Virus record (IMG/VR): IMGVR_UViG_3300043788_000049
Location: 1-64,000 of that record
DNA length: 64,000 bases
Reading direction: 5' to 3' (one strand)
Source of the DNA: a virus
Shown here: piece after piece, positions 1 through 64,000 of the stretch
How positions within the stretch are numbered: position 1 is the stretch's first letter
Layout of the letters: each line of letters opens with the position of its first letter
The notes under the pieces: generated by a model
The model's database searches: none
The model's input: the letters and a program-made list of their open reading frames with translations, nothing else
Told to the model about the DNA's origin: nothing
Position numbers and translations under genes: made by a program

Positions 1-1212
1 AGCCTGACCGAGAAGGCGCCCAACTTCCGAGATGCCCTGCATGAACCCAGACGGGACCGCGCCGTAGAGTGCGGCCGTCCCCACATCGCGAAGCGCCGGC
101 ATGAGACCATTATCCTCGCCGGCCGCCGCGCGCTGGCGCTGGATCATCGGTTCTACAATGCCCTGCCCGGCGGCATTGAGCGCTGCGCCGCGCGCGGCGG
201 CTTCGGCAACGTTCAATCCGGCTCTTTTGAGGCCAGTCAGCCCCAGCGTCTCCGCCAGCTTCGCCTCGCCGGGGCCAGCGGCCAGAAGCGCGAAATTAAT
301 CGGCGAGCGCGCCCAGCCGAGGAAATGCCCGACCCCGCTCACAATGTCAGGGATGACCCCGCCGCCCGTCTTGGCGTAAGCGCGCGTGTCGGCCCCTTCG
401 ACACTTTTATATAGAGCCATCCCGTCATCGAGGACTGAACGGTTCGCGCCGATCGTGCCCAGGATGTCCCGCTCGCGGTCGGAATTGCCGCTGTATTTCT
501 CGGCTAGGTTCTGCAGGTCTTGCTGATAAAGATTGCGCTCGGCCTGCTGGACCTTGCTCATCCATTCTGGTGAGCCAAACATGATCGGGTTTTCGGGCGT
601 GCTCTGGGCCTGAACAATCTGCTTTGCTTGTTCGAGATAGTCCCCCATGAGGGGGTTCTTCATTTTGACGCCTGTCGCCTCATTGATGGCGTCGTTGCGG
701 CGCTGGACCGCTTCGCCGATCGCATTGCTCTGGGCGTCATAGACATCATGATAGCGAGAACTGTCCTGGGCGGTGTTGAGCAGATTGTTGAGAACGCCGC
801 CATGAGGCATCCACTCCGCTTCTGACCTGATGGCTGCTCCAAGCAAGGATTTAAAAGCGCTGGGTTGCGGTGGGGGCGTAGGCAGCCCCGCGGCGTCCGG
901 GGCCGATGCGCCAGGGACCGTCGCGGGCGAAACGAGGTCCTTGGCTTCCCTGATCGCCTCGCCGGCCAGCGTGTCGCTCAACGGCGGCGCGGGGCCGCTC
1001 TTGACATTGCCTGCCTGCAGATCGGTGGAGAGCGGCATCCCGGCGGCGAGCATCCCGGCGGAGACGCGGTGACGCTGATTGAGTTCGTCGTCCGCAGGAT
1101 CAAGTTCGCTATGGGCGTTCGGCAGGTGCGTGAGGTCGAACTGCCGCATCGGTGGCATGGCCGAGGGCGGCGTCGGTGAAACCATCGCCTGATCGGTCGC
1201 GGCGTCGGCCAT
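1..1212 (-). CDS. Large internal virion/ejection protein, N-terminal part (cut by left edge)
   Basis: An open frame of 404 codons runs from an ATG at 1210-1212 to the left edge without a stop. The ATG shares a TGATG overlap with the stop of the lysozyme-bearing virion gene upstream, so translation is probably coupled. The N-terminus is Pro/Ala/Met rich, followed by helical, Gln-rich sequence (about residues 150-290) and a hydrophobic stretch near residue 310. Position after gp14-like and lysozyme-like virion genes is where T7-like phages keep the largest ejection protein (gp16 type). Function is inferred from order and composition; no catalytic motif was seen. It may be the same gene as the partial frame at the right edge. 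Confidence 0.75.
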   Translation of the reverse strand, partial: MADAATDQAMVSPTPPSAMPPMRQFDLTHLPNAHSELDPADDELNQRHRVSAGMLAAGMPLSTDLQAGNVKSGPAPPLSDTLAGEAIREAKDLVSPATVPGASAPDAAGLPTPPPQPSAFKSLLGAAIRSEAEWMPHGGVLNNLLNTAQDSSRYHDVYDAQSNAIGEAVQRRNDAINEATGVKMKNPLMGDYLEQAKQIVQAQSTPENPIMFGSPEWMSKVQQAERNLYQQDLQNLAEKYSGNSDRERDILGTIGANRSVLDDGMALYKSVEGADTRAYAKTGGGVIPDIVSGVGHFLGWARSPINFALLAAGPGEAKLAETLGLTGLKRAGLNVAEAAARGAALNAAGQGIVEPMIQRQRAAAGEDNGLMPALRDVGTAALYGAVPSGFMQGISEVGRLLGQA

Positions 1213-4200
1213 CACTCAGCCTCAGCCGTCTGGGGTGCCGGCTCGCCAGCCTCTAGCAGTTGCCCCGGCGTTGTGGCCGGGGTGCGCTGTGGCGACGCCT
1301 TCGGCTTGAGGAAGGCGTCACCCGCGCGATCGCCCATCATGCTCCGGACCTGATCGAACTGGAGTATCCATTGCTTGCCGTTCTGCCCGAAAACTGGCTT
1401 GGGATTTTCGCCGTTCGGGTCGTGGAGATAGACGGCATAATCGCCGTGGAATAGGCCGTCCTGCTGATCCGGAACCGCTCGAAGCCATGCCTCTTTAAGA
1501 TCGACCGCCTTGAAGTTGCCGCGGGGCGGATTGGGCAGTTGGGACAGATCGCGGTCGGTGATCTTGTTGATCACATCGTCGAATTTGTTGGCTCGAACGT
1601 CTGGCGGGACGAGCACCTTCTGCTGGTTCCCAGCCCAATAGCCGCCGCGATCGATGACGCCGCCATACCAGTTACCGTCCTTATCCTGGGTCGCGCCAAG
1701 CGCCTTCTGATAAGCGGTATCGATAAAAGTATTATCGACAAAGCTCTTGTCAGCCTTGGGATCGCGACCATCGCGATAAGCCTTCGCGCTCATCAGCAAA
1801 TTCGCCATTTCGCGCGTCTGGGAAGTGTAGATGTCGCCAAGCGCCTGACTGGCGTTGCCCAGCGGGTCCTGGCGGCCCTGGCCGAGAATGCTTTCATTGA
1901 ACCGAGGCACGTCGCTCTTGATGGATTTATCGTGGAGCGCCGCTGTGACCTGGGCGATGTCATCGATCGCCCCCGGATCGCCACCCTGGAGAGCGAGCCT
2001 TCCCATGCCCGCAAAGGCCGGCGCATCCGCGCCAATCTCCTTGAAGACGGAGCCAGCCTGCGAGCCCATGCCGGCGACGACGCTGCTCGCGAGATTGATC
2101 ATCGGCTGGCCGCCGTTGCGTGCGATCTGGCGAAACTGCGCCTTCTCCTGAGGCTGGAGATATTGCGGCTCGCCCAGCCCGTAGAAGTTTGCAACCTTTT
2201 CCGCGTCCGCCGCGCGCTGGCGCATATCGCCAACGATGGTTTGGCTGTTGGGATCGAGGGCTTTGACGCCAGGAAGCACGCCATCCTTGACCGCCCGCCC
2301 GAACGCATTCTTCGCAATTTCGCCCTGGTAGGACTTGAGCCACTTCTGGGAGGCGTCGAGCGCTGCGGCTTTGGCGTCGGTGTCTGAACTGTTCGGCTGG
2401 GTCTGGACCTGCTTGACGTATTCGGCCTCCATGTTGTCGACGTTGGCCTGGACTTGGGCCGGCGAGAGGCCGCGGAAGCTGTTGATGGCGTTGCGAGTGG
2501 CCGCGAACTCCGCATAGCGCTGTCGAACCTCTGGGTCTTGGTGGGCGGAATAGCGGTTCTTGTAGTCGTCCGCGGTGTCCTGGCCGACCGGCTGGCCCTT
2601 GATGAGATCAGACGTTGCTGACTTGAGCGCCGCCTTGGCGTCCGTCGATTCCTGCTTCTGACCTTCCGAATTGCGCCGCTCGATCGTCGCAACCGCGTTC
2701 TGGAGCTGCACGCCAAGTTCGGCCTTCTCATCCGGCTTTAGGGCATCGAGGATGGTGCCGGTCTTGCCCGGAGCGAACGCCCCTGGTGCGCCGGTTGCGC
2801 GCGAGCCGGGGACAGGCTGCGTCGAGCCATCCTTCATCACATAGACGAGCGACCCATCCCGAGCATTGGCGACATGGTCGACGCCGTCCGGGCGCTTCGG
2901 ATTGATGCTGTCCGCCTTAGCGCCAAGATCGATCGGCTGGCCGCCTAGAGGAATTAGATCGCGCCCTGGACCCGCCGCGCCGGTCTGGTCGATCGGCAAA
3001 GGCTTTTCTTGGCCTGGAGCCGGACGCGCACCCCTTCTTTTTTGAAATGCCTCCGTGTCCTGTTCCATGAACCGGTGCATTTCTTGGTAGCGGGATTCCG
3101 CCGTCGCTACGTCAGCATAAGCGGGAAATTTCTCGATACCCTCTGCCTTGGCGCGGGCGAGCGCATCTTTTGGCGGCAAAATCTTACCATCCCAGACGGT
3201 TGGAATGTTGTAGGTTTTTCCGCCTATGTCCACTGAGGTTTGGAAAAGCGATGATCGGCTTCCATCGGCATTGTCTACCCCGCCCGGACCATAAAGATTT
3301 GTCAAATGCCTCTGATAGAGCGCTTGTTCCTGCTGCGTCATCTTCAGTGTGCTATTCGCTACATTGAAATTCGTTTGATCCGGTGGACCGGCGCCTTGTG
3401 TTGTGACTGCCGCAGGCGGAGAAAGCCCAACAAAAGCTCCCGACCCTCCATTGGAATAAGCCTGGAACGCCGTCTGTGAGTAGTTTGCGCGCTTGGTGCT
3501 TTCGTCCGGCCCCTGGTCCTTGGGCTTCTCGAAATAGCGCATCCAGATGTCGCTGGCCTCTTTGACGCTCCCGGCGCGATTGACCGCATCCCAAACGGAC
3601 GTCCTGCCGTCCGGCATCATCATCTGCGAGGATTCAAACTTGGCGTAGGCGAGTTGGGTAGCCGGATCGTTGATGTCCTGGCCATTCGCCTTTGCCCAGG
3701 CTTGAGCCTGCGTCCAACGCTCGCCGTTCCATTGGAACTGACCATGCGAGTCTTCATTGTCCCAATTTCCGGCAGTCGTTCGAAGACTGCTTTCTCGGAT
3801 GCCATTGCCAGTGATCGCGGCCGCGCCGATCGGCGATGCGCCAAAGTGAGTAACGAGAGAGCCGGTGACAGCCGTGGCGCGCTGGCGCAATTCAGCCGCA
3901 GAAGCCGGCGGCGCGCTCCAGTCGGAAATGCCGCCGCCGCTTATACCCGGCTGCATCTGATAATAAGGAAGGAGCCGCTTTAATTCAGACGTGTCGCCGG
4001 TCTGGTCCGCGCGCGCGATGGCGATCCGAAGTTGCGCGTAGCTGTAGTTGTGAGCGAACTCCAGCGATCGTTGTTGCCGTTGTTCGGGCGTGATGTAGCC
4101 CTTAGCGACTGCCGCATCGAGCCGCGCGCCGTAGGAACTGATCAGGCTGTTTCGCTGGTTGTCGTCCTGCGTGGAGAGGGCGCCGTTGATCGTGTCGGTT

Positions 4201-4667
4201 TCGGCCTGCCCGAGGCCGGCGACCTCATTCTGGGTGTTAAGCCCGTGGATATGATCGCCAACGGCGATATTGGCCTTCGCCAGCGTCGGGGCCTGCTCGG
4301 TCAGCCAGTTATCGCGCTGCGGTCCTTCTGGAAAGAATTTTGCCGCATTGGCCGCGACCTGATTGAACCGGTCTGGATAATTGTTCTGCTGGACCGCATT
4401 GGGGTCCGTCTCCTTGCGAAGGTCATTCTCGGTGTTGATGAGCCCGACCTGCATGGCCGAATTGGCCTTGGCCGTGGCAAGCTGCTTGTCCTGCTGCGAA
4501 ATCTCGCCGCCGTAGAGGCCGAGATCCATCCCGGCGCTTTCGAAGCCATGGGCGAAGGTCTGCGCGCCCTGCTCCAGTTCGCGCGGTTGCCAACCGCCAA
4601 CGCCCATGCGCCGCGGCAGCTTGTCGGGAAGCGGGGCAATCGCATCTTGGCCGGGGAGCTGGGCCAT
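1212..4667 (-). CDS. Internal virion protein with phage tail-type lysozyme domain (1151 aa)
   Basis: Long helical N-terminal region (residues 1-245), then a lysozyme-like domain at about 265-395 with NGIRESSL (287-294, Glu292 the likely catalytic acid) and GQFQWNGERW. This resembles the phage tail lysozyme family, which opens peptidoglycan during DNA entry. A second module at about 455-540 carries IPTVWDGK and a YQEMHRFMEQDT helix, seen in other phage virion proteins. The rest is helical. TGATG overlap with the gp14-like gene upstream and with the next virion gene downstream. It corresponds by order to the T7 gp15/gp16 class. DNA over about 3000-3450 looks more AT-rich than its flanks, so the middle module may be acquired. 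Confidence 0.82.
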   Translation of the reverse strand: MAQLPGQDAIAPLPDKLPRRMGVGGWQPRELEQGAQTFAHGFESAGMDLGLYGGEISQQDKQLATAKANSAMQVGLINTENDLRKETDPNAVQQNNYPDRFNQVAANAAKFFPEGPQRDNWLTEQAPTLAKANIAVGDHIHGLNTQNEVAGLGQAETDTINGALSTQDDNQRNSLISSYGARLDAAVAKGYITPEQRQQRSLEFAHNYSYAQLRIAIARADQTGDTSELKRLLPYYQMQPGISGGGISDWSAPPASAAELRQRATAVTGSLVTHFGASPIGAAAITGNGIRESSLRTTAGNWDNEDSHGQFQWNGERWTQAQAWAKANGQDINDPATQLAYAKFESSQMMMPDGRTSVWDAVNRAGSVKEASDIWMRYFEKPKDQGPDESTKRANYSQTAFQAYSNGGSGAFVGLSPPAAVTTQGAGPPDQTNFNVANSTLKMTQQEQALYQRHLTNLYGPGGVDNADGSRSSLFQTSVDIGGKTYNIPTVWDGKILPPKDALARAKAEGIEKFPAYADVATAESRYQEMHRFMEQDTEAFQKRRGARPAPGQEKPLPIDQTGAAGPGRDLIPLGGQPIDLGAKADSINPKRPDGVDHVANARDGSLVYVMKDGSTQPVPGSRATGAPGAFAPGKTGTILDALKPDEKAELGVQLQNAVATIERRNSEGQKQESTDAKAALKSATSDLIKGQPVGQDTADDYKNRYSAHQDPEVRQRYAEFAATRNAINSFRGLSPAQVQANVDNMEAEYVKQVQTQPNSSDTDAKAAALDASQKWLKSYQGEIAKNAFGRAVKDGVLPGVKALDPNSQTIVGDMRQRAADAEKVANFYGLGEPQYLQPQEKAQFRQIARNGGQPMINLASSVVAGMGSQAGSVFKEIGADAPAFAGMGRLALQGGDPGAIDDIAQVTAALHDKSIKSDVPRFNESILGQGRQDPLGNASQALGDIYTSQTREMANLLMSAKAYRDGRDPKADKSFVDNTFIDTAYQKALGATQDKDGNWYGGVIDRGGYWAGNQQKVLVPPDVRANKFDDVINKITDRDLSQLPNPPRGNFKAVDLKEAWLRAVPDQQDGLFHGDYAVYLHDPNGENPKPVFGQNGKQWILQFDQVRSMMGDRAGDAFLKPKASPQRTPATTPGQLLEAGEPAPQTAEAE

Positions 4668-5290
4668 CAGGGTAACGGAGCGCTATAGCTATCGGGCATG
4701 GTGCTATAAGTGTTGCCTAAATAATTGCCAGCGCCGGTCCCCAGGCCAAAGCCCATGCCTGCCCCGCCGCGTCCGCTATAGGCCAGCGTGCGAAACATCG
4801 AGCCGGCCCCGCCCGCCAGCGTCCCGACAGCGGCATAGCGAGATCCTTCTTCTGCAATCGATCCGCCGTAAGCCGCCGCCCGGCCCATGCTGGTCAGGCC
4901 CGCCGCCTGATTTTCTCCCTGCGACAGGCTCATCAGGGCATTGTATTCGCCGCGGCCGGCGATCTGGCTCCCGAGGCTGATGACGGATGGCGCCGAGGCC
5001 GAAGCGCCCGATCCCGCCGCGCGCGCCGTCAGGGTTGACTGGACCAACCGCGTCTCGCGCTGCTGCTCCATCATCTGCCGCTGCGCGGTTGCCGTAGCCT
5101 CATCGGCCTGGACGCCATATTCCTGCTGCTGATATTGGCCCATCGCAGCGGCGTTCTTGCCCGAGGCCAGGGTGCCCATCGCGCCAACGCTCGCACCCAC
5201 GGCGCTCATGGCGAGGCCGCCCGCTGTCATCAAGGTGACTGGATCGCGTGGAACGCTGTGGAGAAATGGCAGGCGGTCAAGGAAGCTCAA
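4667..5290 (-). CDS. Internal virion (core) protein, T7 gp14-like
   Basis: A 207-residue Ala/Gly/Met-rich protein. An early hydrophobic stretch (about 20-45) is followed by a Gln-rich helix (QYQQQEYGVQADEA, QRQMMEQQRETRL) and glycine-rich segments at the end. This is the usual look of the small inner-core protein that enters the cell first in T7-like podoviruses. It lies between the tail tube genes and the large ejection proteins, as gp14 does. Its stop overlaps the next ATG (TGATG). Identification rests on order and composition, not on a catalytic signature. Confidence 0.6.
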   Translation of the reverse strand: MSFLDRLPFLHSVPRDPVTLMTAGGLAMSAVGASVGAMGTLASGKNAAAMGQYQQQEYGVQADEATATAQRQMMEQQRETRLVQSTLTARAAGSGASASAPSVISLGSQIAGRGEYNALMSLSQGENQAAGLTSMGRAAAYGGSIAEEGSRYAAVGTLAGGAGSMFRTLAYSGRGGAGMGFGLGTGAGNYLGNTYSTMPDSYSAPLP

Positions 5291-5786
5291 GGACGTAGAC
5301 CCTCAGCCCGTTAATCTCTCTTTTCTCAAATCCTAGCCTTAAAAGCCAGCGTTCTCCCGCAGGATGGGTCTCAGAGGTCGCCACGACGCGCGGAATGCCC
5401 ATCTCCTTGGCAAGTTTAACCGTTGCTAGCCCGGCCTTGTGGAGGGCCATCGGATATTGCCGGGCCTCATCCGTCAGATCGGCGAACATGAGGCGGACAT
5501 TGTTGGGCAAGAAGGCGATGCCGCCAATCCCCACCACGCGATCCTCGACGCGGGCAGCGAAAGCTCGAACCCGGTAGGGCGCGGGCGCGGGCTTGCCATA
5601 GAGGGCGAGGGTATAATTCTCGAAGTCAGCCGCCGTCGCTGGGCCGACGATGATCGGGGGCTTAATTGCTTGTCTCGATCTGGAAGGTGATGCCGAGCAC
5701 GGTCGCTGGTCGCGGCGACTTGGCCTGCAGATAGACGCGGTAGTCGGTATCGGCGTCACCGGCAATCTCGAATTGCTTGCCGTCAT
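5277..5786 (-). CDS. GNAT-like N-acetyltransferase
   Basis: From about residue 42 the sequence reads as a small GNAT domain: GPATAADFENY at its start, VEDRVVGIGGIAF (beta strands), YPMALHKAGLATVKLAKEMGI (acetyl-CoA helix region) and AGERWLLRLGFEKR (the typical terminal strand and helix). T7-like phages often carry such a gene between the tail and internal virion genes; the substrate is unknown. The interval given uses the longest frame, overlapping the tail gene by 125 bases. No ATG, GTG or TTG lies close to the domain start. An ATT at 5664-5666, sharing a base with the upstream TAA, fits the domain boundary better. Confidence 0.65.
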   Translation of the reverse strand: MTASNSRLPVTPIPTTASICRPSRRDQRPCSASPSRSRQAIKPPIIVGPATAADFENYTLALYGKPAPAPYRVRAFAARVEDRVVGIGGIAFLPNNVRLMFADLTDEARQYPMALHKAGLATVKLAKEMGIPRVVATSETHPAGERWLLRLGFEKREINGLRVYVLELP

Positions 5787-8496
5787 ACTGCGTCCAGATC
5801 GTCCCCGCCGAGGTCACGGCTCCATATTCGACCAGGGGAAGCGCATCGAGGACTGCCGGCACCGAGAACAGCCCGCTCACCGTCACGGTAGGGTCGTTTG
5901 GCGTGTAGCGGCCGTAATTCACTCCCTGATAATGCGTTGACGCCAGCACCATGCCGATATGGTCGACGCGCTTTACCTGATTGAGGGCCGATCCCATCTT
6001 GGCCGCATAGGCGAGCTTGGCTGAGATGAACTCTGAATTATACGGCAACCCCACCACGGCCTGCGTCACCGTCACGCCGTTCGGAACAATGACGACGCCC
6101 GCGCCACTCACCACAGCCGTTCCGAGGTCATCGGTGATCCCTGTCACGCTATTCGTGCCCCAGATCGCGACGGTCTGTCCGGCGAGATAGGTAAAGCCCG
6201 AGAGCGCGCTAGTCGCAGCCTGTGGCCCGTTCGGGCCGTAAACCAGCATGCTGTCGACGTTCTTGGTGATCGCCGCACCCAGGCATTCATCGATCCTGGC
6301 AAATTTCTCCAGGTAGCGTTTGGTCGCGCCGCCGATGGTGCGATTGACCACGACATAGACCTGATCCTCGATCGCCCCTGGCAGGACCATGACCTTCTCG
6401 ATCGTCCCGTTTGGCGTCTGAATTTTCCAGAACGCCTCCACCTGATCGTCCACATCGAAGACGAAGGAGACGATCACGCCGTCGGCGCGCACGAGGTTGA
6501 TGCGCGTGTCGGGCTGGCGCTGCACGCGCAACGCAACAAAGCCCGGCAGCCCTATCTCACGGTTAAAGCGGGTCAGATCGGAGGGCCGGTAGTTGTAGAT
6601 CCCGATGTCATAGATGAGCTGATAGAGCCGGGCCCCGGACTGGTCGATGTAGACCGCGCGCTGATCGACGCGCCCCGCCTGGATCGGGTAGGAGCCGTTG
6701 GTCACGGATTGTTTCAGGTTGAAGTTCGTCGGCGTCAGGGGAGAGTTGATCGCGTCCGACAGGGCGGCGATGATCGAGGTATCCGCTCCGGCTAGCAGGT
6801 GATCGAGCGACAGAAGCCAATTGATGTTGGCGATCGGCCCCTTGCCGATGGACTGGTCGATCAGCGCCGCGTCCCCGATCGCGTCGAAGTCGAAGTTGGT
6901 GTAATCGTCCGACATCGACCCCCACCACCGATCGGCCCCGGCCCACCAAAGCCGCCCCTCGTGGAGTTCGACGGAGGTCGGCCAGCCCTCGAAGTTCGAC
7001 CACTCCGATTGCCGCCAGTCATGGCTCGCGGTCGTGTTGTAGAATGGAACCAAGACTTCGATGTTGGCCGAGGTTGAACTGTTGACGGCCGTGATGTGCC
7101 CGACGCCATAACCACCACCGCCGGCATAGTTTATGGTGACGACCATCGTGCCGCTGGTGTAGGCGCCGGGGCCAAACCCAACCTTATACCAAATTATCTC
7201 GTTATTCAGATAATCATTGACCGTGCCGGTCTGGTTGGCGCTGAAGGTGGTGTAGGCAGTAAATCCGGCTATAGCGCTCTCAAAGGACCGAAAGACCGTC
7301 GCCGTGCCTGACCAAGTCCCTGAGACTGATTCGGTAAAGCTCCGATCGGCCACCTGCACATTGGCCGAGCCATTGTTGATCAGCGAAACACCCTGGATCT
7401 CGACCGTGTCGGTATAGCTGTCCGAGGCATTCAGGCTTTGGACGATATTCTGCCCGTTATGGAAAATGCGAAATAGGGTGCCGACGTCCGACGTCTTGAA
7501 CAGCGGCGCGCTCGCCGTCAACGTGGTGTTGCCACTGAGCGCCCCCGGCGTAATGCTGATTTGAGGCTGAGGCGTCGCCGCCTCCATCGGCCCTTTGACC
7601 GGCCGATAATTGACGACCGCCCAGGAATGCGCCCCGTTGATCCTCTGGATCGAATATTGGGCGTAGCCAGCGGCAGCGAAATAGACCACATCCCCGGACG
7701 TGGTGTGGCGAAGGATAGACGGCCCGACAAGCGTGCTCTGCGGCCAGGGCGTCGGGAGCGTAAATGTCCCGGCGGCCTCCAAGGCAATCGAGGACACCTG
7801 CGTTTGTTGTAGACCAGTCGGTTGCGTAAGTGTCGTCGTGTTGGAGTTCTCGGGCGATGTCGTCGCCGAGAATTGAATGAAAACAGTCCCGACCCCGGCC
7901 CCTGGCGTGAAGGCCAGCGAATAGGTGCCGGTATCAAGCACCGTGACCGGGAAGAGGTCTACGCCGCCAGAAGTCGAGCCGACCTGAAAGCTGATCGGGC
8001 CGTTCTCCATCACAATCCGCAACGCATGCTCGGTCGTCTGATCCCCCGACGCGATCGTGCAACTCGTAGACGCAGTCGCCGTAGCCCCGGCATTAAGCGA
8101 GGCGAAGGTCAGCGTCCCCGCCGTCGCGGAGGTCGTCGCGGTCCCTGTCGCCGTCGTTGACCACGAAGCCCCAAACGCCGGAACCGTCGTCCCGACGCTT
8201 GCCCGCGTCAGCAGCGCATCGCTGATCCAGACCCGCATGGTGCTGTCGGTCAGTTCGACTAGCGCTGTGTCGGTGAACTCCGCGACGAACTCCACAAACT
8301 CCGCCGGACTATCGTTCAGGATTTCCCCAATCCACTCCGTCCCCGGCCGGAAGGTCATCGGGCCGACAATCCGCGGCATCCAGTTCACCATGGACTGCGC
8401 GGCTAAACGCACATGTTCAAGGTCAGTTCTTGCCAGCGCTAGTGGCGAAATTTCGCCCCTGTTACAACTGCTGAAAATTTCGCCCTGGCGTGCCAT
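5662..8496 (-). CDS. Tail tubular protein B-like (tail nozzle), 944 aa
   Basis: The N-terminus, with NRGEISPLALARTDLE then MPRIVGPMTFRPGTEWIGE, is typical of the large tail proteins of podoviruses that follow the tubular protein A gene (T7 gp12 class, the nozzle of the short tail). The remainder is beta-rich with many Thr/Ser/Gly repeats. A central segment, LHEGRLWWAGADRWWGS, also recurs in this family. The start ATG shares a TAATG overlap with the stop of tubular protein A, so the two are translationally coupled. Assignment is by family resemblance and gene order. Confidence 0.75.
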   Translation of the reverse strand: MARQGEIFSSCNRGEISPLALARTDLEHVRLAAQSMVNWMPRIVGPMTFRPGTEWIGEILNDSPAEFVEFVAEFTDTALVELTDSTMRVWISDALLTRASVGTTVPAFGASWSTTATGTATTSATAGTLTFASLNAGATATASTSCTIASGDQTTEHALRIVMENGPISFQVGSTSGGVDLFPVTVLDTGTYSLAFTPGAGVGTVFIQFSATTSPENSNTTTLTQPTGLQQTQVSSIALEAAGTFTLPTPWPQSTLVGPSILRHTTSGDVVYFAAAGYAQYSIQRINGAHSWAVVNYRPVKGPMEAATPQPQISITPGALSGNTTLTASAPLFKTSDVGTLFRIFHNGQNIVQSLNASDSYTDTVEIQGVSLINNGSANVQVADRSFTESVSGTWSGTATVFRSFESAIAGFTAYTTFSANQTGTVNDYLNNEIIWYKVGFGPGAYTSGTMVVTINYAGGGGYGVGHITAVNSSTSANIEVLVPFYNTTASHDWRQSEWSNFEGWPTSVELHEGRLWWAGADRWWGSMSDDYTNFDFDAIGDAALIDQSIGKGPIANINWLLSLDHLLAGADTSIIAALSDAINSPLTPTNFNLKQSVTNGSYPIQAGRVDQRAVYIDQSGARLYQLIYDIGIYNYRPSDLTRFNREIGLPGFVALRVQRQPDTRINLVRADGVIVSFVFDVDDQVEAFWKIQTPNGTIEKVMVLPGAIEDQVYVVVNRTIGGATKRYLEKFARIDECLGAAITKNVDSMLVYGPNGPQAATSALSGFTYLAGQTVAIWGTNSVTGITDDLGTAVVSGAGVVIVPNGVTVTQAVVGLPYNSEFISAKLAYAAKMGSALNQVKRVDHIGMVLASTHYQGVNYGRYTPNDPTVTVSGLFSVPAVLDALPLVEYGAVTSAGTIWTQYDGKQFEIAGDADTDYRVYLQAKSPRPATVLGITFQIETSN

Positions 8497-9137
8497 TAGT
8501 CCAATTCAGCCAACGGCATACCGATCGGCAGGATCGAGCCGCGCGGCGCGCGCGAGGTAACCCAAGATCCCCAGGGCAGGCGGCCAGCGGGCAAGTCGAA
8601 CGACTCCTGCGACAGCGCCTCGATCTTCTTGCGCTTAACCAGCTTCTCCAGCCGATCGACTTTGGCGCCGTCCTGCTTGATCCGAGGCGCGATCAGCCAT
8701 GCGAGATAGCAGGCAAGATATTCAGAAAAGCCCGGCGTCCACAGGGCCATGTTGAGGCCGTAGCTCGGATCGTTGGAGACGTATTTGAAGTAGAGCGGCG
8801 CAATGTCCGCATACAGGACATAATTGACGTCTTCCATCTCTCGGATCAGCGGGTTGAACGCCTCGTTATCCGCGACTTGGTAGGTTTTGACCCAATCGGG
8901 AGGTTTGGTGAAGCAGAACTCAAAGCCAAAGGCGGGGGACTGATTCGCATCCGGGTTGAGCTGCGAAATGCGGATCGCCCATCTCCAATATCCGGAATAG
9001 AGGCAGAACAGAATGGCGTTACTCCACTCGTCATCCAAGTAACGCTTAGGTTCGCGGTTCTCCGTCAAAGAAGATAATTTTCTTTCTTCCAAGTATCGGA
9101 GTGCTGCATTGTATAGACCGATTTGTGAAGCTGCCAT
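8496..9137 (-). CDS. Tail tubular protein A-like (gp11-type gatekeeper)
   Basis: A 213-residue protein beginning MAASQIGLYNAALRYLEERK and continuing with REPKRYLDDEW, GYWRWAIRISQL and PPDWVKTYQV, all typical of T7-like tail tubular protein A. This protein joins the portal to the tail nozzle. An HNH-AP2 endonuclease gene ends six bases upstream. The first 100 or so bases of this gene are markedly AT-richer than the rest, which may mark the edge of the inserted endonuclease or its co-conversion tract. Confidence 0.8.
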   Translation of the reverse strand: MAASQIGLYNAALRYLEERKLSSLTENREPKRYLDDEWSNAILFCLYSGYWRWAIRISQLNPDANQSPAFGFEFCFTKPPDWVKTYQVADNEAFNPLIREMEDVNYVLYADIAPLYFKYVSNDPSYGLNMALWTPGFSEYLACYLAWLIAPRIKQDGAKVDRLEKLVKRKKIEALSQESFDLPAGRLPWGSWVTSRAPRGSILPIGMPLAELD

Positions 9138-9142
9138 AATAC

Positions 9143-9649
9143 TTACCCCGCTCTCGCGAAATCGCCGAAATACTGTGATGCGGCGGATACGTATACAGCG
9201 TGGGCCTCTTCCTTCGTTTCAAATCTGCCAAGATAGAAGCACTGTCCACTCACCGTGATTTGCGCGTTCCATTTTCCAGCACACCAACGGACCCCTTTAA
9301 ATCCCGAGGTATTGGTTGATCGCTTCGGCGTGTTGGCCATGTTCCCGCTGCGCGTCGCCTCGCGGAGATTGGCCCAGCGGTTATTGCCCTTGTCCAAGTC
9401 GATGTGGTCAAGCTCGTGCGGCCAGCGTTCCGTCATATAGAAGAAGGCGAGGCGGTGGGCTTTGTAGAGCACCTTGTCGATCATGAGCGGCGTGTGCCGC
9501 CCCTTGCCAGGGCAGCCCGCCCGCTGGCCTTTCTGAGCGCGCGAGCCCATTGTGACCAGCCATGTGAACTCGCCACTGAGCGGGTCGTAATGGACGACCT
9601 CACGCAGACGCGCGTAGGTCAGCGGCGGGTTCTGCATCGGCTTCGCCAT
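9143..9649 (-). CDS. HNH homing endonuclease with AP2 DNA-binding domain
   Basis: 168 residues. The N-terminal part has YDPLSGEFTW; the HNH core (about 80-115) contains KAHRLAFFYMTERWPHELDH, IDLDKGNNRWANLR and TRSGNMANT. The C-terminal AP2 domain reads GFKGVRWCAGKWNAQI, FYLGRFETKEEAHAVY. This is the standard phage HNH-AP2 architecture for free-standing homing endonucleases that cut an allele lacking the insertion. The ATG at 9649 was chosen because it forms a TAATG overlap with the upstream stop. The gene lies directly in front of tail tubular protein A. Confidence 0.88.
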   Translation of the reverse strand: MAKPMQNPPLTYARLREVVHYDPLSGEFTWLVTMGSRAQKGQRAGCPGKGRHTPLMIDKVLYKAHRLAFFYMTERWPHELDHIDLDKGNNRWANLREATRSGNMANTPKRSTNTSGFKGVRWCAGKWNAQITVSGQCFYLGRFETKEEAHAVYVSAASQYFGDFARAG

Positions 9650-10143
9650 TACCTCGCCTTCTGGGCGTTGAGCCAATCCCTCAACCACACCGCGGCTTCC
9701 TCGCGACTTTTGAGTTTACCATCGCCCTTGATCACCTTGCCATCGCTCTTGCGAATGACCTGATGACCACGAATCATCCCACCGTCCTCGATGAGATAAT
9801 CGTCCTCCGCCCTTTGGAGCGGGGCGTTCTCGCCGATTTCGAGCTTGGTGAGGAGCCGGACATCGGCCCAGGTGCCGTAGGAGCCGAAAACGATCAGCTC
9901 GGCGTAGCGGTTTTTCTTTTCCCAGATGCAGACGATCTTGGCCGGGCAGGTGAGCTTGGCGGCGACATGCGCCCAGAACTTGCGGTCGAGGACATCGACG
10001 ATGCTCACTTCGTCGTTGATGTAGGCGCACCACACGTTCTGCCGGCTCTCGCCGAGGAAGAACTGCCGTTCGGCCAGGGGCTCGGCCTGCTTGCGCTCCG
10101 GGGCGGCTTCTGTCTTCGGCTTTTCGAGGGTTTCGGTGGGCAT
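9649..10143 (-). CDS. Hypothetical phage protein (164 aa)
   Basis: Not recognised. A charged N-terminus (about 1-30: Lys, Glu, Pro) precedes a compact domain with RQNVWCAYINDEVSIVDVLD, AKIVCIWEKKNRYAELIVFG and a Lys-rich end. It is the first gene after a strong terminator and probably has its own promoter. The start at 10143 follows AAGGAG. It precedes the HNH-AP2 gene and tail tubular protein A, so it is late-expressed; the ancestral junction was probably this gene followed directly by tubular protein A. Confidence 0.65.
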   Translation of the reverse strand: MPTETLEKPKTEAAPERKQAEPLAERQFFLGESRQNVWCAYINDEVSIVDVLDRKFWAHVAAKLTCPAKIVCIWEKKNRYAELIVFGSYGTWADVRLLTKLEIGENAPLQRAEDDYLIEDGGMIRGHQVIRKSDGKVIKGDGKLKSREEAAVWLRDWLNAQKAR

Positions 10144-10195
10144 AAGGCCACTCCTTGTGGGTCTGCCCGCTAGTCCTACCACCGATATGGTCAAC

Positions 10196-10224
10196 AAAAA
10201 AGCGGCGGTGGTGAGCCGCCGCTT
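10196..10224 (-). terminator. Rho-independent terminator
   Basis: On the minus strand a nine-base-pair stem (AAGCGGCGG with CCGCCGCTT) with a seven-base loop is followed by six Ts. It ends the glycosyltransferase cassette transcript. Immediately after it a TTGACC box (10189-10194) could serve as a -35 element for the next gene, but the -10 is weak. Confidence 0.85.
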
Positions 10225-10300
10225 CAAGTCTAAGGGAGGAAGACGCCCAGGCCCCCAGGGGTAGAGGGGCGGGGCTTCCGAATCAGACCTTAGCACACTT

Positions 10301-11215
10301 TTAGGTCCCGTAGGCCGCCGTCATCATGGACGGCATATCTTTTTCCACGACGTTGCCGGGGTTCTTCTCCATGTCCTCGGCCCAGACCTTAAGCTTTTCG
10401 ACGGCCTTGCGCTTGATCCGCCAATAGCGATCGTCGGCGGCCGGCTGCGCCATGACCCCGCGCGCCATGGTGCGCACCTGATCGTTGATCCAGGTCGAGC
10501 GGTGTTCGACGAGGGGATAGGCTTGGCGCAGGAGTTCCTTGCGCCATTCCGGCTCCTGGAAGTCCTCGCCGTCGATGATCGCCCGCGCCTGCGCGCGCCG
10601 CTCGCGCCGCCCGGCGTCGAAGAAGGTCGCCCAGAAGGCCAGATCGCGCATTTCCTGCGTGCCGGCCTTCACCTGCTGGGTTTGATCGGTTTCGACCGGG
10701 GCGTAGGCGATGCGGCCGATGAGGCGGGCGACGTCATCCACCCAATGATCGACGAACCAGAACGGGAAATAGGTCGGGAAGACAAAGCCGAGCTTGTCGG
10801 CCAGCTTTGCGGTGATGCACATGTAGGCCGGGAACGAGGCGTTCGCCATCGCCGAATAGACGCAGCCAATCCCGTCGGGGAAGATCGCCGAGGCCTTCAG
10901 AAACATCTCATCGAAACCGTGCGTCAGGACCATGCTGTCGTCGCACATCGGCATAAACAGTGTCCCGCCCATCTGGAGGCCGCGGTTCCACTTCTCGCCG
11001 ATACTATCCTCGCGGGGCTCGACCGAGAGGAAAATCCGGGGGTCAAGCTCTTTGTCGATGCACGCCCGAACGGCGTCAGCGGTCGCATTGTCGTCGCCGT
11101 CGACGCAAACCATGATCCGGGTGTCCTGGCGGATCGCGTGCCGGATGACTGACCCGATGACGTTGACACACATGCCGGGGCGATTGCGCGTGGCGAGGCT
11201 GATGGTGAGGCTCAA
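10301..11215 (-). CDS. Glycosyltransferase-like protein (GT-A fold, 304 aa)
   Basis: The N-terminus LSLTISLATRNRPGM followed by IMVCVDGDDNATADAV and FMPMCDDSMVLTHGFDEMF is the layout of family-2-type GT-A glycosyltransferases: nucleotide-sugar strand and a DD metal-binding pair. The start is read as TTG at 11213-11215, which forms a TTGA overlap with the upstream stop. The C-terminal half is basic and helical. It probably transfers a sugar to a virion protein or modified base; the acceptor is unknown. Last gene before the terminator. Confidence 0.68.
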   Translation of the reverse strand: MSLTISLATRNRPGMCVNVIGSVIRHAIRQDTRIMVCVDGDDNATADAVRACIDKELDPRIFLSVEPREDSIGEKWNRGLQMGGTLFMPMCDDSMVLTHGFDEMFLKASAIFPDGIGCVYSAMANASFPAYMCITAKLADKLGFVFPTYFPFWFVDHWVDDVARLIGRIAYAPVETDQTQQVKAGTQEMRDLAFWATFFDAGRRERRAQARAIIDGEDFQEPEWRKELLRQAYPLVEHRSTWINDQVRTMARGVMAQPAADDRYWRIKRKAVEKLKVWAEDMEKNPGNVVEKDMPSMMTAAYGT

Positions 11216-11436
11216 AGGGTTGCTCCTGATTGGTCGAAGGCGTTGGCGACGGCGGCGAGCGAGAAATAGAACCCCTCCCAGCGCCATCGGCCCAGGTGGA
11301 AGCCCTCGAAAACGATGTCCTCATTGAGGATGACTAGCAGGTCCTTGCGCCTGCGAGCCCGCCCGTAGCGGAAATAATAGCGGCCGTTCACATAAAAGAG
11401 GACATAGCCCTGGCGGAGAGCGGCGAAGGTGGTCAT
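11212..11436 (-). CDS. Small hypothetical protein (74 aa)
   Basis: Not recognised. Aromatic-rich with YVLFYVNGRYYFRYGRAR and GRWRWEGFYFSLAAVANAF. It sits between a methyltransferase and a glycosyltransferase with four-base overlaps on both sides (ATGA, TTGA), so it belongs to the modification cassette. Confidence 0.6.
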   Translation of the reverse strand: MTTFAALRQGYVLFYVNGRYYFRYGRARRRKDLLVILNEDIVFEGFHLGRWRWEGFYFSLAAVANAFDQSGATL

Positions 11437-12095
11437 CGCTTCGGCTCGCAGCAAAGCATCAGGTGATATGCCGTCATCCCCGGATGATCGGTAAATAGTG
11501 CGGTTCCGGTCATGCCGAAACGGAACACGTTGTGGAAATAGTGCAGCAAATCCTCTCTCATATCGTCCCCATTTTTGCAGTTGATATGCCCAATTCTACT
11601 TTTCTCACTGGCGTATTGCTGAAACTCAAGGGACGGGCAGCCGGCGATGAAAACCCCATGCGGCTGTAGCGACGCGCAGATGTTGCGCATGGCGCGCGGC
11701 TCGTCGACGGGTCGAATGTGCTCCAGGACATCGAGCGCATAGATCCCGTCATATGGTTGGACGCCCTTGCGCGCGGTGAGCGGGCCATCCTGCACAATGT
11801 CATGGACGCGGAAGTCGCAACCGCTCTGCGTCGCATATTCCGCCCAGGCGACATCGAAATCGTAGAGGTCGAGGCGTCCAACGCGCCGTTCGACCACCGG
11901 AGCCGCAAAGCCATCGGAACAGCCAATCTCGGCAACAGCGGCCTTCCCTTGCATATGCTTGGCGACAAAATCGACGTGCGAGAGGAGCCGGACGAGCCGA
12001 TCGGGATTGCGCCGCCATGTCCCGCCGGTCATCGGCCCGAGCGTGACCGGCTCCAGGGCGAAGTCAGAGGCGTATTGAGGTTCGCGGGTTCTCAC
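11433..12095 (-). CDS. Class I SAM-dependent methyltransferase
   Basis: 220 residues. Motif I is VAEIGCSDGFAAP (about 54-66), followed by an acidic strand end (YDFDVAW), a motif IV region YDGIYALDVLEHIRP, and SLQPHGVFIAGCPS. This is the usual Rossmann methyltransferase order. The start is GTG at 12093-12095, forming a GTGA overlap. Flanked by glycosyltransferases, it may methylate a glycan or sugar-modified acceptor; the substrate is inferred from context only. Confidence 0.78.
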   Translation of the reverse strand: MRTREPQYASDFALEPVTLGPMTGGTWRRNPDRLVRLLSHVDFVAKHMQGKAAVAEIGCSDGFAAPVVERRVGRLDLYDFDVAWAEYATQSGCDFRVHDIVQDGPLTARKGVQPYDGIYALDVLEHIRPVDEPRAMRNICASLQPHGVFIAGCPSLEFQQYASEKSRIGHINCKNGDDMREDLLHYFHNVFRFGMTGTALFTDHPGMTAYHLMLCCEPKR

Positions 12096-12283
12096 ATCCG
12101 GCTCGCGGCGTCCTTGATGGCCTCGCTGGTCGAAAGGCCGCGATTGCGCGCTTCCGGGAACGCCACGCTGAAGGCATTCCTCACGCGCCTCTCCTTGCTT
12201 TTATTGCGAACCCGGCGCTTGAAAATGCGGCCATCCTTCATCACGCGCGGATTTCCCCCGCTCTCGAAATAAAAATGCTGCAT
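12092..12283 (-). CDS. Small basic hypothetical protein (63 aa)
   Basis: Not recognised. Starts MQHFYFESGGNPRVM and continues with a Lys/Arg-rich stretch (KRRVRNKSKERRVRN), ending in a helix with STSEAIKDAASRM. The start ATG lies four bases after the stop of the glycosyltransferase gene upstream. Part of the same operon. Confidence 0.55.
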   Translation of the reverse strand: MQHFYFESGGNPRVMKDGRIFKRRVRNKSKERRVRNAFSVAFPEARNRGLSTSEAIKDAASRM

Positions 12284-12287
12284 TGGC

Positions 12288-13070
12288 TCACACAGGCGCG
12301 CGCTGCGGCTCGGGGGGTGGAGTGAGCCCATTGAGCAATTCCTTCACGCCGGCGAGCGTGCGGCCCTCGATCCCCATCTTCTGGAGTTCGATTTCCCTGG
12401 CGTATTTGGTCCGCAGCCACGGCCCGAGCGCGCCGACTGATTCGGTCTGCCATTTGTGGTGGAGGATCAATTCCGGGTCGATCCAGGTCTTCTCGCCGAG
12501 GGCCGCCCATTTCTTGCAGAACGTGTAATCCTCGCCCCACAATTGATGGGTGGCCTTGTTGAATTGGAACTCGAAGAGGTTGAACAGGCGCTTGCCGGGC
12601 GCCGTCATGTCCTCATACCACTCGTCCTGGTGGGCCGCGACGAGCTTCTCCGCGCAATCGCGCCGGATGCGCAGGAACCCGGTCGGCGACGCTTCGACCT
12701 CCATCAGACCGGTCTTCTCGTCGAACATCAGCCGATCCTGCCAGGGCTTGAAGACGAAGCCCTCCTTGTCGCCGCGGTGCGGATAGACGCCGCCGACCAG
12801 CGCCACGTCATGGCTCATCAGCCGCGTGAAGCAGCCCGATTCCGCCCAGACATCGGAATCGACGCACATCATGTCGTCGAAGTTGCCTTCGAGGAATTGG
12901 GCAAAGAGCACGGCGCGCGCGCGCGGGAGGATCGAATCCGTGGTGCGCAGCGTGAAATCGCAGCCCCATCCCTTGGCGTTCGCCTCCTGCGACATCTTCG
13001 CGATGCTGGCGTGATAGCGATAATCAAGCTCCCCGTTGTAGGTCGGGGTAGCGATCAGGATTCTGCGCAT
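12288..13070 (-). CDS. Glycosyltransferase, GT-A type (260 aa)
   Basis: The N-terminus MRRILIATPTYNGELDYRY, a DDMMCVDSDVWAES segment (DSD metal-binding motif, about residues 70-75), FTRLMSHDVALVGGVYPHR and GEDYTFCKKWAALGEKTW are typical of phage and Anp1-like glycosyltransferases. The GED motif near residue 180 is the likely catalytic base region. First gene of a modification cassette (12288 down to 10301) lying between the fibre-like and tail tube genes, which suggests the target is a virion component. Confidence 0.75.
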   Translation of the reverse strand: MRRILIATPTYNGELDYRYHASIAKMSQEANAKGWGCDFTLRTTDSILPRARAVLFAQFLEGNFDDMMCVDSDVWAESGCFTRLMSHDVALVGGVYPHRGDKEGFVFKPWQDRLMFDEKTGLMEVEASPTGFLRIRRDCAEKLVAAHQDEWYEDMTAPGKRLFNLFEFQFNKATHQLWGEDYTFCKKWAALGEKTWIDPELILHHKWQTESVGALGPWLRTKYAREIELQKMGIEGRTLAGVKELLNGLTPPPEPQRAPV

Positions 13071-13113
13071 GTGGGGAATCTCGCTGGCGAAATGCTGCCA
13101 GCAGATAAGATTA

Positions 13114-13142
13114 GGGCCGCTCCGGTGTCAATGGAGCGGCCC
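13114..13142 (-). terminator. Strong hairpin after the fibre-like gene
   Basis: A perfect ten-base-pair stem (GGGCCGCTCC with GGAGCGGCCC) and nine-base loop lie between the fibre-like gene and the glycosyltransferase gene. No clear T run follows on the minus strand, so it may be a transcript-processing or stabilising hairpin rather than a terminator. Confidence 0.55.
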
Positions 13143-13166
13143 CAAAGTCAGAGCGTGAACTTATGA

Positions 13167-14414
13167 TCAAAGGTCGGCGGTAGCCTGGATGAAGCCGGAG
13201 TTGGGCTGCCGGCTGACCAGAAGCGCGGCCTGACCCGAGGCGGCGGTCGTGGTGCTGACCACGTTGATGAAGTTGACCGTATGCGTCGACCCGGCGGCGA
13301 AGCCGGAGACGGCGGCCGTGGTGCCGATGACATAGAGGGCGAACGAGCCGGCGAGGACCGTGACGGTCGGCGGGGAGCGCATCTGAACCGGCAACGGGAT
13401 GAAGATCGTCTCGTTGTTGGTGGTGATGACTTCGCCGGAACCGACGATCGAACCCGAAGTGCCTTCGTTGATCTGGAAGAAATAACGCTGGCAGATTTCC
13501 AGTTCGACCTGGACGTCGCGGTGCTCGAAGGCGGTCGGCCCCGTGCCGGCCTCAAGCTGGACGCCCCACATATAGATATTGTCGCCCACCACCGCGTTGG
13601 AGTTCGTCGGTGAATAGGAGAACAGGGCGGCGAGCTGGGTCGCGCTGGTCGGAACCGTCCCATAGAAGGAATAGCGGGTCGGGGTCGAAGTCAGAGCCTG
13701 GGTCGCGCTGATGACGTTGTTATAGCCCGTCCAAGTGCCGGCGACGGCGGAGGTAGCCGACTGGTTGGTGCCGCTACCCATGGCCAGCGTGACGCCCATG
13801 TTGGCGCCTGAGAAGCCGGTATTGGCCGCAGCCCAGAAGGATAGCGTGACAGGCGATCCCTGCATGCGAATGCTGTCCAGGCTCTCCAGGACCTGCCCGA
13901 AGGTGATCGTAGAGACGGTGGTGCCGGACGTGCCACGGCCCCACTGGAAGGCTTGCGAGAAGGTCGGAACCGATGTGGTAGCGACGTTCGACACGGTGGC
14001 CGAGGTCGCTGCGGCGCCGGCAATGAGGAACCAGCGATCAGCCGTGTAGACGGCGGTCGTGCCGATGTTCGAGAAGAAGTTGCCGCGCTGCCACGGGTTG
14101 ATCGTCGCGTCGCCGCCGTCGAGGAGGTTGCGGAAGTTGGACGACAGATAGCCGGCTTGCGCGCCAAAGAAGGGCGCGACGGTGGCCGCGCGAGACGTCG
14201 AGGTCGGGCTATTGGTGACGTAAGCCTGATAGGTCACGCCGCCAGCGACAATATTGACGATGTCGCCCTGCTCCATGCCGCGCGCAGCGCCATCGGAGAA
14301 GTAGCCGGCGCTGAACACCGTCGCGATGCCGTCGGGCGAGACGTAGAAGAATTCGCCCTGATTGCCCTCGATCGTCTGGGCAATGCGGGACAGAAAGTTG
14401 CCGTTATAGGCCAT
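13167..14414 (-). CDS. Capsid-adjacent decoration/fibre protein with carbohydrate-binding domain
   Basis: 415 residues. Residues 1-80 (NQGEFFYVSPDGIATVFSAG, GMEQGDIVNIV) resemble small proteins found just downstream of podoviral capsid genes. From about residue 100 (INPWQRGNFF) to 315 (VQLEAGTGPTAFEHRD, LEICQRYFF) the sequence matches the jelly-roll carbohydrate-binding domain (CBM_4_9 type) common in phage fibres. A beta-rich C-terminal domain follows. The gene lies right after the capsid gene, so it may decorate heads or serve as a receptor-binding appendage. Confidence 0.7.
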   Translation of the reverse strand: MAYNGNFLSRIAQTIEGNQGEFFYVSPDGIATVFSAGYFSDGAARGMEQGDIVNIVAGGVTYQAYVTNSPTSTSRAATVAPFFGAQAGYLSSNFRNLLDGGDATINPWQRGNFFSNIGTTAVYTADRWFLIAGAAATSATVSNVATTSVPTFSQAFQWGRGTSGTTVSTITFGQVLESLDSIRMQGSPVTLSFWAAANTGFSGANMGVTLAMGSGTNQSATSAVAGTWTGYNNVISATQALTSTPTRYSFYGTVPTSATQLAALFSYSPTNSNAVVGDNIYMWGVQLEAGTGPTAFEHRDVQVELEICQRYFFQINEGTSGSIVGSGEVITTNNETIFIPLPVQMRSPPTVTVLAGSFALYVIGTTAAVSGFAAGSTHTVNFINVVSTTTAASGQAALLVSRQPNSGFIQATADL

Positions 14415-14438
14415 AGCGGTTTCCCTCTTCTCCCGGCC

Positions 14439-15302
14439 TTAGCTGATCGCCGAGGCGTCGTGGAACACTTGGACAACGCCCTTGGTCTGCAAGAGCTTGG
14501 AGCCCATGTAGACGGAAGTGCGCGCCCACGAATAATCCTGGCGGCGGTGGTAGTCGGCCATCGCCATGATCTCACCGGAATTGACCGCGTGGCCGATCGC
14601 ATTGCGGTGATAGGCGTAGCACTGCTCGGCATTGGTCCCGAGGCCGGTGAGCAAGGCGCTGGTGATCCAGTTGAAGCCCATCCAGCGCATCATCTTGCGC
14701 GGCACGCCGCCGCCGTTATTCGGCAGGGGCTGTTCAAGGACCTTCACATCGACGTAGAAAACGTTGGTGAATTCCTTGACCTGATAGAGGTAGCCGATGA
14801 AGCCGGGGCTAACGACGAAGAACATATTGTCGATTTCGTCGACTGCGACCGCGTTATTGCCCAGCTTGGTCATGGTGCGTGACACCATGGACTGGTTCGC
14901 CGTCGAGCCGGTCGGGCCGCCGATGACGTTGGTGGCCGCCGAGAGAGCCGAGAGAATGTCCAGGTCGATCGTGCGATTGATCACCTTCATGCTCGTCTCT
15001 TGCATGATGCGCTTGCCGTCGCCCTGGCTGGCGAAGAGGTTGAACCCGGTGCGCTGCACGAGATCGTGCTGTTCGATCAAGGTCGCCGTGAACTGATTGA
15101 GGTTGTCGACACGGGACGGGATCAGGCCGTTGACGCCGCGGGTTTGCGCGATCGCGCCGCCAGAATCCGCAACCAGGAAGATCGCTTGGTTGCCCTTGAT
15201 TACCGCCTCTGTAATCACAGTGGTGCGAAGCATAGACATGCCGACTTCGAAGCCAGCAATGAATTCTTGGCGGTATTGCACCTGAAAAGCTGTGTCGGAG
15301 AT
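14439..15302 (-). CDS. Major capsid protein (apparent ATC start)
   Basis: Reading starts TAFQ..QYRQEFIAGFE, then TEAVIKGNQAIFLVADSGGA, YQVKEFTNVFYVDVKVLEQP and AYHRNAIGHAVNSGE, as in major capsid proteins of T7-like and related podoviruses. It lies directly after scaffold and an inserted endonuclease gene. A perfect TAGGAGG lies five bases upstream of an ATC at 15300-15302, and the residues from there (SDTAFQ) look like the true N-terminus. The first standard start is a GTG at 15279-15281, about 26 bases from the ribosome site. Length is 287 residues from ATC, 280 from GTG. Confidence 0.82.
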   Translation of the reverse strand: MSDTAFQVQYRQEFIAGFEVGMSMLRTTVITEAVIKGNQAIFLVADSGGAIAQTRGVNGLIPSRVDNLNQFTATLIEQHDLVQRTGFNLFASQGDGKRIMQETSMKVINRTIDLDILSALSAATNVIGGPTGSTANQSMVSRTMTKLGNNAVAVDEIDNMFFVVSPGFIGYLYQVKEFTNVFYVDVKVLEQPLPNNGGGVPRKMMRWMGFNWITSALLTGLGTNAEQCYAYHRNAIGHAVNSGEIMAMADYHRRQDYSWARTSVYMGSKLLQTKGVVQVFHDASAIS

Positions 15303-15562
15303 GGTAACCTCCTACCAAAAGAGCCAGGCAATAGCCTCGGTCTACTTTCGATAGGGTTTTCCGCAGTCGTGATTACCTCGGGTTGCCTCACATTCCTGTC
15401 AGGGCCGAAGTATATCTAGCGGGGCCTCTCTCCAGTTATTTCCTTTGGAAGCGGTCGGGCCGCAAAGGCGGGTTGCCAACAGCTACTATCAAAGGTGTGG
15501 GTTACCGCGCCCACACCCTTCTAATAGCCTTACCTGCGTCACTTGTAAATAGGGGTAGTGTT
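15303..15562 (-). promoter_or_regulatory. Capsid gene leader
   Basis: About 260 untranslated bases separate the HNH-AP2 stop from the capsid start, long for this phage. It holds a perfect eight-base-pair hairpin (15494-15517, GGTGTGGG with CCCACACC) and, at its end, the AGGAGG ribosome site. No clear promoter or group I intron core was recognised. Confidence 0.5.
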
Positions 15563-16087
15563 TTAGGCGGTCAGCCAATCGAATCTGGCGAACTCGCCCC
15601 ATATGGCTTCAGCCGCCGCGCGGTAGACTGCGCGGGCTTCTTCGAGGGTGTCATAGGTGCCAAAGAATTGGCCCCGCGCTCGCACCTGATATTTTCCAGT
15701 CGATTTAAGCTTGTGGACGCCTTTGGCCCCCGAAGTGTTGCGCGTGCTGTTTGCCATGTTGGCGAGGTTCTGTGAGCCGGTGGCTGGGCGCAGATTACTC
15801 CATCGATTATTGAGTTTATCTGCATCTTGGTGATCAAGGTCGAAACGGCACCACTCTCCCGTCATCAGAAGATATGCGATTCGATGTGCTAGAAAGGAAT
15901 CCTTAAATAGGCCGACAACGCGATAGCCATCTATGCTGATTTTGCCAGCGATCTTGCCGGGGGCTGATTTCCCGCTACGCGCGGGCTGTTTTATCCAAAT
16001 GAGGTCGCCGCTATCCGGATCGTATGCGAGAAATTCTGCGATTTGCTCGAATGTCGGGAGTTGTTCTATCGTTCGACGAGCCGTCAT
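15563..16087 (-). CDS. HNH homing endonuclease with AP2 domain
   Basis: 174 residues. LAYDPDSGDLIWIKQ near the N-terminus, AHRIAYLLMTGEWCRFDLDH, QDADKLNNRWSNLRPATGS (HNH core) and the AP2 end GAKGVHKLKSTGKYQVRA, FFGTYDTLEEARAVYRAA. Same architecture as the copy before tail tube A. It lies between scaffold and capsid genes, splitting a normally tight pair. Composition is AT-richer than the flanking structural genes, as expected for a mobile gene. Confidence 0.88.
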   Translation of the reverse strand: MTARRTIEQLPTFEQIAEFLAYDPDSGDLIWIKQPARSGKSAPGKIAGKISIDGYRVVGLFKDSFLAHRIAYLLMTGEWCRFDLDHQDADKLNNRWSNLRPATGSQNLANMANSTRNTSGAKGVHKLKSTGKYQVRARGQFFGTYDTLEEARAVYRAAAEAIWGEFARFDWLTA

Positions 16088-16164
16088 GATCCGCTCCACG
16101 GGTCTGATGGTTAGGAGCCGCAGGCCGTGCAACCGACCTTGCGGCTCTGTCTTTCTAGCACGAA

Positions 16165-17268
16165 TCACGCCGCCTTGCGCGGGTTCCCATTCTCGTCGAT
16201 CAAGCCCTGCTTCATGAGCGCATCGAGAATATCCCGATATTCCTGTTGCATGGGCTGGCTCTGCGGGCCGAAATAATAGGGATTGCTCCGGTCGGCCATG
16301 CCGCGGCGCATGTGACCCTCGATTTCGCCCTTGCGATCCATGGCGGATTTGACCGGATCGCCCTTGTCGCCCAGGACCAGAGCGCCGAATGGGTTGTTTT
16401 GCAGCATCGTCGCCGCGGCCCATTCCATGAAATCAGGCCGGTTGCCGATCAACTTCCCGTCCGGCCCGCGCGCGCCGATGATGTCCTGGAACAGCGTGTT
16501 GCCGTCGAAGAAGCTCAAGGCCGCGTTGTAGCGCTTGGTATATTCCGCGCCCCACTTCGCCCGAAGGCTCGTGTCGGCCTGGAGGGTGTCTTTATTGTCC
16601 TGTTGGGAGAGGCGATCGACCGATTGCTGCTGCTCGGAGGCATACCAAGCCAGCATGTCCCGGAAGGCCTCGGGCGCAAGATTGTGTTCGAGGGCGTGGG
16701 CCTTGAAGGAATCAAGCGCCGGCTTGTCGTATTCGCCCCAGACCCAGCCATTGCCGATGTCGGTCGAATAGCCTTCCGCCGAGTCCGGGATGCCGTGGCT
16801 CTTGCGATATTCAGCCAGTTCCTCCGGCGTGTAGTTGTTCGGGAGGGCCTTTTTCAGGTCCCCCGAGGACATGCGCTGCTCCATCGCCAGCCATGATTTG
16901 CCGATGGCTTCCGGCGACGTGAACCGCGCGAGACGGTCGATCAGGGATTTCGGCGGGTTGGGGCCGGCGATCTCCTTGGCGAATTTCTCGCGCCAGTCGG
17001 CGGGCCAGTCGGCAGGCGTGGCCGGCGGCGGCTGCGTGCCGTCAAGGGGTTTCTGGGCGAGGGTTGTGGGCTTGGCCGGCGCGGGCGGTGCAGGTGGAGC
17101 GGGTGGAGCGGGTGGAGGCGCATCGCCAGCCGGCGGGGCCGCGGGCGGCGTGGCAGGCGGAGTAGCCGGCGGCGCAGGAGGCGGGGCGGTCGGATCGCTG
17201 CCGGTGGGCGGCGGCGCGACAACGCCAGGACGGCCGCCATCGGGGTTCTGGGTGTCGCCGTCAGCCAT
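16165..17268 (-). CDS. Capsid scaffolding protein
   Basis: 367 residues. Residues 1-80 are a Pro/Ala low-complexity tail. Then come DWPADWREKFAKE, LPNNYTPEELAEYRKSHGIP and RAKWGAEYTKRYNAALSFFD, typical of podoviral scaffold proteins that direct prohead assembly and then leave. Position between portal and capsid fits. An eight-base-pair hairpin lies in the 77 bases between its stop and the following endonuclease gene. Confidence 0.78.
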   Translation of the reverse strand: MADGDTQNPDGGRPGVVAPPPTGSDPTAPPPAPPATPPATPPAAPPAGDAPPPAPPAPPAPPAPAKPTTLAQKPLDGTQPPPATPADWPADWREKFAKEIAGPNPPKSLIDRLARFTSPEAIGKSWLAMEQRMSSGDLKKALPNNYTPEELAEYRKSHGIPDSAEGYSTDIGNGWVWGEYDKPALDSFKAHALEHNLAPEAFRDMLAWYASEQQQSVDRLSQQDNKDTLQADTSLRAKWGAEYTKRYNAALSFFDGNTLFQDIIGARGPDGKLIGNRPDFMEWAAATMLQNNPFGALVLGDKGDPVKSAMDRKGEIEGHMRRGMADRSNPYYFGPQSQPMQQEYRDILDALMKQGLIDENGNPRKAA

Positions 17269-17278
17269 CGTCTATCTC

Positions 17279-17638
17279 CTATGTGTTCTTGATCTCGCCA
17301 TCGTTGTCGGCGTTTTCCGGCGCGGGCATCGGCGCTTTCGTGACCCCTATCATATCAATTTGTCCTGGGCTCATCCGCAGGATTTTCTCGATCTCGTTGC
17401 CCACGAACCTCTTGCCCTCGCTAAAGCTCGTGTCGCGGTCCCCGCCAAGGTGATCAGGACGGTAAGCCATATCGTAGGTCCGGCAGAGATCCACGATCAG
17501 CCACTTCATGAAAAGGGTCTGCTGACTCTCGTCTGCCGAACCGCCCCAGAGCGCCTTCGCCGCATAGACGACCTGCTTGGTGAGCCGGGGCGGAATATAG
17601 GGCGCCATAGCGTGGTGCTTGGTGCGGATCAGGCGCAT
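17279..17638 (-). CDS. Bbp19-like phage protein (119 aa)
   Basis: Lies between portal and scaffold, where BPP-1-type podoviruses carry a short protein of the Bbp19 family. The C-terminal half has FSEGKRFVGNEIEKILRMSP, resembling that family's conserved stretch. Function unknown, presumably in head assembly. Family assignment is tentative. Confidence 0.6.
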   Translation of the reverse strand: MRLIRTKHHAMAPYIPPRLTKQVVYAAKALWGGSADESQQTLFMKWLIVDLCRTYDMAYRPDHLGGDRDTSFSEGKRFVGNEIEKILRMSPGQIDMIGVTKAPMPAPENADNDGEIKNT

Positions 17639-17642
17639 TCAA

Positions 17643-19370
17643 CTACATGGCCCCGCCCTGTTGCGGTAATTGAGCCGGGATGACGCCTCCTTGTTGAAGG
17701 AGGTTCGCCGCATTTCCGATCTTCGACGCCACGTCAGCCCCATGCCCGGCCGTGTTCATCGTGTCTTGGGTCTGCTGCTGGGCGGCCATCGCCGCGCGCG
17801 ACTGCGCCTTGAGCCGCGCAGCGACTTCCTTCGGGACCATCCAGGTCGCCGGGGCGCCGGTGCCTTCAACCGCATCGCGGAAGGCGGTATCGAGGTCGAC
17901 GTCATGGACGACCGTCGGATCGACCGCGGCCGCGGCCTGCGTCACCTGCATCAGGGTCGTGAAGGATTGCACATTCGCCCTCGTGGCGGCCATCGTTAGC
18001 GGCGTCTCGAAGATAAACCGGACGTCCATGCCACGGAGGATTTTCGGCATATAGCCGAGGTCCCCGAAGGCGTTCATCCGCAGCATCATCTCGAAAACGC
18101 GGTCGCAGACGGCGCCATTGTATTCGACCTGGAGGGGCTCGAACAACGGCGTGGTGTTGCGAATATATTCCTCCCAGAGTTTCTGGACCTCGAACGCCGT
18201 GCGGGCGTGGGTGGTGTCCGGGAGCTTGATCTGATTGAGGAAGTGGCCGGTGGCGATGATTTCGGCGATGCGCTTTTCACGATCGACGCCCCAGCCGAGA
18301 TTGGGGTTGGTGCCAAGCAGCGGTTCGAGGACGGGCCCGGTGCGCTCGTCGTAATCGGCGTCGACCCAGGTAATGCCGCCGGCATAAGTGTTCACGCCGC
18401 CCTGGATCGCCTCGAAGACGCCCTTGTAGGGTGGATCGACCGCTTTCTGGCCCGCTTCGAGCAGCGTCAGGGTGATCTGCTGGAGCATGCGCGCGTCGGC
18501 GATGTTGACGACAGCCGGGGGGGAGTAGCCGTAGCCAAAGCCCGGCACCGTCTCCCAGCGCGGGCAGACGTAGCCCAACTGATACTGGCCCATTTCCTCC
18601 AGGATCGTCTCGTTATCGACATCGATCCAGATCGAGACGAAGGGCAGCTTGCGCCCGCTCATCCGGATGATCTGGCCGCCCTTAGCCTGCTCATCGATCG
18701 TCCCGGTGCCCTCATAATCGCTGCTCGGCATGACGATGTGCCGGCATTGGACATCGGTGTGCGGGTCTTTCTCGGCCAGGGTCTTGACCTTTGCGTCGAC
18801 CTTATCCGGGAACAGCTTGATGAGGTTCGCGCGGGTGATCTTGCGCTTGACGTGGATCGTGTCGACTTGCCCGCTCGGGTCCTCGGCCCACGCCACGTCC
18901 CGCATGTGGATCGTGCGGAAGAGAAGCCCGTTCCAGTTCGAGTTCGGGCGCAGCATGATGCAGGCGTTGCCGATCGTGACGAAATCGCGGTCCCCCTCCT
19001 TCGCCGCGCGCGACCAGCCGGACAGATTGTCATACATGGCCTGCCGCATTTGCTCGGTGGCGAAATCCAGCCACTTGCGGGCCATCGTGTCCTTGTTGAT
19101 TCGCTCGGATTGCGTGCGGGCATGGAACCACGTTTGACCCGGAGGTCGAAGCATGGCAGAAATGGCGTTCGCCAAGTCCCGCGAGGCCATTGCAGGCACG
19201 CCCGTCATCAAGTGACTAGCGAATTCCATGCCTATGCTACGGACGTAGCTGTAATCCGCCCGTTCTGGATATAGCTGTTCAGTTATTGCTTGCCAAAGAC
19301 TAATGATAGCTCGTCGGCGGTTGAACAAATCGTCGCCAATGCTTATTAACTCGGCAATTCTACTTTTCAT
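17643..19370 (-). CDS. Portal protein (head-tail connector family)
   Basis: 575 residues. Resembles the T7-type head-tail connector: RRAIISLWQAITEQLYPER, MASRDLANAISAMLRPPGQ, WFHARTQ, then WETVPGFGYGYSPPAVVNIADARMLQ and Gln-rich C-terminal helices. The portal forms the ring through which DNA is packaged. The ATG at 19368-19370 is used because it forms an ATGA overlap with the stop of the endonuclease gene upstream. The first 170 bases of the gene are visibly AT-richer than the rest. Confidence 0.88.
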   Translation of the reverse strand: MKSRIAELISIGDDLFNRRRAIISLWQAITEQLYPERADYSYVRSIGMEFASHLMTGVPAMASRDLANAISAMLRPPGQTWFHARTQSERINKDTMARKWLDFATEQMRQAMYDNLSGWSRAAKEGDRDFVTIGNACIMLRPNSNWNGLLFRTIHMRDVAWAEDPSGQVDTIHVKRKITRANLIKLFPDKVDAKVKTLAEKDPHTDVQCRHIVMPSSDYEGTGTIDEQAKGGQIIRMSGRKLPFVSIWIDVDNETILEEMGQYQLGYVCPRWETVPGFGYGYSPPAVVNIADARMLQQITLTLLEAGQKAVDPPYKGVFEAIQGGVNTYAGGITWVDADYDERTGPVLEPLLGTNPNLGWGVDREKRIAEIIATGHFLNQIKLPDTTHARTAFEVQKLWEEYIRNTTPLFEPLQVEYNGAVCDRVFEMMLRMNAFGDLGYMPKILRGMDVRFIFETPLTMAATRANVQSFTTLMQVTQAAAAVDPTVVHDVDLDTAFRDAVEGTGAPATWMVPKEVAARLKAQSRAAMAAQQQTQDTMNTAGHGADVASKIGNAANLLQQGGVIPAQLPQQGGAM

Positions 19371-20014
19371 GAAAGTGCCCTCTCGACCGGCCAGCCGGAG
19401 GTCATGCGCGAGCAAAAAGTGCTGTAGCTGAATGGCGGCGAGGCAAGCCGATAGGCTTCGGCCCAAGTCATTTCCTTGCCGCGAAAGATCGTCCAGCGCG
19501 TGTTACGTTTGTTGTTCGCTTGCTCGATCGGTGTAGCCCAGCGCACGTTGCCCGCTTCGTAATTCCCATCGGTATCAGGAAAGCGATCGAGCGAATGCTT
19601 TGGCGACGGCGATCGGCCCATGTCGGCGAAGAACGCCTCGAACGAATCATCCCATGTCTGGGAGACCGCTACGCCTCTGCCGCCATAGAAAGCGTAATCT
19701 TTGCAGTTCGGATTGTTGCAGCGGTCCCGCATGTTGGCCCAGATGCCGTATTCGCGCGTATCATGCGCTCCGTGTTTCACGGCCATCGGGGCTAGAACTT
19801 CGGTCGCGTGGCGCGTTGCTTGCTCGATATGTAGGCAGCCACAAGACTGGACGCCTTTGTTCCGCAAACTCGCCCCCCTCGCGGTGATCTGGCCGCCGCA
19901 ATCGCAGCGGCACGTCCACAGCGCCGCGCCATATCGGTCGTTGCCCATTTGAGCCAAGACCGTGAGCCGGCCGACCTTGAGGCCCGTCATGTCGATAAAG
20001 CGCGGATGGGCCAC
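19367..20014 (-). CDS. Free-standing HNH-superfamily homing endonuclease (zinc-ribbon type)
   Basis: 215 residues. The N-terminus GLKVGRLTVLAQM is followed by a zinc-binding part (CRCDCGG, SCGC). The nuclease core is YGIWANMRDRCNNPNCKDYAF, YGGRGVAVSQTWDDSFEAFF, HSLDRFPDTDGNYEAGNVRW, ATPIEQANNKRN, and a helix-turn-helix-like tail follows. This is a common phage free-standing endonuclease family. Its TGA overlaps the portal ATG. A close relative precedes large terminase and a third precedes the endolysin. Confidence 0.85.
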   Translation of the reverse strand: MAHPRFIDMTGLKVGRLTVLAQMGNDRYGAALWTCRCDCGGQITARGASLRNKGVQSCGCLHIEQATRHATEVLAPMAVKHGAHDTREYGIWANMRDRCNNPNCKDYAFYGGRGVAVSQTWDDSFEAFFADMGRSPSPKHSLDRFPDTDGNYEAGNVRWATPIEQANNKRNTRWTIFRGKEMTWAEAYRLASPPFSYSTFCSRMTSGWPVERALS

Positions 20015-20025
20015 GGTAGGTCGCC

Positions 20026-20262
20026 TTAGTTCTGCGTCCCGAGGCGCGAGGATGCGTAGGCGTCTTGCGCGGTCGGCGCGGCGCTAGGGGGGTTAGCGCC
20101 CTGGCGCCCCATTATCGTGCTCTGCCGGCCGGCGCGCGCCATTGCCGCGGCCGCCTGCTGGCGCTGCGCTTCGAGGACGCTGGGCGAGGTCGGGTCGGGC
20201 ATGGGCGGTGCGGCCGCAACGACCGGCAGGGCGGGTGTTTTAGGGGCAAACAGGCCAGCCAT
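20026..20262 (-). CDS. Small head-region protein (78 aa)
   Basis: Starts MAGLFAPKTPALPVVAAAPP, then MPDPTSPSVLEAQRQQAAAA and an Ala/Gly/Arg-rich tail. Short Pro/Ala/Gln proteins of this look sit between terminase and portal in many podoviruses; function unknown. It starts just after the stop of the next small gene upstream. Confidence 0.65.
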   Translation of the reverse strand: MAGLFAPKTPALPVVAAAPPMPDPTSPSVLEAQRQQAAAAMARAGRQSTIMGRQGANPPSAAPTAQDAYASSRLGTQN

Positions 20263-20266
20263 GGGC

Positions 20267-20476
20267 TCATCTCCGGAAGGAATTCTTGATCTTCTCGAAA
20301 CCGACGTGACAGCGATCGCCTTTTTTGCGACGGCCCTCTGCAATCTCGGCTTCGACCAGCGCCAAATTCGTCTCGTCCTCTAGTGTCTTATCACTCTTCC
20401 GCCTACCAGGGCTAGGAGTCCTCGGGGCGGGGACCGGTTCGAACAGCCGCATGTGGGGGTATTTCTCGTCAGCCAT
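20267..20476 (-). CDS. Small hypothetical protein (69 aa)
   Basis: Starts MADEKYPHMRLFEPVPAPR, followed by a basic middle (SPGRRKSDKTLEDETNLALV) and KKGDRCHVGFEKIKNSF. The start codon lies inside the last bases of the large terminase gene (eight-base overlap). Not recognised; head-assembly context. Confidence 0.62.
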   Translation of the reverse strand: MADEKYPHMRLFEPVPAPRTPSPGRRKSDKTLEDETNLALVEAEIAEGRRKKGDRCHVGFEKIKNSFRR

Positions 20477-22103
20477 TGCCGCCCCCGAACCCGCGTTTGA
20501 TGTCCGAATAGCCTCTGTTGACGCTGGTCGGCATATCGCGCCCGCCGCCATAAGCCCCGCCGAACCGCCCTTTGCGCAGCGCAGCCTCGCCGGGCGCGTA
20601 GGCCATCACCACAGCGTCGGCGAGGTCCGGTGACCGCCCGAGGCGCTTCTTGATGTCCTTCTTGTCCTCGACTTGGATTTTCAGCATGTCGGGCACAAAG
20701 CACGGCGCCGTAAGCTCGGCCCGCAGCGCGGAATCGTCCGGAAGCTGGATGATCGAGCCGCCGGAGCGGTCTGGATTGAGCGCCTCGCGAAACCGCCACC
20801 ACGCCTCGGCCCGCTTGTTCTCGAAGATGCGGTTGGAGCCGTCCTTCGCCCTGGCTACCGATCCCGCGGAGCCGTTGAACTGAACCGCGGTGATCTGGTT
20901 GTCCTTGAGCCGGCCGACCACATCGCCGCCATAGCCGCCGCTGACGTCGACCACGACGCTGCATCCATCCCGGCGGTGCTGGACGATGAGCGACGCCTGC
21001 TTGGAGCCGTCCGGGGCGTCCTTGCCGGCGACGACGATCAGCGGCGCATACCATTCGCCATGCCGGCGGGCGATGACGACGCGATCCGCGCCGCCCTGGC
21101 CGACGTCGACGCCCATGCTGCTCATCATCAGGTCGCGGCCACCGTCGCGCTTCCACCGTTGTTGGGCGAGCAGGACCCACTCAGTTGGCAGAATCTGATA
21201 GCTCTGGTCCTTTCGCGCGGCGAGAAAGTTTCCATCTCGATAGGCCGACCGGAAGGGTTCTTCGAGGGAATCCAACTTGGACTGATATTCCGGGGTGTTC
21301 AGAGAGGGGTTGTCAGAGAGACTTGCGCGAATGAACGTCCGCGACATCGGAATCACGGGGCGCGGCTCTCCGGGAAACTGATATGGCTCCGGGCCATCCA
21401 CAAACAGGTCATGGCCTTCCGGGTCAGAAACGACCCAACGCAATTCGCCGTCTTGCGCAGGATTAGGATAGTTGTTATCCAACCACGGCGCGAACATGGG
21501 AATCAGCCAATCGCCCCCGGCCGAAATCGGGGGATTCGAGGCTAGGACGACGCGGGTTCGCTGGGTGGCGTCAGCCGATCGCACCCAAGTCATATGAAAT
21601 CTGACAACTTCCTCTGGAATATCAACCACTTCATCGAAGAACTTCGCGTCGAAGGCCGCGCCTTTCCATTTGTCCATCTGCGCGCCGGTAAATTGGACAA
21701 AGCGGCCATCATCCGTCGTCAGGGAAGGTGGATTTGACCCGTTGTAACCCCGCTTCGTCCCGTTGATCTCGATCGCGCGCTTCGTCAGCGCCGTCAGCGC
21801 TGTGAACTCCTGGCGCATGATGAGCGATCTACGATGGGCGGTTAGCGCAAGTCCGAGGAGAAGGTCGCTTTTGCCGCCGGCTGCCTGACCACCGTAAAGG
21901 AGCACGTCGGCCTTTGAGAAGAATGCTTCCGCTTGAGGGCCTGAATTTGCTAGCCATTTTATCCCTCGCGTTGCATCTTCGGCCACTCCCATTATCGCAT
22001 CGCGCGAATCTTTTGGAAGCTGTGCGAGACGCTCGGCGAGTTGATCTAGGGTGAGGCTGCTCCAGCCGGAGAGTGCATCAACAAGCGTGGGGCCATCGGT
22101 CAT
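20469..22103 (-). CDS. terL: Terminase large subunit
   Basis: 544 residues. Walker A GGQAAGGKSD at 71-80, Walker B FFDE at 155-158 and, in the second half, a nuclease strand MGVDVGQGGADRVVIARR (about residue 330) and a C-terminal acidic site near DLADAVVMAY. It is the ATPase motor and DNA-cutting subunit of the packaging complex. The start lies within the last 26 bases of the endonuclease gene upstream. The small subunit gene is not adjacent but nine kilobases upstream. Confidence 0.93.
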   Translation of the reverse strand: MTDGPTLVDALSGWSSLTLDQLAERLAQLPKDSRDAIMGVAEDATRGIKWLANSGPQAEAFFSKADVLLYGGQAAGGKSDLLLGLALTAHRRSLIMRQEFTALTALTKRAIEINGTKRGYNGSNPPSLTTDDGRFVQFTGAQMDKWKGAAFDAKFFDEVVDIPEEVVRFHMTWVRSADATQRTRVVLASNPPISAGGDWLIPMFAPWLDNNYPNPAQDGELRWVVSDPEGHDLFVDGPEPYQFPGEPRPVIPMSRTFIRASLSDNPSLNTPEYQSKLDSLEEPFRSAYRDGNFLAARKDQSYQILPTEWVLLAQQRWKRDGGRDLMMSSMGVDVGQGGADRVVIARRHGEWYAPLIVVAGKDAPDGSKQASLIVQHRRDGCSVVVDVSGGYGGDVVGRLKDNQITAVQFNGSAGSVARAKDGSNRIFENKRAEAWWRFREALNPDRSGGSIIQLPDDSALRAELTAPCFVPDMLKIQVEDKKDIKKRLGRSPDLADAVVMAYAPGEAALRKGRFGGAYGGGRDMPTSVNRGYSDIKRGFGGGNG

Positions 22104-22740
22104 CGAGCGGCTCCGTCAGGGCGCGGTGGGCGGACCATCCCTTCGCCATTCGCTTGGCAACTGTATGGCTTTTCATGCCGGCGATTTCGCAGGCCTCCGC
22201 TAGGGCCATTTCGCGACCCATGAAATGGACTATGCGATTGGTGCGCCGGTTTCTCGCCTGTTGCGAAGGCGTGGCCCATCGCACGTTACCGGGGCGGTAG
22301 TCGCCATCCTTATCCGGGAAACGATCAATGGAGTGGACGCGGGAAGGCCGCTTGCCGACATAATCGAAAAACGCCTGAAAATTATCCCGCCATTCATCGC
22401 AGATCGTGATTCCTCGACCGCCGTAGTCTGGATAGTCTTTGTCGTTCTGGTTGAAGCAGCGCCGCTTGATCCGCGACCAAGTCGCATATTCGGGCGTCTC
22501 AAAACGCTCGCCATCAATCGCTGCGGTGTGGCCGTGAGTGAGCGCCTTGTCGCGCGAAAATTCTCGCCGAAAGCATCCGCAGGACGTGGTTTGCCCGTTG
22601 GTTAGGTTCTCGCGAAGCGGCTCAACCGTATTGCCACAATCACATTGGCAGAGCCACGACGATGAGTTCCATTTCACGCCAGCAAAGCGAAGGACGGTCA
22701 GCCGCCCGAACCGCTGACCGGTCATGTCAATCCGAGGCAT
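22078..22740 (-). CDS. Free-standing HNH-superfamily homing endonuclease (zinc-ribbon type)
   Basis: 220 residues. GQRFGRLTVLRFAG, then a CQCDCGNTV...SCGC zinc-binding part and the core YATWSRIKRRCFNQNDKDYP, YGGRGITICDEWRDNFQAFF, HSIDRFPDKDGDYRPGNVRW, ATPSQQARNRR, and a C-terminal region ending KRMAKGWSAHRALTEPL. It is a paralogue of the gene before the portal. Its last codons overlap the large terminase start, so the terminase ribosome site lies within its coding sequence. Confidence 0.86.
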   Translation of the reverse strand: MPRIDMTGQRFGRLTVLRFAGVKWNSSSWLCQCDCGNTVEPLRENLTNGQTTSCGCFRREFSRDKALTHGHTAAIDGERFETPEYATWSRIKRRCFNQNDKDYPDYGGRGITICDEWRDNFQAFFDYVGKRPSRVHSIDRFPDKDGDYRPGNVRWATPSQQARNRRTNRIVHFMGREMALAEACEIAGMKSHTVAKRMAKGWSAHRALTEPLDDRWPHAC

Positions 22741-22746
22741 GAGACC

Positions 22747-23253
22747 TCAGTAGTTGGCGGCGACCAGCTTCGCGCCGACCTGAGCTGGACGATCGCCTAT
22801 CTGAGCGCAGGGGAAGAAGCCGGTGTTGGCGGTGTCGGTGATCGCCAGGATGAAAGCGCCAGCGGCGTTGGTCTGGGCGCGACACATCTTCGAAGTGGTG
22901 CCGGTTCCGATGATCGTGCCGCCGCCGGATGCCGCCGCAAAGCCGCCCGAGGCGGTGGTGGCGGTGAGGCCGATGCCGGTCGCGGCGTCGGAGAGCCACA
23001 CATCGAAATTGATGATGCGGGCGACGTTGTTGCCCAGCGCATCCTGGAGCTGGAAAGTCACGTTGGCGATGTTCGCGCCGCCGGGGGCATAGGAAATAGC
23101 GAAATTGTAAGGAATATTCTTGCCGACGATCGATGGAGCGCCTTGGGTATTGGTGACATCGGTGTTGCCGCTGCCGCCGAGAACCAGATTGCCTTGATCA
23201 TCGATGCCGCACAGCGGCCGATGGAGTTCAGTGAGGATGACGCCAACGGCCAT
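22747..23253 (-). CDS. Beta-rich structural-type protein (168 aa)
   Basis: Not recognised. Gly/Ala/Thr-rich with GGSGNTDVTNTQG, YAPGGANIANVTFQLQD and TTASGGFAAASGGGTI; two Cys residues. Composition resembles phage decoration or fibre proteins. It precedes the large terminase region on the same strand. Confidence 0.55.
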   Translation of the reverse strand: MAVGVILTELHRPLCGIDDQGNLVLGGSGNTDVTNTQGAPSIVGKNIPYNFAISYAPGGANIANVTFQLQDALGNNVARIINFDVWLSDAATGIGLTATTASGGFAAASGGGTIIGTGTTSKMCRAQTNAAGAFILAITDTANTGFFPCAQIGDRPAQVGAKLVAANY

Positions 23254-23324
23254 GGGGGCTCTCCGTCGCTATATAAAGCGGGTGGGAGCCGTTTAACCAC
23301 AAAATCCGGTGATGCGCCAGCGTG

Positions 23325-23492
23325 TCATGGCAAGACCTCGCGCCAAATGACTATCTGATGGTCCGGGTAGAATTTTCTGGCGATAGGGTCCCAAAAGAAG
23401 GTGACATGAAGCTTCAGTCTCTCGCGGATGCGCCCCGTCAGGGCTTCAAAATAAACCCAATCCTCAACTTCTGGCGCTTTGATGGGGGTCAG
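23325..23492 (-). CDS. Small protein with apparent CTG start (55 aa)
   Basis: The frame reads LTPIKAPEVEDWVYFEALTG and ends IVIWREVLP; its composition (Trp, Phe, Tyr, alternating hydrophobics) looks like a real protein. No ATG, GTG or TTG exists in frame at a sensible position. A CTG at 23490-23492 forms a CTGA overlap with the stop of the gene upstream, the same coupling used by ATG, GTG and TTG starts throughout this phage. The stop TGA overlaps an ATG that opens only 11 codons. Function unknown. Confidence 0.45.
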   Translation of the reverse strand: MTPIKAPEVEDWVYFEALTGRIRERLKLHVTFFWDPIARKFYPDHQIVIWREVLP

Positions 23493-24079
23493 TTGGCGCT
23501 CTCGACATAGAGCGTCATCGTGGTCGAAACGCCGGTGGCGCCGGAGCCAGAGATCGCCTCAAGCGTCCAGTAGATGAGCGCGGGGGTCCCGGACTGCAGG
23601 CGCAGAGAGACGACCGTCCCTGCTCCGGTCAGCGGCGAGCAGCGGGCGTAAGCCCCGTCGCCGCCCTGGATCATCGTGCAGGAGAAAGAGCCGAGATAGC
23701 CGGCGGAGCCGGTAGCGATGAGATAGGCCGCGCGATCGCCATTGGTCATGGTCGGCGCGGCGGCCCATAGATCGACCTGGATCGTCTTTGCGGGCCACGC
23801 GGTCGAAGTCGGATCGCTTGAAATCAGCCGAACGCCGGTCAGGATTGTCGGTAGACCTCCCGGCGATCCTGGAGGCACGAAGGACGGGATGACGCCATTC
23901 GCGGGGGAAATCCATTGAGCGGCGGAATAGGCCGTAGTCTGGGTGGTAAGGGTGAAGCTGCTGCTCGGGTCCGCATCGTTGATGGCGAAGGCGGGAGAGC
24001 CGAAGAGAAGCGCGGCCACTAAGGCCAGCCCAGAAAGGTAGGCCGCTAAGGCCAGCCCAGAGAAGATAGAGCGCAGCAT
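23489..24079 (-). CDS. Secreted-type beta-rich protein with signal peptide (196 aa)
   Basis: Starts MLRSIFSGLALAAYLSGLAL and is hydrophobic to GSPAFA (a signal-peptidase-like site near residue 34). The mature part is Thr/Ser/Gly-rich and beta-like. Within the signal region a 17-base sequence is directly repeated, giving two SGLAL copies. A signal peptide is unusual on a phage protein of structural character; it might be displayed or act in the periplasm. Not recognised. Confidence 0.58.
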   Translation of the reverse strand: MLRSIFSGLALAAYLSGLALVAALLFGSPAFAINDADPSSSFTLTTQTTAYSAAQWISPANGVIPSFVPPGSPGGLPTILTGVRLISSDPTSTAWPAKTIQVDLWAAAPTMTNGDRAAYLIATGSAGYLGSFSCTMIQGGDGAYARCSPLTGAGTVVSLRLQSGTPALIYWTLEAISGSGATGVSTTMTLYVESAN

Positions 24080-24129
24080 CGTGGTGGTCCCTGCCAAGGC
24101 GGCCTTCGGAATAGCACGGCGCGAGCCTG

Positions 24130-24516
24130 TTAGGGAAGGATCAGCGGCGGCCCCTTGACCGTGGCGTCATCGGGTGGGACGAGCCCGGTCTTTTGCTGAA
24201 ATTCAAGATATTCGCCGGAATTGCAGGGCGTGAAGACGACGCGCGCGCGGTCCCAATCTGGCCTACCGCCCGAGGCGTCGGCGGTTTCACGGATTTGCGT
24301 CTTGACGGCTCTGGTCAGTAAATCATCGATCCGGACGTCCTGAGTGTGCCTACGACACAGATGGCAATCGTGCATGCTGACGATGGGCTTGCGGATTTTC
24401 TCGTGCCAGCCAACGAAGGGGACCAGAGCGCAAGGGGCATACGCGCCGTTTTCATCGCATCCATGCGAGTCACAGCGAAACCCGAAGAGAGTGGTCCCTT
24501 CAACTCGACGTGCCAT
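24130..24516 (-). CDS. Cys/His-rich hypothetical protein (128 aa)
   Basis: Starts MARRVEGTTLFGFRCDSHGC; further Cys/His residues occur in MHDCHLCRRHTQD, suggesting a metal site. Start at 24516 forms a TGATG overlap with the upstream gene. Not recognised. Confidence 0.6.
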   Translation of the reverse strand: MARRVEGTTLFGFRCDSHGCDENGAYAPCALVPFVGWHEKIRKPIVSMHDCHLCRRHTQDVRIDDLLTRAVKTQIRETADASGGRPDWDRARVVFTPCNSGEYLEFQQKTGLVPPDDATVKGPPLILP

Positions 24517-25142
24517 CAGCGGAGCGCCCACTGAACGATCGTGGCGATGAGGGCCACAAAAGCGGACGCGACTATCGCTACTAAGCTCCAATCAAGCCGA
24601 AGCGGCTTGGAGGAGAATGAAACTTGTGATGGCTGCGTCCTTGTCAGGGACTGCCACACCAGATGCTCATTGAGCTTCTCGTTCTTGTCCTCGATCGCGC
24701 CGAGAACATCCATGGCATGGAATAAAGCTCCGGCGCTATCGACGTAATAAATGCCATGGGGCGGCCCATAGCCGTGGACGGTCAGCACATTTCCGCCCCA
24801 ATGGATATTGTAGGCCATCAAAAGGCCATGAGCCGCCTGAGTCGGCGCATAATCCTTGAGCGTCTCGCAATATTCTCTGACCTTTGCGGCATGGTCGGGA
24901 TTGGCAAAGACCGAATCAGCCGGACAATCGAGCTGGGGCGGAACTTCGGGGATGATGGTGGGGGCGGGGGCAGGCTGGCTATAGACGCCGGCCTGTTGAT
25001 AGGTGCCGCCGCCATACGGCTGGGTTGCGAGAACTTGCCCCATCCCCGACAGCCCATTGCCGCCGCCGCCATATTGGCTTAGGGCGTGCTGGTAGGCTTG
25101 GGTGGCGGCGTTCATCTGCGCGAGCATCGCTGGGTGCATCAT
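24516..25142 (-). CDS. C-terminal membrane-anchored hypothetical protein (208 aa)
   Basis: Gln/Gly/Tyr/Pro-rich N-terminal part (1-70), a middle domain with ADSVFANPDHAAKVREYCET and GPPHGIYYVDSAG, a short coiled coil and one C-terminal transmembrane helix (LVAIVASAFVALIATIVQWA). Likely tail-anchored, with the bulk in the cytoplasm. Not recognised. ATGA overlap with the gene upstream. Confidence 0.6.
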   Translation of the reverse strand: MMHPAMLAQMNAATQAYQHALSQYGGGGNGLSGMGQVLATQPYGGGTYQQAGVYSQPAPAPTIIPEVPPQLDCPADSVFANPDHAAKVREYCETLKDYAPTQAAHGLLMAYNIHWGGNVLTVHGYGPPHGIYYVDSAGALFHAMDVLGAIEDKNEKLNEHLVWQSLTRTQPSQVSFSSKPLRLDWSLVAIVASAFVALIATIVQWALR

Positions 25143-25558
25143 CCACCCGCCACGAAATCGAGCAGCTCGCGAGCGATTCGGATGAGGTCTGCAGGCGGGG
25201 AGCCAGTGGGTAGCGACGAAGCCGCCATTTTCAGGACCTCCATTCTGATTTCCGGGGTGGCGGCGCTTTTGCCGCCGGATAGCCCCGTTGTCTCTGCGGG
25301 ACGGTCCTTCATGGACTGCGCTTTCATGAGCGCCTGACGGGTTTCCGGGTCGATCCCAGCGGGGAGGGCTGGCGGTGCGCCTTCGTCCTCGGCAGGGGCG
25401 TTCGGGTCGATCACCTGCTTGGGGTTCGGATTGGTCCCGTCAAAGACATGGACGCGCTCTAAGGGCACATGCTTCTCCTTCTTCTCAGTCTTCCGAGCTT
25501 CGAGGGTTGCGGCCCATTGGCGGGCGCGGCGCAGCCGGCGGCTTTCGGACGCCGCCAC
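25139..25558 (-). CDS. Hypothetical protein (139 aa)
   Basis: Not recognised. Basic N-terminus (SRRLRRARQWAATLEARKTE), Pro-rich middle, and a helical C-terminus (IRMEVLKMAASSLP, LIRIARELLDFVAGG). Overlaps the gene upstream by 74 bases and the next gene by four. Confidence 0.58.
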   Translation of the reverse strand: MAASESRRLRRARQWAATLEARKTEKKEKHVPLERVHVFDGTNPNPKQVIDPNAPAEDEGAPPALPAGIDPETRQALMKAQSMKDRPAETTGLSGGKSAATPEIRMEVLKMAASSLPTGSPPADLIRIARELLDFVAGG

Positions 25559-26129
25559 TTATCGAACCCTCGGCGACGCGCTTGGCGTAGGCCAGAATAT
25601 GCTCGGCCAGCGCTTTCTGGACCTGAACGGGATCGTCATTGCTCAGAACAAGATTGCCCTTGATGTTCGAGCCCTCAATGTCGGGCGACCGGATGATAAG
25701 GGTTATCAGCTTCGAGTGGAACAGCTTCGCGATCTGGGCCAAATCCGCTTGGAGGGCGTGGCCGAGGGCTTCGGGGAGGTCCTTGGTGATCGGGGCGGCG
25801 AGGATGGCGGAGGCGATTTCCTCGTATATGAAATTGGCTTTATGGTCGGGACAATGAGCCCGCGCTATCTCCGCTGCCCGCTCGAAGGCGAGACGACGTT
25901 CAGAGCGGAGAACGCTCGTTGCCCTATCTTGACATTTACATTGAACGTCGGGGGCGCAGAGTAAGGCACACCATTTTCGAGCCTCACTTTGTAATTCCCG
26001 CGCCCTCTCTTCCATCTCGCTCATCTCATCCCCCTTTGGAGCTAGTGAAGAAACTATTCTACACGAACCAAGTACAGGTCCATGCAATATGATCAATCCG
26101 GCTTGACTTAATGCTTCGTCGAGGGTCAT
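25485..26129 (-). CDS. Hypothetical helical protein (214 aa)
   Basis: Not recognised. Contains MEERARELQSEARKWCALLC and ERRLAFERAAEIARAHCPDH, with six Cys residues in the first 100 positions. The ATG at 26127-26129 follows AGGGA; an internal ATG (MSEMEERA) is an alternative. Confidence 0.55.
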   Translation of the reverse strand: MTLDEALSQAGLIILHGPVLGSCRIVSSLAPKGDEMSEMEERARELQSEARKWCALLCAPDVQCKCQDRATSVLRSERRLAFERAAEIARAHCPDHKANFIYEEIASAILAAPITKDLPEALGHALQADLAQIAKLFHSKLITLIIRSPDIEGSNIKGNLVLSNDDPVQVQKALAEHILAYAKRVAEGSISGGVRKPPAAPRPPMGRNPRSSED

Positions 26130-26139
26130 GGTATGTTCC

Positions 26140-26226
26140 CTATCCACCAGCCTTGTATATAATCCAAAGTTGCTGAGCAGTTACAGCAACTATTAAGCCA
26201 GTGATGAACCCGAGTAAAAACAACAT
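26140..26226 (-). CDS. Tiny membrane peptide (28 aa)
   Basis: MLFLLGFITGLIVAVTAQQL then WIIYKAGG: a single transmembrane segment. It starts two bases after the stop of the gene upstream, and nothing else fits this gap. One of several such peptides in this phage. Confidence 0.5.
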   Translation of the reverse strand: MLFLLGFITGLIVAVTAQQLWIIYKAGG

Positions 26227-26227
26227 C

Positions 26228-26614
26228 TCATTTCCCTTTGGAGTCGGTCAGCGCGGCGCGGGCGAGCAGCACCATGCTGCCAGTGCGGAGATTAGGATTT
26301 GAAGCGATGTTCTCCAGCGCCTCCCGCAATCGCGCGAGTTCGGATTCGGCTTCCTCTCGCCGTCGGCTTGCGCTAGCCGCCCATATTCGCCAATGCAGCA
26401 CATCATCCTCGAAAGGATGCGCGGTTAGGTTCAACCCCGCGACTGTATCTTGCGCCTCCTGCAGCGCGGCGATGAGACGGCGGATACTTTTGGCATTGCG
26501 AACAATCCACGCGCCGAGATTTTCATAATCGGCTTCGCTGCTAAACTTCGCCGTCTGGTCTATGCGACTAAGCAATTCCCCAATCAGCGCTTCAATCTCG
26601 CTCGGATCGCTCAT
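26228..26614 (-). CDS. Coiled-coil hypothetical protein (128 aa)
   Basis: Not recognised. Helical throughout, with SASRRREEAESELARLREAL a likely coiled coil. Small-gene early operon. Confidence 0.6.
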   Translation of the reverse strand: MSDPSEIEALIGELLSRIDQTAKFSSEADYENLGAWIVRNAKSIRRLIAALQEAQDTVAGLNLTAHPFEDDVLHWRIWAASASRRREEAESELARLREALENIASNPNLRTGSMVLLARAALTDSKGK

Positions 26615-26623
26615 TCGGTTCTC

Positions 26624-26809
26624 CTACGATGGGGAGGAAGGAGTGTTTGCTATTTTCTTCTTCGCCTCTTCAAGGCAATGAATGGCGACTTGGATGAGGT
26701 AGGCATTCCGCACATCTGTTGGGTTCTCCCACCACAGCTTTAGATTGCCCTCGGCTTCCCTGACGTTTTTCTGGGCAGTGTCGCCCAGAGGAAGAACAAA
26801 TAATCCCAT
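26624..26809 (-). CDS. Small hypothetical protein (61 aa)
   Basis: Starts MGLFVLPLGDTAQKNVREAE after a GAGAGGGAG ribosome site; a TTG eight codons upstream is the alternative. Helical second half with CLEEAKKKIA. Not recognised. Confidence 0.55.
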   Translation of the reverse strand: MGLFVLPLGDTAQKNVREAEGNLKLWWENPTDVRNAYLIQVAIHCLEEAKKKIANTPSSPS

Positions 26810-26829
26810 CTCCCTCTCCCTTTCTCTGC

Positions 26830-27051
26830 TCAATCAGGTGAACGCGGAACGAAGGGAGTAGTCATGCCATCGGCACTGGGGGATGTTGGGAAAAGTGGCG
26901 CACTTCCGTCTCTGATGTGTTTTATGAAGCGCTGTTGGACCTCATTGGTGGCAGTATCCCAATCCCATTCGATGCCGGTCCAAGCACGAGATGTTTCCTC
27001 GTAAAGAGCCTTGGCGGCTTTAACGATCGTCGTTGCTGAAATAGCGCTCAT
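26830..27051 (-). CDS. Small hypothetical protein (73 aa)
   Basis: MSAISATTIVKAAKALYEET then a Trp-rich acidic middle (WTGIEWDWDTATNEVQQRF) and a Pro/Ser-rich end. Not recognised. Confidence 0.55.
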   Translation of the reverse strand: MSAISATTIVKAAKALYEETSRAWTGIEWDWDTATNEVQQRFIKHIRDGSAPLFPTSPSADGMTTPFVPRSPD

Positions 27052-27086
27052 TCACGGTTCTCCTACGGCGCCCAAACGACACGCGG

Positions 27087-27293
27087 TCATGCCGGCCGCT
27101 TTGCGGCTTCGACAATCGACTGGACCATGAGGGCGTCGCGGATGATGGTCGCTACGGCCTCCTGGCGGGTTTTATAGCCAAGGCGGGCGATGAGGCGATC
27201 GAACAGGGCGAGGTCCGGCCCCTCGATCGTGACGATGGCCTGGATCCCGATTACCGGGCGCTTGTCGTCTTCGAGGAGATCATCTTCGGTCAA
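27087..27293 (-). CDS. Ribbon-helix-helix-like small protein (68 aa)
   Basis: The middle, GPDLALFDRLIARLGYKTRQ followed by EAVATIIRDALM, has the spacing of a ribbon-helix-helix DNA-binding fold (strand, helix, turn, helix). It may be a regulator; the assignment rests on pattern only. Confidence 0.5.
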   Translation of the reverse strand: MTEDDLLEDDKRPVIGIQAIVTIEGPDLALFDRLIARLGYKTRQEAVATIIRDALMVQSIVEAAKRPA

Positions 27294-27517
27294 AGGCCAG
27301 CCTCTTCTGCTGTGAGGATTCGATTATCGCTGCGCCGGTCGAGTTCTTTGGCCGCAGCCCTGAATAATCCGGCCAAGCGGGCCGCGGGGATAAGATTATC
27401 GTCGTCGCGCTGGGTTGCAATGCGAAAGGCGTTGCCGTCGTCCAACTCGACGGTCAGATAAACCCAGACCCCGTGCTCGTCGCCGCCGTAGTTGATGGCG
27501 GTGGATTTGACTTTCAT
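27290..27517 (-). CDS. Small hypothetical protein (75 aa)
   Basis: Starts MKVKSTAINYGGDEHGVWVY (beta-rich), then a helical end with LAGLFRAAAKELDRRSD. Overlaps its neighbours by four bases on each side. Confidence 0.58.
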   Translation of the reverse strand: MKVKSTAINYGGDEHGVWVYLTVELDDGNAFRIATQRDDDNLIPAARLAGLFRAAAKELDRRSDNRILTAEEAGL

Positions 27518-27747
27518 TTGAGCGCCTCGTCGATCATCGCTTGCCAGAACCCTTCTGCAACCTCTGCCGGTTCTCCGATGATTTCTCCAACGCCGCATGC
27601 CGCTACCATCGCCTTGGTCGGCTCGCGCATCGCGGCGATGGCGTCACGCGCGACGGTGCGATGCCAAATCTTCTGGCGATGATCTAACTCGTCCCATGCA
27701 TCGCGACCGGCTATCGCTATTGCCACGCGCTCAACCATCTCGCTCAT
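27514..27747 (-). CDS. Small hypothetical phage protein (77 aa)
   Basis: MSEMVERVAIAIAGRDAWDE and RTVARDAIAAMREPTKAM match a pattern often seen in small proteobacterial phage proteins of unknown function. Four-base overlaps on both sides. Confidence 0.62.
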   Translation of the reverse strand: MSEMVERVAIAIAGRDAWDELDHRQKIWHRTVARDAIAAMREPTKAMVAACGVGEIIGEPAEVAEGFWQAMIDEALK

Positions 27748-27929
27748 TTCTTTCTCCACCAGTCCTCGATCCTGACGTCCTCGATACGGTGTCTCCGGGC
27801 ATGCCGTTCGGCCCGGACTGATTCGGCGATCATGAAGGGCGCGATCATCAGCATCGGCAGCAGCCAAATCGGGATGGTGACAATCGCCAGGACGACGAGG
27901 ATGATGGTGTGGCTGAGCGGCTCGTCCAT
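27744..27929 (-). CDS. Small membrane protein (61 aa)
   Basis: MDEPLSHTIILVVLAIVTIP with a long hydrophobic stretch (residues 8-35, one or two helices) and a basic C-terminus (HARRHRIEDVRIEDWWRKK), predicting a cytoplasmic tail. Function unknown. Confidence 0.58.
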   Translation of the reverse strand: MDEPLSHTIILVVLAIVTIPIWLLPMLMIAPFMIAESVRAERHARRHRIEDVRIEDWWRKK

Positions 27930-27930
27930 T

Positions 27931-28035
27931 TTATTTCCCTCTCCCAATCCACCACCACAAAAAACAATATCCGCCCACGAATAGGATCGTGCCGAAGATG
28001 AACACAAGGCCGCCCTCATAGGAGCCCTCATTCAT
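27931..28035 (-). CDS. Tiny membrane peptide (34 aa)
   Basis: MNEGSYEGGLVFIFGTILFV then GGYCFLWWWIGRGK: one transmembrane helix, Trp-rich end. It starts in the overlap with the gene upstream (ATGAATGA) and ends one base before the next start, so it fits the operon exactly. Confidence 0.5.
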   Translation of the reverse strand: MNEGSYEGGLVFIFGTILFVGGYCFLWWWIGRGK

Positions 28036-28228
28036 CCCAATTAACCGGCTGGCCGCGAGATTTTTGGGCGCGGGCGCATAAATCTAAGGTCAGAATATCC
28101 TTGCGGATTTGCGCGCCCTGCGCCCAGGCCAGCTCCCGCCACGAGTTGCGGTCTGTGACCATCCAGCCATCGACGATGAATAGAGCCGCCATGATCAGCA
28201 CGTAGACGGCGACGCAGACCTTGCTCAT
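28028..28228 (-). CDS. Small membrane protein (66 aa)
   Basis: MSKVCVAVYVLIMAALFIVD forms an N-terminal helix or uncleaved anchor; the rest (RNSWRELAWAQGAQIRKDIL, LCARAQKSRG) is soluble and helical. ATGA overlap upstream. Confidence 0.55.
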   Translation of the reverse strand: MSKVCVAVYVLIMAALFIVDGWMVTDRNSWRELAWAQGAQIRKDILTLDLCARAQKSRGQPVNWDE

Positions 28229-28455
28229 GCCGGCATCCTCTCGATGAACATCTTGTTGATTTCGAACGATCGCTTTTTCCCCTCCCACCGCACGATCACC
28301 GTCTGGGTCGGGTAGTGATCCTTGATCGGGTCGGCCACCACGGTCCCGAAGTCCCCATAGAGGTCGAGCCGGAGCGAACTTTGCCCCAGGTGCGAGAGGC
28401 GGACGATTTCGCCTCTGCGGTAGCGATCGCCGGAGAGATAGGTCACGTCGCTCAT
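28225..28455 (-). CDS. Small hypothetical protein (76 aa)
   Basis: MSDVTYLSGDRYRRGEIVRL, LYGDFGTVVADPIKDHYPTQ, VIVRWEGKKRSFEINKMFIE: an SH3-like beta-barrel pattern, possibly nucleic-acid or protein binding. Not recognised. Confidence 0.58.
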   Translation of the reverse strand: MSDVTYLSGDRYRRGEIVRLSHLGQSSLRLDLYGDFGTVVADPIKDHYPTQTVIVRWEGKKRSFEINKMFIERMPA

Positions 28456-28748
28456 TTGTCCGACTTCTTGTCTTCTGACGCTGGTTTCTCGGCCAGATGC
28501 TCTAGAATCCGCTCAGCTAAGGCTTTCGCATCGGATGGGATCATGACGACAGAGGCACGGACGCCTACTTCCCTGCCAATATATTGGTCGAAGAAAAATA
28601 TCCGAATGAGCCCAGGATAGACCATGAAGGCGGCGCTATTGCAGAAAACTGACGGAAAATCTCCATGCTTGGAAATTGTAATGTCCGCCTCCTGGCTCAT
28701 GGATGGCCCTCGTTTAATCGCCTCAAATAATTCCTCGATGCGGCTCAT
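28452..28748 (-). CDS. Hypothetical protein (98 aa)
   Basis: MSRIEELFEAIKRGPSMSQE, then a beta-rich middle (PGLIRIFFFDQYIGREV) and a helix ending in a charged tail. Not recognised. Four-base overlaps with both neighbours. Confidence 0.58.
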   Translation of the reverse strand: MSRIEELFEAIKRGPSMSQEADITISKHGDFPSVFCNSAAFMVYPGLIRIFFFDQYIGREVGVRASVVMIPSDAKALAERILEHLAEKPASEDKKSDK

Positions 28749-29041
28749 GGCTTTTTCACCCCCATGACGAGTTGCGCCCAGGCGCGGCCGTTGAGCGGGC
28801 ACTGGTGATTGACTTCCGGCGGCTCGGGCTCCGGGAAGGTCGCCCCCACCGTCGCGCGGCTTCGTCGGTGCTCCGCGTAGCGCGCTTTATATTCCGGGCA
28901 ATCTCTGGCGGTCATGCCGTCGAAAAGCTGGGCCTTGCACTCGCCGCAGGTCGCCAGCGGCTTGAGGGCCGGCAATTCGGGCAAGGGCGGCGGCACGGCG
29001 GCGGCGGTGACTTTGGGCTTGCGTGGCTTGCGGGGGGTCAT
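28745..29041 (-). CDS. Zinc-ribbon-like hypothetical protein (98 aa)
   Basis: Pro/Lys-rich N-terminus, then CGECKAQLFDG, a Cys and a later Cys (four in all), which may hold one zinc. TGATG overlap upstream. Not recognised. Confidence 0.55.
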   Translation of the reverse strand: MTPRKPRKPKVTAAAVPPPLPELPALKPLATCGECKAQLFDGMTARDCPEYKARYAEHRRSRATVGATFPEPEPPEVNHQCPLNGRAWAQLVMGVKKP

Positions 29042-29511
29042 CACCAATTTCCTTCGCCGACGGCCTGACGGGCGATGAAGATAGCTTGGTCCAGCCGATC
29101 GATCGATGAGTGCGCCGGAACGGGATTGTTCTCACGCCATTCCTTGTGCGTCATAAACCGCGCGATTTTCTTGAGCGCGTCTTCCCAGACCTTCGCGACC
29201 CCTGGCTCGGTAAGCCGTGGTTTTGGGGCCTCCACCTTGGCGCAGGCGGAGTTGAGCCGTGCGCGCTGGGTTGGCGAAATGACCCCGTGGCCCTCGGACA
29301 CCGCATAAACCTCGCCGCAAATATCGAGCAGTTCGCGGATGGCCAATTCGGAGGGGATCGTTTTTACCGGATTGGCGAGCAAGGCCAAGTTCCGGGAGAT
29401 CGAGGTCAAGACAGTCAGTTGGGTGATCTGAACCAATCCCCTCAAATCCTCTTTAGGAAATGCCCTGCCGACTTCCCGAATCAGCGCGTTCACAGCCTCA
29501 AGATCGCTCAT
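29041..29511 (-). CDS. Hypothetical helical protein (156 aa)
   Basis: Not recognised. Helical: MSDLEAVNALIREVGRAFPK, ITQLTVLTSISRNLALLA, WEDALKKIARFMTHKEWREN. Start overlaps the stop of a 51-residue gene upstream. Confidence 0.6.
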   Translation of the reverse strand: MSDLEAVNALIREVGRAFPKEDLRGLVQITQLTVLTSISRNLALLANPVKTIPSELAIRELLDICGEVYAVSEGHGVISPTQRARLNSACAKVEAPKPRLTEPGVAKVWEDALKKIARFMTHKEWRENNPVPAHSSIDRLDQAIFIARQAVGEGNW

Positions 29512-29663
29512 TTCGCCCTCCGCGCGTGGCTATTCAAATACCGCTCCGGGTTCTTGATCTTCGTCGGCTTGGTCCCCGCCCGGCGGTGATATTTCGCCCA
29601 TCGACGAACACCGCCTCGCACCGGCGGCGTCCCGGCCGCATCACGCTCGCTGGATTTGCTCAT
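29508..29663 (-). CDS. Small basic protein (51 aa)
   Basis: MSKSSERDAAGTPPVRGGVR then RWAKYHRRAGTKPTKIKNPE; strongly basic, probably nucleic-acid binding. It overlaps the gene upstream by 23 bases and shares ATGA with the next. Confidence 0.5.
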   Translation of the reverse strand: MSKSSERDAAGTPPVRGGVRRWAKYHRRAGTKPTKIKNPERYLNSHARRAK

Positions 29664-29868
29664 TCTGCTTCCCCCTCTTCCTGGCCGCCAGCCTTCGCTC
29701 CGCCAGATACTTCCTCAATTCCCGCGCCGCCTGCGCCAGCGCCTTCTTGGCGTCCGCCTCAGCCCATGCGCGCAGTTCTTCCTCGGTTATTTCCGCTCCC
29801 GCTGTAAGCTCTGCCGCCAATCCGGCCCGATCAATCGCGCCCAGACCTTCCCGATCAGCCGGCGACAC
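29641..29868 (-). CDS. Small helical protein (75 aa)
   Basis: An Ala/Glu/Arg-rich helix: ITEEELRAWAEADAKKALAQ, ARELRKYLAERRLAARKRG. Not recognised. Overlaps the upstream frame by 82 bases. Confidence 0.5.
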   Translation of the reverse strand: MSPADREGLGAIDRAGLAAELTAGAEITEEELRAWAEADAKKALAQAARELRKYLAERRLAARKRGKQNEQIQRA

Positions 29869-30065
29869 CGCCGCTTCGACAGCCTATTACCCAACACCCT
29901 CGGAACCCCCAGCCCCAACAATTCCTCCCGCCACCGCTGGTCCCATTTCAGCAGCCACCCCTCCATCGTCGCACTCCCGAACGGCCCAGCAGCCCCGCTC
30001 CGGTAAATCCTCAGCACAACCCGCCGCGGACTTTCCTTCGACACAGCCCGGATCGGCCGCTTCAT
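29787..30065 (-). CDS. Small basic hypothetical protein (92 aa)
   Basis: MKRPIRAVSKESPRRVVLRI, then WLLKWDQRWREELLGLGVP and an Arg-rich end. ATGA overlap with the gene upstream supports the start. The long overlap with the following gene makes either start uncertain. Confidence 0.5.
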   Translation of the reverse strand: MKRPIRAVSKESPRRVVLRIYRSGAAGPFGSATMEGWLLKWDQRWREELLGLGVPRVLGNRLSKRRCRRLIGKVWARLIGPDWRQSLQRERK

Positions 30066-30277
30066 TTCGGGGCCTTCTTTCGCTCGCGGTATTTCTCGGC
30101 GCAGCCACTATCGCAAAACCATAGCCCGTAAACCTTGATCCACGTCCCGGCCTGTAGAGCCCGAAGCGCGCTCCGTCGCGAATAACCAAGCCCTAAATTC
30201 GCCTCCTGGCACCACGGGCAAACTACGCCCCAATCGGCGACAAGCTTCCCATCCCGCGTGTTGTTTGCCGTCATCAT
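30062..30277 (-). CDS. Zinc-ribbon hypothetical protein (71 aa)
   Basis: WGVVCPWCQEANLGLGYSRR and WFCDSGCAEKY give a CxxC...CxxxC pattern typical of a small zinc finger. Start is in the ATGATG overlap with the GIY-YIG gene stop. Confidence 0.6.
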   Translation of the reverse strand: MMTANNTRDGKLVADWGVVCPWCQEANLGLGYSRRSALRALQAGTWIKVYGLWFCDSGCAEKYRERKKAPK

Positions 30278-30777
30278 GCCACGTCCCTCATAATCCGCCG
30301 CGCCGTGATTTCGACATCCCGGTTCACAAGCCCAGGCCAAATCGCGATTAGCTTTTCCTCCATCGCCCGCGCCTGCTCGCGCGTCGCATAAGTCGCCATC
30401 TTGATCATCTTCGGCCTCACTCCGTGCTCCTGCATCCAGCAATAGACCGCGCTCTCGCGGCTGTGCATGTGCGAAAGCCTGCGGGAGGCCATATCCATCG
30501 TGATCCCCACATAAATCGGGCGGCGGTCACGAGGATCAATCCAATAATAAACGTGGTGGTAAACCGGCCAAATTACGGGGTCCGCTTCTTCCCTCGCCGG
30601 TAGTCCTTCATGTAATCCCGCATATATTCCTTGTGATAACGCTGCCTGTCGAAGGGCTGCTTCGTCGCGGGCTCCGCAGGTTTCGCACTCGGAGGCTCCG
30701 GGGGAGGCACTGGAGCCACATTCGGCACAGACAATTTTTCCTCTTTCGGAGAGATGCTGCTTTTCGAAGGGCGACAT
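30274..30777 (-). CDS. GIY-YIG nuclease with N-terminal zinc ribbon (167 aa)
   Basis: Residues 17-34 carry CAEC and CETC pairs (zinc ribbon). The catalytic domain begins near residue 72 with VYHHVYYWI, then PIYVGIT (86-92), an Arg at 99-100 and an acidic AMEEKLI helix near 138, matching the GIY-YIG order. It probably nicks DNA as a homing or recombination nuclease. Residues 1-68 lie entirely in DNA that also encodes the C-terminal half of the gene upstream in another frame. No alternative start codon lies after the overlap. Confidence 0.75.
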   Translation of the reverse strand: MSPFEKQHLSERGKIVCAECGSSASPGASECETCGARDEAALRQAALSQGIYAGLHEGLPAREEADPVIWPVYHHVYYWIDPRDRRPIYVGITMDMASRRLSHMHSRESAVYCWMQEHGVRPKMIKMATYATREQARAMEEKLIAIWPGLVNRDVEITARRIMRDVA

Positions 30778-30863
30778 GCCGGCTCATCCCAAATGTGGAC
30801 CTGATACGCGAAATGCCGGTGTTCGCAGATCGAGCACATCGGAGGCTCGGAGGCTTTAGCCAT
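30573..30863 (-). CDS. Zinc-finger hypothetical protein overlapping the GIY-YIG gene (96 aa)
   Basis: MAKASEPPMCSICEHRHFAY with CSIC and a later CRP, a Pro-rich linker, and a basic Tyr-rich tail (RQRYHKEYMRDYMKDYRRG) of a type frequent in phage proteins. First gene of the small-gene operon, just behind the operator region. Its last 205 bases are shared with the GIY-YIG gene in a different frame. Confidence 0.58.
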   Translation of the reverse strand: MAKASEPPMCSICEHRHFAYQVHIWDEPACRPSKSSISPKEEKLSVPNVAPVPPPEPPSAKPAEPATKQPFDRQRYHKEYMRDYMKDYRRGKKRTP

Positions 30864-31125
30864 CGTGTTAGACCTAACGGCTGGGTTTAACGGCGTCAAG
30901 TTAGTTCTAACGCCAGGAGCAAAATATCGCAACTTGCCCGGAAATTTCTGGCCAGATACCGATCCGAAAATTTGGCGAAATCGTCGGTCAGTAGCTGGCG
31001 GCGGATCGAGGCTTCTCTTTCCACAGGCCCCCGGGGTCGCGATTTGACCCCCTCCGGCTTTGAGGGGTGGGGGGCCGCGATCGTTCGAGGTCGCGCGGGA
31101 TGGTCGCTATGCGGTAGCTACGCCC
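30864..31125 (-). promoter_or_regulatory. Promoter with two operator-like palindromes
   Basis: Non-coding gap of about 260 bases before the operon starting at 30863. On the minus strand, GTTAGAACTAAC (30900-30911) and GTTAGGTCTAAC (30867-30878) are near-identical dyads 33 bases apart. A TTGACG -35-like box (30894-30899) overlaps the edge of the first. A regulator bound to both would cover the promoter. The rest of the gap, next to the small terminase stop, holds GC-rich runs without a clear terminator. Confidence 0.55.
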
Positions 31126-31854
31126 TCACCGCTCGTCAGGTTTACCTTTCGGATCAGAGGCTTGCTCGATTGGACTGCTACCTTCGCTAGGTAGAGCCTT
31201 CCCCTCGATCATCGGCGGGCCGGACTGCATCGCTGCGGCTTGTCGGATGAGGAACGCCACCTTCCGAGCCGCCTCGATCGAGGTCGAGACGCCAACGTTG
31301 AGCTGGTTGACTGTGACATTGGTTGGCGGTGGCTTGTCGTCAGCGAACGCGCCGGTGATTTTGAGAATGTCTACAAGGGCTTGGCGTTGGTCGTGCAGTT
31401 CGATGCGCGCGTGGCCGAACTTCGCGATGATGCCCTTGATGCTGGCTGCAGTTGCGGCGCTCATCTTCGAGCTGGGCGTCATCCGGACGTCTTCCTCGTA
31501 GCCCGTGACCTCGCCATCTGCATTGACGATCGCGCGCCTATCCCATTGAGCGATCTCGCGAATGTCCGTGAATGCGATGGCTTCCAGGCGAGCCAATGCG
31601 CGTTGCTGCAGGTCGCCCGCTTTCGCTTGGCGGCGCACAAACCTGCGAGTTTGGGCTTTTACTCGGTCATCGAGGAGCTTTTGGACCTGAGCGGCGATGT
31701 CAGGTCGGTGTCTGCGGTGCCAAGCTTCTTGCTTGTTGTCGGAGAAGCCAGCGAGCCTATGGGCCTCGGCGAGTTTGTGGCCTTCAGCGATAGCGGCGGC
31801 GAAGGCGTGGTCACGCGGAGAGAGAGAGGCTCTTTTTTTTTGGTTTAAGGGCAT
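31126..31854 (-). CDS. terS: Terminase small subunit
   Basis: 242 residues. The N-terminal helix-turn-helix region (SPRDHAFAAAIAEGHKLAEA, HRLAGFSDNKQEAWHRR) and the middle (IAFTDIREIAQWDRR, DVRMTPSSKMSAATAASIKG) are typical of phage small terminases that recognise the packaging site. ATG at 31854, preceded by a GGGG-rich site. It opens the minus-strand block, about nine kilobases from terL. Confidence 0.75.
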   Translation of the reverse strand: MPLNQKKRASLSPRDHAFAAAIAEGHKLAEAHRLAGFSDNKQEAWHRRHRPDIAAQVQKLLDDRVKAQTRRFVRRQAKAGDLQQRALARLEAIAFTDIREIAQWDRRAIVNADGEVTGYEEDVRMTPSSKMSAATAASIKGIIAKFGHARIELHDQRQALVDILKITGAFADDKPPPTNVTVNQLNVGVSTSIEAARKVAFLIRQAAAMQSGPPMIEGKALPSEGSSPIEQASDPKGKPDER

Positions 31855-31990
31855 TTGGGGGAGGATATGTGTTTGTTGCCAGCAAGCCAAGGTGCGGCGG
31901 TTGCGGCGAAGTTGGGTTTGGGTTTAATGGCCCAACGCCTTATCAGAGGCGAGCGGTGGCAGGCAAAGGGGAAGTGGGAGGTAGGAGAGG

Positions 31991-32200
31991 ATGTCGGAAC
32001 GAGAATGGCCGCTGGTGAGGCTTGAAGGGGCGAGAAAGCCTCATTGTTTTCATCGTGAGGGGGAATGGATTTGTATCCAGCCCACAAAGCGCATCGGTTC
32101 TGGTGAACCAAAGGTCGTAGCCGTGAAAGGAACCGTGCGTGATTTGGCGTTTGCGTGGCGAATGGTCGTCACAAGAGCGAAAGCATTGGGATTGGAGTGA
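31991..32200 (+). CDS. Small hypothetical protein (69 aa)
   Basis: MSEREWPLVRLEGARKPHCF, WICIQPTKRIGSGEPKVVAV and a helical end. The start follows TAGGAGAGG. Divergent from terS across 136 bases in which no clear promoter was recognised. Not recognised. Confidence 0.6.
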   Translation: MSEREWPLVRLEGARKPHCFHREGEWICIQPTKRIGSGEPKVVAVKGTVRDLAFAWRMVVTRAKALGLE

Positions 32201-32206
32201 GGCGTG

Positions 32207-32680
32207 ATGGCTGAGACGAGAGAAGCGGTTCTGGAGGCTTCCAATGGCGATGGTGGCTATGATGAGGAAGTCATTGTGGCCAAGGATGCGGCGAATGCGG
32301 CTGGGTTTGACCATGTAGGCGCATATTGCGGGACGAAGATGATGGCTGCGGCTATTGCGGCGCTGGATGCACATCGAAAGGCTAAGCGTGAACCAAAGGC
32401 TTCTGAGGCCAGCGTAGCGATGAGGGTTGGAAGCGCGGTTAAGGCCGAATGGGAGCGGTTCATGATGGGTCCGGACGGCGATGATGCTGTCAAAGAGACC
32501 CGAGCGCTTGGTCGCGCGGCGTTGGCGGCGCTTCGCGACCCGAATCACGAGATGATCGAGGTTGGCCGAATGGAGTTGGGCACCTGGCAGGATATCCCAG
32601 GGTCCGGATTGACGGTGGCGCGCGAGAAGATGCGGCGAAGATGGAATGCAATGGTCGAATGGGCGATAGCCAGAGGGTGA
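32207..32680 (+). CDS. Hypothetical protein (157 aa)
   Basis: Not recognised. Ala/Glu/Lys-rich, helical: IVAKDAANAAGFDHVGAYCG, VAMRVGSAVKAEWERFMMGP. It starts seven bases after the preceding plus-strand gene and converges on the next minus-strand gene with four bases between stops. Confidence 0.6.
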   Translation: MAETREAVLEASNGDGGYDEEVIVAKDAANAAGFDHVGAYCGTKMMAAAIAALDAHRKAKREPKASEASVAMRVGSAVKAEWERFMMGPDGDDAVKETRALGRAALAALRDPNHEMIEVGRMELGTWQDIPGSGLTVAREKMRRRWNAMVEWAIARG

Positions 32681-32684
32681 TGAG

Positions 32685-32936
32685 TTACGCCCTCTTGGCG
32701 CGTAGCTCATCAAGGACGTCGAAGAGATTGGGGGGATCGGTGAATGATTGCAAAGTCCAGACCCCGAATCTATTTAATCGCCACGTCCATCCAGCCTGAT
32801 GACCATTGAGCGCGTTTAGCCAAAGCACGCCACCGCGCCGGCGAAGCTGGAAATCAATATTCTTTGGGCAGATAGAGAGGGGTCCTAGCTCATCCTCCGA
32901 CAGATCGCCAACGCCTGGAAGCTTCTCAATGCTCAT
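32685..32936 (-). CDS. C-tag family small protein 1 (83 aa)
   Basis: Ends PPNLFDVLDELRAKRA, the C-terminal peptide shared by at least six proteins here. The body (LSICPKNIDFQLRRRGGVLW, WRLNRFGVWTLQS) is beta-rich and unlike most other members. Its start overlaps the previous family member by 11 bases. Confidence 0.62.
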   Translation of the reverse strand: MSIEKLPGVGDLSEDELGPLSICPKNIDFQLRRRGGVLWLNALNGHQAGWTWRLNRFGVWTLQSFTDPPNLFDVLDELRAKRA

Positions 32937-33204
32937 GGGCCCGCAATTCCTCAATGATGTCAAATAGATTGGGGTTTGGGTCCAACCACACCGGACAAAG
33001 CGTGCCGTCGCACCCGTAACGCCACTCGTTCCCCAAAAATATGCGCTGCCATGTAGAGTCTGGATACTTAGAGCGATCTTCCGCCATCAGAGGGCCAAGG
33101 ATGCTCGGATAAGCCAGCCAATCGCCATCTTCCGGCAGCGCATTGACCGCTTCCAGCTCGATCGCCGTCAGCCGCCGCGCGCCTTCTCGAATCATGACGC
33201 TCAT
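32926..33204 (-). CDS. C-tag family small protein 2 (92 aa)
   Basis: Ends NPNLFDIIEELRAHEH. The N-terminal TAIELEAVNALPEDGDW resembles member 3 (RIELEALRALDKKVNW), suggesting tandem duplication. Beta-rich centre with WRYGCDGTLCPVW. ATGA overlap with the gene upstream. Confidence 0.62.
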   Translation of the reverse strand: MSVMIREGARRLTAIELEAVNALPEDGDWLAYPSILGPLMAEDRSKYPDSTWQRIFLGNEWRYGCDGTLCPVWLDPNPNLFDIIEELRAHEH

Positions 33205-33479
33205 TTGCGCAACTCGTCCAAGATGTCGAAAAGGTTGGGGCCGACCATCGCCCGGAACTCCTCATCGGGGCTTATCTGTTGCCACTGATACGAGTGGCCG
33301 CTCGAACTCACGTTGAGGGCGCAGACGACACTATTCTGGGTATTGCGCAGCCAAATCTTGCCGTCAGCGGCACGCTCTACTGTCCAGTTCACCTTCTTAT
33401 CCAGCGCCCGCAGAGCCTCTAATTCAATCCGCGTTGTGATGAATCTTCCGTCATTTGGTTCAAGTGTGAGGACCGTCAT
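33201..33479 (-). CDS. C-tag family small protein 3 (92 aa)
   Basis: Ends GPNLFDILDELRK. Starts MTVLTLEPNDGRFITTRIEL; the middle (DGKIWLRNTQNSVVCALNVS) is beta-rich. The ATG at 33479 shares ATGA with the stop of the methyltransferase gene. Confidence 0.62.
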   Translation of the reverse strand: MTVLTLEPNDGRFITTRIELEALRALDKKVNWTVERAADGKIWLRNTQNSVVCALNVSSSGHSYQWQQISPDEEFRAMVGPNLFDILDELRK

Positions 33480-34258
33480 TTGCGTAACCAGCGAACCGAG
33501 AAGTCCACATGCGCCAGATAGGGCCTGATCCTCAGCGTTGAGAAGAACTCGTTGCAAGCGTCCCGACATCCTTTGAGGCACCAGTCATCGATAATCACGA
33601 AGCCGCCGGGCACGACCAGATCCCATAGGTGGTCGAACGCGACCTTGTAGCTGTCGTAGAGGTCGCCATCGAGCCGCAGGATTGCGATCGGGCCAACGTA
33701 ATCGACCGGAACTGTGTGCTGGAACCAGCCCTTGTGGATGTGCAGATCGTCCAGCGGATAGCCGATTTGCGCCATCAGCCCGATCACATCGCCCAATTTA
33801 GCATCGCCGAGCGCGCCAGCGGCTTCGAGCGCGCCATCGCAGCGCCCAGGCGGCAATTTCTGCGTTTCGCACGCCCAGATTATGTCGTCCTTGTCGAACC
33901 GAGGCCACGGAATGCCCTCGAAACTGTCAAAAGCGTGCAAAGCCCGGCGGCGAGAGCCAAACTTGAGATTGGCGAGCGCCATCGCGCCCAGAGCTCCGCC
34001 CCGCCAACAGCCCAATTCAACAAATGCGCCCGGTATCGCTTCCTCCTCGCAATAGCGGACCTGATCAATTAATGTCGCAATCCCGTCATACGTGACCATG
34101 GTGTGAAGCTTGATGGCCTCGATGATCGGCCACATGACCGTGTGCTCGTCGCGATAGCCGCGCGACATGAACTGCGAGTGGATCATCGCGTCCCCGATCG
34201 AGATAGCCTGCGATGAGAAACATTGGTCCGATGGGCCAACCCCTGGGTAAATCATCAT
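33476..34258 (-). CDS. TylF/macrocin-type O-methyltransferase
   Basis: 260 residues. PGAFVELGCWRGGALGAMAL (SAM motif I, about 80), ALHAFDSFEGIPWP, and AILRLDGDLYDSYKVAFDHL, WDLVVPGGFVIIDDW (metal and sugar site region) are hallmarks of the TylF family, which methylates sugar hydroxyls. The phage substrate is unknown; a glycan added by the phage glycosyltransferases is a possible target. It is upstream of three C-tag genes and downstream of none. Confidence 0.8.
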   Translation of the reverse strand: MMIYPGVGPSDQCFSSQAISIGDAMIHSQFMSRGYRDEHTVMWPIIEAIKLHTMVTYDGIATLIDQVRYCEEEAIPGAFVELGCWRGGALGAMALANLKFGSRRRALHAFDSFEGIPWPRFDKDDIIWACETQKLPPGRCDGALEAAGALGDAKLGDVIGLMAQIGYPLDDLHIHKGWFQHTVPVDYVGPIAILRLDGDLYDSYKVAFDHLWDLVVPGGFVIIDDWCLKGCRDACNEFFSTLRIRPYLAHVDFSVRWLRK

Positions 34259-34303
34259 GCTTGATCCGGCGAGTTCCGTTGGTTAAGAGGCAGTTTATCA
34301 CAG

Positions 34304-34507
34304 ATGGAGACGCGAGTGGAAACCCCGAGCGACAAATTGGACCGAGCGAAGCGCGATAAGCTGCTCGATATTATCCGGCGAGTGATCGCCAACCCGGAGA
34401 ACGCCAAGGAAGCCGCGGACGAGATCGCGCAAGACTGGTTTCCGATGATCAAGGTTGATGCCCGCGGCGCGATACACTTTCGTGTGGGCTCGGGCCGCAA
34501 ACGATAG
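34304..34507 (+). CDS. Small helical hypothetical protein (67 aa)
   Basis: METRVETPSDKLDRAKRDKL, IIRRVIANPENAKEAADEIA: charged helices. First of three plus-strand genes. Not recognised. Confidence 0.58.
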   Translation: METRVETPSDKLDRAKRDKLLDIIRRVIANPENAKEAADEIAQDWFPMIKVDARGAIHFRVGSGRKR

Positions 34508-34516
34508 GAGCGACCA

Positions 34517-34696
34517 ATGAAGCTGATCCTCGCGTTGTTCGTGGCCCTCGGCCTCTCGGGATGCGCCACGGGCAACTATCCGAGCCAAGACTATAGCTGG
34601 GAGCACCACGAGGACCATGGATGGGACCACCCAGACCATCATGGCGACTGGCGTCATCCGAATCACCGCCGGCTCAAACATCAGGCAAAGCCATGA
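34517..34696 (+). CDS. His-rich small lipoprotein (59 aa)
   Basis: MKLILALFVALGLSGC is a lipoprotein signal (lipobox LSGC, Cys16). The mature part is rich in His, Asp and Trp (WEHHEDHGWDHPDHHGDW), suggesting metal binding in the periplasm. Its TGA overlaps the next ATG. Confidence 0.6.
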   Translation: MKLILALFVALGLSGCATGNYPSQDYSWEHHEDHGWDHPDHHGDWRHPNHRRLKHQAKP

Positions 34697-34902
34697 GCAT
34701 CATTTCCAGCGTCGATCTGGCCCGCAAGCTCGTCATCATGGCGTCCGGCGAGGAAGTCCCGATCACCAATATGTTCGATCGGCACGGCGAGGAAGTGACC
34801 GACCCGCGCCGCGCCGCGACCGTCGTTGCCGGGCCATGTGAGGCGGGATGGATTGCCACTGTCCTTAGCGAGGAGGAGCGGGAGGAGTTGGAGCCAGCGT
34901 AG
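34693..34902 (+). CDS. Small hypothetical protein (69 aa)
   Basis: MSIISSVDLARKLVIMASGE, VPITNMFDRHGEEVTDPR and AGWIATVLSEEEREELEPA. Not recognised. Its end overlaps a minus-strand gene by 38 bases. Confidence 0.58.
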   Translation: MSIISSVDLARKLVIMASGEEVPITNMFDRHGEEVTDPRRAATVVAGPCEAGWIATVLSEEEREELEPA

Positions 34903-35173
34903 CGCGCAATTCCTCGATCACGTCAATGATGTTGGGGCCGGGCTCCTCCCACGCCTCAATGATCGGCCATTCCTCCAACTCGGGTTGGCGCAGATCGCGC
35001 GGCAGCCACCTGCCGTTGCTCATCAGAGCCCACACTCCTTGGATATTTCGTAGCATGAGCCCGTGGGCGTGCCGTGAGAGCACAAAATTAAGCGGAAGGT
35101 CTGAGCGCACTCGCTCGACCGCCCGTTCCTCAGCCTCACTCATCGGGAGGCAGTTAGGGTCATATCGGATCAT
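34865..35173 (-). CDS. C-tag family small protein 4 (102 aa)
   Basis: Contains GPNIIDVIEELRA near its end, followed by a short Pro-rich tail. MSEAEERAVERVRSDLPLNF echoes members 2 and 3. The ATG at 35173 shares ATGA with the upstream family gene. Confidence 0.6.
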   Translation of the reverse strand: MIRYDPNCLPMSEAEERAVERVRSDLPLNFVLSRHAHGLMLRNIQGVWALMSNGRWLPRDLRQPELEEWPIIEAWEEPGPNIIDVIEELRATLAPTPPAPPR

Positions 35174-35418
35174 CGCCGCGCCCGCAGTTCGTCGAGGAGA
35201 TCGAAGAGGTTGGGGGCGTCTACGGATAAGACGATCCAATGCCCGTCGAGCCCCGTTTCCTTTTCCCATGCCATTCTCGGGAAATGGCCATTTTCATCAA
35301 CTGCGACGAAGGTGGCGAACTCGTAGCGAAACGTGCATATCCACTTGCCACCGCGAGGCAAAAGATCCGCGCCCGTGAAGATGCGCCCATCGGGCGTAAA
35401 GACCGGACTGCTAGCCAT
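35170..35418 (-). CDS. C-tag family small protein 5 (82 aa)
   Basis: Ends APNLFDLLDELRARR. A beta-rich body (FTPDGRIFTGADLLPRGGKW, FRYEFATFVAVDENG). Overlaps the upstream member by eight bases. Confidence 0.62.
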   Translation of the reverse strand: MASSPVFTPDGRIFTGADLLPRGGKWICTFRYEFATFVAVDENGHFPRMAWEKETGLDGHWIVLSVDAPNLFDLLDELRARR

Positions 35419-35650
35419 CCCGCTTGGCCTCCAGCGCGCGTAGCTCCTCGATCACGTCCACAATGTCAGGGCCGGGAGGGGGCGGGTTCTTCCACGCATC
35501 ATACTGCGCGGTCCAATCGATCCGGAGCGGATAGAGCCAATGAAGCACGAAGCCGAGAAGAAGCCCGAGCCCGAGGATCACGATTGAACCCATCATCACG
35601 ATCGCCAGAAAGCCCAGGGCGATATTCACGACCATGTCGGGATCAATCAT
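35411..35650 (-). CDS. C-tag family membrane protein 6 (79 aa)
   Basis: A transmembrane helix (VVNIALGFLAIVMMGSIVIL and on, about 7-42) precedes a soluble tail ending GPDIVDVIEELRALEAKRDG. The ATG at 35650 overlaps the stop of the VWA gene (TGATG), so the tagged proteins are coupled to that module. Confidence 0.62.
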   Translation of the reverse strand: MIDPDMVVNIALGFLAIVMMGSIVILGLGLLLGFVLHWLYPLRIDWTAQYDAWKNPPPPGPDIVDVIEELRALEAKRDG

Positions 35651-36807
35651 CACGCACTCGGGTCCAGATCGAGCAACTTCCCGAACGGCGGCTTGTTCGA
35701 ATAGCCTCCATATCGCACCCAGAGCACCGGACAGCCGGGTTCCTGGCCGAAGCTATGGCAGCACAGGTCGGTCAGATAAACGACGCCAGAGGCCTTGGGA
35801 GCGTGTTCTGCGGTCCATCGGAAGGCCGGAGCGAAATCTGTCCCCCCTCCAGGCTTCGGACACACGTTGATGATGTCGCCGGCCTCGAACTCCAACGTCT
35901 CTTGGACCGCGCAATCGCAGAACCCGACAGTCAGCTTCTCGCACGCGCTCTCATCGAGGAAGCCCTGTAGCTCCGCCATGATCGCGGCCAGGGAGCGCTC
36001 GTCCATCGAGCCCGACGTGTCGACCCAAGCGACGATATGCGAGGGCGCGATCGAGCCCGACCCTGGAAGGATTATCCCGTCGCCATAGTCGCGGCGCGAC
36101 GGGCGCGTCCAATCGGTGTCAACGATGCGTGATTCGTCCGCCCAATCCCGGAATAGCTCCTTCCAGGTGATCGTGGGCTTGTCCAAATCGGCCATCATCT
36201 TGACCAGGGGCGCGGGAATCGAGCCGACGTTCTTGGCGCGCGCCACCGCCATCGCTTGTCGCACCTGCACCTGGGCGCGGCGCTCGGCCTCCTTCATTTC
36301 CGAGGAGGCATAGGGCGGCGCAGCGTCCATCACCCCGCCGCACTTGCCGGGGTCGCTGCCATCGCCCCCCTTGACCTTCTTCGCGTTCTTGACCAGCAGG
36401 TTGTAGACCTGCTCGGTCGACATGCCCTCGTATTTCTGGTCGTAAAGGTGCGGGTTCGGCAGCTTGATGCCAGCGCGCCGCAGATCGGCGTTAATGACGA
36501 AATCGCCGGCAATGTTCCAGATGTCGCCCTGGCGATCGCCGCGGCGCGTGTGGTGGAGATAGCAAACGTGCATCACTTCGTGCGCAAGGACAGCTTCAAG
36601 CTCCTCCATCTTCAGCTTCAGGACGAACGGCGCCCAATAGAACAGGCGCTTGCCATCCGTCGCCATCGTGTCGATGCCAGAGCCCTCGGGGCCCGGATGG
36701 ACCCCCATGTGCATGATCAAGACGGCGAAGAATGGCTGGCTCATCATCAGCCGCGCCCGTGCCTTCAGGATCTTCTTCTCAGCTTCGATCTGGTCTGGAG
36801 TCAGCAT
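35650..36807 (-). CDS. VWA-domain/zinc-metallopeptidase-like protein (385 aa)
   Basis: HEVMH at 76-80 lies in a metallopeptidase-like N-terminal region, with NADLRRAG nearby. A VWA-like domain in the C-terminal half has DTSGSMDE at 263-270 (metal-ion site). This pairing (DUF2201 type) usually sits next to a MoxR-like AAA+ ATPase, as here. Such pairs remodel or activate target proteins; the target is unknown. TGATG overlap with the phosphatase gene upstream. Confidence 0.85.
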   Translation of the reverse strand: MLTPDQIEAEKKILKARARLMMSQPFFAVLIMHMGVHPGPEGSGIDTMATDGKRLFYWAPFVLKLKMEELEAVLAHEVMHVCYLHHTRRGDRQGDIWNIAGDFVINADLRRAGIKLPNPHLYDQKYEGMSTEQVYNLLVKNAKKVKGGDGSDPGKCGGVMDAAPPYASSEMKEAERRAQVQVRQAMAVARAKNVGSIPAPLVKMMADLDKPTITWKELFRDWADESRIVDTDWTRPSRRDYGDGIILPGSGSIAPSHIVAWVDTSGSMDERSLAAIMAELQGFLDESACEKLTVGFCDCAVQETLEFEAGDIINVCPKPGGGTDFAPAFRWTAEHAPKASGVVYLTDLCCHSFGQEPGCPVLWVRYGGYSNKPPFGKLLDLDPSA

Positions 36808-37238
36808 CAGAAATCTCCATCGGCGATCTGAGCGCAAGGGATTCCAAGCTTGCGCCATACATCCACGACGCGCTTCCTGTCCTCGAAAATCATGATCGGC
36901 TCGAACCCCGCCTCGCGCGCCTCAGCCAGCAACTCGACCTTGACCACGCTATCGTCTCGATAGTCGCCAGCCTTGCGCATGAAAAGGCCATGGATAAGCA
37001 CTCCGTGCTTGGTCAGCCATTCCACTGTGAGTTGCCGGCACTCATCAGAGCGCCCCGAGAGGCACACGACTGGCGCAGGGAGCATCTGCGCCAGATCGAT
37101 CATGTGAGGGATAGGCGCGTCGCCGTCGCACGCAGCGAAGAAGGCCCGCCAATCCTTTGGCTTCTTCTGGATGTGATGCAGCCGATGTGACGGGTCCGAA
37201 AGCGTCCCATCGATGTCGAAAAACCATGCCCGCTTCAT
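36807..37238 (-). CDS. HAD phosphatase, PseT/polynucleotide kinase 3'-phosphatase type (143 aa)
   Basis: FDIDGTLSDPSHRLHHIQKK (catalytic DxD at 8-10), CLSGRSDECRQLTVEWL, KAGDYRDDSVVKVELL and IFEDRKRVVDVW follow the order of the T4 Pnkp phosphatase domain. The kinase half is absent. Likely removes 3'-phosphates from nucleic acid ends. It lies between the MoxR and VWA genes. Confidence 0.8.
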   Translation of the reverse strand: MKRAWFFDIDGTLSDPSHRLHHIQKKPKDWRAFFAACDGDAPIPHMIDLAQMLPAPVVCLSGRSDECRQLTVEWLTKHGVLIHGLFMRKAGDYRDDSVVKVELLAEAREAGFEPIMIFEDRKRVVDVWRKLGIPCAQIADGDF

Positions 37239-37249
37239 TTTCTGCCCCC

Positions 37250-38239
37250 CTAGATCGAGATGTCCTGGTTCCGCGTCGCCCACTCGGTGTAGGCCTTGGT
37301 GGTCTTGAGCGAGGGATCGCGCTTGACCGCATCCGTGACCAGCGTCATCTCGAAGTCCTTGGTCAACCGGCCGCCATAGATGAGGATCGCTTCGAAATTT
37401 CCCCGATCCGCCTTGCGGGCCAGAGCGCCAACCACCGCAAATTGGGTGTTTGGAGCCGATGGAACCGCAGCCTTCCTCGGATGCGCGATGATCTCGGCCA
37501 AGGGCGGTAAGGTTTTATACGTCTGAATGAACGCCTCCAGTTCCGACGCCGCGCCCTCGCCAACTAATCCCTCGATCAGCTTTTGCCGAATATCGTCATC
37601 GGCATGGATGACCTTGGCGACCTGGACCCAGGACCGCGGCGACGGGAACGCCCGAACCTCGATGTTCTGCGGGACATTGTGGAGCAAGGCCGGCCGATAG
37701 CGCAGGAAGGCGCAGATGAGCGGTTCGATCAGCGCCTTGTTGGCCCAGGACTGCCAAGCGTCCATGTCCTCCTCGACGTCGATCCAGGCAAAGCGATTCG
37801 CCAAGCCAACCGGCATCTTGTTGACGCCGGAGCGGTCGATCTGCCGATTGCCCGCGGCGACGATCATTGTCCGGGGAGGCAATTTATGCAGGCCGACAGC
37901 CCGATTCCACACCAGTTGGAAAAATGCCGTTTGCACAGAAACGCTTCCCTGAACTAATTCGTCGATGAACAGCATCGTCGGCCTGTCGCCGTAGCTCTCC
38001 AGCTCCGTCAGCCACTTCGGCTTGGCCCAATCGACGCCCGCATCCGCCCGGAAGGGCAGGCCACGAACGTCAACTGATTCGAGCGTCGTCGCGCGCTCCT
38101 CGACCAGCACAGCGCCCAGCTCATCGGCGACCTGATAGACGCCCTCCGACTTGCCGATGCCGTTCTTGCCGGAAATCATCACCGACATCCCAGCCGCGAG
38201 ATAGGCTTTCAGGCACTTCTTAGCCATCGTGACGTTCAT
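37250..38239 (-). CDS. MoxR-type AAA+ ATPase (329 aa)
   Basis: Walker A SGKNGIGKS at 23-31, Walker B LFIDE at 90-94, then VAAGNRQIDRSGVNKMP (sensor region) and LANRFAWIDVEEDMDAWQSW (arginine finger region). Typical MoxR-like length. It probably acts with the VWA protein downstream. The start follows AAAGGGG. First gene of its operon apart from a 75-residue gene upstream. Confidence 0.87.
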   Translation of the reverse strand: MNVTMAKKCLKAYLAAGMSVMISGKNGIGKSEGVYQVADELGAVLVEERATTLESVDVRGLPFRADAGVDWAKPKWLTELESYGDRPTMLFIDELVQGSVSVQTAFFQLVWNRAVGLHKLPPRTMIVAAGNRQIDRSGVNKMPVGLANRFAWIDVEEDMDAWQSWANKALIEPLICAFLRYRPALLHNVPQNIEVRAFPSPRSWVQVAKVIHADDDIRQKLIEGLVGEGAASELEAFIQTYKTLPPLAEIIAHPRKAAVPSAPNTQFAVVGALARKADRGNFEAILIYGGRLTKDFEMTLVTDAVKRDPSLKTTKAYTEWATRNQDISI

Positions 38240-38308
38240 AGGCACAACCCCTTTCGTCGAAGCCTAATCGCTTCGGACAGCCGGCGCGAGGCCGGCTCCC
38301 CGCTGCGG

Positions 38309-38536
38309 TCACAGCAGATGCGCCAGCCGATCGTTCAGCTTGCCCGGAGGCAGCGGGCGATCGCTCTCGATCGAAGACGTGCCGTGGGCATAGAAGAAGC
38401 AGCGCGGGTCGATCCTCTCCGCCTCATCGGCCGCAACCCTAACCGCAGCCCTGGCGCGTTCATGGTCGGCGAACGGCCCAAGCAGCCAAGCCGTGCGCTG
38501 GCCGTCCTTCAAGGTGACGTAATAGCCTTTTGCCAT
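38309..38536 (-). CDS. Small hypothetical protein (75 aa)
   Basis: MAKGYYVTLKDGQRTAWLLG, FADHERARAAVRVAADEAER: a small alpha/beta fold. Not recognised. A seven-base-pair stem (38279-38297) without a T run lies between it and the MoxR gene. Confidence 0.6.
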   Translation of the reverse strand: MAKGYYVTLKDGQRTAWLLGPFADHERARAAVRVAADEAERIDPRCFFYAHGTSSIESDRPLPPGKLNDRLAHLL

Positions 38537-38560
38537 TTGGATTTCCCCTTTCCTCACTTT

Positions 38561-38658
38561 CCCATAAATGAGGCCGTAGAGCCGGTCAAGCGAAATCTGG
38601 CTGTTTCCCCCAATAATATGGGCGTGGGCAGTTGACATGCGCCAGAATATCATATCTA
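38561..38658. promoter_or_regulatory. Divergent promoters for the two tag-protein operons
   Basis: Minus strand: TTGACC (38584-38589), 17-base spacer, TATGGG (38561-38566). Plus strand: TTGACA (38632-38637), 15-base spacer, TATCTA (38653-38658). The gap separates the MoxR/VWA/C-tag operon from the plus-strand N-tag operon, so both may be controlled together. Confidence 0.5.
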
Positions 38659-38700
38659 AGGAGCGTGGGGCGATCGTGTCCCAATCGAAAGGGGTTAAAA

Positions 38701-38895
38701 ATGTTAACCATTCACCGCACCGCCCAAGAATGCCAGAACCTCGCCGCTACCTTCGCCAAGGACGCCCTCGAAGCCCAGGAGCGCGGCGACGAAGGGATCG
38801 CCTGGGCCTTCATGGCCAAGTCAGCCTATTACGAGAATGAGGCCCTGGAGCAAATGAAGATCGAAGACCAGATGGCCGAAGCCCTCGCGGCGTGA
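38701..38895 (+). CDS. Small helical protein (64 aa)
   Basis: MLTIHRTAQECQNLAATFAK, a single long helix with many Ala and Glu. The start at 38701 follows GAAAGGGG. First gene of the plus-strand operon; not recognised. Confidence 0.62.
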   Translation: MLTIHRTAQECQNLAATFAKDALEAQERGDEGIAWAFMAKSAYYENEALEQMKIEDQMAEALAA

Positions 38896-38906
38896 AGGAG
38901 GACACC

Positions 38907-38996
38907 ATGAGAATCACACCGATCGAATTAGCTCTGATCCTCGCCCTGGTGGCGCTGGCTGTCACCGTCTCTATCGCAACAACCGCAGGGGTGTGA
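38907..38996 (+). CDS. Tiny membrane peptide (29 aa)
   Basis: MRITPIELALILALVALAVT then VSIATTAGV: one hydrophobic helix. A strong AAGGAGG ribosome site lies seven bases upstream, which supports translation. Confidence 0.55.
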   Translation: MRITPIELALILALVALAVTVSIATTAGV

Positions 38997-39007
38997 GAAT
39001 ATTTGGC

Positions 39008-39286
39008 ATGAACCCCCACGCCCAGGCAGTCGAGGCGATCATGGAGGCGGTGGCGGAATATGCGCCGCCGCTGGATAAGCCTGTGGGGTTTCTCCATGAA
39101 TTTCTCGACCGCGCGGCGTTATTGGACTTGGACGGAGCCGAAAACTATTTGCGGTGGTTGCTGAACTTGCCGACGGACACGCCCGGCATTCTCGTGCAAC
39201 ACGGATTCCGGTGGGAACGGGAGCCTAATAAGCGGCGCAGAGAGATCCTCGTGAACTGGCTCCGGCGCGTAAGGTTCATGAAATGA
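39008..39286 (+). CDS. N-tag family protein 1 (92 aa)
   Basis: Begins MNPHAQAVEAIMEAVAEYAP, the motif shared by six proteins here. The rest (FLDRAALLDLDGAENYLRWL, GFRWEREPNKRRREILVNWL) is helical. A GTG five codons upstream (overlapping the previous stop) is the alternative start. Confidence 0.6.
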   Translation: MNPHAQAVEAIMEAVAEYAPPLDKPVGFLHEFLDRAALLDLDGAENYLRWLLNLPTDTPGILVQHGFRWEREPNKRRREILVNWLRRVRFMK

Positions 39287-39828
39287 CCAAGCGCCACGTC
39301 CACCACATCGACGGCAACCCCAACAACCACGACCTCGCCAATCTGAGGTTGGTAAAGGCGAGCGTTGGCGTGTCGCCGAACTTGAACCCGGTGCCGCTTG
39401 GGAAGCTCTACGGCCGCTCCCCCGGCTCGCTCCCTGCCGACTTCGAAGAAGCGATGGACCGGATTAATTCATTCAACCGTCGCTTCAAAACCCGCCTCGT
39501 GAAGGTGACGCCCCCGCCGGCTAACAAGGAACATGCGGCGGAGGTCCAGAGCATTCTGGAGACGGTGTGCTCGGTGGACTTCGCGCCATCGCCCCAAGGA
39601 TTGCCAGGGATGCCCACTGAGGCTGATTTCGCCTATGCAGCCAGTATGGACAGCGCGGGCCGCGCCCTTGGGCATGTAGGCCGTCTTGCTGCCAATCTCT
39701 GCGGGTATTCAGAGCAAGTATTCGATTGGACTGTTGGCGAGGGACGCGCTTGGCTAGGGGCTACTCGCTCCTTCCGCCGCGATTGGCTCCGAGGCAAGGT
39801 CGAGCGCGCCTTGAGGGCCCGCCGATGA
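39283..39828 (+). CDS. HNH-like protein with internal N-tag motif (181 aa)
   Basis: Residues 5-25, HVHHIDGNPNNHDLANLRLV, form the last part of an HNH nuclease motif with no room for the usual first part. The shared motif HAAEVQSILETV occurs near residue 83. The C-terminal part is Arg-rich. It may be a fusion of a nuclease remnant with a tag-family protein. ATGA overlap on both sides. Confidence 0.58.
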   Translation: MTKRHVHHIDGNPNNHDLANLRLVKASVGVSPNLNPVPLGKLYGRSPGSLPADFEEAMDRINSFNRRFKTRLVKVTPPPANKEHAAEVQSILETVCSVDFAPSPQGLPGMPTEADFAYAASMDSAGRALGHVGRLAANLCGYSEQVFDWTVGEGRAWLGATRSFRRDWLRGKVERALRARR

Positions 39829-40124
39829 CCCACGCCGCCGAGGTCGAGCGCATCCTGGCCCATGCCGAGGAGTATCTGGCTCCGCCGCAGCGGGTTTTTG
39901 ATGCAGACTGGCTGACGGAGTGGTGCAAGGGCATGAGCGGTTTTTCGGCAGGGATCGCCGCCATATCCTGCGTGAGTTATTTCAAGCTAGATGAGCCAGA
40001 GGCGATGGTCGCCGACTTGCTTAACCGCCTTGGCTGGAGGGTGGCCGGAGCTACCGCGCGCGTCACAATCATTCGCAATGCCTTGAGCATCTTTGGCGTC
40101 CGGACGAAGCAGGCTCGCCCATGA
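39825..40124 (+). CDS. N-tag family protein 2 (99 aa)
   Basis: Begins MTHAAEVERILAHAEEYLAP. The rest (WLTEWCKGMSGFSAGIAAIS, MVADLLNRLGWRVAGATARV) is helical. ATGA overlaps with both neighbours. Confidence 0.6.
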   Translation: MTHAAEVERILAHAEEYLAPPQRVFDADWLTEWCKGMSGFSAGIAAISCVSYFKLDEPEAMVADLLNRLGWRVAGATARVTIIRNALSIFGVRTKQARP

Positions 40125-40420
40125 CCAACGACGCCCATAGCGCCCAGGTGGAGGCGATACTGGAGCAAATCGGGGCGTTTGCCTTCACCCCAGGAACCAA
40201 CCTGCGGGTCTGCGTAGGCCAAATCGTTCCAGGTGATGTGATCGTTTGGGACACATGCCAAAGGATCGTGAGAAAAGTCCGGCATACCGGCGGCCAATAT
40301 ATCGAAGTCTCAATGAGAGGCGTTGACGGTAAGGTGTTCGACGTCGATTGGGACGTCACTCATCACGTCGAAATCCTCACCCCGCCATTGCCGGAATGTA
40401 TCGCAAGAGGCTTGCTATGA
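40121..40420 (+). CDS. N-tag family protein 3 (99 aa)
   Basis: Begins MTNDAHSAQVEAILEQIGAF. The body (LRVCVGQIVPGDVIVWDTCQ, VRHTGGQYIEVSMRGVDGKV) is beta-rich, unlike member 2, showing that the motif joins unrelated bodies. Confidence 0.6.
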   Translation: MTNDAHSAQVEAILEQIGAFAFTPGTNLRVCVGQIVPGDVIVWDTCQRIVRKVRHTGGQYIEVSMRGVDGKVFDVDWDVTHHVEILTPPLPECIARGLL

Positions 40421-40644
40421 ACCCCGCCGATCACAAAGCCGCCGTCGAGGCGATCGAGGCAAAGGTCGCGGAGTATGAGGGGCCAGTGCCTGCCCACGAT
40501 CGCTGGACTGTCGATTTGGGTAGCACAACCATCACGCCACTCTTGAGCGGCAACTTTAACGTGCTGAGTGGGTATTACCTTGTCGCAACGCCGGAAGAGG
40601 CAGCAAAAAACCAACGAGCCTTTTGGGAGAACCTAGACCTATGA
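40417..40644 (+). CDS. N-tag family protein 4 (75 aa)
   Basis: Begins MNPADHKAAVEAIEAKVAEY. A short body with TVDLGSTTITPLLSGNFNVL. ATGA overlaps on both sides. Confidence 0.6.
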   Translation: MNPADHKAAVEAIEAKVAEYEGPVPAHDRWTVDLGSTTITPLLSGNFNVLSGYYLVATPEEAAKNQRAFWENLDL

Positions 40645-40889
40645 CCGACGCCGTGACCATCAAGTCCTTCTCCGAACTCGCCAAGGAATGGCGGACCCGC
40701 AACCGCTACTCCCGCCCCCAGCTCTCCGAGCTGACGGGATACTCCCCCTCGGCCATCCAGGACATCGAGGAGGCGATCTACCGCTCCCCGCCCCATCCGG
40801 TCAGCCCGGAGGTCATGCGGCGCTACCGGCTGATCTGCGCCGCGGTGGAGCACAAACTGACGGATTGGGAATTTACCGATCGGGGATGA
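40641..40889 (+). CDS. HTH (XRE-like) DNA-binding protein (82 aa)
   Basis: FSELAKEWRTRNRYSRPQLS then ELTGYSPSAIQDIEEAIYRS is a helix-turn-helix with the XRE layout. It may regulate the tag operons. No tag motif. ATGA overlap with the preceding gene. Confidence 0.65.
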   Translation: MTDAVTIKSFSELAKEWRTRNRYSRPQLSELTGYSPSAIQDIEEAIYRSPPHPVSPEVMRRYRLICAAVEHKLTDWEFTDRG

Positions 40890-40890
40890 A

Positions 40891-41163
40891 ATGACCCACG
40901 CCTCACAGGTCCAGGCCATCCTCGATCGCGTCGCGGAGTGGGAGACGCCGCATGCCGCGGTGATCGAAGCAGCCTTGGAGCAAGCCGCGCACATGGCTCC
41001 GGGCGAAGCCTTACGCTGGCTCAACGCTCGCTTCGGGACGCCAATCCCGCAGTTTTGGGTCCAGCACGAGGTAGGAACGTGGGGATCGATAATAAAGATT
41101 GAGGAGCGCATCGTTTGGCTGCGGCGAAATTGCCTCAGCCCGACGCTAGGCTCCGGGTCTTAA
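40891..41163 (+). CDS. N-tag family protein 5 (90 aa)
   Basis: Begins [20 protein letters not shown]. The body [33 protein letters not shown] resembles member 1 (LRWLLN...ILVQHGF), suggesting true duplication of at least these two. Converges on the next minus-strand gene with 29 bases of overlap. Confidence 0.6.
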
Positions 41164-41335
41164 CCCGCCGGGACGCCGTCGCTCGACGGGCGTCCGAGAT
41201 ATGACGGGCCGGAAGCTTGCCGCCAGGATCAGCTCTCATGAACTCCTGGCCAACCTTCTTCGGGATTCCGAGTGTGGAATGGCCCGAGGCAGCAGCGGCC
41301 ATCGCACGCCGCTGAGGTTCGCTGACGGCGGGCAA
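41135..41335 (-). CDS. Small conserved phage protein (66 aa, TTG start)
   Basis: [20 protein letters not shown] then [20 protein letters not shown] is a common phage motif (QRRAM...GIP..VG.EF...D.GGKLP) of unknown function. The TTG at 41333-41335 follows the stop of the next gene by one base. Confidence 0.65.
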
Positions 41336-41336
41336 G

Positions 41337-41516
41337 TTAGTGCCTCGCCTTGGCGAAGGTTTGGGCCAAGGTCGCCATCCGACGAATGCGAGGGTTCTTC
41401 GAGTTCTTGGCTTCAGCCACGCGCGCTGCGGGGATTTTCTGGCCCATCGGAACGCCAAGGGCCCGGTGTAATCCACCAGGGTGCCGCACGGCACCTGACA
41501 TCCAACCTTTGGCCAT
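41337..41516 (-). CDS. Small conserved phage protein (59 aa)
   Basis: [20 protein letters not shown] then [20 protein letters not shown] is a widespread phage family with the KHPGALHRALGV-type core; function unknown. It overlaps the upstream stop (TGATG). The two small conserved proteins are neighbours in other phages too. Confidence 0.7.
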
Positions 41517-42124
41517 CAGAAGCCCTCCGGTTCGGGGATCTTTACCCAAGCATTACAGCACGCCGCGCCTTCAATTGTCTTATCGAGATCGAAAACCTCG
41601 GGCAACGCCTCGTTGAGCGCCTGATAAAGTTCGCATTCTGGAATGCCGGTCCCATCGCCATCCATGTCAGCCATCCGACAGTGCTGGCAGCGGACGCGAG
41701 TGTCGTAGACGTAGCCGGCCGTCGAGGGCGACACGGCACCGCGCAGGCCACGAGCAAGCTCTGCGGCGTTCGAGTCAACGATCGCTTGGCATGGCACACC
41801 GACAGCCCAAGGTTGCCAGAACCCGCAAGACGAATCGTCGGTCACTGAAAATTCGCTGCCAAGCAGGACGCATCTGGCTCCGCGGACCGTGCCGTGCATG
41901 GAAGCTTCTGGGACGAATTGGGCACAATTCGAGCACTGGCCAAAATATCCCTTCCCGTCGAAGCCATCGCGCGGGGCCATATACAAAAACACGCTCCGAT
42001 CCAGCCTTGGCTCGGCCTTGACGGGCTCCTCGCCGGCTTCGTTCTCGGCCGGAGCGCGGCGGCCGAGGTTAGATCCTGGTCTGACGGTGACGCGGACCGG
42101 GGTTGCGGCGAGGGGGCGGGCCAT
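41516..42124 (-). CDS. Cys-rich hypothetical protein (202 aa)
   Basis: FGQCSNCAQFVPEAS, RCVLLG, SSCGFWQPW form a four-Cys set in the N-terminal half; VRCQHCRMADMDGDG and ECELYQ add more. It could bind a metal or an iron-sulfur cluster. Not recognised. TGATG overlap on both sides. Confidence 0.58.
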   Translation of the reverse strand: MARPLAATPVRVTVRPGSNLGRRAPAENEAGEEPVKAEPRLDRSVFLYMAPRDGFDGKGYFGQCSNCAQFVPEASMHGTVRGARCVLLGSEFSVTDDSSCGFWQPWAVGVPCQAIVDSNAAELARGLRGAVSPSTAGYVYDTRVRCQHCRMADMDGDGTGIPECELYQALNEALPEVFDLDKTIEGAACCNAWVKIPEPEGF

Positions 42125-42324
42125 CAGGCGTCTTCCTTTTCGTCAGGATCAGGCGCGGGGACGATGATAAAGCCGGCCAGATAGAGCCGCATCAGAATTT
42201 TGTCTGTGGCTCTGAGCAATCCCGTCCGCTCTGGCTTCGTTTCAATCTCGGTGTTGATGGCGTCAGCCAGGGCTATGCGCGCGGCCGCGCCGTGCCGGAC
42301 CCGATCAGTCTTGACGTCGCTCAT
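42124..42324 (-). CDS. Small hypothetical protein (66 aa)
   Basis: MSDVKTDRVRHGAAARIALA then DAINTEIETKPERTGLLRAT; helical. Start inside the end of the lipoprotein gene upstream. Not recognised. Confidence 0.55.
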   Translation of the reverse strand: MSDVKTDRVRHGAAARIALADAINTEIETKPERTGLLRATDKILMRLYLAGFIIVPAPDPDEKEDA

Positions 42325-42466
42325 CTGGATGCCTGTGGATGCCGAACTGGTGGGGATGGTGCTTGTCCCACTCGTATTGGACGACCGCGCCGCCACCGAA
42401 CGCAGCCACAGCGCAGCCGCCAAGCGTGACCGAGAGAAATGCGCAGATGATCAGGAGCCTCATCAT
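42305..42466 (-). CDS. Small lipoprotein (53 aa)
   Basis: MMRLLIICAFLSVTLGGCAV is a lipoprotein signal (lipobox LGGC, Cys18). Mature part short with His (DKHHPHQFGIHRHPDE). Start in the ATGATG overlap with the gene upstream. Could be a small outer-membrane spanin or a superinfection factor; not decided. Confidence 0.55.
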   Translation of the reverse strand: MMRLLIICAFLSVTLGGCAVAAFGGGAVVQYEWDKHHPHQFGIHRHPDERRQD

Positions 42467-42705
42467 TCCCTCTCCATTTCGGCGATCATCATAACCGCGA
42501 TCTGAGTATAGAGGATGGAGCCTTCATTAAGGTGATGCTTTGTCGCGAAGATTTCCTCTTTGTCCGCCAGGATGGTCCAGATGAAAAGTCCGTCACGGTC
42601 GCTATCGAAGCCCGCAACCAGGGTATCGGCGACCCGATCGGGGACATGGCGCTTGCGCAGCTCCACCCCGACCTTGGCCTCCAGGACGTTGTGGCGCCCT
42701 ATCAT
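42463..42705 (-). CDS. Small hypothetical protein (80 aa)
   Basis: MIGRHNVLEAKVGVELRKRH, VADTLVAGFDSDRDGLFIWT; alpha/beta. Four-base overlap with the Acb2-like gene upstream. Not recognised. Confidence 0.55.
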   Translation of the reverse strand: MIGRHNVLEAKVGVELRKRHVPDRVADTLVAGFDSDRDGLFIWTILADKEEIFATKHHLNEGSILYTQIAVMMIAEMERE

Positions 42706-42902
42706 TTGAACAAAAGCGCCCTGACAGCCGCATCTTTTGCTTCCAATAACTTCCGTAGGGCGACCGTGCGCTCCGGATTCCGGGGCAGGCCCTCAATAAG
42801 CCTGTTCGCCAGGTCGCCAAATGGCTTGCTGACCTCCTGCAGCCCTGGCGGCAGGTGGTTGTAGCCGAAGAACTGCATAATCGGTTCGTTTTCTTCTGAC
42901 AT
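42702..42902 (-). CDS. acb2: Acb2-like anti-CBASS cyclic-nucleotide sponge (66 aa)
   Basis: IMQFFGYNHLPPGLQEVSKP, FGDLANRLIEGLPRNPERT, VALRKLLEAKDAAVRALLF match the conserved helical hairpin of the Acb2/Tad1 family, which binds cyclic di- and trinucleotide signals and so blocks CBASS. The family's first residues vary; here they are short. The gene is in an accessory operon with no other recognised CBASS-related gene. Confidence 0.8.
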   Translation of the reverse strand: MSEENEPIMQFFGYNHLPPGLQEVSKPFGDLANRLIEGLPRNPERTVALRKLLEAKDAAVRALLFK

Positions 42903-43114
42903 CAGGCTTTTCCTTTCATCATCGCGCCCAGCGCCGCGAGGCCGGCGAAGGTCCGGCGCATGGCCGCCTGCCGGTCCTTCTCAGACTGCGGCTTAGGAGG
43001 CTTGCCCATTGTCGCCATCGTGGCCGGCTGGGCCGGCTTCGATGTGACCTTGGGAGGACCCATGAGGGCCGATGTCTGGGAGGGGACGAAGGCTTTCTGC
43101 GGGGCCAGATCCAA
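42902..43114 (-). CDS. Small hypothetical protein (70 aa, TTG start)
   Basis: Starts at TTG (43112-43114) behind an excellent AAAGGAGG site. Pro/Lys/Met-rich, helical end (AAMRRTFAGLAALGAMMKG). Not recognised. Confidence 0.58.
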   Translation of the reverse strand: MDLAPQKAFVPSQTSALMGPPKVTSKPAQPATMATMGKPPKPQSEKDRQAAMRRTFAGLAALGAMMKGKA

Positions 43115-43125
43115 GGCGGCCTCCT

Positions 43126-43311
43126 TTAGGGCTTGAGGGCGCCCGCCGCGGCGATCCGCGCCAGATTGACCGCGATTCCGCCGAGCAAATCGATCAAATT
43201 CTCGACGGTCGCCACATAGGAAGGATCGGATTGTCCCGCGAGCGCGACAGCTTCAGCTTTCAGCTTTGCAACGACAGCATCAACGGCGTCAGGCGTAATC
43301 GGCGTGTTCAT
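43126..43311 (-). CDS. Small helical protein (61 aa)
   Basis: MNTPITPDAVDAVVAKLKAE then AVALAGQSDPSYVATVENLI; Ala/Val-rich helices. Not recognised. Confidence 0.55.
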   Translation of the reverse strand: MNTPITPDAVDAVVAKLKAEAVALAGQSDPSYVATVENLIDLLGGIAVNLARIAAAGALKP

Positions 43312-43336
43312 TTGCGTCACCTGTGTTTTAAAGCTT

Positions 43337-43639
43337 TTAGCCCAGCGCTTTCTCCGTGCGCCCGAGAGCCTCTTCAATTCGGCTCAAGTGCGCGTGAGAG
43401 TGTTCGACAATCGACCCGAGAGTCTCATGCAGTCCGTTCGGAACCGGAGTGGGTGCATTGCCGGGTTTTTCCGCCTGCTGCGGATATACGCCGCCTACGC
43501 GACTTGCGACCCTCTCGGCAGCATTAGCCAATTCAGTGATGCGGTCGATCACAGATTTCAACGCCAGGATGCGACCGGCTACGGTATTTTGGTCTACCGG
43601 AGCACTCGCCGTTTGTAGATTTGAATATTCAGCAGCCAT
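43337..43639 (-). CDS. Helical hypothetical protein (100 aa)
   Basis: NTVAGRILALKSVIDRITEL, ANAAERVASRVGGVY and a coiled-coil end (LSRIEEALGRTEKAL). Not recognised. Confidence 0.58.
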   Translation of the reverse strand: MAAEYSNLQTASAPVDQNTVAGRILALKSVIDRITELANAAERVASRVGGVYPQQAEKPGNAPTPVPNGLHETLGSIVEHSHAHLSRIEEALGRTEKALG

Positions 43640-43651
43640 TTTGTGCCCTCG

Positions 43652-43735
43652 TCAGTAATGCAGGATATAGCCCAGCAGGAATACCGTGGCGACCATCGGC
43701 AGCAGGAAGGCGTAGACGATCGCCACGTAAATCAT
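43652..43735 (-). CDS. Tiny membrane peptide (27 aa)
   Basis: MIYVAIVYAFLLPMVATVFL then LGYILHY: a single transmembrane helix. It begins five bases after the stop of the His-rich secreted protein. Confidence 0.5.
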   Translation of the reverse strand: MIYVAIVYAFLLPMVATVFLLGYILHY

Positions 43736-43739
43736 AGCA

Positions 43740-44042
43740 TCACCAGCAGAGGCCGAATAGGCCGCAAGGCGCGCTCTTGGGCTCCGGCTTTGCGACTACC
43801 GGGGTTGTCTCGGGAGGATAGTGGTCGTGGTGATGGCGATGATGATGGTGGTGATCCCGATCGCGGTCATGGTGGTGGTGGTGACGTCCATCTCGGTCGT
43901 GGTCGTGATGCCCCCGGTGCCCGTGGTGATGCCCTTCATGATGACCCCAATGGCCCTCGCCCTTACCCTTGCCGTGGTGGGCAAGAGCCGGCGAGGCAAC
44001 TGCCAAGGTGAGAATAGCAGCGCAAGCAAGTAGTCTTTTCAT
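43740..44042 (-). CDS. His-rich secreted protein (100 aa)
   Basis: MKRLLACAAILTLAVASPAL is a signal peptide (AHH after cleavage near 21). The mature part (22-76) is almost all His, Asp, Arg and Gly, and ends with a Cys pair (CGLFGLC). A metal-chelating role in the periplasm is likely; it might protect the phage or cell from metals, or bind envelope lipids. ATGA overlap with the methyltransferase gene. Confidence 0.7.
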   Translation of the reverse strand: MKRLLACAAILTLAVASPALAHHGKGKGEGHWGHHEGHHHGHRGHHDHDRDGRHHHHHDRDRDHHHHHRHHHDHYPPETTPVVAKPEPKSAPCGLFGLCW

Positions 44043-44875
44043 ATGGTTAAGTCTCCTTTGAGCTGGGAATATCCCCTGTCGTCTACACCCGGAACCACAC
44101 GCAACACAGAACTAGCTTTAAACGTCGCCGCGATATGCCGCGCGAGCGGCAACGGTATCTTAGCGATCATGGCGCTAGCAGCTTTTCGGGCCGGGCTCTT
44201 GCTACTGCACATGCGGGACAATGATGGCTGGGATTGGTTTAACCAATCCCCTCCTTGTTTGATGCCATCGGCAAGAGCGTCCCGGCCATTTGCGGCATAG
44301 GGCCCGAACCAAGAGCCATTGCCGCCGTTCTTCACGCCTTCCCTCGCCTGTCTACCGGCAATGCGCGTAAAGTCTTGGCCGCGCTTGGTTTGGTCGCTCC
44401 AGTTCATGCCGGATGTTTTGTAAGAGTGACCTATCGGCATAAGCGCTGGTATGTCGCCCCATAGGTAGAACGAGCCGAAGTTCCAGCGCGCGCGACCGAC
44501 CCATTTCTGAGCGCCACGCACGTTCTCGACGATCAGCGGAATATGCCGCCCAGCCGCATCGCAAGCCTCGCGCTGAATGCGAAAGCACGCCTCGAATAGT
44601 GTGTTATCAGGCGGCGGAAGCGCCTTCGCCTTCTTCCAAGGCATGGCGCGGTAGCTGTAGGCTTGGCACGGCGGCGAGGCGACGATCAGCGCTACATCCC
44701 TGAATTGGCTGCCGTGGAGCGTCAGCACGTCTTGGAGCACGAGCTGGCCCGGATAGCGATGGCCGCCATATTCGTGGCGTTCGATGTCGAACCCGATGAC
44801 ATCGTAGCCCTCGGCGAGAAGACCATCGGTCCAGCCGCCGAGCCCGCAGAACAGATCAATCGCGAGCGGCTTCAT
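44039..44875 (-). CDS. DNA (cytosine-5) methyltransferase-like protein (278 aa)
   Basis: DLFCGLGGWTDGLLAEG (motif I, 7-23), SPPCQAYSY with catalytic Cys70 and ENVRG at 117-121 are the hallmark motifs of C5 methyltransferases. The C-terminal motif region is short. It probably protects phage DNA from host restriction. ATGA overlap with the HTH gene upstream. Confidence 0.85.
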   Translation of the reverse strand: MKPLAIDLFCGLGGWTDGLLAEGYDVIGFDIERHEYGGHRYPGQLVLQDVLTLHGSQFRDVALIVASPPCQAYSYRAMPWKKAKALPPPDNTLFEACFRIQREACDAAGRHIPLIVENVRGAQKWVGRARWNFGSFYLWGDIPALMPIGHSYKTSGMNWSDQTKRGQDFTRIAGRQAREGVKNGGNGSWFGPYAANGRDALADGIKQGGDWLNQSQPSLSRMCSSKSPARKAASAMIAKIPLPLARHIAATFKASSVLRVVPGVDDRGYSQLKGDLTI

Positions 44876-45183
44876 GGCTGACACCGGAGAACCGCGCGCA
44901 AATCCGCCAACCCTATCTCCCCCCTGGCGAAAGCCTTGGCCGCCTCGCGCGCCGCCGCAGCGTCGTAGAGGCGTCGTGGCTGGCGCGGCTTGCGCTCAAC
45001 CTTGGCAGGCTTCGGCTTACGCGCCCAATGCTGGCCCCTCGCGTCCACCAAGCGGCCGTTCAGCACCCGCCGGACCTGCGATTTCGATACCCCCACATGC
45101 CGGGCGATCGCCCCATTGCTCCAGCCCTCCTCGCGGAGTTCGCGGGCGGTCTGATGCCAGGGGATGGCGGCTCTATCGAGCAT
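44872..45183 (-). CDS. HTH-domain protein (103 aa)
   Basis: MLDRAAIPWHQTARELREEG then WSNGAIARHVGVSKSQVRRV is a resolvase/homeodomain-like helix-turn-helix. A basic linker and helical end follow. It lies between the two methyltransferase genes and may regulate them. Confidence 0.65.
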   Translation of the reverse strand: MLDRAAIPWHQTARELREEGWSNGAIARHVGVSKSQVRRVLNGRLVDARGQHWARKPKPAKVERKPRQPRRLYDAAAAREAAKAFARGEIGLADLRAVLRCQP

Positions 45184-45775
45184 CAAACTTCGTCTTCTCG
45201 TTGCCCCAGACTGTCCAGCCTGAGCGGGATTGACGGCCGAAAAGTTCGAGATACGGCCCAGAGACCAAGCGCTCAATGCGCTCCTGGACGCAATCCGGTT
45301 TGCGACTGTGCTCGCGACGGGGCTCGATAATAGCCTGCCTAACCCCAGAATCGCGGCGCTTCGGCTTGCCTCGCGTTGCCAACAAACAGATTTCGGAATT
45401 TGAGCGCGTCCAATAACCGAGCGTCATATGCGGGTCGATGTCGTCGCGGAACATATCGATTTGGCCAGCATGGGCCTTTACCCAGCAAAAACCGCAAGTC
45501 TTGTATTCAAAGCCCCACGCCTTGATCGTTCGGAACGACCATTCGATGACCGGCCAGCACGTCCAGAGGAACAGCACGCAATCGTCAGCGGCCAAATCGG
45601 CAACCGGGAGCGCGTTCAATTCATGCTCGCGCATGACCTCGTAATGAGGACCGACTGCGCGCGAAGCATAGGCTGCAGGCGTTTTCTCAGAGCGTCCGCC
45701 CCACCACAAATTGAAGGCCCACGGCGGATCGGCCAAGATCGCCCCAAACTTGCCCGCCGGGAGAGGATCAATCAT
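45173..45775 (-). CDS. MT-A70 family DNA adenine methyltransferase (200 aa)
   Basis: GAILADPPWAFNLWWGG (DPPW at 16-19), LFLWTCWPVIEWSF, WGFEYKTCGFCWVK and GYWTRSNSEICLLATRGKP are the usual MT-A70 motifs. N6-adenine methylation would help phage DNA evade restriction. The start at 45775 shares ATGA with the HNH gene upstream. Confidence 0.88.
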   Translation of the reverse strand: MIDPLPAGKFGAILADPPWAFNLWWGGRSEKTPAAYASRAVGPHYEVMREHELNALPVADLAADDCVLFLWTCWPVIEWSFRTIKAWGFEYKTCGFCWVKAHAGQIDMFRDDIDPHMTLGYWTRSNSEICLLATRGKPKRRDSGVRQAIIEPRREHSRKPDCVQERIERLVSGPYLELFGRQSRSGWTVWGNEKTKFDAR

Positions 45776-46146
45776 TTGCGTCCGCGCTTCGGAAATGACC
45801 TCGACGGCCACTTCGACTTCGGCTTTTCCCGCCCCGGCTCTTTGGCCAGGAGCCGGGCGCGGAAGGCGGCTTGCTCTTTCGTGAGCCGCTTCGCCTTGGC
45901 GGCATTAGCGATGTCGGAGCCAGCAGTCGTTGCCGGCGAGCCGAAGGTCTTGAGTGTGTGGCAGTATTTGTGGACCGCCCGGAGGTTAGCCAGATCGTCG
46001 GCGCCGCCGATAGACAAAGCGATTTCGTGGTCAAAATCACAGTTATCCAGAGCCCCGATCCGCAAGCCGCATAGCGGGCAGATGGCCTGACGCGCCAGGA
46101 CCGAGGCTCTCGCCAAAACGCCCCAATGCCGGCGCTTGCGCTTCAC
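45772..46146 (-). CDS. HNH endonuclease (124 aa, GTG start)
   Basis: AICPLCGLRIG, CDFDHEIALSIGGADDLANL and HKYCHTLKT form a complete HNH motif with a Cys-based zinc site. The GTG at 46144-46146 makes a GTGA overlap upstream. It could be a phage packaging- or recombination-associated nuclease; the C-terminal part is basic. Confidence 0.82.
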   Translation of the reverse strand: MKRKRRHWGVLARASVLARQAICPLCGLRIGALDNCDFDHEIALSIGGADDLANLRAVHKYCHTLKTFGSPATTAGSDIANAAKAKRLTKEQAAFRARLLAKEPGREKPKSKWPSRSFPKRGRK

Positions 46147-46625
46147 GGGTCGTCTTGCCTCGCTATTCCCATGTCCATGCGCGCCTTGGACCCCTCCAGC
46201 ATCTTGACCGCCACCGCCCGGAAGGCGTCGTAGGCCGCCAGGAACTCCTGCCGCTGCTCCGTGGTCATTTCGAGGCTTGTCGGGCCGTAGATGGAAACCC
46301 AATGATTGACGCCACCCTCGGTGGTGTTGAACTCCAGGCAGCGCTGGACGGGCGGGGGTGCGGGTTGTGACGCGATTGCAGGGTGCCTAACTGTTTGCTC
46401 CGCGACGACCTTTCGCATTTCTGCCTCTAACCCCCTCTCGGCGGCGATGAGCTGTGCGCTCAGACCGTCAGCCAACGGCAGTCCATTACGGAGGGCCGGA
46501 CGCACTTTCGTGGCATTGAACATCTGCGGTTTTCTCCTGAGTCGGGCCCCTATTTGATCGGCCCATAGGGCGACCGCCAGCAGGACCCCGATGGCGGCGG
46601 TGATGGCCCAATGGGCGGAGGTCAT
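46143..46625 (-). CDS. Membrane-anchored hypothetical protein (160 aa)
   Basis: MTSAHWAITAAIGVLLAVAL is an N-terminal transmembrane helix. The remainder is helical with a Pro-rich linker. Not recognised. ATGA overlap with the recT-like gene. Confidence 0.55.
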   Translation of the reverse strand: MTSAHWAITAAIGVLLAVALWADQIGARLRRKPQMFNATKVRPALRNGLPLADGLSAQLIAAERGLEAEMRKVVAEQTVRHPAIASQPAPPPVQRCLEFNTTEGGVNHWVSIYGPTSLEMTTEQRQEFLAAYDAFRAVAVKMLEGSKARMDMGIARQDDP

Positions 46626-47695
46626 GCGTGTCCTTCCAGTTCCTTCTTTCTTGCCTCGATGATCGCCAGCGCCTCGTGCTCGACGTCACTAGTCATATTG
46701 GGGAGGGAGTTGCGGAGCTTGCGCTGGGCCGGTTGTTTCCACCAACGGTCCAGTTCACCCCGATCCGTAATCCGCCCGATCGTGAGAAAAACATAGTTCG
46801 GATAATCCTGACCGGTTCGCGCCTCGATCACATCCGCTAACGGGCCAGCGGGGACGGCTGGGTCCGCGTCAGCCGCCCCCGTCACGCCCGCGGAAGGCTC
46901 CAGAGCAGGGGTAGGACCCTGGGCTTCCGCGGGCGCTGGCGATGCTCCCTTGTCGATCGTGGAAGGAGCGCTCGCTTCGGTCGCCGGAGCGCTTTGCTCC
47001 AGCGTTTGGTGGACATGGTCGGCATTGAAGCCCGCGCGCGCCGCAGCGGCGGGGCTGAGCCGGCCGAGCACGTTCGTCTTGGGGGTCACATCCTTGGCGT
47101 TGTCGGCGCCGATCGCCGAATCCTCAAGCTCGTCCTTACCGTAGGCACCCAGGAGAATATCTGGGCAATAGCGCCGGCACCATGCGCGCGCCGCCATATA
47201 TGCCTGCTGTTGGTCGGGATCATTCTTCCAAAGCGGTGAATTTTTTGGGTTAATGTCCTTGAACTTTGGTGTCCGATATTCGAGGGCGTCGACCTCGCCC
47301 TTCATGTGGCCGGTGCAGATGCAGACGCGCTCTGGCCCTTCGCCTTCATAGGTAAACCGCAGGCGTTGTTTCAATGGAGCCCGGCGCTCGATGACGGCAT
47401 GAAGAAGCTGGGCAAAATATCCTATCTGATCGTTGACGACATAAGACATTCGGGCAAGCGCAAAAGGCGAAAACCCCCACTCGTCCGCCTGAACGCAGAT
47501 AGCCAAACACGATCCTATGTTACCACGTAAATAGAGCGGGACTGCCTTGTCGGAGACGGCCATTAACCGCGAGAAATCCATCATCTCGGCGACGTTCTTG
47601 AACGAAATGCCGCCGACCTTATCGTCAATTTTGATAAGAGCTGTCTTTTCCTGATCGATTTTGCTCTCGATAGCTAAAACACGGTTGTCGCTCAT
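46622..47695 (-). CDS. recT: RecT-family single-strand annealing protein (357 aa)
   Basis: NIGSCLAICVQADEWGFSPF, ALARMSYVVNDQIGYFAQLL, HAVIERRAPLKQRLRF, NPKNSPLWKNDPDQQQAYMA and WCRRYCPDILLG are RecT core sequences. A Pro/Ala-rich linker (230-290) leads to a C-terminal helical domain. It pairs with the exonuclease encoded upstream. Start shares ATGA with the stop of the HNH-AP2 gene, and the first 150 bases are AT-richer than the rest. Confidence 0.87.
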   Translation of the reverse strand: MSDNRVLAIESKIDQEKTALIKIDDKVGGISFKNVAEMMDFSRLMAVSDKAVPLYLRGNIGSCLAICVQADEWGFSPFALARMSYVVNDQIGYFAQLLHAVIERRAPLKQRLRFTYEGEGPERVCICTGHMKGEVDALEYRTPKFKDINPKNSPLWKNDPDQQQAYMAARAWCRRYCPDILLGAYGKDELEDSAIGADNAKDVTPKTNVLGRLSPAAAARAGFNADHVHQTLEQSAPATEASAPSTIDKGASPAPAEAQGPTPALEPSAGVTGAADADPAVPAGPLADVIEARTGQDYPNYVFLTIGRITDRGELDRWWKQPAQRKLRNSLPNMTSDVEHEALAIIEARKKELEGHA

Positions 47696-48249
47696 TGTTG
47701 CCCCCATTTGCCCCAATATTTTACGGCCGCTGCGGAATACGCAGCGCTTGCTTCTTCCGGCGTTCCAAATGCGCCAAGATGGATGAGCGTGCCGTTAATT
47801 CTTATCTTCGCGTGCCACCGCACGGTCTTCCTAACGGCTCGAAAAACACCCCTAAATCCAGACGTATTGTCGATTTGCTTGTTGCGGTTGCGAGCGTTTT
47901 CAACCTGCGTTGCAGGTCTAAGATTTTTCCACCTATTGTCAGACTTAACCCGGTTTATATGATCAATTTCGGCGATCGGCCATTCGCCGGTAATTATCAG
48001 CCAGATTAAGCGATGCGCTAGATACAGCCGACGCTTAATCTGGACCGCGACATACCCCTTTTTACCAATGGTGCCAGCAATTTGCCCAGCCCACCTTTTG
48101 CGCCACCACAAAAGCTTTCGGCCAGTAAACCCAGGCCATTCTTTCCACCGTAAAATTCCTGTTTCGCTTTCATATTCCAATATTGACCTGACAAATTGCG
48201 CCGACAGGTCGCTCTTCAATGGCTGGCCGTTATTGGCGAGAGCAGTCAT
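47692..48249 (-). CDS. HNH homing endonuclease with AP2 domain (185 aa)
   Basis: ESETGILRWKEWPGF, LAHRLIWLIITGEWPIAEID, HINRVKSDNRWKNLRPATQV (HNH), then AP2: SGFRGVFRAVRKTVRWHAKI, LGAFGTPEEASAAY. It is wedged between exonuclease and RecT genes with ATGA overlaps on both sides. Markedly AT-rich compared with its neighbours. Confidence 0.88.
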   Translation of the reverse strand: MTALANNGQPLKSDLSAQFVRSILEYESETGILRWKEWPGFTGRKLLWWRKRWAGQIAGTIGKKGYVAVQIKRRLYLAHRLIWLIITGEWPIAEIDHINRVKSDNRWKNLRPATQVENARNRNKQIDNTSGFRGVFRAVRKTVRWHAKIRINGTLIHLGAFGTPEEASAAYSAAAVKYWGKWGQQ

Positions 48250-49184
48250 TCCCCTTCCATCCTTAGCTTTTGCTCGATCACGCCGCGGCGGCGCTCGCTT
48301 ATTTCCAGATATTGAACTTCCTCTTGATTTCCCCCAGGGCCAGCCCACAGGCCCGAGTTGAACGCCTTGACGAAACGCTCCAGGGCAAAATGGTTTTGCT
48401 TTTCCCCTAAAACCAGATCGTGCGGCTTGAGCGTGACCATCCGAGCCGAATAGGGAGGGGTCTTGCGGACGAAGTAGAAGGAGAAGTCCTCGATCTCCTG
48501 ACCGAATAAAATCCGGTGGCCCTCCGCGACTAATGCAGCTTGTTGCTGATAATTATATTCCCCGACGGTGCGAACGAGATCGTCCCACTTCACGCTCTGG
48601 GTTGTCTTGAGATCCAAGTAGTTGCCCGAATCAGTCGGGATGACGTCGGGCCGCGCGAGCAGCCAGATCCCCGTGCTCTCGTCCTGCCATGCCATGGTCA
48701 TTTCTATCAAACCATTGAGCACTCCCGCGCGCACCAGGGGCAGCTTGCCCAGCCCCGTCGCCATGCCTTTGATGTCCTCGACCATGTCGGGCGTCAGGAC
48801 GGTCAGGTCCGCCTCGGCGGCCTCGACGAGCCACTTCTTGCATTTGAGAGAATTGCCGCTCCATGGCTTCTCGTTGCCCTTCTCGTCCGTGTAGGTTTCC
48901 GGCCGGATGACGAAGCTCTTGCGAAACTCGGATTCCCCCATGAGCAAATGGTGGGTCGCGCGCCCGATGATGAGGTCTTTGTTCTCGGGCTTCTCGATCC
49001 GCTCCGGGTTGTAGGGCGAAAACGCCCAATAGTCGGCCTCCGAATCATCGAAGATTGTGCGGAGACTGGACGAGGACAGGGTGGGACCGACGCAAAGTCG
49101 TCCACTATGATAAGCGGAAATTCCTACGTTCGAATAAACGCCGGGCCTGTCGATGGGCTGGCCGGACCAGGGGATGATCTTCAT
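48246..49184 (-). CDS. RecE-like PD-(D/E)XK exonuclease (312 aa)
   Basis: GVYSNVGISAYHSGRLCVGP, TLSSSSLRTIFDDSEADYW, IGRATHHLLMGESEF, WLLARPDVIPTDSGNYLDLK and QQAALVAEGHRILFG follow the RecE/Exo VIII-like nuclease layout (DUF3799 type), with the PD and DLK residues as active site. It would resect double-strand ends for the annealing protein. Confidence 0.85.
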   Translation of the reverse strand: MKIIPWSGQPIDRPGVYSNVGISAYHSGRLCVGPTLSSSSLRTIFDDSEADYWAFSPYNPERIEKPENKDLIIGRATHHLLMGESEFRKSFVIRPETYTDEKGNEKPWSGNSLKCKKWLVEAAEADLTVLTPDMVEDIKGMATGLGKLPLVRAGVLNGLIEMTMAWQDESTGIWLLARPDVIPTDSGNYLDLKTTQSVKWDDLVRTVGEYNYQQQAALVAEGHRILFGQEIEDFSFYFVRKTPPYSARMVTLKPHDLVLGEKQNHFALERFVKAFNSGLWAGPGGNQEEVQYLEISERRRGVIEQKLRMEGE

Positions 49185-49375
49185 CGCCTTGCCCACAGCA
49201 CGAGAAACGGCAGGCCGGTCACGGCGCACAAGACTAGCCCGAACAAAAAGCCGGGGATGCCGTGATGAAGGCAATATTCAGCTATTTGGAACCCATCGAC
49301 GATGTCCGTGACAAACAAAACGAACATGGAAAGCACGGCAGTCATTATCCAAGCACCCAATAGATCTCTTTTCAT
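49181..49375 (-). CDS. Small membrane protein (64 aa)
   Basis: Two hydrophobic segments: LGAWIMTAVLSMFVLFVTDI and GIPGFLFGLVLCAVTGLPFL. ATGA overlaps with both neighbours. Not recognised. Confidence 0.6.
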   Translation of the reverse strand: MKRDLLGAWIMTAVLSMFVLFVTDIVDGFQIAEYCLHHGIPGFLFGLVLCAVTGLPFLVLWARR

Positions 49376-49710
49376 CTTACGCGCCCCTCCAGAGCCTTGA
49401 CCGCCAATCCCAGCGCCGAACTGACCACGAGGCGCTTGGTCGCGTCCTCGATCTCGTCCATGCGGTCGAGGGTCCCACGAACCGTTTGTAGGATTGAGAA
49501 CTCGTTGTCGGCCGGAATGAGGTTTCGATAGTGGCCTTTGTCGGGGACCAGAAAGCCGTCCCGAATCATCCGGCCGATCATCTGTGACGTCCCGCCGATC
49601 GAGGAATAATTAAACTCCGTCATCACGTCTCGGAAACTCGGCGATATGCGATGCTTGGCGATATAGCGCCGGTAGAAGGCCAGGATGTCGTTCTGTTGCT
49701 TGCTGGGCAT
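49372..49710 (-). CDS. LexA-like winged-helix DNA-binding protein (112 aa)
   Basis: ILAFYRRYIAKHRISPSFRD, VMTEFNYSSIGGTSQMIGRM and IRDGFLVPDKG resemble the N-terminal DNA-binding domain of LexA; no peptidase domain is present. It opens the recombination operon and may repress its own promoter and the divergent replication operon. Confidence 0.68.
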   Translation of the reverse strand: MPSKQQNDILAFYRRYIAKHRISPSFRDVMTEFNYSSIGGTSQMIGRMIRDGFLVPDKGHYRNLIPADNEFSILQTVRGTLDRMDEIEDATKRLVVSSALGLAVKALEGRVR

Positions 49711-49755
49711 TAGCCGGCGATCCTCGGTGGGGCCGAAGCGATTTCCATTAAACGT

Positions 49756-49839
49756 GTTCCCTTATGTTCCTTTCCGCCCAATTTAGTTTCCCCATTCGCC
49801 CCGTCAAGCCTTGACGCGCACAATTCCGACTATTTAAGT
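49756..49839. promoter_or_regulatory. Divergent control region with direct repeats
   Basis: Minus promoter: TTGACG (49802-49807), 16-base spacer, TAAATT (49780-49785). Plus promoter: TTGACG (49811-49816) with TTAAGT (49834-49839) at 17 bases. The two -35 boxes face each other in one dyad. GTTCC repeats twice (49756-49760 and 49766-49770) just downstream of the minus -10. This is near the alphaproteobacterial LexA pattern (GTTC-N7-GTTC), with one base less. Confidence 0.55.
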
Positions 49840-49873
49840 GAAAAATTATTTCCACCAGCAAACGGACCAACCA

Positions 49874-50470
49874 ATGTCGGACATCAACGAAGACCAGCCC
49901 CCGAAGCGCAAGCCTGGGCGCCCTCCCGGCTCCAAAAATAAAACCTCGAACGGCGCAGAAGCAGCGCCTTCAAACGGTGAGGGCCACAACATCAAGCCGC
50001 TCACCGACGAGCAAAAGCAAAAGCTCTTTTTCGAGCACGTCGCGAGCTACCAGAAGGCCCTCAAGAAATTCAAGACGGCCCAAGCTGACCTGAAAAATGT
50101 GGGCAAAGTCATCAAGGGCGAAGGCACGAATCTCGCCGATGTGAAGCTGGCGATCGCGCTCGAAGACCCAGACCAAGAGGAAGCGCTACGCGAGCGCATC
50201 CAGTCCCAACTCAAGGTCGCGGCGTGGCTCGGCCTGCCGATCGGCTACCAAGCGGGCCTTTTCTCGGCGCTCCCCGAGGTCAGCAATTCCGATCAGCGGC
50301 ATTTCGAGGATGGCAAGCGCGCCGGCCTCAAAGGCGAATCAGCCAAGCCGCCAGATCACTTCGGGCAAGCGGCGGCCGACCACTGGCTCCAGGGCTATCA
50401 CGTCGGGCAGGCCGTCATCCTCGGCAAGTTCAAGAAGAAGGGCGATGGCGGCGATGAGGCTCACGCCTAA
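49874..50470 (+). CDS. AT-hook protein with Rmf-like C-terminal domain (198 aa)
   Basis: PKRKPGRPPGSKNKTS (about 11-25) is an AT-hook. The middle (YQKALKKFKTAQADLKNVGK) is a coiled coil. The C-terminal FEDGKRAGLKGESAKPPDHF and WLQGYHVGQAVI resemble the ribosome-modulation-factor-like motif (ExGxxAGLxG...WLxGW). First gene of the replication operon. It may bind DNA or ribosomes; not settled. Confidence 0.65.
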   Translation: MSDINEDQPPKRKPGRPPGSKNKTSNGAEAAPSNGEGHNIKPLTDEQKQKLFFEHVASYQKALKKFKTAQADLKNVGKVIKGEGTNLADVKLAIALEDPDQEEALRERIQSQLKVAAWLGLPIGYQAGLFSALPEVSNSDQRHFEDGKRAGLKGESAKPPDHFGQAAADHWLQGYHVGQAVILGKFKKKGDGGDEAHA

Positions 50471-50873
50471 GCGCGACCTGAACCAGGAGGCCCGGGCACA
50501 GGCCGCGATCGTCGATTTCATCAGGACGGTCGCCCCGCAATGCCTCTGCATCCATATCCCCATGGGCGGTCTCCGCACGAAATCGGAGGCCGCCAAGCTC
50601 AAGTGGATGGGAGCGATGGCCGGCGTGCCCGACCTCCTCCTGGTTGACGAACATTCGCTTTGCTACTTCATAGAAATAAAAGGGCTTGAGGGCCGCTTGA
50701 GCGAAAGCCAGCTCGCCTTCCGCGAACTCTGCCGCGCGCGCGGCTGGCCGTGGGGCATCTGCCGATCAATAGAAGACGCGCGGAATTTCCTAGCGCGCTG
50801 GAAAATAGTGAACCGCGAGGTGAAGAATGGCGAAACCGAAGCAGCTACCCAGCGCAGAATACCTGCGAACTAG
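50445..50873 (+). CDS. VRR-NUC nuclease (142 aa)
   Basis: GAMAGVPDLLLVDEHSLCYF then IEIKGLEGRLSESQLAFREL follow the VRR-NUC order (PD...ExK). The family cuts branched or Holliday-type DNA and is common in phages. Start at 50445 follows AGAAGG; ATG 50454 is possible. Its 3' end overlaps the HNH-AP2 gene by 47 bases. Confidence 0.82.
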   Translation: MAAMRLTPKRDLNQEARAQAAIVDFIRTVAPQCLCIHIPMGGLRTKSEAAKLKWMGAMAGVPDLLLVDEHSLCYFIEIKGLEGRLSESQLAFRELCRARGWPWGICRSIEDARNFLARWKIVNREVKNGETEAATQRRIPAN

Positions 50874-51387
50874 GTTTAACTACGATGAAGCCACAGGCAT
50901 TTTAACCTGGAAACCAATAAATGCCTTTATGGGATGGGAGTATTCTTGGAATCGACGTTGCGCGGGTAAGATTGCTGGAGCTATCAGTCTGGGGCATTAC
51001 ATGGTTTCCTTGGCTGGAGTTGGCAGCGTAGGTGCTCATCGTATCATTTGGAAAATAATCCACGGCGAAGACCCTCCGCCGATGCTTGACCACAAAAACA
51101 GAAACCCCCTCATCAATACCTTAGCAAATTTACGCCCAGCTACGGCCGAACAAAACTGCCAGAACGGGCGGCTCCGATCTGACAACACCACGGGCGCGAG
51201 GGGAGTCTATCTTCACGAAAGCGGTCGATATCGTGTCCTCATCACCGCAGCCCACAAACAACACCACATCGGTTATTTCGCCACATTAGAAGAAGCCGTT
51301 GCCGCTCGAAAAATTGCGGCCGAGAAGCTTCATGGCGAATTTGCATCTCACCTTGCAGGGGATATTCATGGGGCCAGCGCCGCTTAG
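50827..51387 (+). CDS. HNH homing endonuclease with AP2 domain (186 aa)
   Basis: NYDEATGILTWKPINAF, AHRIIWKIIHGEDPPPMLDH, KNRNPLINTLANLRPATAEQ and the AP2 end GARGVYLHESGRYRVLI, GYFATLEEAVAARKIA. AT-rich. Starts inside the 3' end of the VRR-NUC gene. The next small gene begins inside its own 3' end. Confidence 0.87.
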   Translation: MAKPKQLPSAEYLRTRFNYDEATGILTWKPINAFMGWEYSWNRRCAGKIAGAISLGHYMVSLAGVGSVGAHRIIWKIIHGEDPPPMLDHKNRNPLINTLANLRPATAEQNCQNGRLRSDNTTGARGVYLHESGRYRVLITAAHKQHHIGYFATLEEAVAARKIAAEKLHGEFASHLAGDIHGASAA

Positions 51388-51574
51388 CCATAGCGCACAT
51401 GTCGCCGACTATTATCGCCACCACGCATTCGCGAACCGCGAATCACCCGCCGAATATTTCCGGCTCCATCGCCACCGCCGCACCCACCTGATTCTCTCCG
51501 GGGCGCCGATTCGATTCGTCGAGAAGCAGATCAGGATGCCGCGCGAGCCATCGCGGCCTGTGGAAAACCCTTAG
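51368..51574 (+). CDS. Small His/Arg-rich hypothetical protein (68 aa)
   Basis: MGPAPLSHSAHVADYYRHHA then FANRESPAEYFRLHRHRRTH. Start follows AGGGG. Not recognised. Confidence 0.5.
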   Translation: MGPAPLSHSAHVADYYRHHAFANRESPAEYFRLHRHRRTHLILSGAPIRFVEKQIRMPREPSRPVENP

Positions 51575-51761
51575 AAATCCGAGAGCAGACGATGGCTTAT
51601 TGACGGCGAGCCAAAAGCTTGCCTACAAAATGCAGATCGGGCCACTCCAGCCAGAAGTGAGCCCGATCCTGGATATCAACGTGTGCGCCCGGTGACATCT
51701 TGAATAAGCTTTCACCATACTTTTATTGCGGTTTCAAGTCGGCTCGCGAGGTATTGTCCTC
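51575..51761 (+). promoter_or_regulatory. Leader of the replication gene
   Basis: No gene. A stem-loop (51636-51667, ATCGGGC with GCCCGAT) may regulate the GTG-started gene at 51762. No clear promoter was recognised. Confidence 0.4.
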
Positions 51762-52586
51762 GTGAGTTTCGATCCAACCCTTATTGCCGATCTCGTTCGA
51801 TCTGGCACAGACCCCGATCTGATCGCCAGAGTAGCCGCGGCACTGACGGCCTTTCCAGTGTGCAGCGCAATAGCACCCGTTAGCGAACGGGAGCAAGCTA
51901 CAGATGATGACCGGCAAAAAGTGCGGCGCGAGGCTGCAGCAAAACGTCAGGCGCGGTGTCGGGAGCGCCGCCGAGAGGCCGAGAGAGGGGCCCTCACAGC
52001 GTTACTTTTGCGTGACGCAGAGCGTGACGTCACGCGTGACAAAGCGTTACTTTTGCGTGACGTCACGCCCCCCGAAGCCTCGCGTGCGCGCGCGTTCTCT
52101 GTTGTCGAAGAAGAAGATAATTACCCCCCAGGTGCTTCGCACCTCCCTACCCCCACGAAAGAACTCAGCGTGACAAGCGTGACTATTCCTGACAACTCTG
52201 TTGACCTTTTTGGAGACAAACTAAAGTCGAAGGCCCTCATCAGAGCCGAGGGTAATCAAGCCCTGCTCGATCGCATCACAGGCTTGTGGAACGCTTGGGC
52301 GGTGCAACATGGATCACCGCAGGTCCAAGGCTTGACCAAAGCGCGTGGCGTCCATTGCCGGCGGCGCATTGCCGATTTGATGGAATTTGGGCCAAAGACA
52401 CCAGAGGAAGCTTTCAAATTCCTGCTCACAAAATGCGATCAATCTTTTTTTGCGCATGGCGCATCGAGAGCGCCGCTGAAATTCAATCAGCTAATGCGAG
52501 AAGACTTCATGATCGAAATGATCGAAGACGGTTTTATTTACAGAAAGCCGAACGGAGAAAAAAAATGGTCAAACGGAAAGATCTGA
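51762..52586 (+). CDS. Probable replication initiator / primosome protein (274 aa, GTG start)
   Basis: An N-terminal region with Arg/Ala-rich helices (KVRREAAAKRQARCRERRRE), an Asp/Arg repeat region that coincides with DNA repeats, and a C-terminal domain (LLDRITGLWNAWAVQHGSPQ, PLKFNQLMREDFMIEMIEDG) like phage replication proteins that load helicase. It begins with GTG behind a GAGG site. The adjacent gene downstream is in the same operon. Confidence 0.62.
   Translation: MSFDPTLIADLVRSGTDPDLIARVAAALTAFPVCSAIAPVSEREQATDDDRQKVRREAAAKRQARCRERRREAERGALTALLLRDAERDVTRDKALLLRDVTPPEASRARAFSVVEEEDNYPPGASHLPTPTKELSVTSVTIPDNSVDLFGDKLKSKALIRAEGNQALLDRITGLWNAWAVQHGSPQVQGLTKARGVHCRRRIADLMEFGPKTPEEAFKFLLTKCDQSFFAHGASRAPLKFNQLMREDFMIEMIEDGFIYRKPNGEKKWSNGKI
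51999..52068 (+). repeat. Origin-like direct repeats and palindromes inside the replication gene
   Basis: An 18-base repeat (GCGTTACTTTTGCGTGACG) occurs at 51999 and 52044, spaced 45 bases. The 14-base perfect palindrome GCGTGACGTCACGC occurs at 52022-52035 and 52055-52068. Repeats inside an initiator gene (as in lambda O) often form the origin. The encoded peptide ALLLRD is repeated as a result. Confidence 0.55.
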
Positions 52587-53155
52587 CGGTCATCGCAGGG
52601 GGCGGCGGCGTAGGTTCGGGCCCGACGACGAAGGGGAATTATCAGGCGCGCGCCTTGGAGTTCATTAAGACGAGGGGCCTTGGCAAGGGCTTCGTGATCC
52701 GCACCGCATATCCGCTGGGCGAGCCGTCGAAGTGGCCTGTCAGGGATTTCCCGATGACCGAGGCGCAATGGAACGCTTGGATGATTTATCTGGCGCGGAT
52801 TAATTTCAAAACGCATTTCGTTCGGTCGCAGGGCTTGATGACGGTGCCGGCGGAGTGGCCCGAAGAATTTGATTCTGACGCGCCACTGAGTGACCGGGAT
52901 TATCGACCGCTACCGAAGCCGTCCAGGGACTATCGGCCAGAAATTGCCAGGATGATGAAGGAGCTTGCCGCCTCGATCCAGTCCACAGCGGACGAGCGCC
53001 GGGCCGCAGCGAATCCACCGAGGACGCCCGAGCAGCACGAAGCGCATCTGGCGGCCTTGAGAACTAAATATTACGACAAGCCTATCACCGAGCCGCTCCA
53101 CCCGGCGATGCTCAAGCGGCCACCGGAGGCCGACTTTCCGGTCGAGGGGATTTAA
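52565..53155 (+). CDS. Hypothetical protein in replication operon (196 aa)
   Basis: GNYQARALEFIKTRGLGKGF, DFPMTEAQWNAWMIYLARIN; a helical C-terminal part (PEIARMMKELAASIQ). Not recognised. Start overlaps the end of the replication gene by 22 bases and follows GGAG. Confidence 0.6.
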   Translation: MVKRKDLTVIAGGGGVGSGPTTKGNYQARALEFIKTRGLGKGFVIRTAYPLGEPSKWPVRDFPMTEAQWNAWMIYLARINFKTHFVRSQGLMTVPAEWPEEFDSDAPLSDRDYRPLPKPSRDYRPEIARMMKELAASIQSTADERRAAANPPRTPEQHEAHLAALRTKYYDKPITEPLHPAMLKRPPEADFPVEGI

Positions 53156-53367
53156 TGCCTGTGCTTCCGGTCCCGCCATCCCTTACCCAAGGGCTTCTTG
53201 AACCGGAAGGGCCATTCCTCCGCGCGGAGTTTGCGACGCCGTATCCCGCCAACCCAAGTAGTAAGGCCGATGACGAGCATCACCAGGGCCATGAGGATGA
53301 TAGCGAGCACGGCGCCCCCAGGATCAACAGGGGCGCTCACTGGCGGCAAGGTGACTTCGGTGGTCAT
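53152..53367 (-). CDS. Small membrane protein with basic tail (71 aa)
   Basis: A hydrophobic helix (VLAIILMALVMLVIGLTTWV, about 20-42) and a strongly basic C-terminus. Converges on the replication operon with four bases of overlap. A possible lysis-region component; not recognised. Confidence 0.58.
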   Translation of the reverse strand: MTTEVTLPPVSAPVDPGGAVLAIILMALVMLVIGLTTWVGGIRRRKLRAEEWPFRFKKPLGKGWRDRKHRH

Positions 53368-53372
53368 CGACC

Positions 53373-53750
53373 CTACTGCGCGCCCTCGTGCGGGCCTCCG
53401 TCGATCTTATTGAGGCGCTGGAGCACGGTCTCCCAATGCTTCTTGTTGTCCGCCGCTTCGAGGGTCCGCTGGGCCTGCACGGCGCTTAGGGTCTGGGAGA
53501 GCGTCGCGAAGTTAGAGCTAAGGCTATTCAGGTGGACCTTCATGCCCTGATCGGGATCGGCGATGGTTGTTATGACTTGATTGATGGCCTTCCCGTGGTC
53601 TGCAAGGGTCGTCTTCTGATCCTGTTGGGTCCATTGGATTTGGGACAGGGAGATGTCGTGGTCGTGGGTTTCTTTCACGATCCAGAGGACGCCGGATGCG
53701 ATGACCGTCGTGGCAATGCCCGAGACGATCTTGCCAACGCTGATGTCCAT
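53373..53750 (-). CDS. N-anchored coiled-coil protein (125 aa)
   Basis: VGKIVSGIATTVIASGVLWI is a transmembrane helix; the remainder is a Gln/Asn/Leu-rich coiled coil. Such anchored coiled coils occur among inner-membrane spanins, but no partner was identified. Confidence 0.6.
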   Translation of the reverse strand: MDISVGKIVSGIATTVIASGVLWIVKETHDHDISLSQIQWTQQDQKTTLADHGKAINQVITTIADPDQGMKVHLNSLSSNFATLSQTLSAVQAQRTLEAADNKKHWETVLQRLNKIDGGPHEGAQ

Positions 53751-53757
53751 TTGCCCC

Positions 53758-54345
53758 TCACGGATGCCGTGTGAAAACTTCAAAGGTCATGACCAGCGCG
53801 TAGATTAGCCCACCGGCGCCGATAATGTAACCCCAGAGGTCGCCCCGGCCCGCGCCGCGCGCCTCTATCACCGTGAGGCGATCCTTCATGTCGTCGATGA
53901 CCGACGTCAGCCCATCCACCTGCTTGGTGAACAACTGCTCAGTCTTTGTGATCGAATCCTTGGTGTTGTCGTTCTGAAGATCAACCAAAGTCTGGGCGGC
54001 TTTCAGCGCCGCATCGAGGGCCGTCTGCTTATAGGTGTCGGATTGAGTGAGGCGTGTCCCAAGCTCGGTGAACCGGGTCCCGACGCCGACGAACTTTTCC
54101 TCATGAAGTAGCTTAAGGCTCTCGATCTTTGCCTCAGTCAGGTCACTGACATTCTTGGCCGCGATGTCGACGTGCCGCGTGATCGTAATTTCCACGTCCT
54201 TGCTGATCTTCTCCATAGAATCGAGACGAACTTCTAGCTTCTCCCGGAGGGCGTTTGTGGCCTTCTCGACCAGCTCGTTGGTGAGCGTCGTCGGGTCGGG
54301 GATCGGCCGGACGATCATGTTCGGCGCGTCGTTGGCGGCGGCCAT
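53758..54345 (-). CDS. C-anchored coiled-coil protein (195 aa)
   Basis: Long helices (LTNELVEKATNALREKLEVR, LLHEEKFVGVGTRFTELGTR) and a C-terminal transmembrane helix (GYIIGAGGLIYALVMTFEVF). A recurrent phage protein type near lysis genes. TGATG overlap with the peptide upstream. Confidence 0.6.
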   Translation of the reverse strand: MAAANDAPNMIVRPIPDPTTLTNELVEKATNALREKLEVRLDSMEKISKDVEITITRHVDIAAKNVSDLTEAKIESLKLLHEEKFVGVGTRFTELGTRLTQSDTYKQTALDAALKAAQTLVDLQNDNTKDSITKTEQLFTKQVDGLTSVIDDMKDRLTVIEARGAGRGDLWGYIIGAGGLIYALVMTFEVFTRHP

Positions 54346-54488
54346 CAAATCCTCCCCGTTATGGCGAGGATGATGACCACGACCAGGATAACGCCGACGA
54401 GGCTTAGGCCGCCGCCAACGCCAGCCCCGACATAGCCGAAGCCGCCAAAGATAACGATCAGCAGGAGAAGGATGAGGAGGAGGGGCAT
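54345..54488 (-). CDS. DUF3309-like small membrane protein (47 aa)
   Basis: MPLLLILLLLIVIFGGFGYV then a Gly-rich loop and VGVILVVVIILAITGRI: two hydrophobic segments joined by a glycine-rich turn, like the DUF3309 family. Ends in TGATG with the next gene. Confidence 0.6.
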   Translation of the reverse strand: MPLLLILLLLIVIFGGFGYVGAGVGGGLSLVGVILVVVIILAITGRI

Positions 54489-54489
54489 G

Positions 54490-54582
54490 TTATTGCAGGA
54501 GCCTCCCCGCCGTCTCAACGAGGATCACGCCGATGAAGCCCAGGAAGAAAGCCAGGATGCCGCTGGCGAACCGATCAATCAT
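54490..54582 (-). CDS. Tiny membrane peptide (30 aa)
   Basis: MIDRFASGILAFFLGFIGVI then LVETAGRLLQ: one transmembrane helix. ATGA overlap with the gene upstream. Confidence 0.5.
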   Translation of the reverse strand: MIDRFASGILAFFLGFIGVILVETAGRLLQ

Positions 54583-54803
54583 GGCCGTCTCCTTCGCGGC
54601 TCAAAGGCCCATTCCATCAACGCCTTCTTCAACCTACGCCATTCCCGCACGTCTGCGTTCCGGGGGTTCGCCCTGGCTATGTCCTCCACGCTCTTACCGG
54701 GTTCTATGAAGGCAACGCGGCGCGCGGCCGCCTTCGCCTGCTCAATCAGGATGACGCGACGCCGTCGATGGGCGTCGTCACCCAAGCAATGTCGCAGCTC
54801 CAA
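54579..54803 (-). CDS. Small basic protein (74 aa)
   Basis: Arg/Ala-rich (VILIEQAKAAARRVAFIEPG, WRRLKKALMEWAFEPR). The stop overlaps the next start. Not recognised; the start is uncertain. Confidence 0.5.
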   Translation of the reverse strand: MELRHCLGDDAHRRRRVILIEQAKAAARRVAFIEPGKSVEDIARANPRNADVREWRRLKKALMEWAFEPRRRRP

Positions 54804-55041
54804 GGGGGAAGAGTTGGACTAGATGCACACACTCGATCAGCATGAAGAAGACGACGATGATCGCGATGATCACCGCTCCCCAGATCAAGATGTTGATCGC
54901 CCCCATCACAAGGCCGCCGGACGCGCCGAGCGCCGAGAGGATGGTCGGGAGAACCAGCTTGACGAACGCCACAACCATGCAAACGACCACGAGCACGATC
55001 AGAATATGCTCGATCCAAGAGAGTGATGCACAGCCGCCCAT
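54778..55041 (-). CDS. Membrane protein with two helices (87 aa)
   Basis: HILIVLVVVCMVVAFVKLVL and INILIWGAVIIAIIVVFFML are transmembrane helices. A holin-type candidate by size and topology, but the other candidate at 58163 has a better match. Confidence 0.58.
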   Translation of the reverse strand: MGGCASLSWIEHILIVLVVVCMVVAFVKLVLPTILSALGASGGLVMGAINILIWGAVIIAIIVVFFMLIECVHLVQLFPLGAATLLG

Positions 55042-55057
55042 GGCAGTTGTCCTTCTG

Positions 55058-55258
55058 TTACTTCTGGCCCGGCCTCGGTTCGCTTGGCCCAGGCTTGAAG
55101 GTCGAAAACCAAGTCTTCAGACGCCCGGCTGAAGCGTCGAGCGCCGCGTCAACATGAGCCAGGGCGTCGGCGCCCTTGTTCAGGCCCGCGACCAAATCCG
55201 CTCGGAGCGCGGCAAGCTCCGCATCGATCTTCGCCATCGCCGTAGTGTGGTCGGTCAT
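55058..55258 (-). CDS. Small helical protein (66 aa)
   Basis: MTDHTTAMAKIDAELAALRA, an Ala/Leu-rich helix, probably coiled coil. Not recognised. Confidence 0.55.
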   Translation of the reverse strand: MTDHTTAMAKIDAELAALRADLVAGLNKGADALAHVDAALDASAGRLKTWFSTFKPGPSEPRPGQK

Positions 55259-55261
55259 CGC

Positions 55262-55597
55262 TCACGGTCCCTTTGCTGGCGGCGTTGAGGCCGCAGCCAC
55301 CGCCGAATTGAGCGCCGTCACCTGCGTGTTGATCTGCTGCACAATCGCTTCGACGGCAGCGTCGGGGGTCCCAGCCGTCGCGGCGCCCAACTGAGTGAGG
55401 AGAGACGAGATTTCCGTCGTGGCGCTCGTGATCGCCGTGGTGAGAGAGGCCATGGAAGCCTGGAGGTCGGTAAGAGCGGACATGATGGCAGTTCCTTGCT
55501 TGATGAGAAGCGCGAGAGAAGCCGAAATATTCTTCTGGCCCGCCAGAATGGCGTTCAGTTGTTGGTAGGTGGAGGGCCCGAAGCCGTCGTCACTCAT
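55262..55597 (-). CDS. Coiled-coil protein (111 aa)
   Basis: STYQQLNAILAGQKNISASL, then Ser/Thr/Ala-rich helices, like phage proteins of unknown role that occur near tail and lysis genes. Confidence 0.58.
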   Translation of the reverse strand: MSDDGFGPSTYQQLNAILAGQKNISASLALLIKQGTAIMSALTDLQASMASLTTAITSATTEISSLLTQLGAATAGTPDAAVEAIVQQINTQVTALNSAVAAASTPPAKGP

Positions 55598-55657
55598 CCC
55601 ATTGGTATACGCTAAAGTTCTGGAGAACCCAAGACGGTCGTATACCTACGGAGATAC

Positions 55658-56428
55658 TCAGACCGAGAGCTGGCCGCCGCCCATCGCCTGATAGGCTGCG
55701 ACGATCTGGGCATAGGCAAGTTTGTTCGGGGCTGCGCCATTTGCTGCAATCCAATCCTTGGAAAGAATGCAATAGCTTTCCTCGACATAGGTGTCCCACC
55801 ACGCCCAAGTAAGTTGCTTAAGGCCGCCCCATGTGATGCAGGTAAGGCCGCGAAGAGTATATGAAATCGTCAAAAAACAATGTCCCCCCCATGAGCCGGG
55901 TTTGCCTCTGCCGACAGGACCGCCAGCCGGGACATCCCAAACATCCTGTGTTTGAGCCGAAAGCGGCATGGCAGCCCCGGTATAGACGCCGCCGAAAATT
56001 TCGATCCCATCCCTCACGCTTTCCTGGTTTTCAGGAGCCACGGCGACAAAGGCATCCGGCTTATGGCCCGCTAGACCGTTTTTGACCCACCACGTCAAAA
56101 CATCTGCGCAGACACCGCCAACGTCCGATGTCGGATCGGAGGGGTCGTAACCACAGGATGCCTCATACATGGTCTCAACGGAAATGTCGGGCGGAGTAAA
56201 TTCGGAACTAGCATTTAATGTCCAGACTTGTTCCTGGTGGCCAGCAGCAGCGCAGGTGCAATCACTGATTCGGTCGTTCAGGAGGACTCCCCAACTCGTC
56301 ACGTCACGCGACCAATCGCAAACGTCCGGAGCCAGTGGAAGTTTTGCCGTATATGCCGATAGCAATGGCAATCCTGGTAGCGGTTTCACTGGCAGGCGGC
56401 CGAGTTTCATCGCAGAATGGTCAGCCAT
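55658..56428 (-). CDS. Papain-fold-like cysteine peptidase candidate (256 aa)
   Basis: LLNDRISDCTCAAAGHQEQV (catalytic Cys57 or 59 at a helix start), a His in SWGGHCFLTISYT and an Asn/Trp region follow the papain order. The family occurs in phage and bacterial genomes beside lysis or tail genes. The start at 56428 (MADHSAMK) is chosen by ribosome site GGGAGAA. Catalytic function not proven. Confidence 0.58.
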   Translation of the reverse strand: MADHSAMKLGRLPVKPLPGLPLLSAYTAKLPLAPDVCDWSRDVTSWGVLLNDRISDCTCAAAGHQEQVWTLNASSEFTPPDISVETMYEASCGYDPSDPTSDVGGVCADVLTWWVKNGLAGHKPDAFVAVAPENQESVRDGIEIFGGVYTGAAMPLSAQTQDVWDVPAGGPVGRGKPGSWGGHCFLTISYTLRGLTCITWGGLKQLTWAWWDTYVEESYCILSKDWIAANGAAPNKLAYAQIVAAYQAMGGGQLSV

Positions 56429-56451
56429 TGAATTTCTCCCAAGCCCTATGT

Positions 56452-56495
56452 TAAAAATGACGGAGCCGTAGGACGCGCTAACGCCCAACGGCTCC
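56452..56495 (-). terminator. Rho-independent terminator
   Basis: On the minus strand an eight-base-pair stem (GGAGCCGT with ACGGCTCC) is followed by GTCATTTTT. It lies in the gap between the peptidase gene and the antisense HNH gene. It ends the minus transcript that runs through the HNH locus from 57344. Confidence 0.6.
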
Positions 56496-56523
56496 TTGAC
56501 ACTGAGCCTTCGTGAGAGGTCCA

Positions 56524-57126
56524 ATGCCATCCCTCAAAATATGCTCGATCCAAGGCTGCAGCAAACGCGTTGCGGGACGCGGATGGTGTATGACCCACTA
56601 TTCCCGCTGGCGCATCAATGGCGATCCCCTGATCGTCCATTGCGTGATACCCCCAAAGGAAGCCGTTAAGCAATTCTTCGAAAAAGCGCTTTCTTATTGC
56701 GGCGAAGAATGCCTGATTTGGCCCTACAGTCGCGATCGGATGGGCTATGCGACAATGCACCGAGGCAAAGAAGCGCCCAACAATACCTGTTTTGTTTCCC
56801 GGCGTATTTGTTATGCAGTTCATGGGGCACCCCCAACGCCCAAGCACGAGGCCGCTCATTCGTGTGGCAAAGGTGGCCTTGGGTGCATCGCCCCGTTGCA
56901 TTTGAGATGGGCGACGCACCGGGAAAATGTCCACGACGGGTTTATCCACGGCACCATAGGTCGCGGGGAGACCCATCGCGGAGCCAAGCTTACCGACGCT
57001 GCGGTGAGGGAAATACGGTTGCTCGCTCCAGTGCTCACACATAAAGAAATTGCTCGGCGTTTCGGCGTAGCGGCCGCAACCATTGATTACGTGGTATGCC
57101 GCAGGACTTGGCGTCACGTCCTCTGA
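56524..57126 (+). CDS. HNH homing endonuclease, antisense to neighbours (200 aa)
   Basis: ICSIQGCSKRVAGRGWCMTH (zinc-binding, 6-25), SRRICYAVHGAPPTPKHEAA, HSCGKGGLGCIAPLHLRWAT, HRENVHDGF (HNH) and a C-terminal NUMOD-like helix region (GAKLTDAAVREIRLLAPVLT). The only plus-strand gene between 53.2 kb and the right edge. Likely a recent insertion. Confidence 0.83.
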   Translation: MPSLKICSIQGCSKRVAGRGWCMTHYSRWRINGDPLIVHCVIPPKEAVKQFFEKALSYCGEECLIWPYSRDRMGYATMHRGKEAPNNTCFVSRRICYAVHGAPPTPKHEAAHSCGKGGLGCIAPLHLRWATHRENVHDGFIHGTIGRGETHRGAKLTDAAVREIRLLAPVLTHKEIARRFGVAAATIDYVVCRRTWRHVL

Positions 57127-57344
57127 TTCCTAGAAACCGGGCGGCGACGGAGGCTTGGTCTACGTAGTCCGCGGCCATCCGCGTCACTCATATTGTCACC
57201 CGCAGCCCAAATCTTGAACAGCCGCTCCCAGCGGTCGAACGCCTCGTCCCTGTTAACGTTGCGCCGGTGGCACATTAGCCAGCCGGCGCAGAAGGAAAAC
57301 AAAGCGGTGACCGGCAGGAACGCCCAGACCCAGCCGCACATCAC
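57114..57344 (-). CDS. Small membrane protein (76 aa)
   Basis: MMCGWVWAFLPVTALFSFCA is an N-terminal membrane helix; an Arg-rich tail follows. Overlaps the HNH gene end by 13 bases. Not recognised. Confidence 0.55.
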   Translation of the reverse strand: MMCGWVWAFLPVTALFSFCAGWLMCHRRNVNRDEAFDRWERLFKIWAAGDNMSDADGRGLRRPSLRRRPVSRNQRT

Positions 57345-57748
57345 GCAATCGGCGGGAAGCCGCAGGCTTTAATGAACGCGATGGCCCCGGCATAGCCGGC
57401 CGCGCTGATCGCCGCGATCGTATCGGAGTTCTCGAACGAGGCTCCGGTCACGACTATCTCCGAGGAATAGGTCGGAGGGGTTGTCGCCGCCGCCGCGAGC
57501 TTGATCATGGTGTGTGGCTTGAGCCACAGCATCCCGGCCGCATCCGCCGAGAGGACCATCCCGTCCGGGCTCGCCATGCAGTTCGAGAGCGTGATCGCCG
57601 TATTGTGGTCGGCGGGATTGTCTGGGTCCGAACCAGCATCCCAGATGCGCGTCTGGACTGCCAAGCTCGTCGGCCCGCTCTGCATAAGGGTGACTTTGTT
57701 GAGCGCCCCCGACACGACCGAGACGATGGTAAACATATTGACGGCCAT
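57341..57748 (-). CDS. Hypothetical structural-type protein (135 aa)
   Basis: MAVNMFTIVSVVSGALNKVT, beta-rich with Ala/Ser/Thr; resembles small virion or tail proteins. Not recognised. Four-base overlap with the membrane gene. Confidence 0.55.
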   Translation of the reverse strand: MAVNMFTIVSVVSGALNKVTLMQSGPTSLAVQTRIWDAGSDPDNPADHNTAITLSNCMASPDGMVLSADAAGMLWLKPHTMIKLAAAATTPPTYSSEIVVTGASFENSDTIAAISAAGYAGAIAFIKACGFPPIA

Positions 57749-57762
57749 TGCGGTGCTCCCTG

Positions 57763-58161
57763 TCAGACCCGCGTTCCGTGGATGACAATTTGCTTATTGT
57801 TGATCGTGACGACCGGGAGCGGCAGCCCGCGGCGGCGCGCGCTGGCGGTGGTCGCCGGGGTGGCGTTGACCGCATCGCAGATGACCTTGGCGACCGCCTC
57901 GACGGGCACGATGACGGTGCCGGCGGGGCCATAGGCGGCAAGGACGGCGGCGACGCTCTCGATGGTCGGCAGGAAGCTACAGCCCGCAACGACGGCCGAG
58001 CGCACCGAGTTGATGAACGCCGTGACGTCCTGCTGGACGACAGGCGGCACGCCGCCAGCGCAAGCGGCAAGGCTGAGGGCCGCGGCGACCGGCAGGGCGT
58101 TGACCAGTCCCCGGAGGGCGAGCGATCCGGCGAAGATCGGGATAGCAATGGCCTTCTGCAT
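57763..58161 (-). CDS. Lipoprotein (132 aa)
   Basis: MQKAIAIPIFAGSLALRGLV leads to LAACAGGVPPVV, a lipobox. The mature part contains Ala/Val-rich helices and a basic end. It is next to the holin-like gene; a spanin-like role is possible but unproven. Confidence 0.58.
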   Translation of the reverse strand: MQKAIAIPIFAGSLALRGLVNALPVAAALSLAACAGGVPPVVQQDVTAFINSVRSAVVAGCSFLPTIESVAAVLAAYGPAGTVIVPVEAVAKVICDAVNATPATTASARRRGLPLPVVTINNKQIVIHGTRV

Positions 58162-58162
58162 G

Positions 58163-58540
58163 TCAGGCTCCCTTCTTGAGCTGCGCGGTTCCGCTGACGT
58201 TGCCGCTGACCACAACATTGTCGGTGATGAAGTCCGAGGCCGTGACGACCTTGTCGTTGTCGTTGTGGGCCGCATTGTTGGCGACCGCAGGCGTGGTGAT
58301 GACGCTCACAACTCCAGGCGCGTGGCTGGCGGCCGTGATGACGGCGTCCGGCGTGTGCTGGTAGGACTTGTAGCGCTCGATCACGAAGCCGACGATCAGC
58401 ATGATGATGGTGCCGAAGGCCGCGGTCGTCGAATCGAGGTCCGGCGAAGTGACGATGCCCTTGCTGACGAGCCAAGCGGCGACTGCGCCGGCAAGCCACA
58501 TGGCTGCGCTGGTGACGGTGCTCTTAAGCTGCGGGTCCAT
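58163..58540 (-). CDS. Holin-like membrane protein (125 aa)
   Basis: TSAAMWLAGAVAAWLVSKGI and TTAAFGTIIMLIVGFVIERY are two hydrophobic segments; then HTPDAVITAASHAPGVVSVI resembles proteins annotated as phage holins. It lies close to the endolysin. Length and topology fit; activity inferred. Confidence 0.62.
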   Translation of the reverse strand: MDPQLKSTVTSAAMWLAGAVAAWLVSKGIVTSPDLDSTTAAFGTIIMLIVGFVIERYKSYQHTPDAVITAASHAPGVVSVITTPAVANNAAHNDNDKVVTASDFITDNVVVSGNVSGTAQLKKGA

Positions 58541-58694
58541 TGGGTGTTCCTTTTGGTTTTTTCCATGCTCCTGGTGGAAAAGAAGGAAGGCTAAAGAACG
58601 GCCAGTTTTTCCACCAAAGCACAAGTCGCCAAGGCCATTTGAACGCATACAGTCGAACACCTAACGGGCCAATACCGAAACCGGGCGTTGTCAT
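58524..58694 (-). CDS. Small conserved phage protein (56 aa)
   Basis: MTTPGFGIGPLGVRLYAFKW then PWRLVLWWKNWPFFSLPS is a phage motif (GPLGVRL...LVLWWK...FS) of unknown role. Overlaps the holin start by 17 bases. Confidence 0.6.
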   Translation of the reverse strand: MTTPGFGIGPLGVRLYAFKWPWRLVLWWKNWPFFSLPSFPPGAWKKPKGTPNGPAA

Positions 58695-58936
58695 TCCACT
58701 CTCCAAATACGGACGCCTTCTTTAAGCTTTCGCGTCGTGAACTTGCGGCCGGTCTCGCGCGTGATCGCAGTCGCGAACGCGCTCAGGTTATGCTGGGTCC
58801 TCTCCGGGAATAGCACGCTGTCGCCTATTTCCATATCCCGCAAGATAGAGCGTTCCTGCGAGGGCGCGGGGATCGGGACCCCCTTCTCGATCTCTGGGGC
58901 AGCGAACAACGCCTTATGGTTCAGGAAATCTGGCAC
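58691..58936 (-). CDS. Small conserved phage protein (81 aa)
   Basis: KGVPIPAPSQERSILRDMEI then GDSVLFPERTQ and GRKFTTRKLKEGVRIWRVE; a common phage pattern (MEVGDS...GRKFTTR..G.R.WR). Function unknown. Four-base overlap with the next. Confidence 0.65.
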   Translation of the reverse strand: MPDFLNHKALFAAPEIEKGVPIPAPSQERSILRDMEIGDSVLFPERTQHNLSAFATAITRETGRKFTTRKLKEGVRIWRVE

Positions 58937-58944
58937 ATGGTTCC

Positions 58945-59409
58945 TTAAAGGGTCTGGTCAAACTGTTTCAGGTTACTCGTTTGGATAATGTTAAGCAATT
59001 CAGCGGCATAGTGAATGTCCGTCGCATAGCCGCAGTCGTGGAGGGCCTGACAATACGCCTCGACGGTCGGGGCGTCGATGCAGAGCTGGTAGTGCGGTGT
59101 CACCAGCAGCGCCGCGTGCGCGTCGAAGCCCGCCTCGACCGTCGAGTAGTTCGCGAAGTTCTGCCATATCGCATAGACATGGCCGGAAGGCGTCTGCTCC
59201 TTGGTCATGCGCCGGGTGTAGTCGCCCGCCGCAACCTGCGCCACCGTGGCCTTGATCCCGAAGTAGTTGTTCGCCCCCGATGCGTATTTCCCCCATCCGC
59301 TCTCTAGCGCCCATTGCGCGATCGTGACCGAAACGAATGGGCCCCGCGGCCAGAACGTCTTGTGAGAGGCTTGGGCGGCCTCGATGATCTCGGCGGGAAT
59401 GTCTGTCAT
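58945..59409 (-). CDS. Endolysin, glucosaminidase (GH73/FlgJ-type, 154 aa)
   Basis: TIAQWALESGWGKYASGANN with catalytic Glu36, NYFGIKA, then HYAAELLNIIQTSNL. Compact single-domain muramidase/glucosaminidase that cuts peptidoglycan at lysis. The ATG at 59409 shares TGATG with the endonuclease stop upstream. Confidence 0.85.
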   Translation of the reverse strand: MTDIPAEIIEAAQASHKTFWPRGPFVSVTIAQWALESGWGKYASGANNYFGIKATVAQVAAGDYTRRMTKEQTPSGHVYAIWQNFANYSTVEAGFDAHAALLVTPHYQLCIDAPTVEAYCQALHDCGYATDIHYAAELLNIIQTSNLKQFDQTL

Positions 59410-60035
59410 CAGGCAGCCCTCCGAGACCACGTCGTCCTTAGTGCCATTTCGACAGCTTTCTGAGCTGCCATCCCTCTATAAACACGGCCATGCACAGTGC
59501 CATATTTTAAGGTGCAACCGGATCGTTCGAATATTTCGGGCAGCGTTAGCGCTTCGCCTTTATAGGGATGAAGATGCGAGACGGTGCGGTTGCGCGCTTG
59601 TTCCTTTACGGTTGCCCAGCGGCAATTCCCCGGCTCGTAGTTGCCGTCATTGTCGATCCGATCAAGCGATAGACCACGGGGCCTTTTGCCCATGTCTGCA
59701 AGAAATGCCTCAAAACTATCCCACCGCGAACAAATAACAATGCCGCGATCCGCATACCACTTGCGGTTCTTTTTATCGCTAATTTTTACGCGCTGACGCA
59801 TTGAGACCCATGCACTATAGGTAGTGGAGCGCTCGTTTCGCCTATTGTGGCCATGAGAGAGAGACCGCGCAGTTATGGCGCTGCGTGCGTAACAGCCGCA
59901 GGAAGTTGTATGACCACTCTTCACATGCTGGAGAGTTGTTTCGAATTCCTTTCCGCATTCGCATCTGAAAACGCCACGCGTGATGAATCCGCGACCGCCA
60001 GTCCGTGGCAATCTCTGAATCAGCAATGGCGTCAT
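59409..60035 (-). CDS. Free-standing HNH-superfamily homing endonuclease (zinc-ribbon type)
   Basis: 208 residues. CECGKEFETTLQ and SCGC zinc part, core YSAWVSMRQRVKISDKKNRK, WYADRGIVICSRWDSFEAFL, LSLDRIDNDGNYEPGNCRWA and a C-terminal helical region. Related to the genes before the portal and large terminase. It sits right before the endolysin and overlaps its start. Confidence 0.86.
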   Translation of the reverse strand: MTPLLIQRLPRTGGRGFITRGVFRCECGKEFETTLQHVKSGHTTSCGCYARSAITARSLSHGHNRRNERSTTYSAWVSMRQRVKISDKKNRKWYADRGIVICSRWDSFEAFLADMGKRPRGLSLDRIDNDGNYEPGNCRWATVKEQARNRTVSHLHPYKGEALTLPEIFERSGCTLKYGTVHGRVYRGMAAQKAVEMALRTTWSRRAA

Positions 60036-60475
60036 AGTCCCAGCCCCTCATGACTAATGAAACCTTGGCCAACTTGGTCGATCATGTCGACCAACTGCTT
60101 TGGCGCTTTCATAGGTGTGCAGGCGTTTGGTCCATCGATCCAGAAGATAACGCCTCCGTCTCCTATTCGAGCCAGAACGGCCTTATCGCCGGATGGAAAG
60201 CCGGCCCCTGTTTGTGGGTTTAGGATGTAAATGCCGCGCAAGAACTCCCATTGGTCTCTATTTAACTCAATCCAGGCTGTGCTGCCATTTGCGATAGCAA
60301 GCGCTTTAGCCTCTTCGATCGTCCTACAGGGGCCTCGTGGCGTCTGAGCCGCCGCCTTGTGCTGCATGTCGGCCATCACGAACAAGAGAAATATCACGAT
60401 GGCCAGGACTGCGGCGATGAGCCAGTCGGTGCGGCTGAGATCCTCGGGCTTCTTCCGATACTGCCGCAATGTCAT
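60032..60475 (-). CDS. Membrane-anchored hypothetical protein (147 aa)
   Basis: TDWLIAAVLAIVIFLLFVMA is a transmembrane helix; the rest is a compact alpha/beta domain (WIELNRDQWEFLRGIYILNP, AVLARIGDGGVIFWIDGP). Not recognised. Confidence 0.58.
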   Translation of the reverse strand: MTLRQYRKKPEDLSRTDWLIAAVLAIVIFLLFVMADMQHKAAAQTPRGPCRTIEEAKALAIANGSTAWIELNRDQWEFLRGIYILNPQTGAGFPSGDKAVLARIGDGGVIFWIDGPNACTPMKAPKQLVDMIDQVGQGFISHEGLGL

Positions 60476-61753
60476 TTACCCCCCCCAGATTGTTGCATCG
60501 GCGGTATAGTGGAGGAAGGCCGATGAGATGCTGGTGGTCGATCCATCGAAGAGAAATGAGGCTGTCGAGATATTGAATGGCGGCTGCGTGGCCGTGACGC
60601 CGGCCGTAAAGGCCGAACTGGTTTGCAGAATGACCGAAACCTTGTTGACCGTCCCAGCACTATCCCAATAGCTGACCGTGGGGACATTGCGCATCAGGGT
60701 CGGGAACATCACGAGGCCGGCATTGACGCCTGCGTTATTGGTGAGGGCCGGCCCTGCGATATTCAGCGTGGTGGCGGTCCCGGCGGAGCTTCCATTCGCA
60801 TAGCTCTGCGCCCAGAAGCGGTAATTCCACTGAATGTCGCTGGCCGGATCGCGAACCTCTGGAGTGGGCGGGCTCGCATTGAGGCCGATGGTTGCGCCAG
60901 GGGTGACGCGCGCATCGAAGCCGGCGTTGAGAGTGAACGTCTTGCCGGAAGTCGAGAAGTTATTGCCAAGATCCACAATGAACTCGTAGCCGGTGGTAGC
61001 TCCTGAATTGGCGGCAAAGGTGTAGGCTTCCGTGCAGCTCGTGTTGTTCAAGCACGCTTGCAGGTTGACCGAGGAAAGATCGGTTGTGGAGCCCGCCCAA
61101 GCTCCCCCTGCCGTAACCCCGCCATCCTGACCGCCTGTGGCGTATTTCGTCGTTAGGGTCGGCGTGATGGTCGCGCCGGAATTATTAAACCAGGGAAGTT
61201 GAAAGGTTACGGTCTGCCCCGCAAACTTTGCCGCCGTGTAGCTTTCGACAACGAACCGCAGTTTCACATCGGTTACGCTCGCTGCCCCGGTGACTTTGAG
61301 AGCGTTGTAGCCAAGAGAGCCAACCGGACCAGCAGACTGCGTCCAGGTCACGGCGGCGCCAGATGCGACGACAAAGACACCCTCGGCGGTCCAATCCGCA
61401 TTCCCCACGACAGTCGATGTCGTCCCGCTGGTTCCGTGGAACCATGCGGTTAGGGTGGCGTTCCGCAGAACGTTGGTGAAGCCCTCGGTGTTGCCGGCGA
61501 TCACCGCATTGCCGATGTTGTTGCAGCCGAAGGCTGACATCGAAGCCGTCCAGGTCAAGGCTTGAGCAGCGCCGTGGCAATCCGTCATCGTGAAGAAATG
61601 CTGGATGCCGGATTGGTCAATGCCGCCTGAAGGTTGCGAACCCGCAGTCCCCGACGATTGAAGGCGGTTGATGTAATCCTGCGCCGCCGCCGGCTCGGCC
61701 AGCAAGGCGAATGGGGAGCAAGCCAGAAGGAGGCCGAGGCGGTGAGGCTTCAT
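60476..61753 (-). CDS. Fibre-like protein with signal peptide (425 aa)
   Basis: MKPHRLGLLLACSPFALLAE, then AAAQ: an N-terminal signal-like segment. The body is beta-rich with carbohydrate-binding-type regions (TAWFHGTSGTTSTVVGNADW, LRFVVESYTAAKFAGQTVTF). A phage fibre or displayed adhesin. A signal peptide on a fibre-like protein is odd. ATGA overlap with the fibre gene upstream. Confidence 0.6.
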   Translation of the reverse strand: MKPHRLGLLLACSPFALLAEPAAAQDYINRLQSSGTAGSQPSGGIDQSGIQHFFTMTDCHGAAQALTWTASMSAFGCNNIGNAVIAGNTEGFTNVLRNATLTAWFHGTSGTTSTVVGNADWTAEGVFVVASGAAVTWTQSAGPVGSLGYNALKVTGAASVTDVKLRFVVESYTAAKFAGQTVTFQLPWFNNSGATITPTLTTKYATGGQDGGVTAGGAWAGSTTDLSSVNLQACLNNTSCTEAYTFAANSGATTGYEFIVDLGNNFSTSGKTFTLNAGFDARVTPGATIGLNASPPTPEVRDPASDIQWNYRFWAQSYANGSSAGTATTLNIAGPALTNNAGVNAGLVMFPTLMRNVPTVSYWDSAGTVNKVSVILQTSSAFTAGVTATQPPFNISTASFLFDGSTTSISSAFLHYTADATIWGG

Positions 61754-62370
61754 CGGTTTGTCTGCGCAGTTGATTGGATCGTCGCGATTTGCGCCGAGGT
61801 CAGCCCAAGAGAGCTTTGGACCAAGGCCCAGATAGAGCCGCCGACCGGCCAGAACGCATCGCTATAGGCAATGTTCTGAGAGTTGGTCGTGTCCGGCGGC
61901 ACGGCGGCCTCGAAGGTTTCGAGCGTATAGCCCTGCGTCACGATCGCCCGCTTGGCTTGCCCCGAGGTAATGGGCAGCGTGTTGATCGTCGGGGCAGCAG
62001 CAGTGAACTGGATGAAATTGATTGGTGTCACGCCAACGATGATCGGGTTAGGCGTCGCGACCGCGAAGATCGCGTTGGCGTAGAGCAGGCCATTAGTGAT
62101 AAGAGTTTGTGTGCCCTGGACGACGTTGGAATCGCCATTAAAATCAATTGCTAACGTCCATGCACCAAGCTGCGCATTGTAAATTCCGTTCGTGGTCGCC
62201 GATGTATTTGCCCGGACGAGGATGCGGTCGCCGGCCAAAGTCTGATAACCATCGATCACGAGCAGACCGATCATTCCATTCGTGCGGTCCATTGTCGTGG
62301 CGGCCTGACAGGGCGCTTTGATCGCCACCTGATCGGGAATGCCGCCGAGAATATCGAGGGAGGTCGACAA
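61750..62370 (-). CDS. Tail fibre-like protein (206 aa, TTG start)
   Basis: LVIDGYQTLAGDRILVRANT then NGIYNAQLGAWTLAIDF is the usual repeat module of phage tail fibres. TTG at 62368-62370 behind a GAGG site. It is likely part of the fibre that follows the ejection proteins. Confidence 0.72.
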   Translation of the reverse strand: MSTSLDILGGIPDQVAIKAPCQAATTMDRTNGMIGLLVIDGYQTLAGDRILVRANTSATTNGIYNAQLGAWTLAIDFNGDSNVVQGTQTLITNGLLYANAIFAVATPNPIIVGVTPINFIQFTAAAPTINTLPITSGQAKRAIVTQGYTLETFEAAVPPDTTNSQNIAYSDAFWPVGGSIWALVQSSLGLTSAQIATIQSTAQTNR

Positions 62371-62431
62371 GCCTGGACCTCAACCAATAGAGGAACGAGC
62401 CTGACGGATTACCACGGATAGCCGCTAGGGG

Positions 62432-62572
62432 CTACCGCCCCCGCGTATTGCGGGTGCCCGGTGGCGGCTTCGTGATCTTGACCACCTGGGGAGCCGAGCG
62501 GACCACGCGCCCGCTGGCGTCGCGGCGCACGATGACGACCTTGCCGGGGCGATGGCTGTAGATCGCCTTCAC
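62432..62572 (-). CDS. Small basic protein (46 aa, GTG start)
   Basis: KAIYSHRPGKVVIVRRDASG then RVVRSAPQVVKITKPPPG. GTGA overlap with the gene upstream. Not recognised. Confidence 0.55.
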   Translation of the reverse strand: MKAIYSHRPGKVVIVRRDASGRVVRSAPQVVKITKPPPGTRNTRGR

Positions 62573-62799
62573 TTCTTCCCCCGCTCGGCCTCGATCCGGT
62601 GGACCTCGGCGATCATGTCGAAGATGTCGGGCTCCGGCGGGTCCTCCTCTTCGTCGAGCAGGCCGATATCCCGCAGATAGTCGTGGCTGACATAGGTGAT
62701 GCCGCCCGCCCATGGGTGGTTAAGAGCGTGTCCGCCTGCCGGTGTTTCGAAGGCGTCGACGAGCAAGCCTTGCCAGTTCGGAGGATCGCCAATGGTCAT
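62569..62799 (-). CDS. Small hypothetical protein with weak C-tag (76 aa)
   Basis: Ends EPDIFDMIAEVHRIEAERGK, a weaker version of the PNLFDxLDELR peptide of the 32.7-35.6 kb genes. It lies far from them, between virion genes. ATGA overlap on the upstream side. Confidence 0.55.
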   Translation of the reverse strand: MTIGDPPNWQGLLVDAFETPAGGHALNHPWAGGITYVSHDYLRDIGLLDEEEDPPEPDIFDMIAEVHRIEAERGKK

Positions 62800-64000
62800 C
62801 GCGGAGCCGGAGTAAAGATGCGGGGCCAGCGGGAGGGTAGCATTTCTCCCGGTTTCCAGAAATACTGCTGGCCTGTTTCCTTCCTAAGTTTTTCAGCTTG
62901 CTGCCAGAACTCACGGTGCGCATCCGGGTCGGTCGCATACTGCGCCTGATCGAGGATCATCCGGTTGAACGCCGCGCGGATCGGCCATGCTGTCGCGGCG
63001 ACGGGCGTATAGCCTTGCGCAAATCGCCGCCCCGCCTTCGCGAAGACCTTGCGCCACGGCTGCTTCTGCGTGCCGGATTGCCAGTTGCGAAGAAGATCGA
63101 GGGCGCCCTGCCCGGCGTTGATGGGGAATGTGGCGACCGGCCCCGCCAGGGTTTCGAGCGGCCCTTGGCCGAAGGATGAAATGTCGGAGGTCAGGAAGTC
63201 GCCGAATAGACCGAAGGAGGCCGAGGTCGCCAGGGCGCGAACCCAGGTCGAGAAGCCAACGCGCGATGTAGGGTCCATAGGCAGCGCATCCTTGCCAGCG
63301 GCGATCTGCTTTAACTGGAGCGACATCATCCCCATCATCCAGAGGATCGGGATGAAAGCGGCGAGATAAGCGATGCCGTGCCAGTTGCTTCGGGCGAACT
63401 CGCGCTGGAGCCCGAGGGCTTGGGTGATCGTGTAGGTGCCAATGAAACCCTTGAACATGCCGAAGGATAGCGCGAGCGCTCTGGGCGCCCCCCCCGGCAC
63501 CGTGCCGCCAAGCATTGTCGCCGAAAAGCGCATGGAGTGTTGCGGGACGGCGACCTCTCGCTCGCCCTGCATATAGGTGTTGAGGTTGATCCCCACCTGC
63601 CGGGCGATCTCCTCGGCGGCCTCTTGGTCCTTGGTCGGATCGAGCGATGGGCGGCCATAGGCTTGCAGGACTTCCTGCGGCTTCAGGCTCCCAGCATCGG
63701 GAATGTCGATCGGCCGGAGCCACTTCGCGGAGCCGACCGATGGCTCATAAAGCTCGGCGAGCTGCATGACCTTCCAGTCGCGCTCATCCATCCCGTAGCC
63801 CTGGAGCTTCGTGCGCACGCGCTCAGGAAGCCCGGACCAGGACTGCTTGATGTTGTCGGCGAAGAAAGCCATGTGGCCGCGGAAGTTGGCGGCCTTGTGG
63901 GCATTGACGACCGGGATAAGGCCCGTCCAGTGGGTGGTGCGGTCGGGGAGCCAGCGCGACCAGTTCGCCGCCTTGGCGAGCGCGCCGGACTGGCGAGCGA
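62796..64000 (-). CDS. Large virion protein, C-terminal part (cut by right edge)
   Basis: The frame is open from the right edge to a stop at 62796 (401 codons visible). Helical with hydrophobic stretches (GIAYLAAFIPILWMMGMMSL, GFSTWVRALATSASFGLFGD). It resembles the C-terminal part of a large ejection protein. The same-strand frame at the left edge has the N-terminal part of such a protein and reads in the same direction, so they may be one gene if the molecule is circular. No start codon inside the window is needed. Confidence 0.72.
   Translation of the reverse strand, partial: ARQSGALAKAANWSRWLPDRTTHWTGLIPVVNAHKAANFRGHMAFFADNIKQSWSGLPERVRTKLQGYGMDERDWKVMQLAELYEPSVGSAKWLRPIDIPDAGSLKPQEVLQAYGRPSLDPTKDQEAAEEIARQVGINLNTYMQGEREVAVPQHSMRFSATMLGGTVPGGAPRALALSFGMFKGFIGTYTITQALGLQREFARSNWHGIAYLAAFIPILWMMGMMSLQLKQIAAGKDALPMDPTSRVGFSTWVRALATSASFGLFGDFLTSDISSFGQGPLETLAGPVATFPINAGQGALDLLRNWQSGTQKQPWRKVFAKAGRRFAQGYTPVAATAWPIRAAFNRMILDQAQYATDPDAHREFWQQAEKLRKETGQQYFWKPGEMLPSRWPRIFTPAPR

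Follow-up and report, generated by a model that had tools for sequence, protein, structure and literature searches.

The major capsid gene and its start position

The DNA analysed here, which we call the window, is a 64,000-nt portion (positions 1 to 64,000) of the 87,271-base IMG/VR record IMGVR_UViG_3300043788_000049. Its minus strand carries an open reading frame at 14439-15302, comprising 287 codons followed by a stop, that matches the Phage_capsid_2 family PF19821 (E = 4.6e-18; 65.9 bits, passing the curated cut-off of 25) and the 'major head protein' family phrog_3437 (E = 1.7e-39). These matches bear out the initial assignment of the frame as the major capsid gene. The frame is intact, and its product shares 46-88% identity with the capsid proteins of 59 IMG/VR loci, the nearest relative being 87.5% identical. 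On the minus strand, the 5' end of the gene reads TTT TGG TAG GAG GTT ACC ATC TCC GAC ACA GCT TTT CAG GTG CAA TAC. A Shine-Dalgarno sequence, TAGGAGG, occupies positions 15314-15308 and is followed, after the 5-nt spacer TTACC, by an ATC at 15302-15300. An in-frame TAG (15314-15312), four codons 5' of the ATC, overlaps this ribosome site and closes the frame, so that no upstream start is possible, and no standard in-frame start lies 5' of the ATC. The first standard start is a GTG at 15281-15279; 26 nt separate it from the final G of TAGGAGG. The preliminary description had pointed to each of these elements, the five-base spacing, the upstream TAG and the distant GTG, and all of them are where it placed them.

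Relatives were collected as 59 IMG/VR loci from a first query, complemented with more from two further queries, and 70 distinct loci were retained after dropping those identical over 40 bases on each side of the start. At the position of the ATC, 64 of these carry ATG and five carry GTG (69/70), while the remaining one, L140, has its ATG one codon earlier; ATC was found at this codon in none of the 70. Four loci from bacterial genomes, three of Mesorhizobium and one of a Hyphomicrobiales metagenome-assembled genome, also have ATG, and thus a standard ATG or GTG sits exactly at this codon in all but one of the 74 relatives checked. Most relatives begin with M[AS][DE][TS]AFQ, the conserved residues being (M)-[AS]-x-[ST]-A-F-Q. 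The prediction that relatives would show ATG here was therefore confirmed, and SDTAFQ was rightly recognized as a normal capsid N-terminus. Because relatives carry ATG or GTG at this codon, the ATC sits at the start position. Compared with the other PF19821/phrog_3437 capsid genes, from IMG/VR phages and Mesorhizobium loci, the window's gene has the same protein, gene position and N-terminal sequence and, as in most of them, the same structured leader, but it differs in carrying ATC where they start with ATG or GTG.

Translation could instead begin at the in-frame GTG at 15281, and the capsid protein would then lack its first seven residues. GTG is among the standard start codons, but this one has no ribosome site within reach, and starting there would remove the SDTAFQ residues, which are conserved across the family. 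In addition, relatives have codons such as GTC, GTA, GTT, ATC, ACC or GAA at this place, which are not starts there. We therefore rejected the GTG, whose use appears very improbable. Taken together, the sequence data argue strongly for AUC initiation at the capsid gene, and this uncultured phage probably begins its capsid gene at a very rare start codon. We assign a probability of about 0.6 to a real ATC start of the capsid gene in the viral genome.

The ribosome site and the reality of the C

The segment AGGAGGT (TAGGAGG, 15308-15314) pairs with the anti-Shine-Dalgarno sequence with a duplex energy of -10.9 kcal/mol, versus -9.3 to -3.7 (median -6.5) in 67 relatives. The window's site thus ranks first of 68 by duplex energy, and its spacing is functional. 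It had also been described as the best ribosome site in the window: it is near the top, but it ties with or falls just below a site near 60475 (-10.9 and -11.7, among 41 genes with homologues in a related phage). According to Belinky et al. 2017 (PMC5622118), stronger Shine-Dalgarno sites tend to be gained where the start codon is weaker, and the window shows the same combination of a poorer start and a stronger ribosome site as the start-codon switches in that study. The compensation statistics reported there, however, concern GUG and UUG, and a switch to AUC is not reported, whereas the window's codon is AUC. The strong Shine-Dalgarno fits compensation for a weaker start and argues mildly for a real C; it is one case of 68, and part of the site is also constrained by a leader hairpin.

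Alternatively, the ATC might have entered the assembly through an error in the consensus or through fixation of a rare or defective variant, in which case the true virus would have ATG or another standard start and an ordinary capsid gene. One base change suffices for this, every relative has a standard start, and the sequence comes from a single metagenomic contig, two exact-pattern scans of IMG/VR having returned no second contig of the same virus. Moreover, a real switch from AUG to AUC has a very low prior, no such case being reported for 61,358 ancestral AUG starts, and this prior is by our estimate comparable to plausible error rates. Conversely, an unrelated base error does not predict the strongest ribosome site of 68, the ORF is intact, and comparison of 41 genes with the related phage gave no sign of poor assembly. 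We regard such an error as a possibility to be taken seriously, if not the reading that we favour.

Start codons elsewhere in the record

Four other GGAGGN5ATC sites are present in the record. The three on the minus strand, at 71087, 74020 and 78191, were rejected as starts, since they lie inside other frames or genes, and the one on the plus strand (12926) lies opposite minus-strand genes. Start codons were compared for the 41 genes of the record that have homologues in the related phage of L002, the nearest relative. Their starts are mostly ATG, GTG or TTG, five of the 41 (e.g. 5665-8505 and 48249-49277) having no standard start that bears a clear ribosome site, and no second likely non-standard start was indicated among these homologue-supported genes.

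Neighbouring genes and likely host

An HNH endonuclease gene (15563-16087, minus strand; PF13392, E = 1.3e-9; phrog_99, E = 6.2e-50) lies between the capsid leader and a gene at 16165-17268 (minus strand). The latter occupies the place of the scaffold protein upstream of the capsid gene; it matches phrog_3742, a family of unknown function, and is called scaffold-like from its position. The HNH gene, 260 nt upstream, might be an intron endonuclease, in which case an intron or other RNA processing would join a distant ATG to the capsid frame. However, no intron RNA family matched at E values up to 5, the HNH gene is 5' of the conserved leader, and the window is collinear with its relatives in ribosome site, leader and start position, differing in the codon alone. 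Such processing is scarcely credible. L002 has the same arrangement, with two HNH-like units at 3852-4775 separating its scaffold-like gene from the capsid leader; in many other relatives, about 150-250 bases lie between the end of the upstream ORF and the capsid start.

Further upstream, a second ORF that appears HNH-like by eye (19367-20014, minus strand) overlaps the 5' end of the portal ORF, which has a TTG at 19466. Since alignment with other relatives begins only at about residue 32-34, portal translation probably starts internally, at an ATG near 19370. Three of the related loci, L164, L165 and L166, are Mesorhizobium contigs carrying relatives of both the capsid gene and the leader motif. 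A distant relative is present in a Pelagibacter phage. Together with the relatives in Mesorhizobium genomes, it suggests an alphaproteobacterial host.

A conserved structured leader precedes the capsid gene

The 100-150 bases 5' of the capsid start contain a conserved RNA motif, composed of a stem ending in NGG, an internal loop in which a C faces four bases (CAAC or ACAA in many cases), and an inner stem. In the window, this hairpin motif (xxCGG-C-CC...GG-NNAN-CCGxx) maps to 15373-15413 on the minus strand, where it matches the covariance model R1 with 22.8 bits; it covaries and is conserved in most relatives. A second module (GGC-CCGC ... GCGG-AAAA-CCC; 15361-15426, minus strand), identified from the fold and from its likeness to the motif, encloses it. 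A further hairpin, read from the sequence at 15454-15480 (minus strand), has the same internal loop with the strands exchanged (GUUGG-CAAC-CCGC...GCGG-C-CCGAC). Repeated hairpin modules with one shared internal loop are seen over 15357-15480 (minus strand), and they also occur in most related loci (L003, L010, L016, L057, L165 and others). Closer to the gene, the minimum-energy fold predicts a hairpin formed by CCUAUCGAAAG and CUUUUGGUAGG (15311-15355, minus strand), the 3' arm of which holds the UAGG of the Shine-Dalgarno sequence.

The window's leader folds well below its shuffles (z = -3.65). Among 29 distinct leader-motif sequences, stem covariation reached 0.372, versus 0.133+/-0.018 in shuffled and at most 0.103 in slid alignments, and 54 versus 25 cells were changed on both sides; these figures lean somewhat towards structure, since the motif anchored the alignment, which had in part been selected for pairing. 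In most loci tested, the best match of the covariance model is at the same place, some 105 to 60 bases 5' of the start, and the model also matches Mesorhizobium loci left out of its building. No Rfam family matches the capsid leader. RNAalifold found no pairs in the alignment of the whole leader, because variable spacers misalign the modules; a single-module alignment resolved the motif. Over all leaders, sequestration of the Shine-Dalgarno is slight (open 0.33, versus 0.41 in shuffled sequences). The modules may possibly constitute a new RNA element of this group of phages, either cis-regulatory or protein-binding, and a natural guess from the predicted folds is that the leader would control capsid translation.

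The start codon in a predicted helix

The U and C of the AUC are also part of a predicted helix, P0, in which UGGAGA (15434-15429) pairs with UCUCCG (15301-15296), within 15296-15434 on the minus strand. The predicted pair probability is 0.84-0.89 over five Watson-Crick pairs, and 0.85-0.89 for the U and C of the AUC, and P0 is lost in silico when AUC is changed to AUG. The start codon might then be an arm of a regulatory RNA helix, ATG having been traded for ATC to keep the helix. In two near relatives, L002 and L005, the G of the AUG belongs to a GUCGG with which a leader CCGAC can pair, in L005 in the shorter of two contexts only. Between P0 and this helix, G-C appears to be replaced by C-G at the third base of the start codon, and a second double change is seen at +6. 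The predicted folds of L003 and L006 contain no such helix, and 13% of the shuffled versions of the window's leader yield a helix as long as P0. As a family-wide feature, P0 was rejected: over 52 leaders, the mean shuffle percentile was 0.65, with only three at or below 0.1. A trade of ATG for ATC to preserve this modelled helix therefore seems unlikely. If it were true, capsid initiation would be controlled by the leader and the weak start codon together.

A possible route to initiation at AUC, and its precedents

We propose that the ancestral capsid start was ATG or GTG and would later have changed to ATC. The 30S subunit would be recruited by the unusually strong UAGGAGG five bases 5' of the AUC, where initiator fMet-tRNA, with its anticodon CAU, would be accepted despite a third-position C-C mismatch. 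The product would be fMet-SDTAFQVQYRQ..., the same as in relatives, and part of the lost initiation would be made up by the strong ribosome site. Actual initiation at AUC, this compensation and any regulatory role of the leader are what we infer.

Natural noncanonical starts are on record, namely ATT in E. coli infC, ATC in Streptomyces infC and GTC in Streptomyces sigR, and are repressed by IF3 (PMC5472188), which disfavours weak third-position pairs (PMC10158994). The window's capsid start is the identical codon to that of Streptomyces infC, and it shares with E. coli infC and Streptomyces sigR a homologous start position occupied by a codon outside ATG, GTG and TTG. These genes, however, encode regulatory proteins, whereas the window's gene encodes the major structural protein of a phage. 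If real, the ATC would be a start codon of a rare but already described type, found in an unusual gene.

With one 5' UTR, four codons including AUC initiated at 0.1-0.3% of AUG in E. coli, versus 5-20% in C. butyricum and 7-17% in C. sporogenes for the same codons and UTR, and the clostridial values were higher still with a second UTR (PMC9680021). The difference between E. coli (0.1-0.3%) and C. butyricum (5-20%) indicates that the cost of such a start is host-dependent. Among 61,358 ancestral AUG starts, one switch to AUU was recorded and AUC was not reported, and selection for AUG is strongest in highly expressed genes (PMC5622118). A capsid gene is an unexpected place for a poor start. No IF3 gene was found in the 87-kb record and no tRNA gene in the window; the nearest relative, L002, carries at least 11 tRNA genes just 5' of its capsid region (34-3282, plus strand), whereas the window has none.

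Implications

Gene finders assume ATG, GTG or TTG, and the present case indicates how rare starts of this kind can be located by homology in viruses that have not been cultured. Apart from the start codon, the conserved leader offers a candidate, open to test, for control of capsid synthesis at the level of translation. The capsid is the most abundant phage protein, and an ATC start there would matter: if real, it would mean that a near-cognate start can serve even a gene in high demand when its ribosome site is strong, or it would indicate a host whose initiation is lax.
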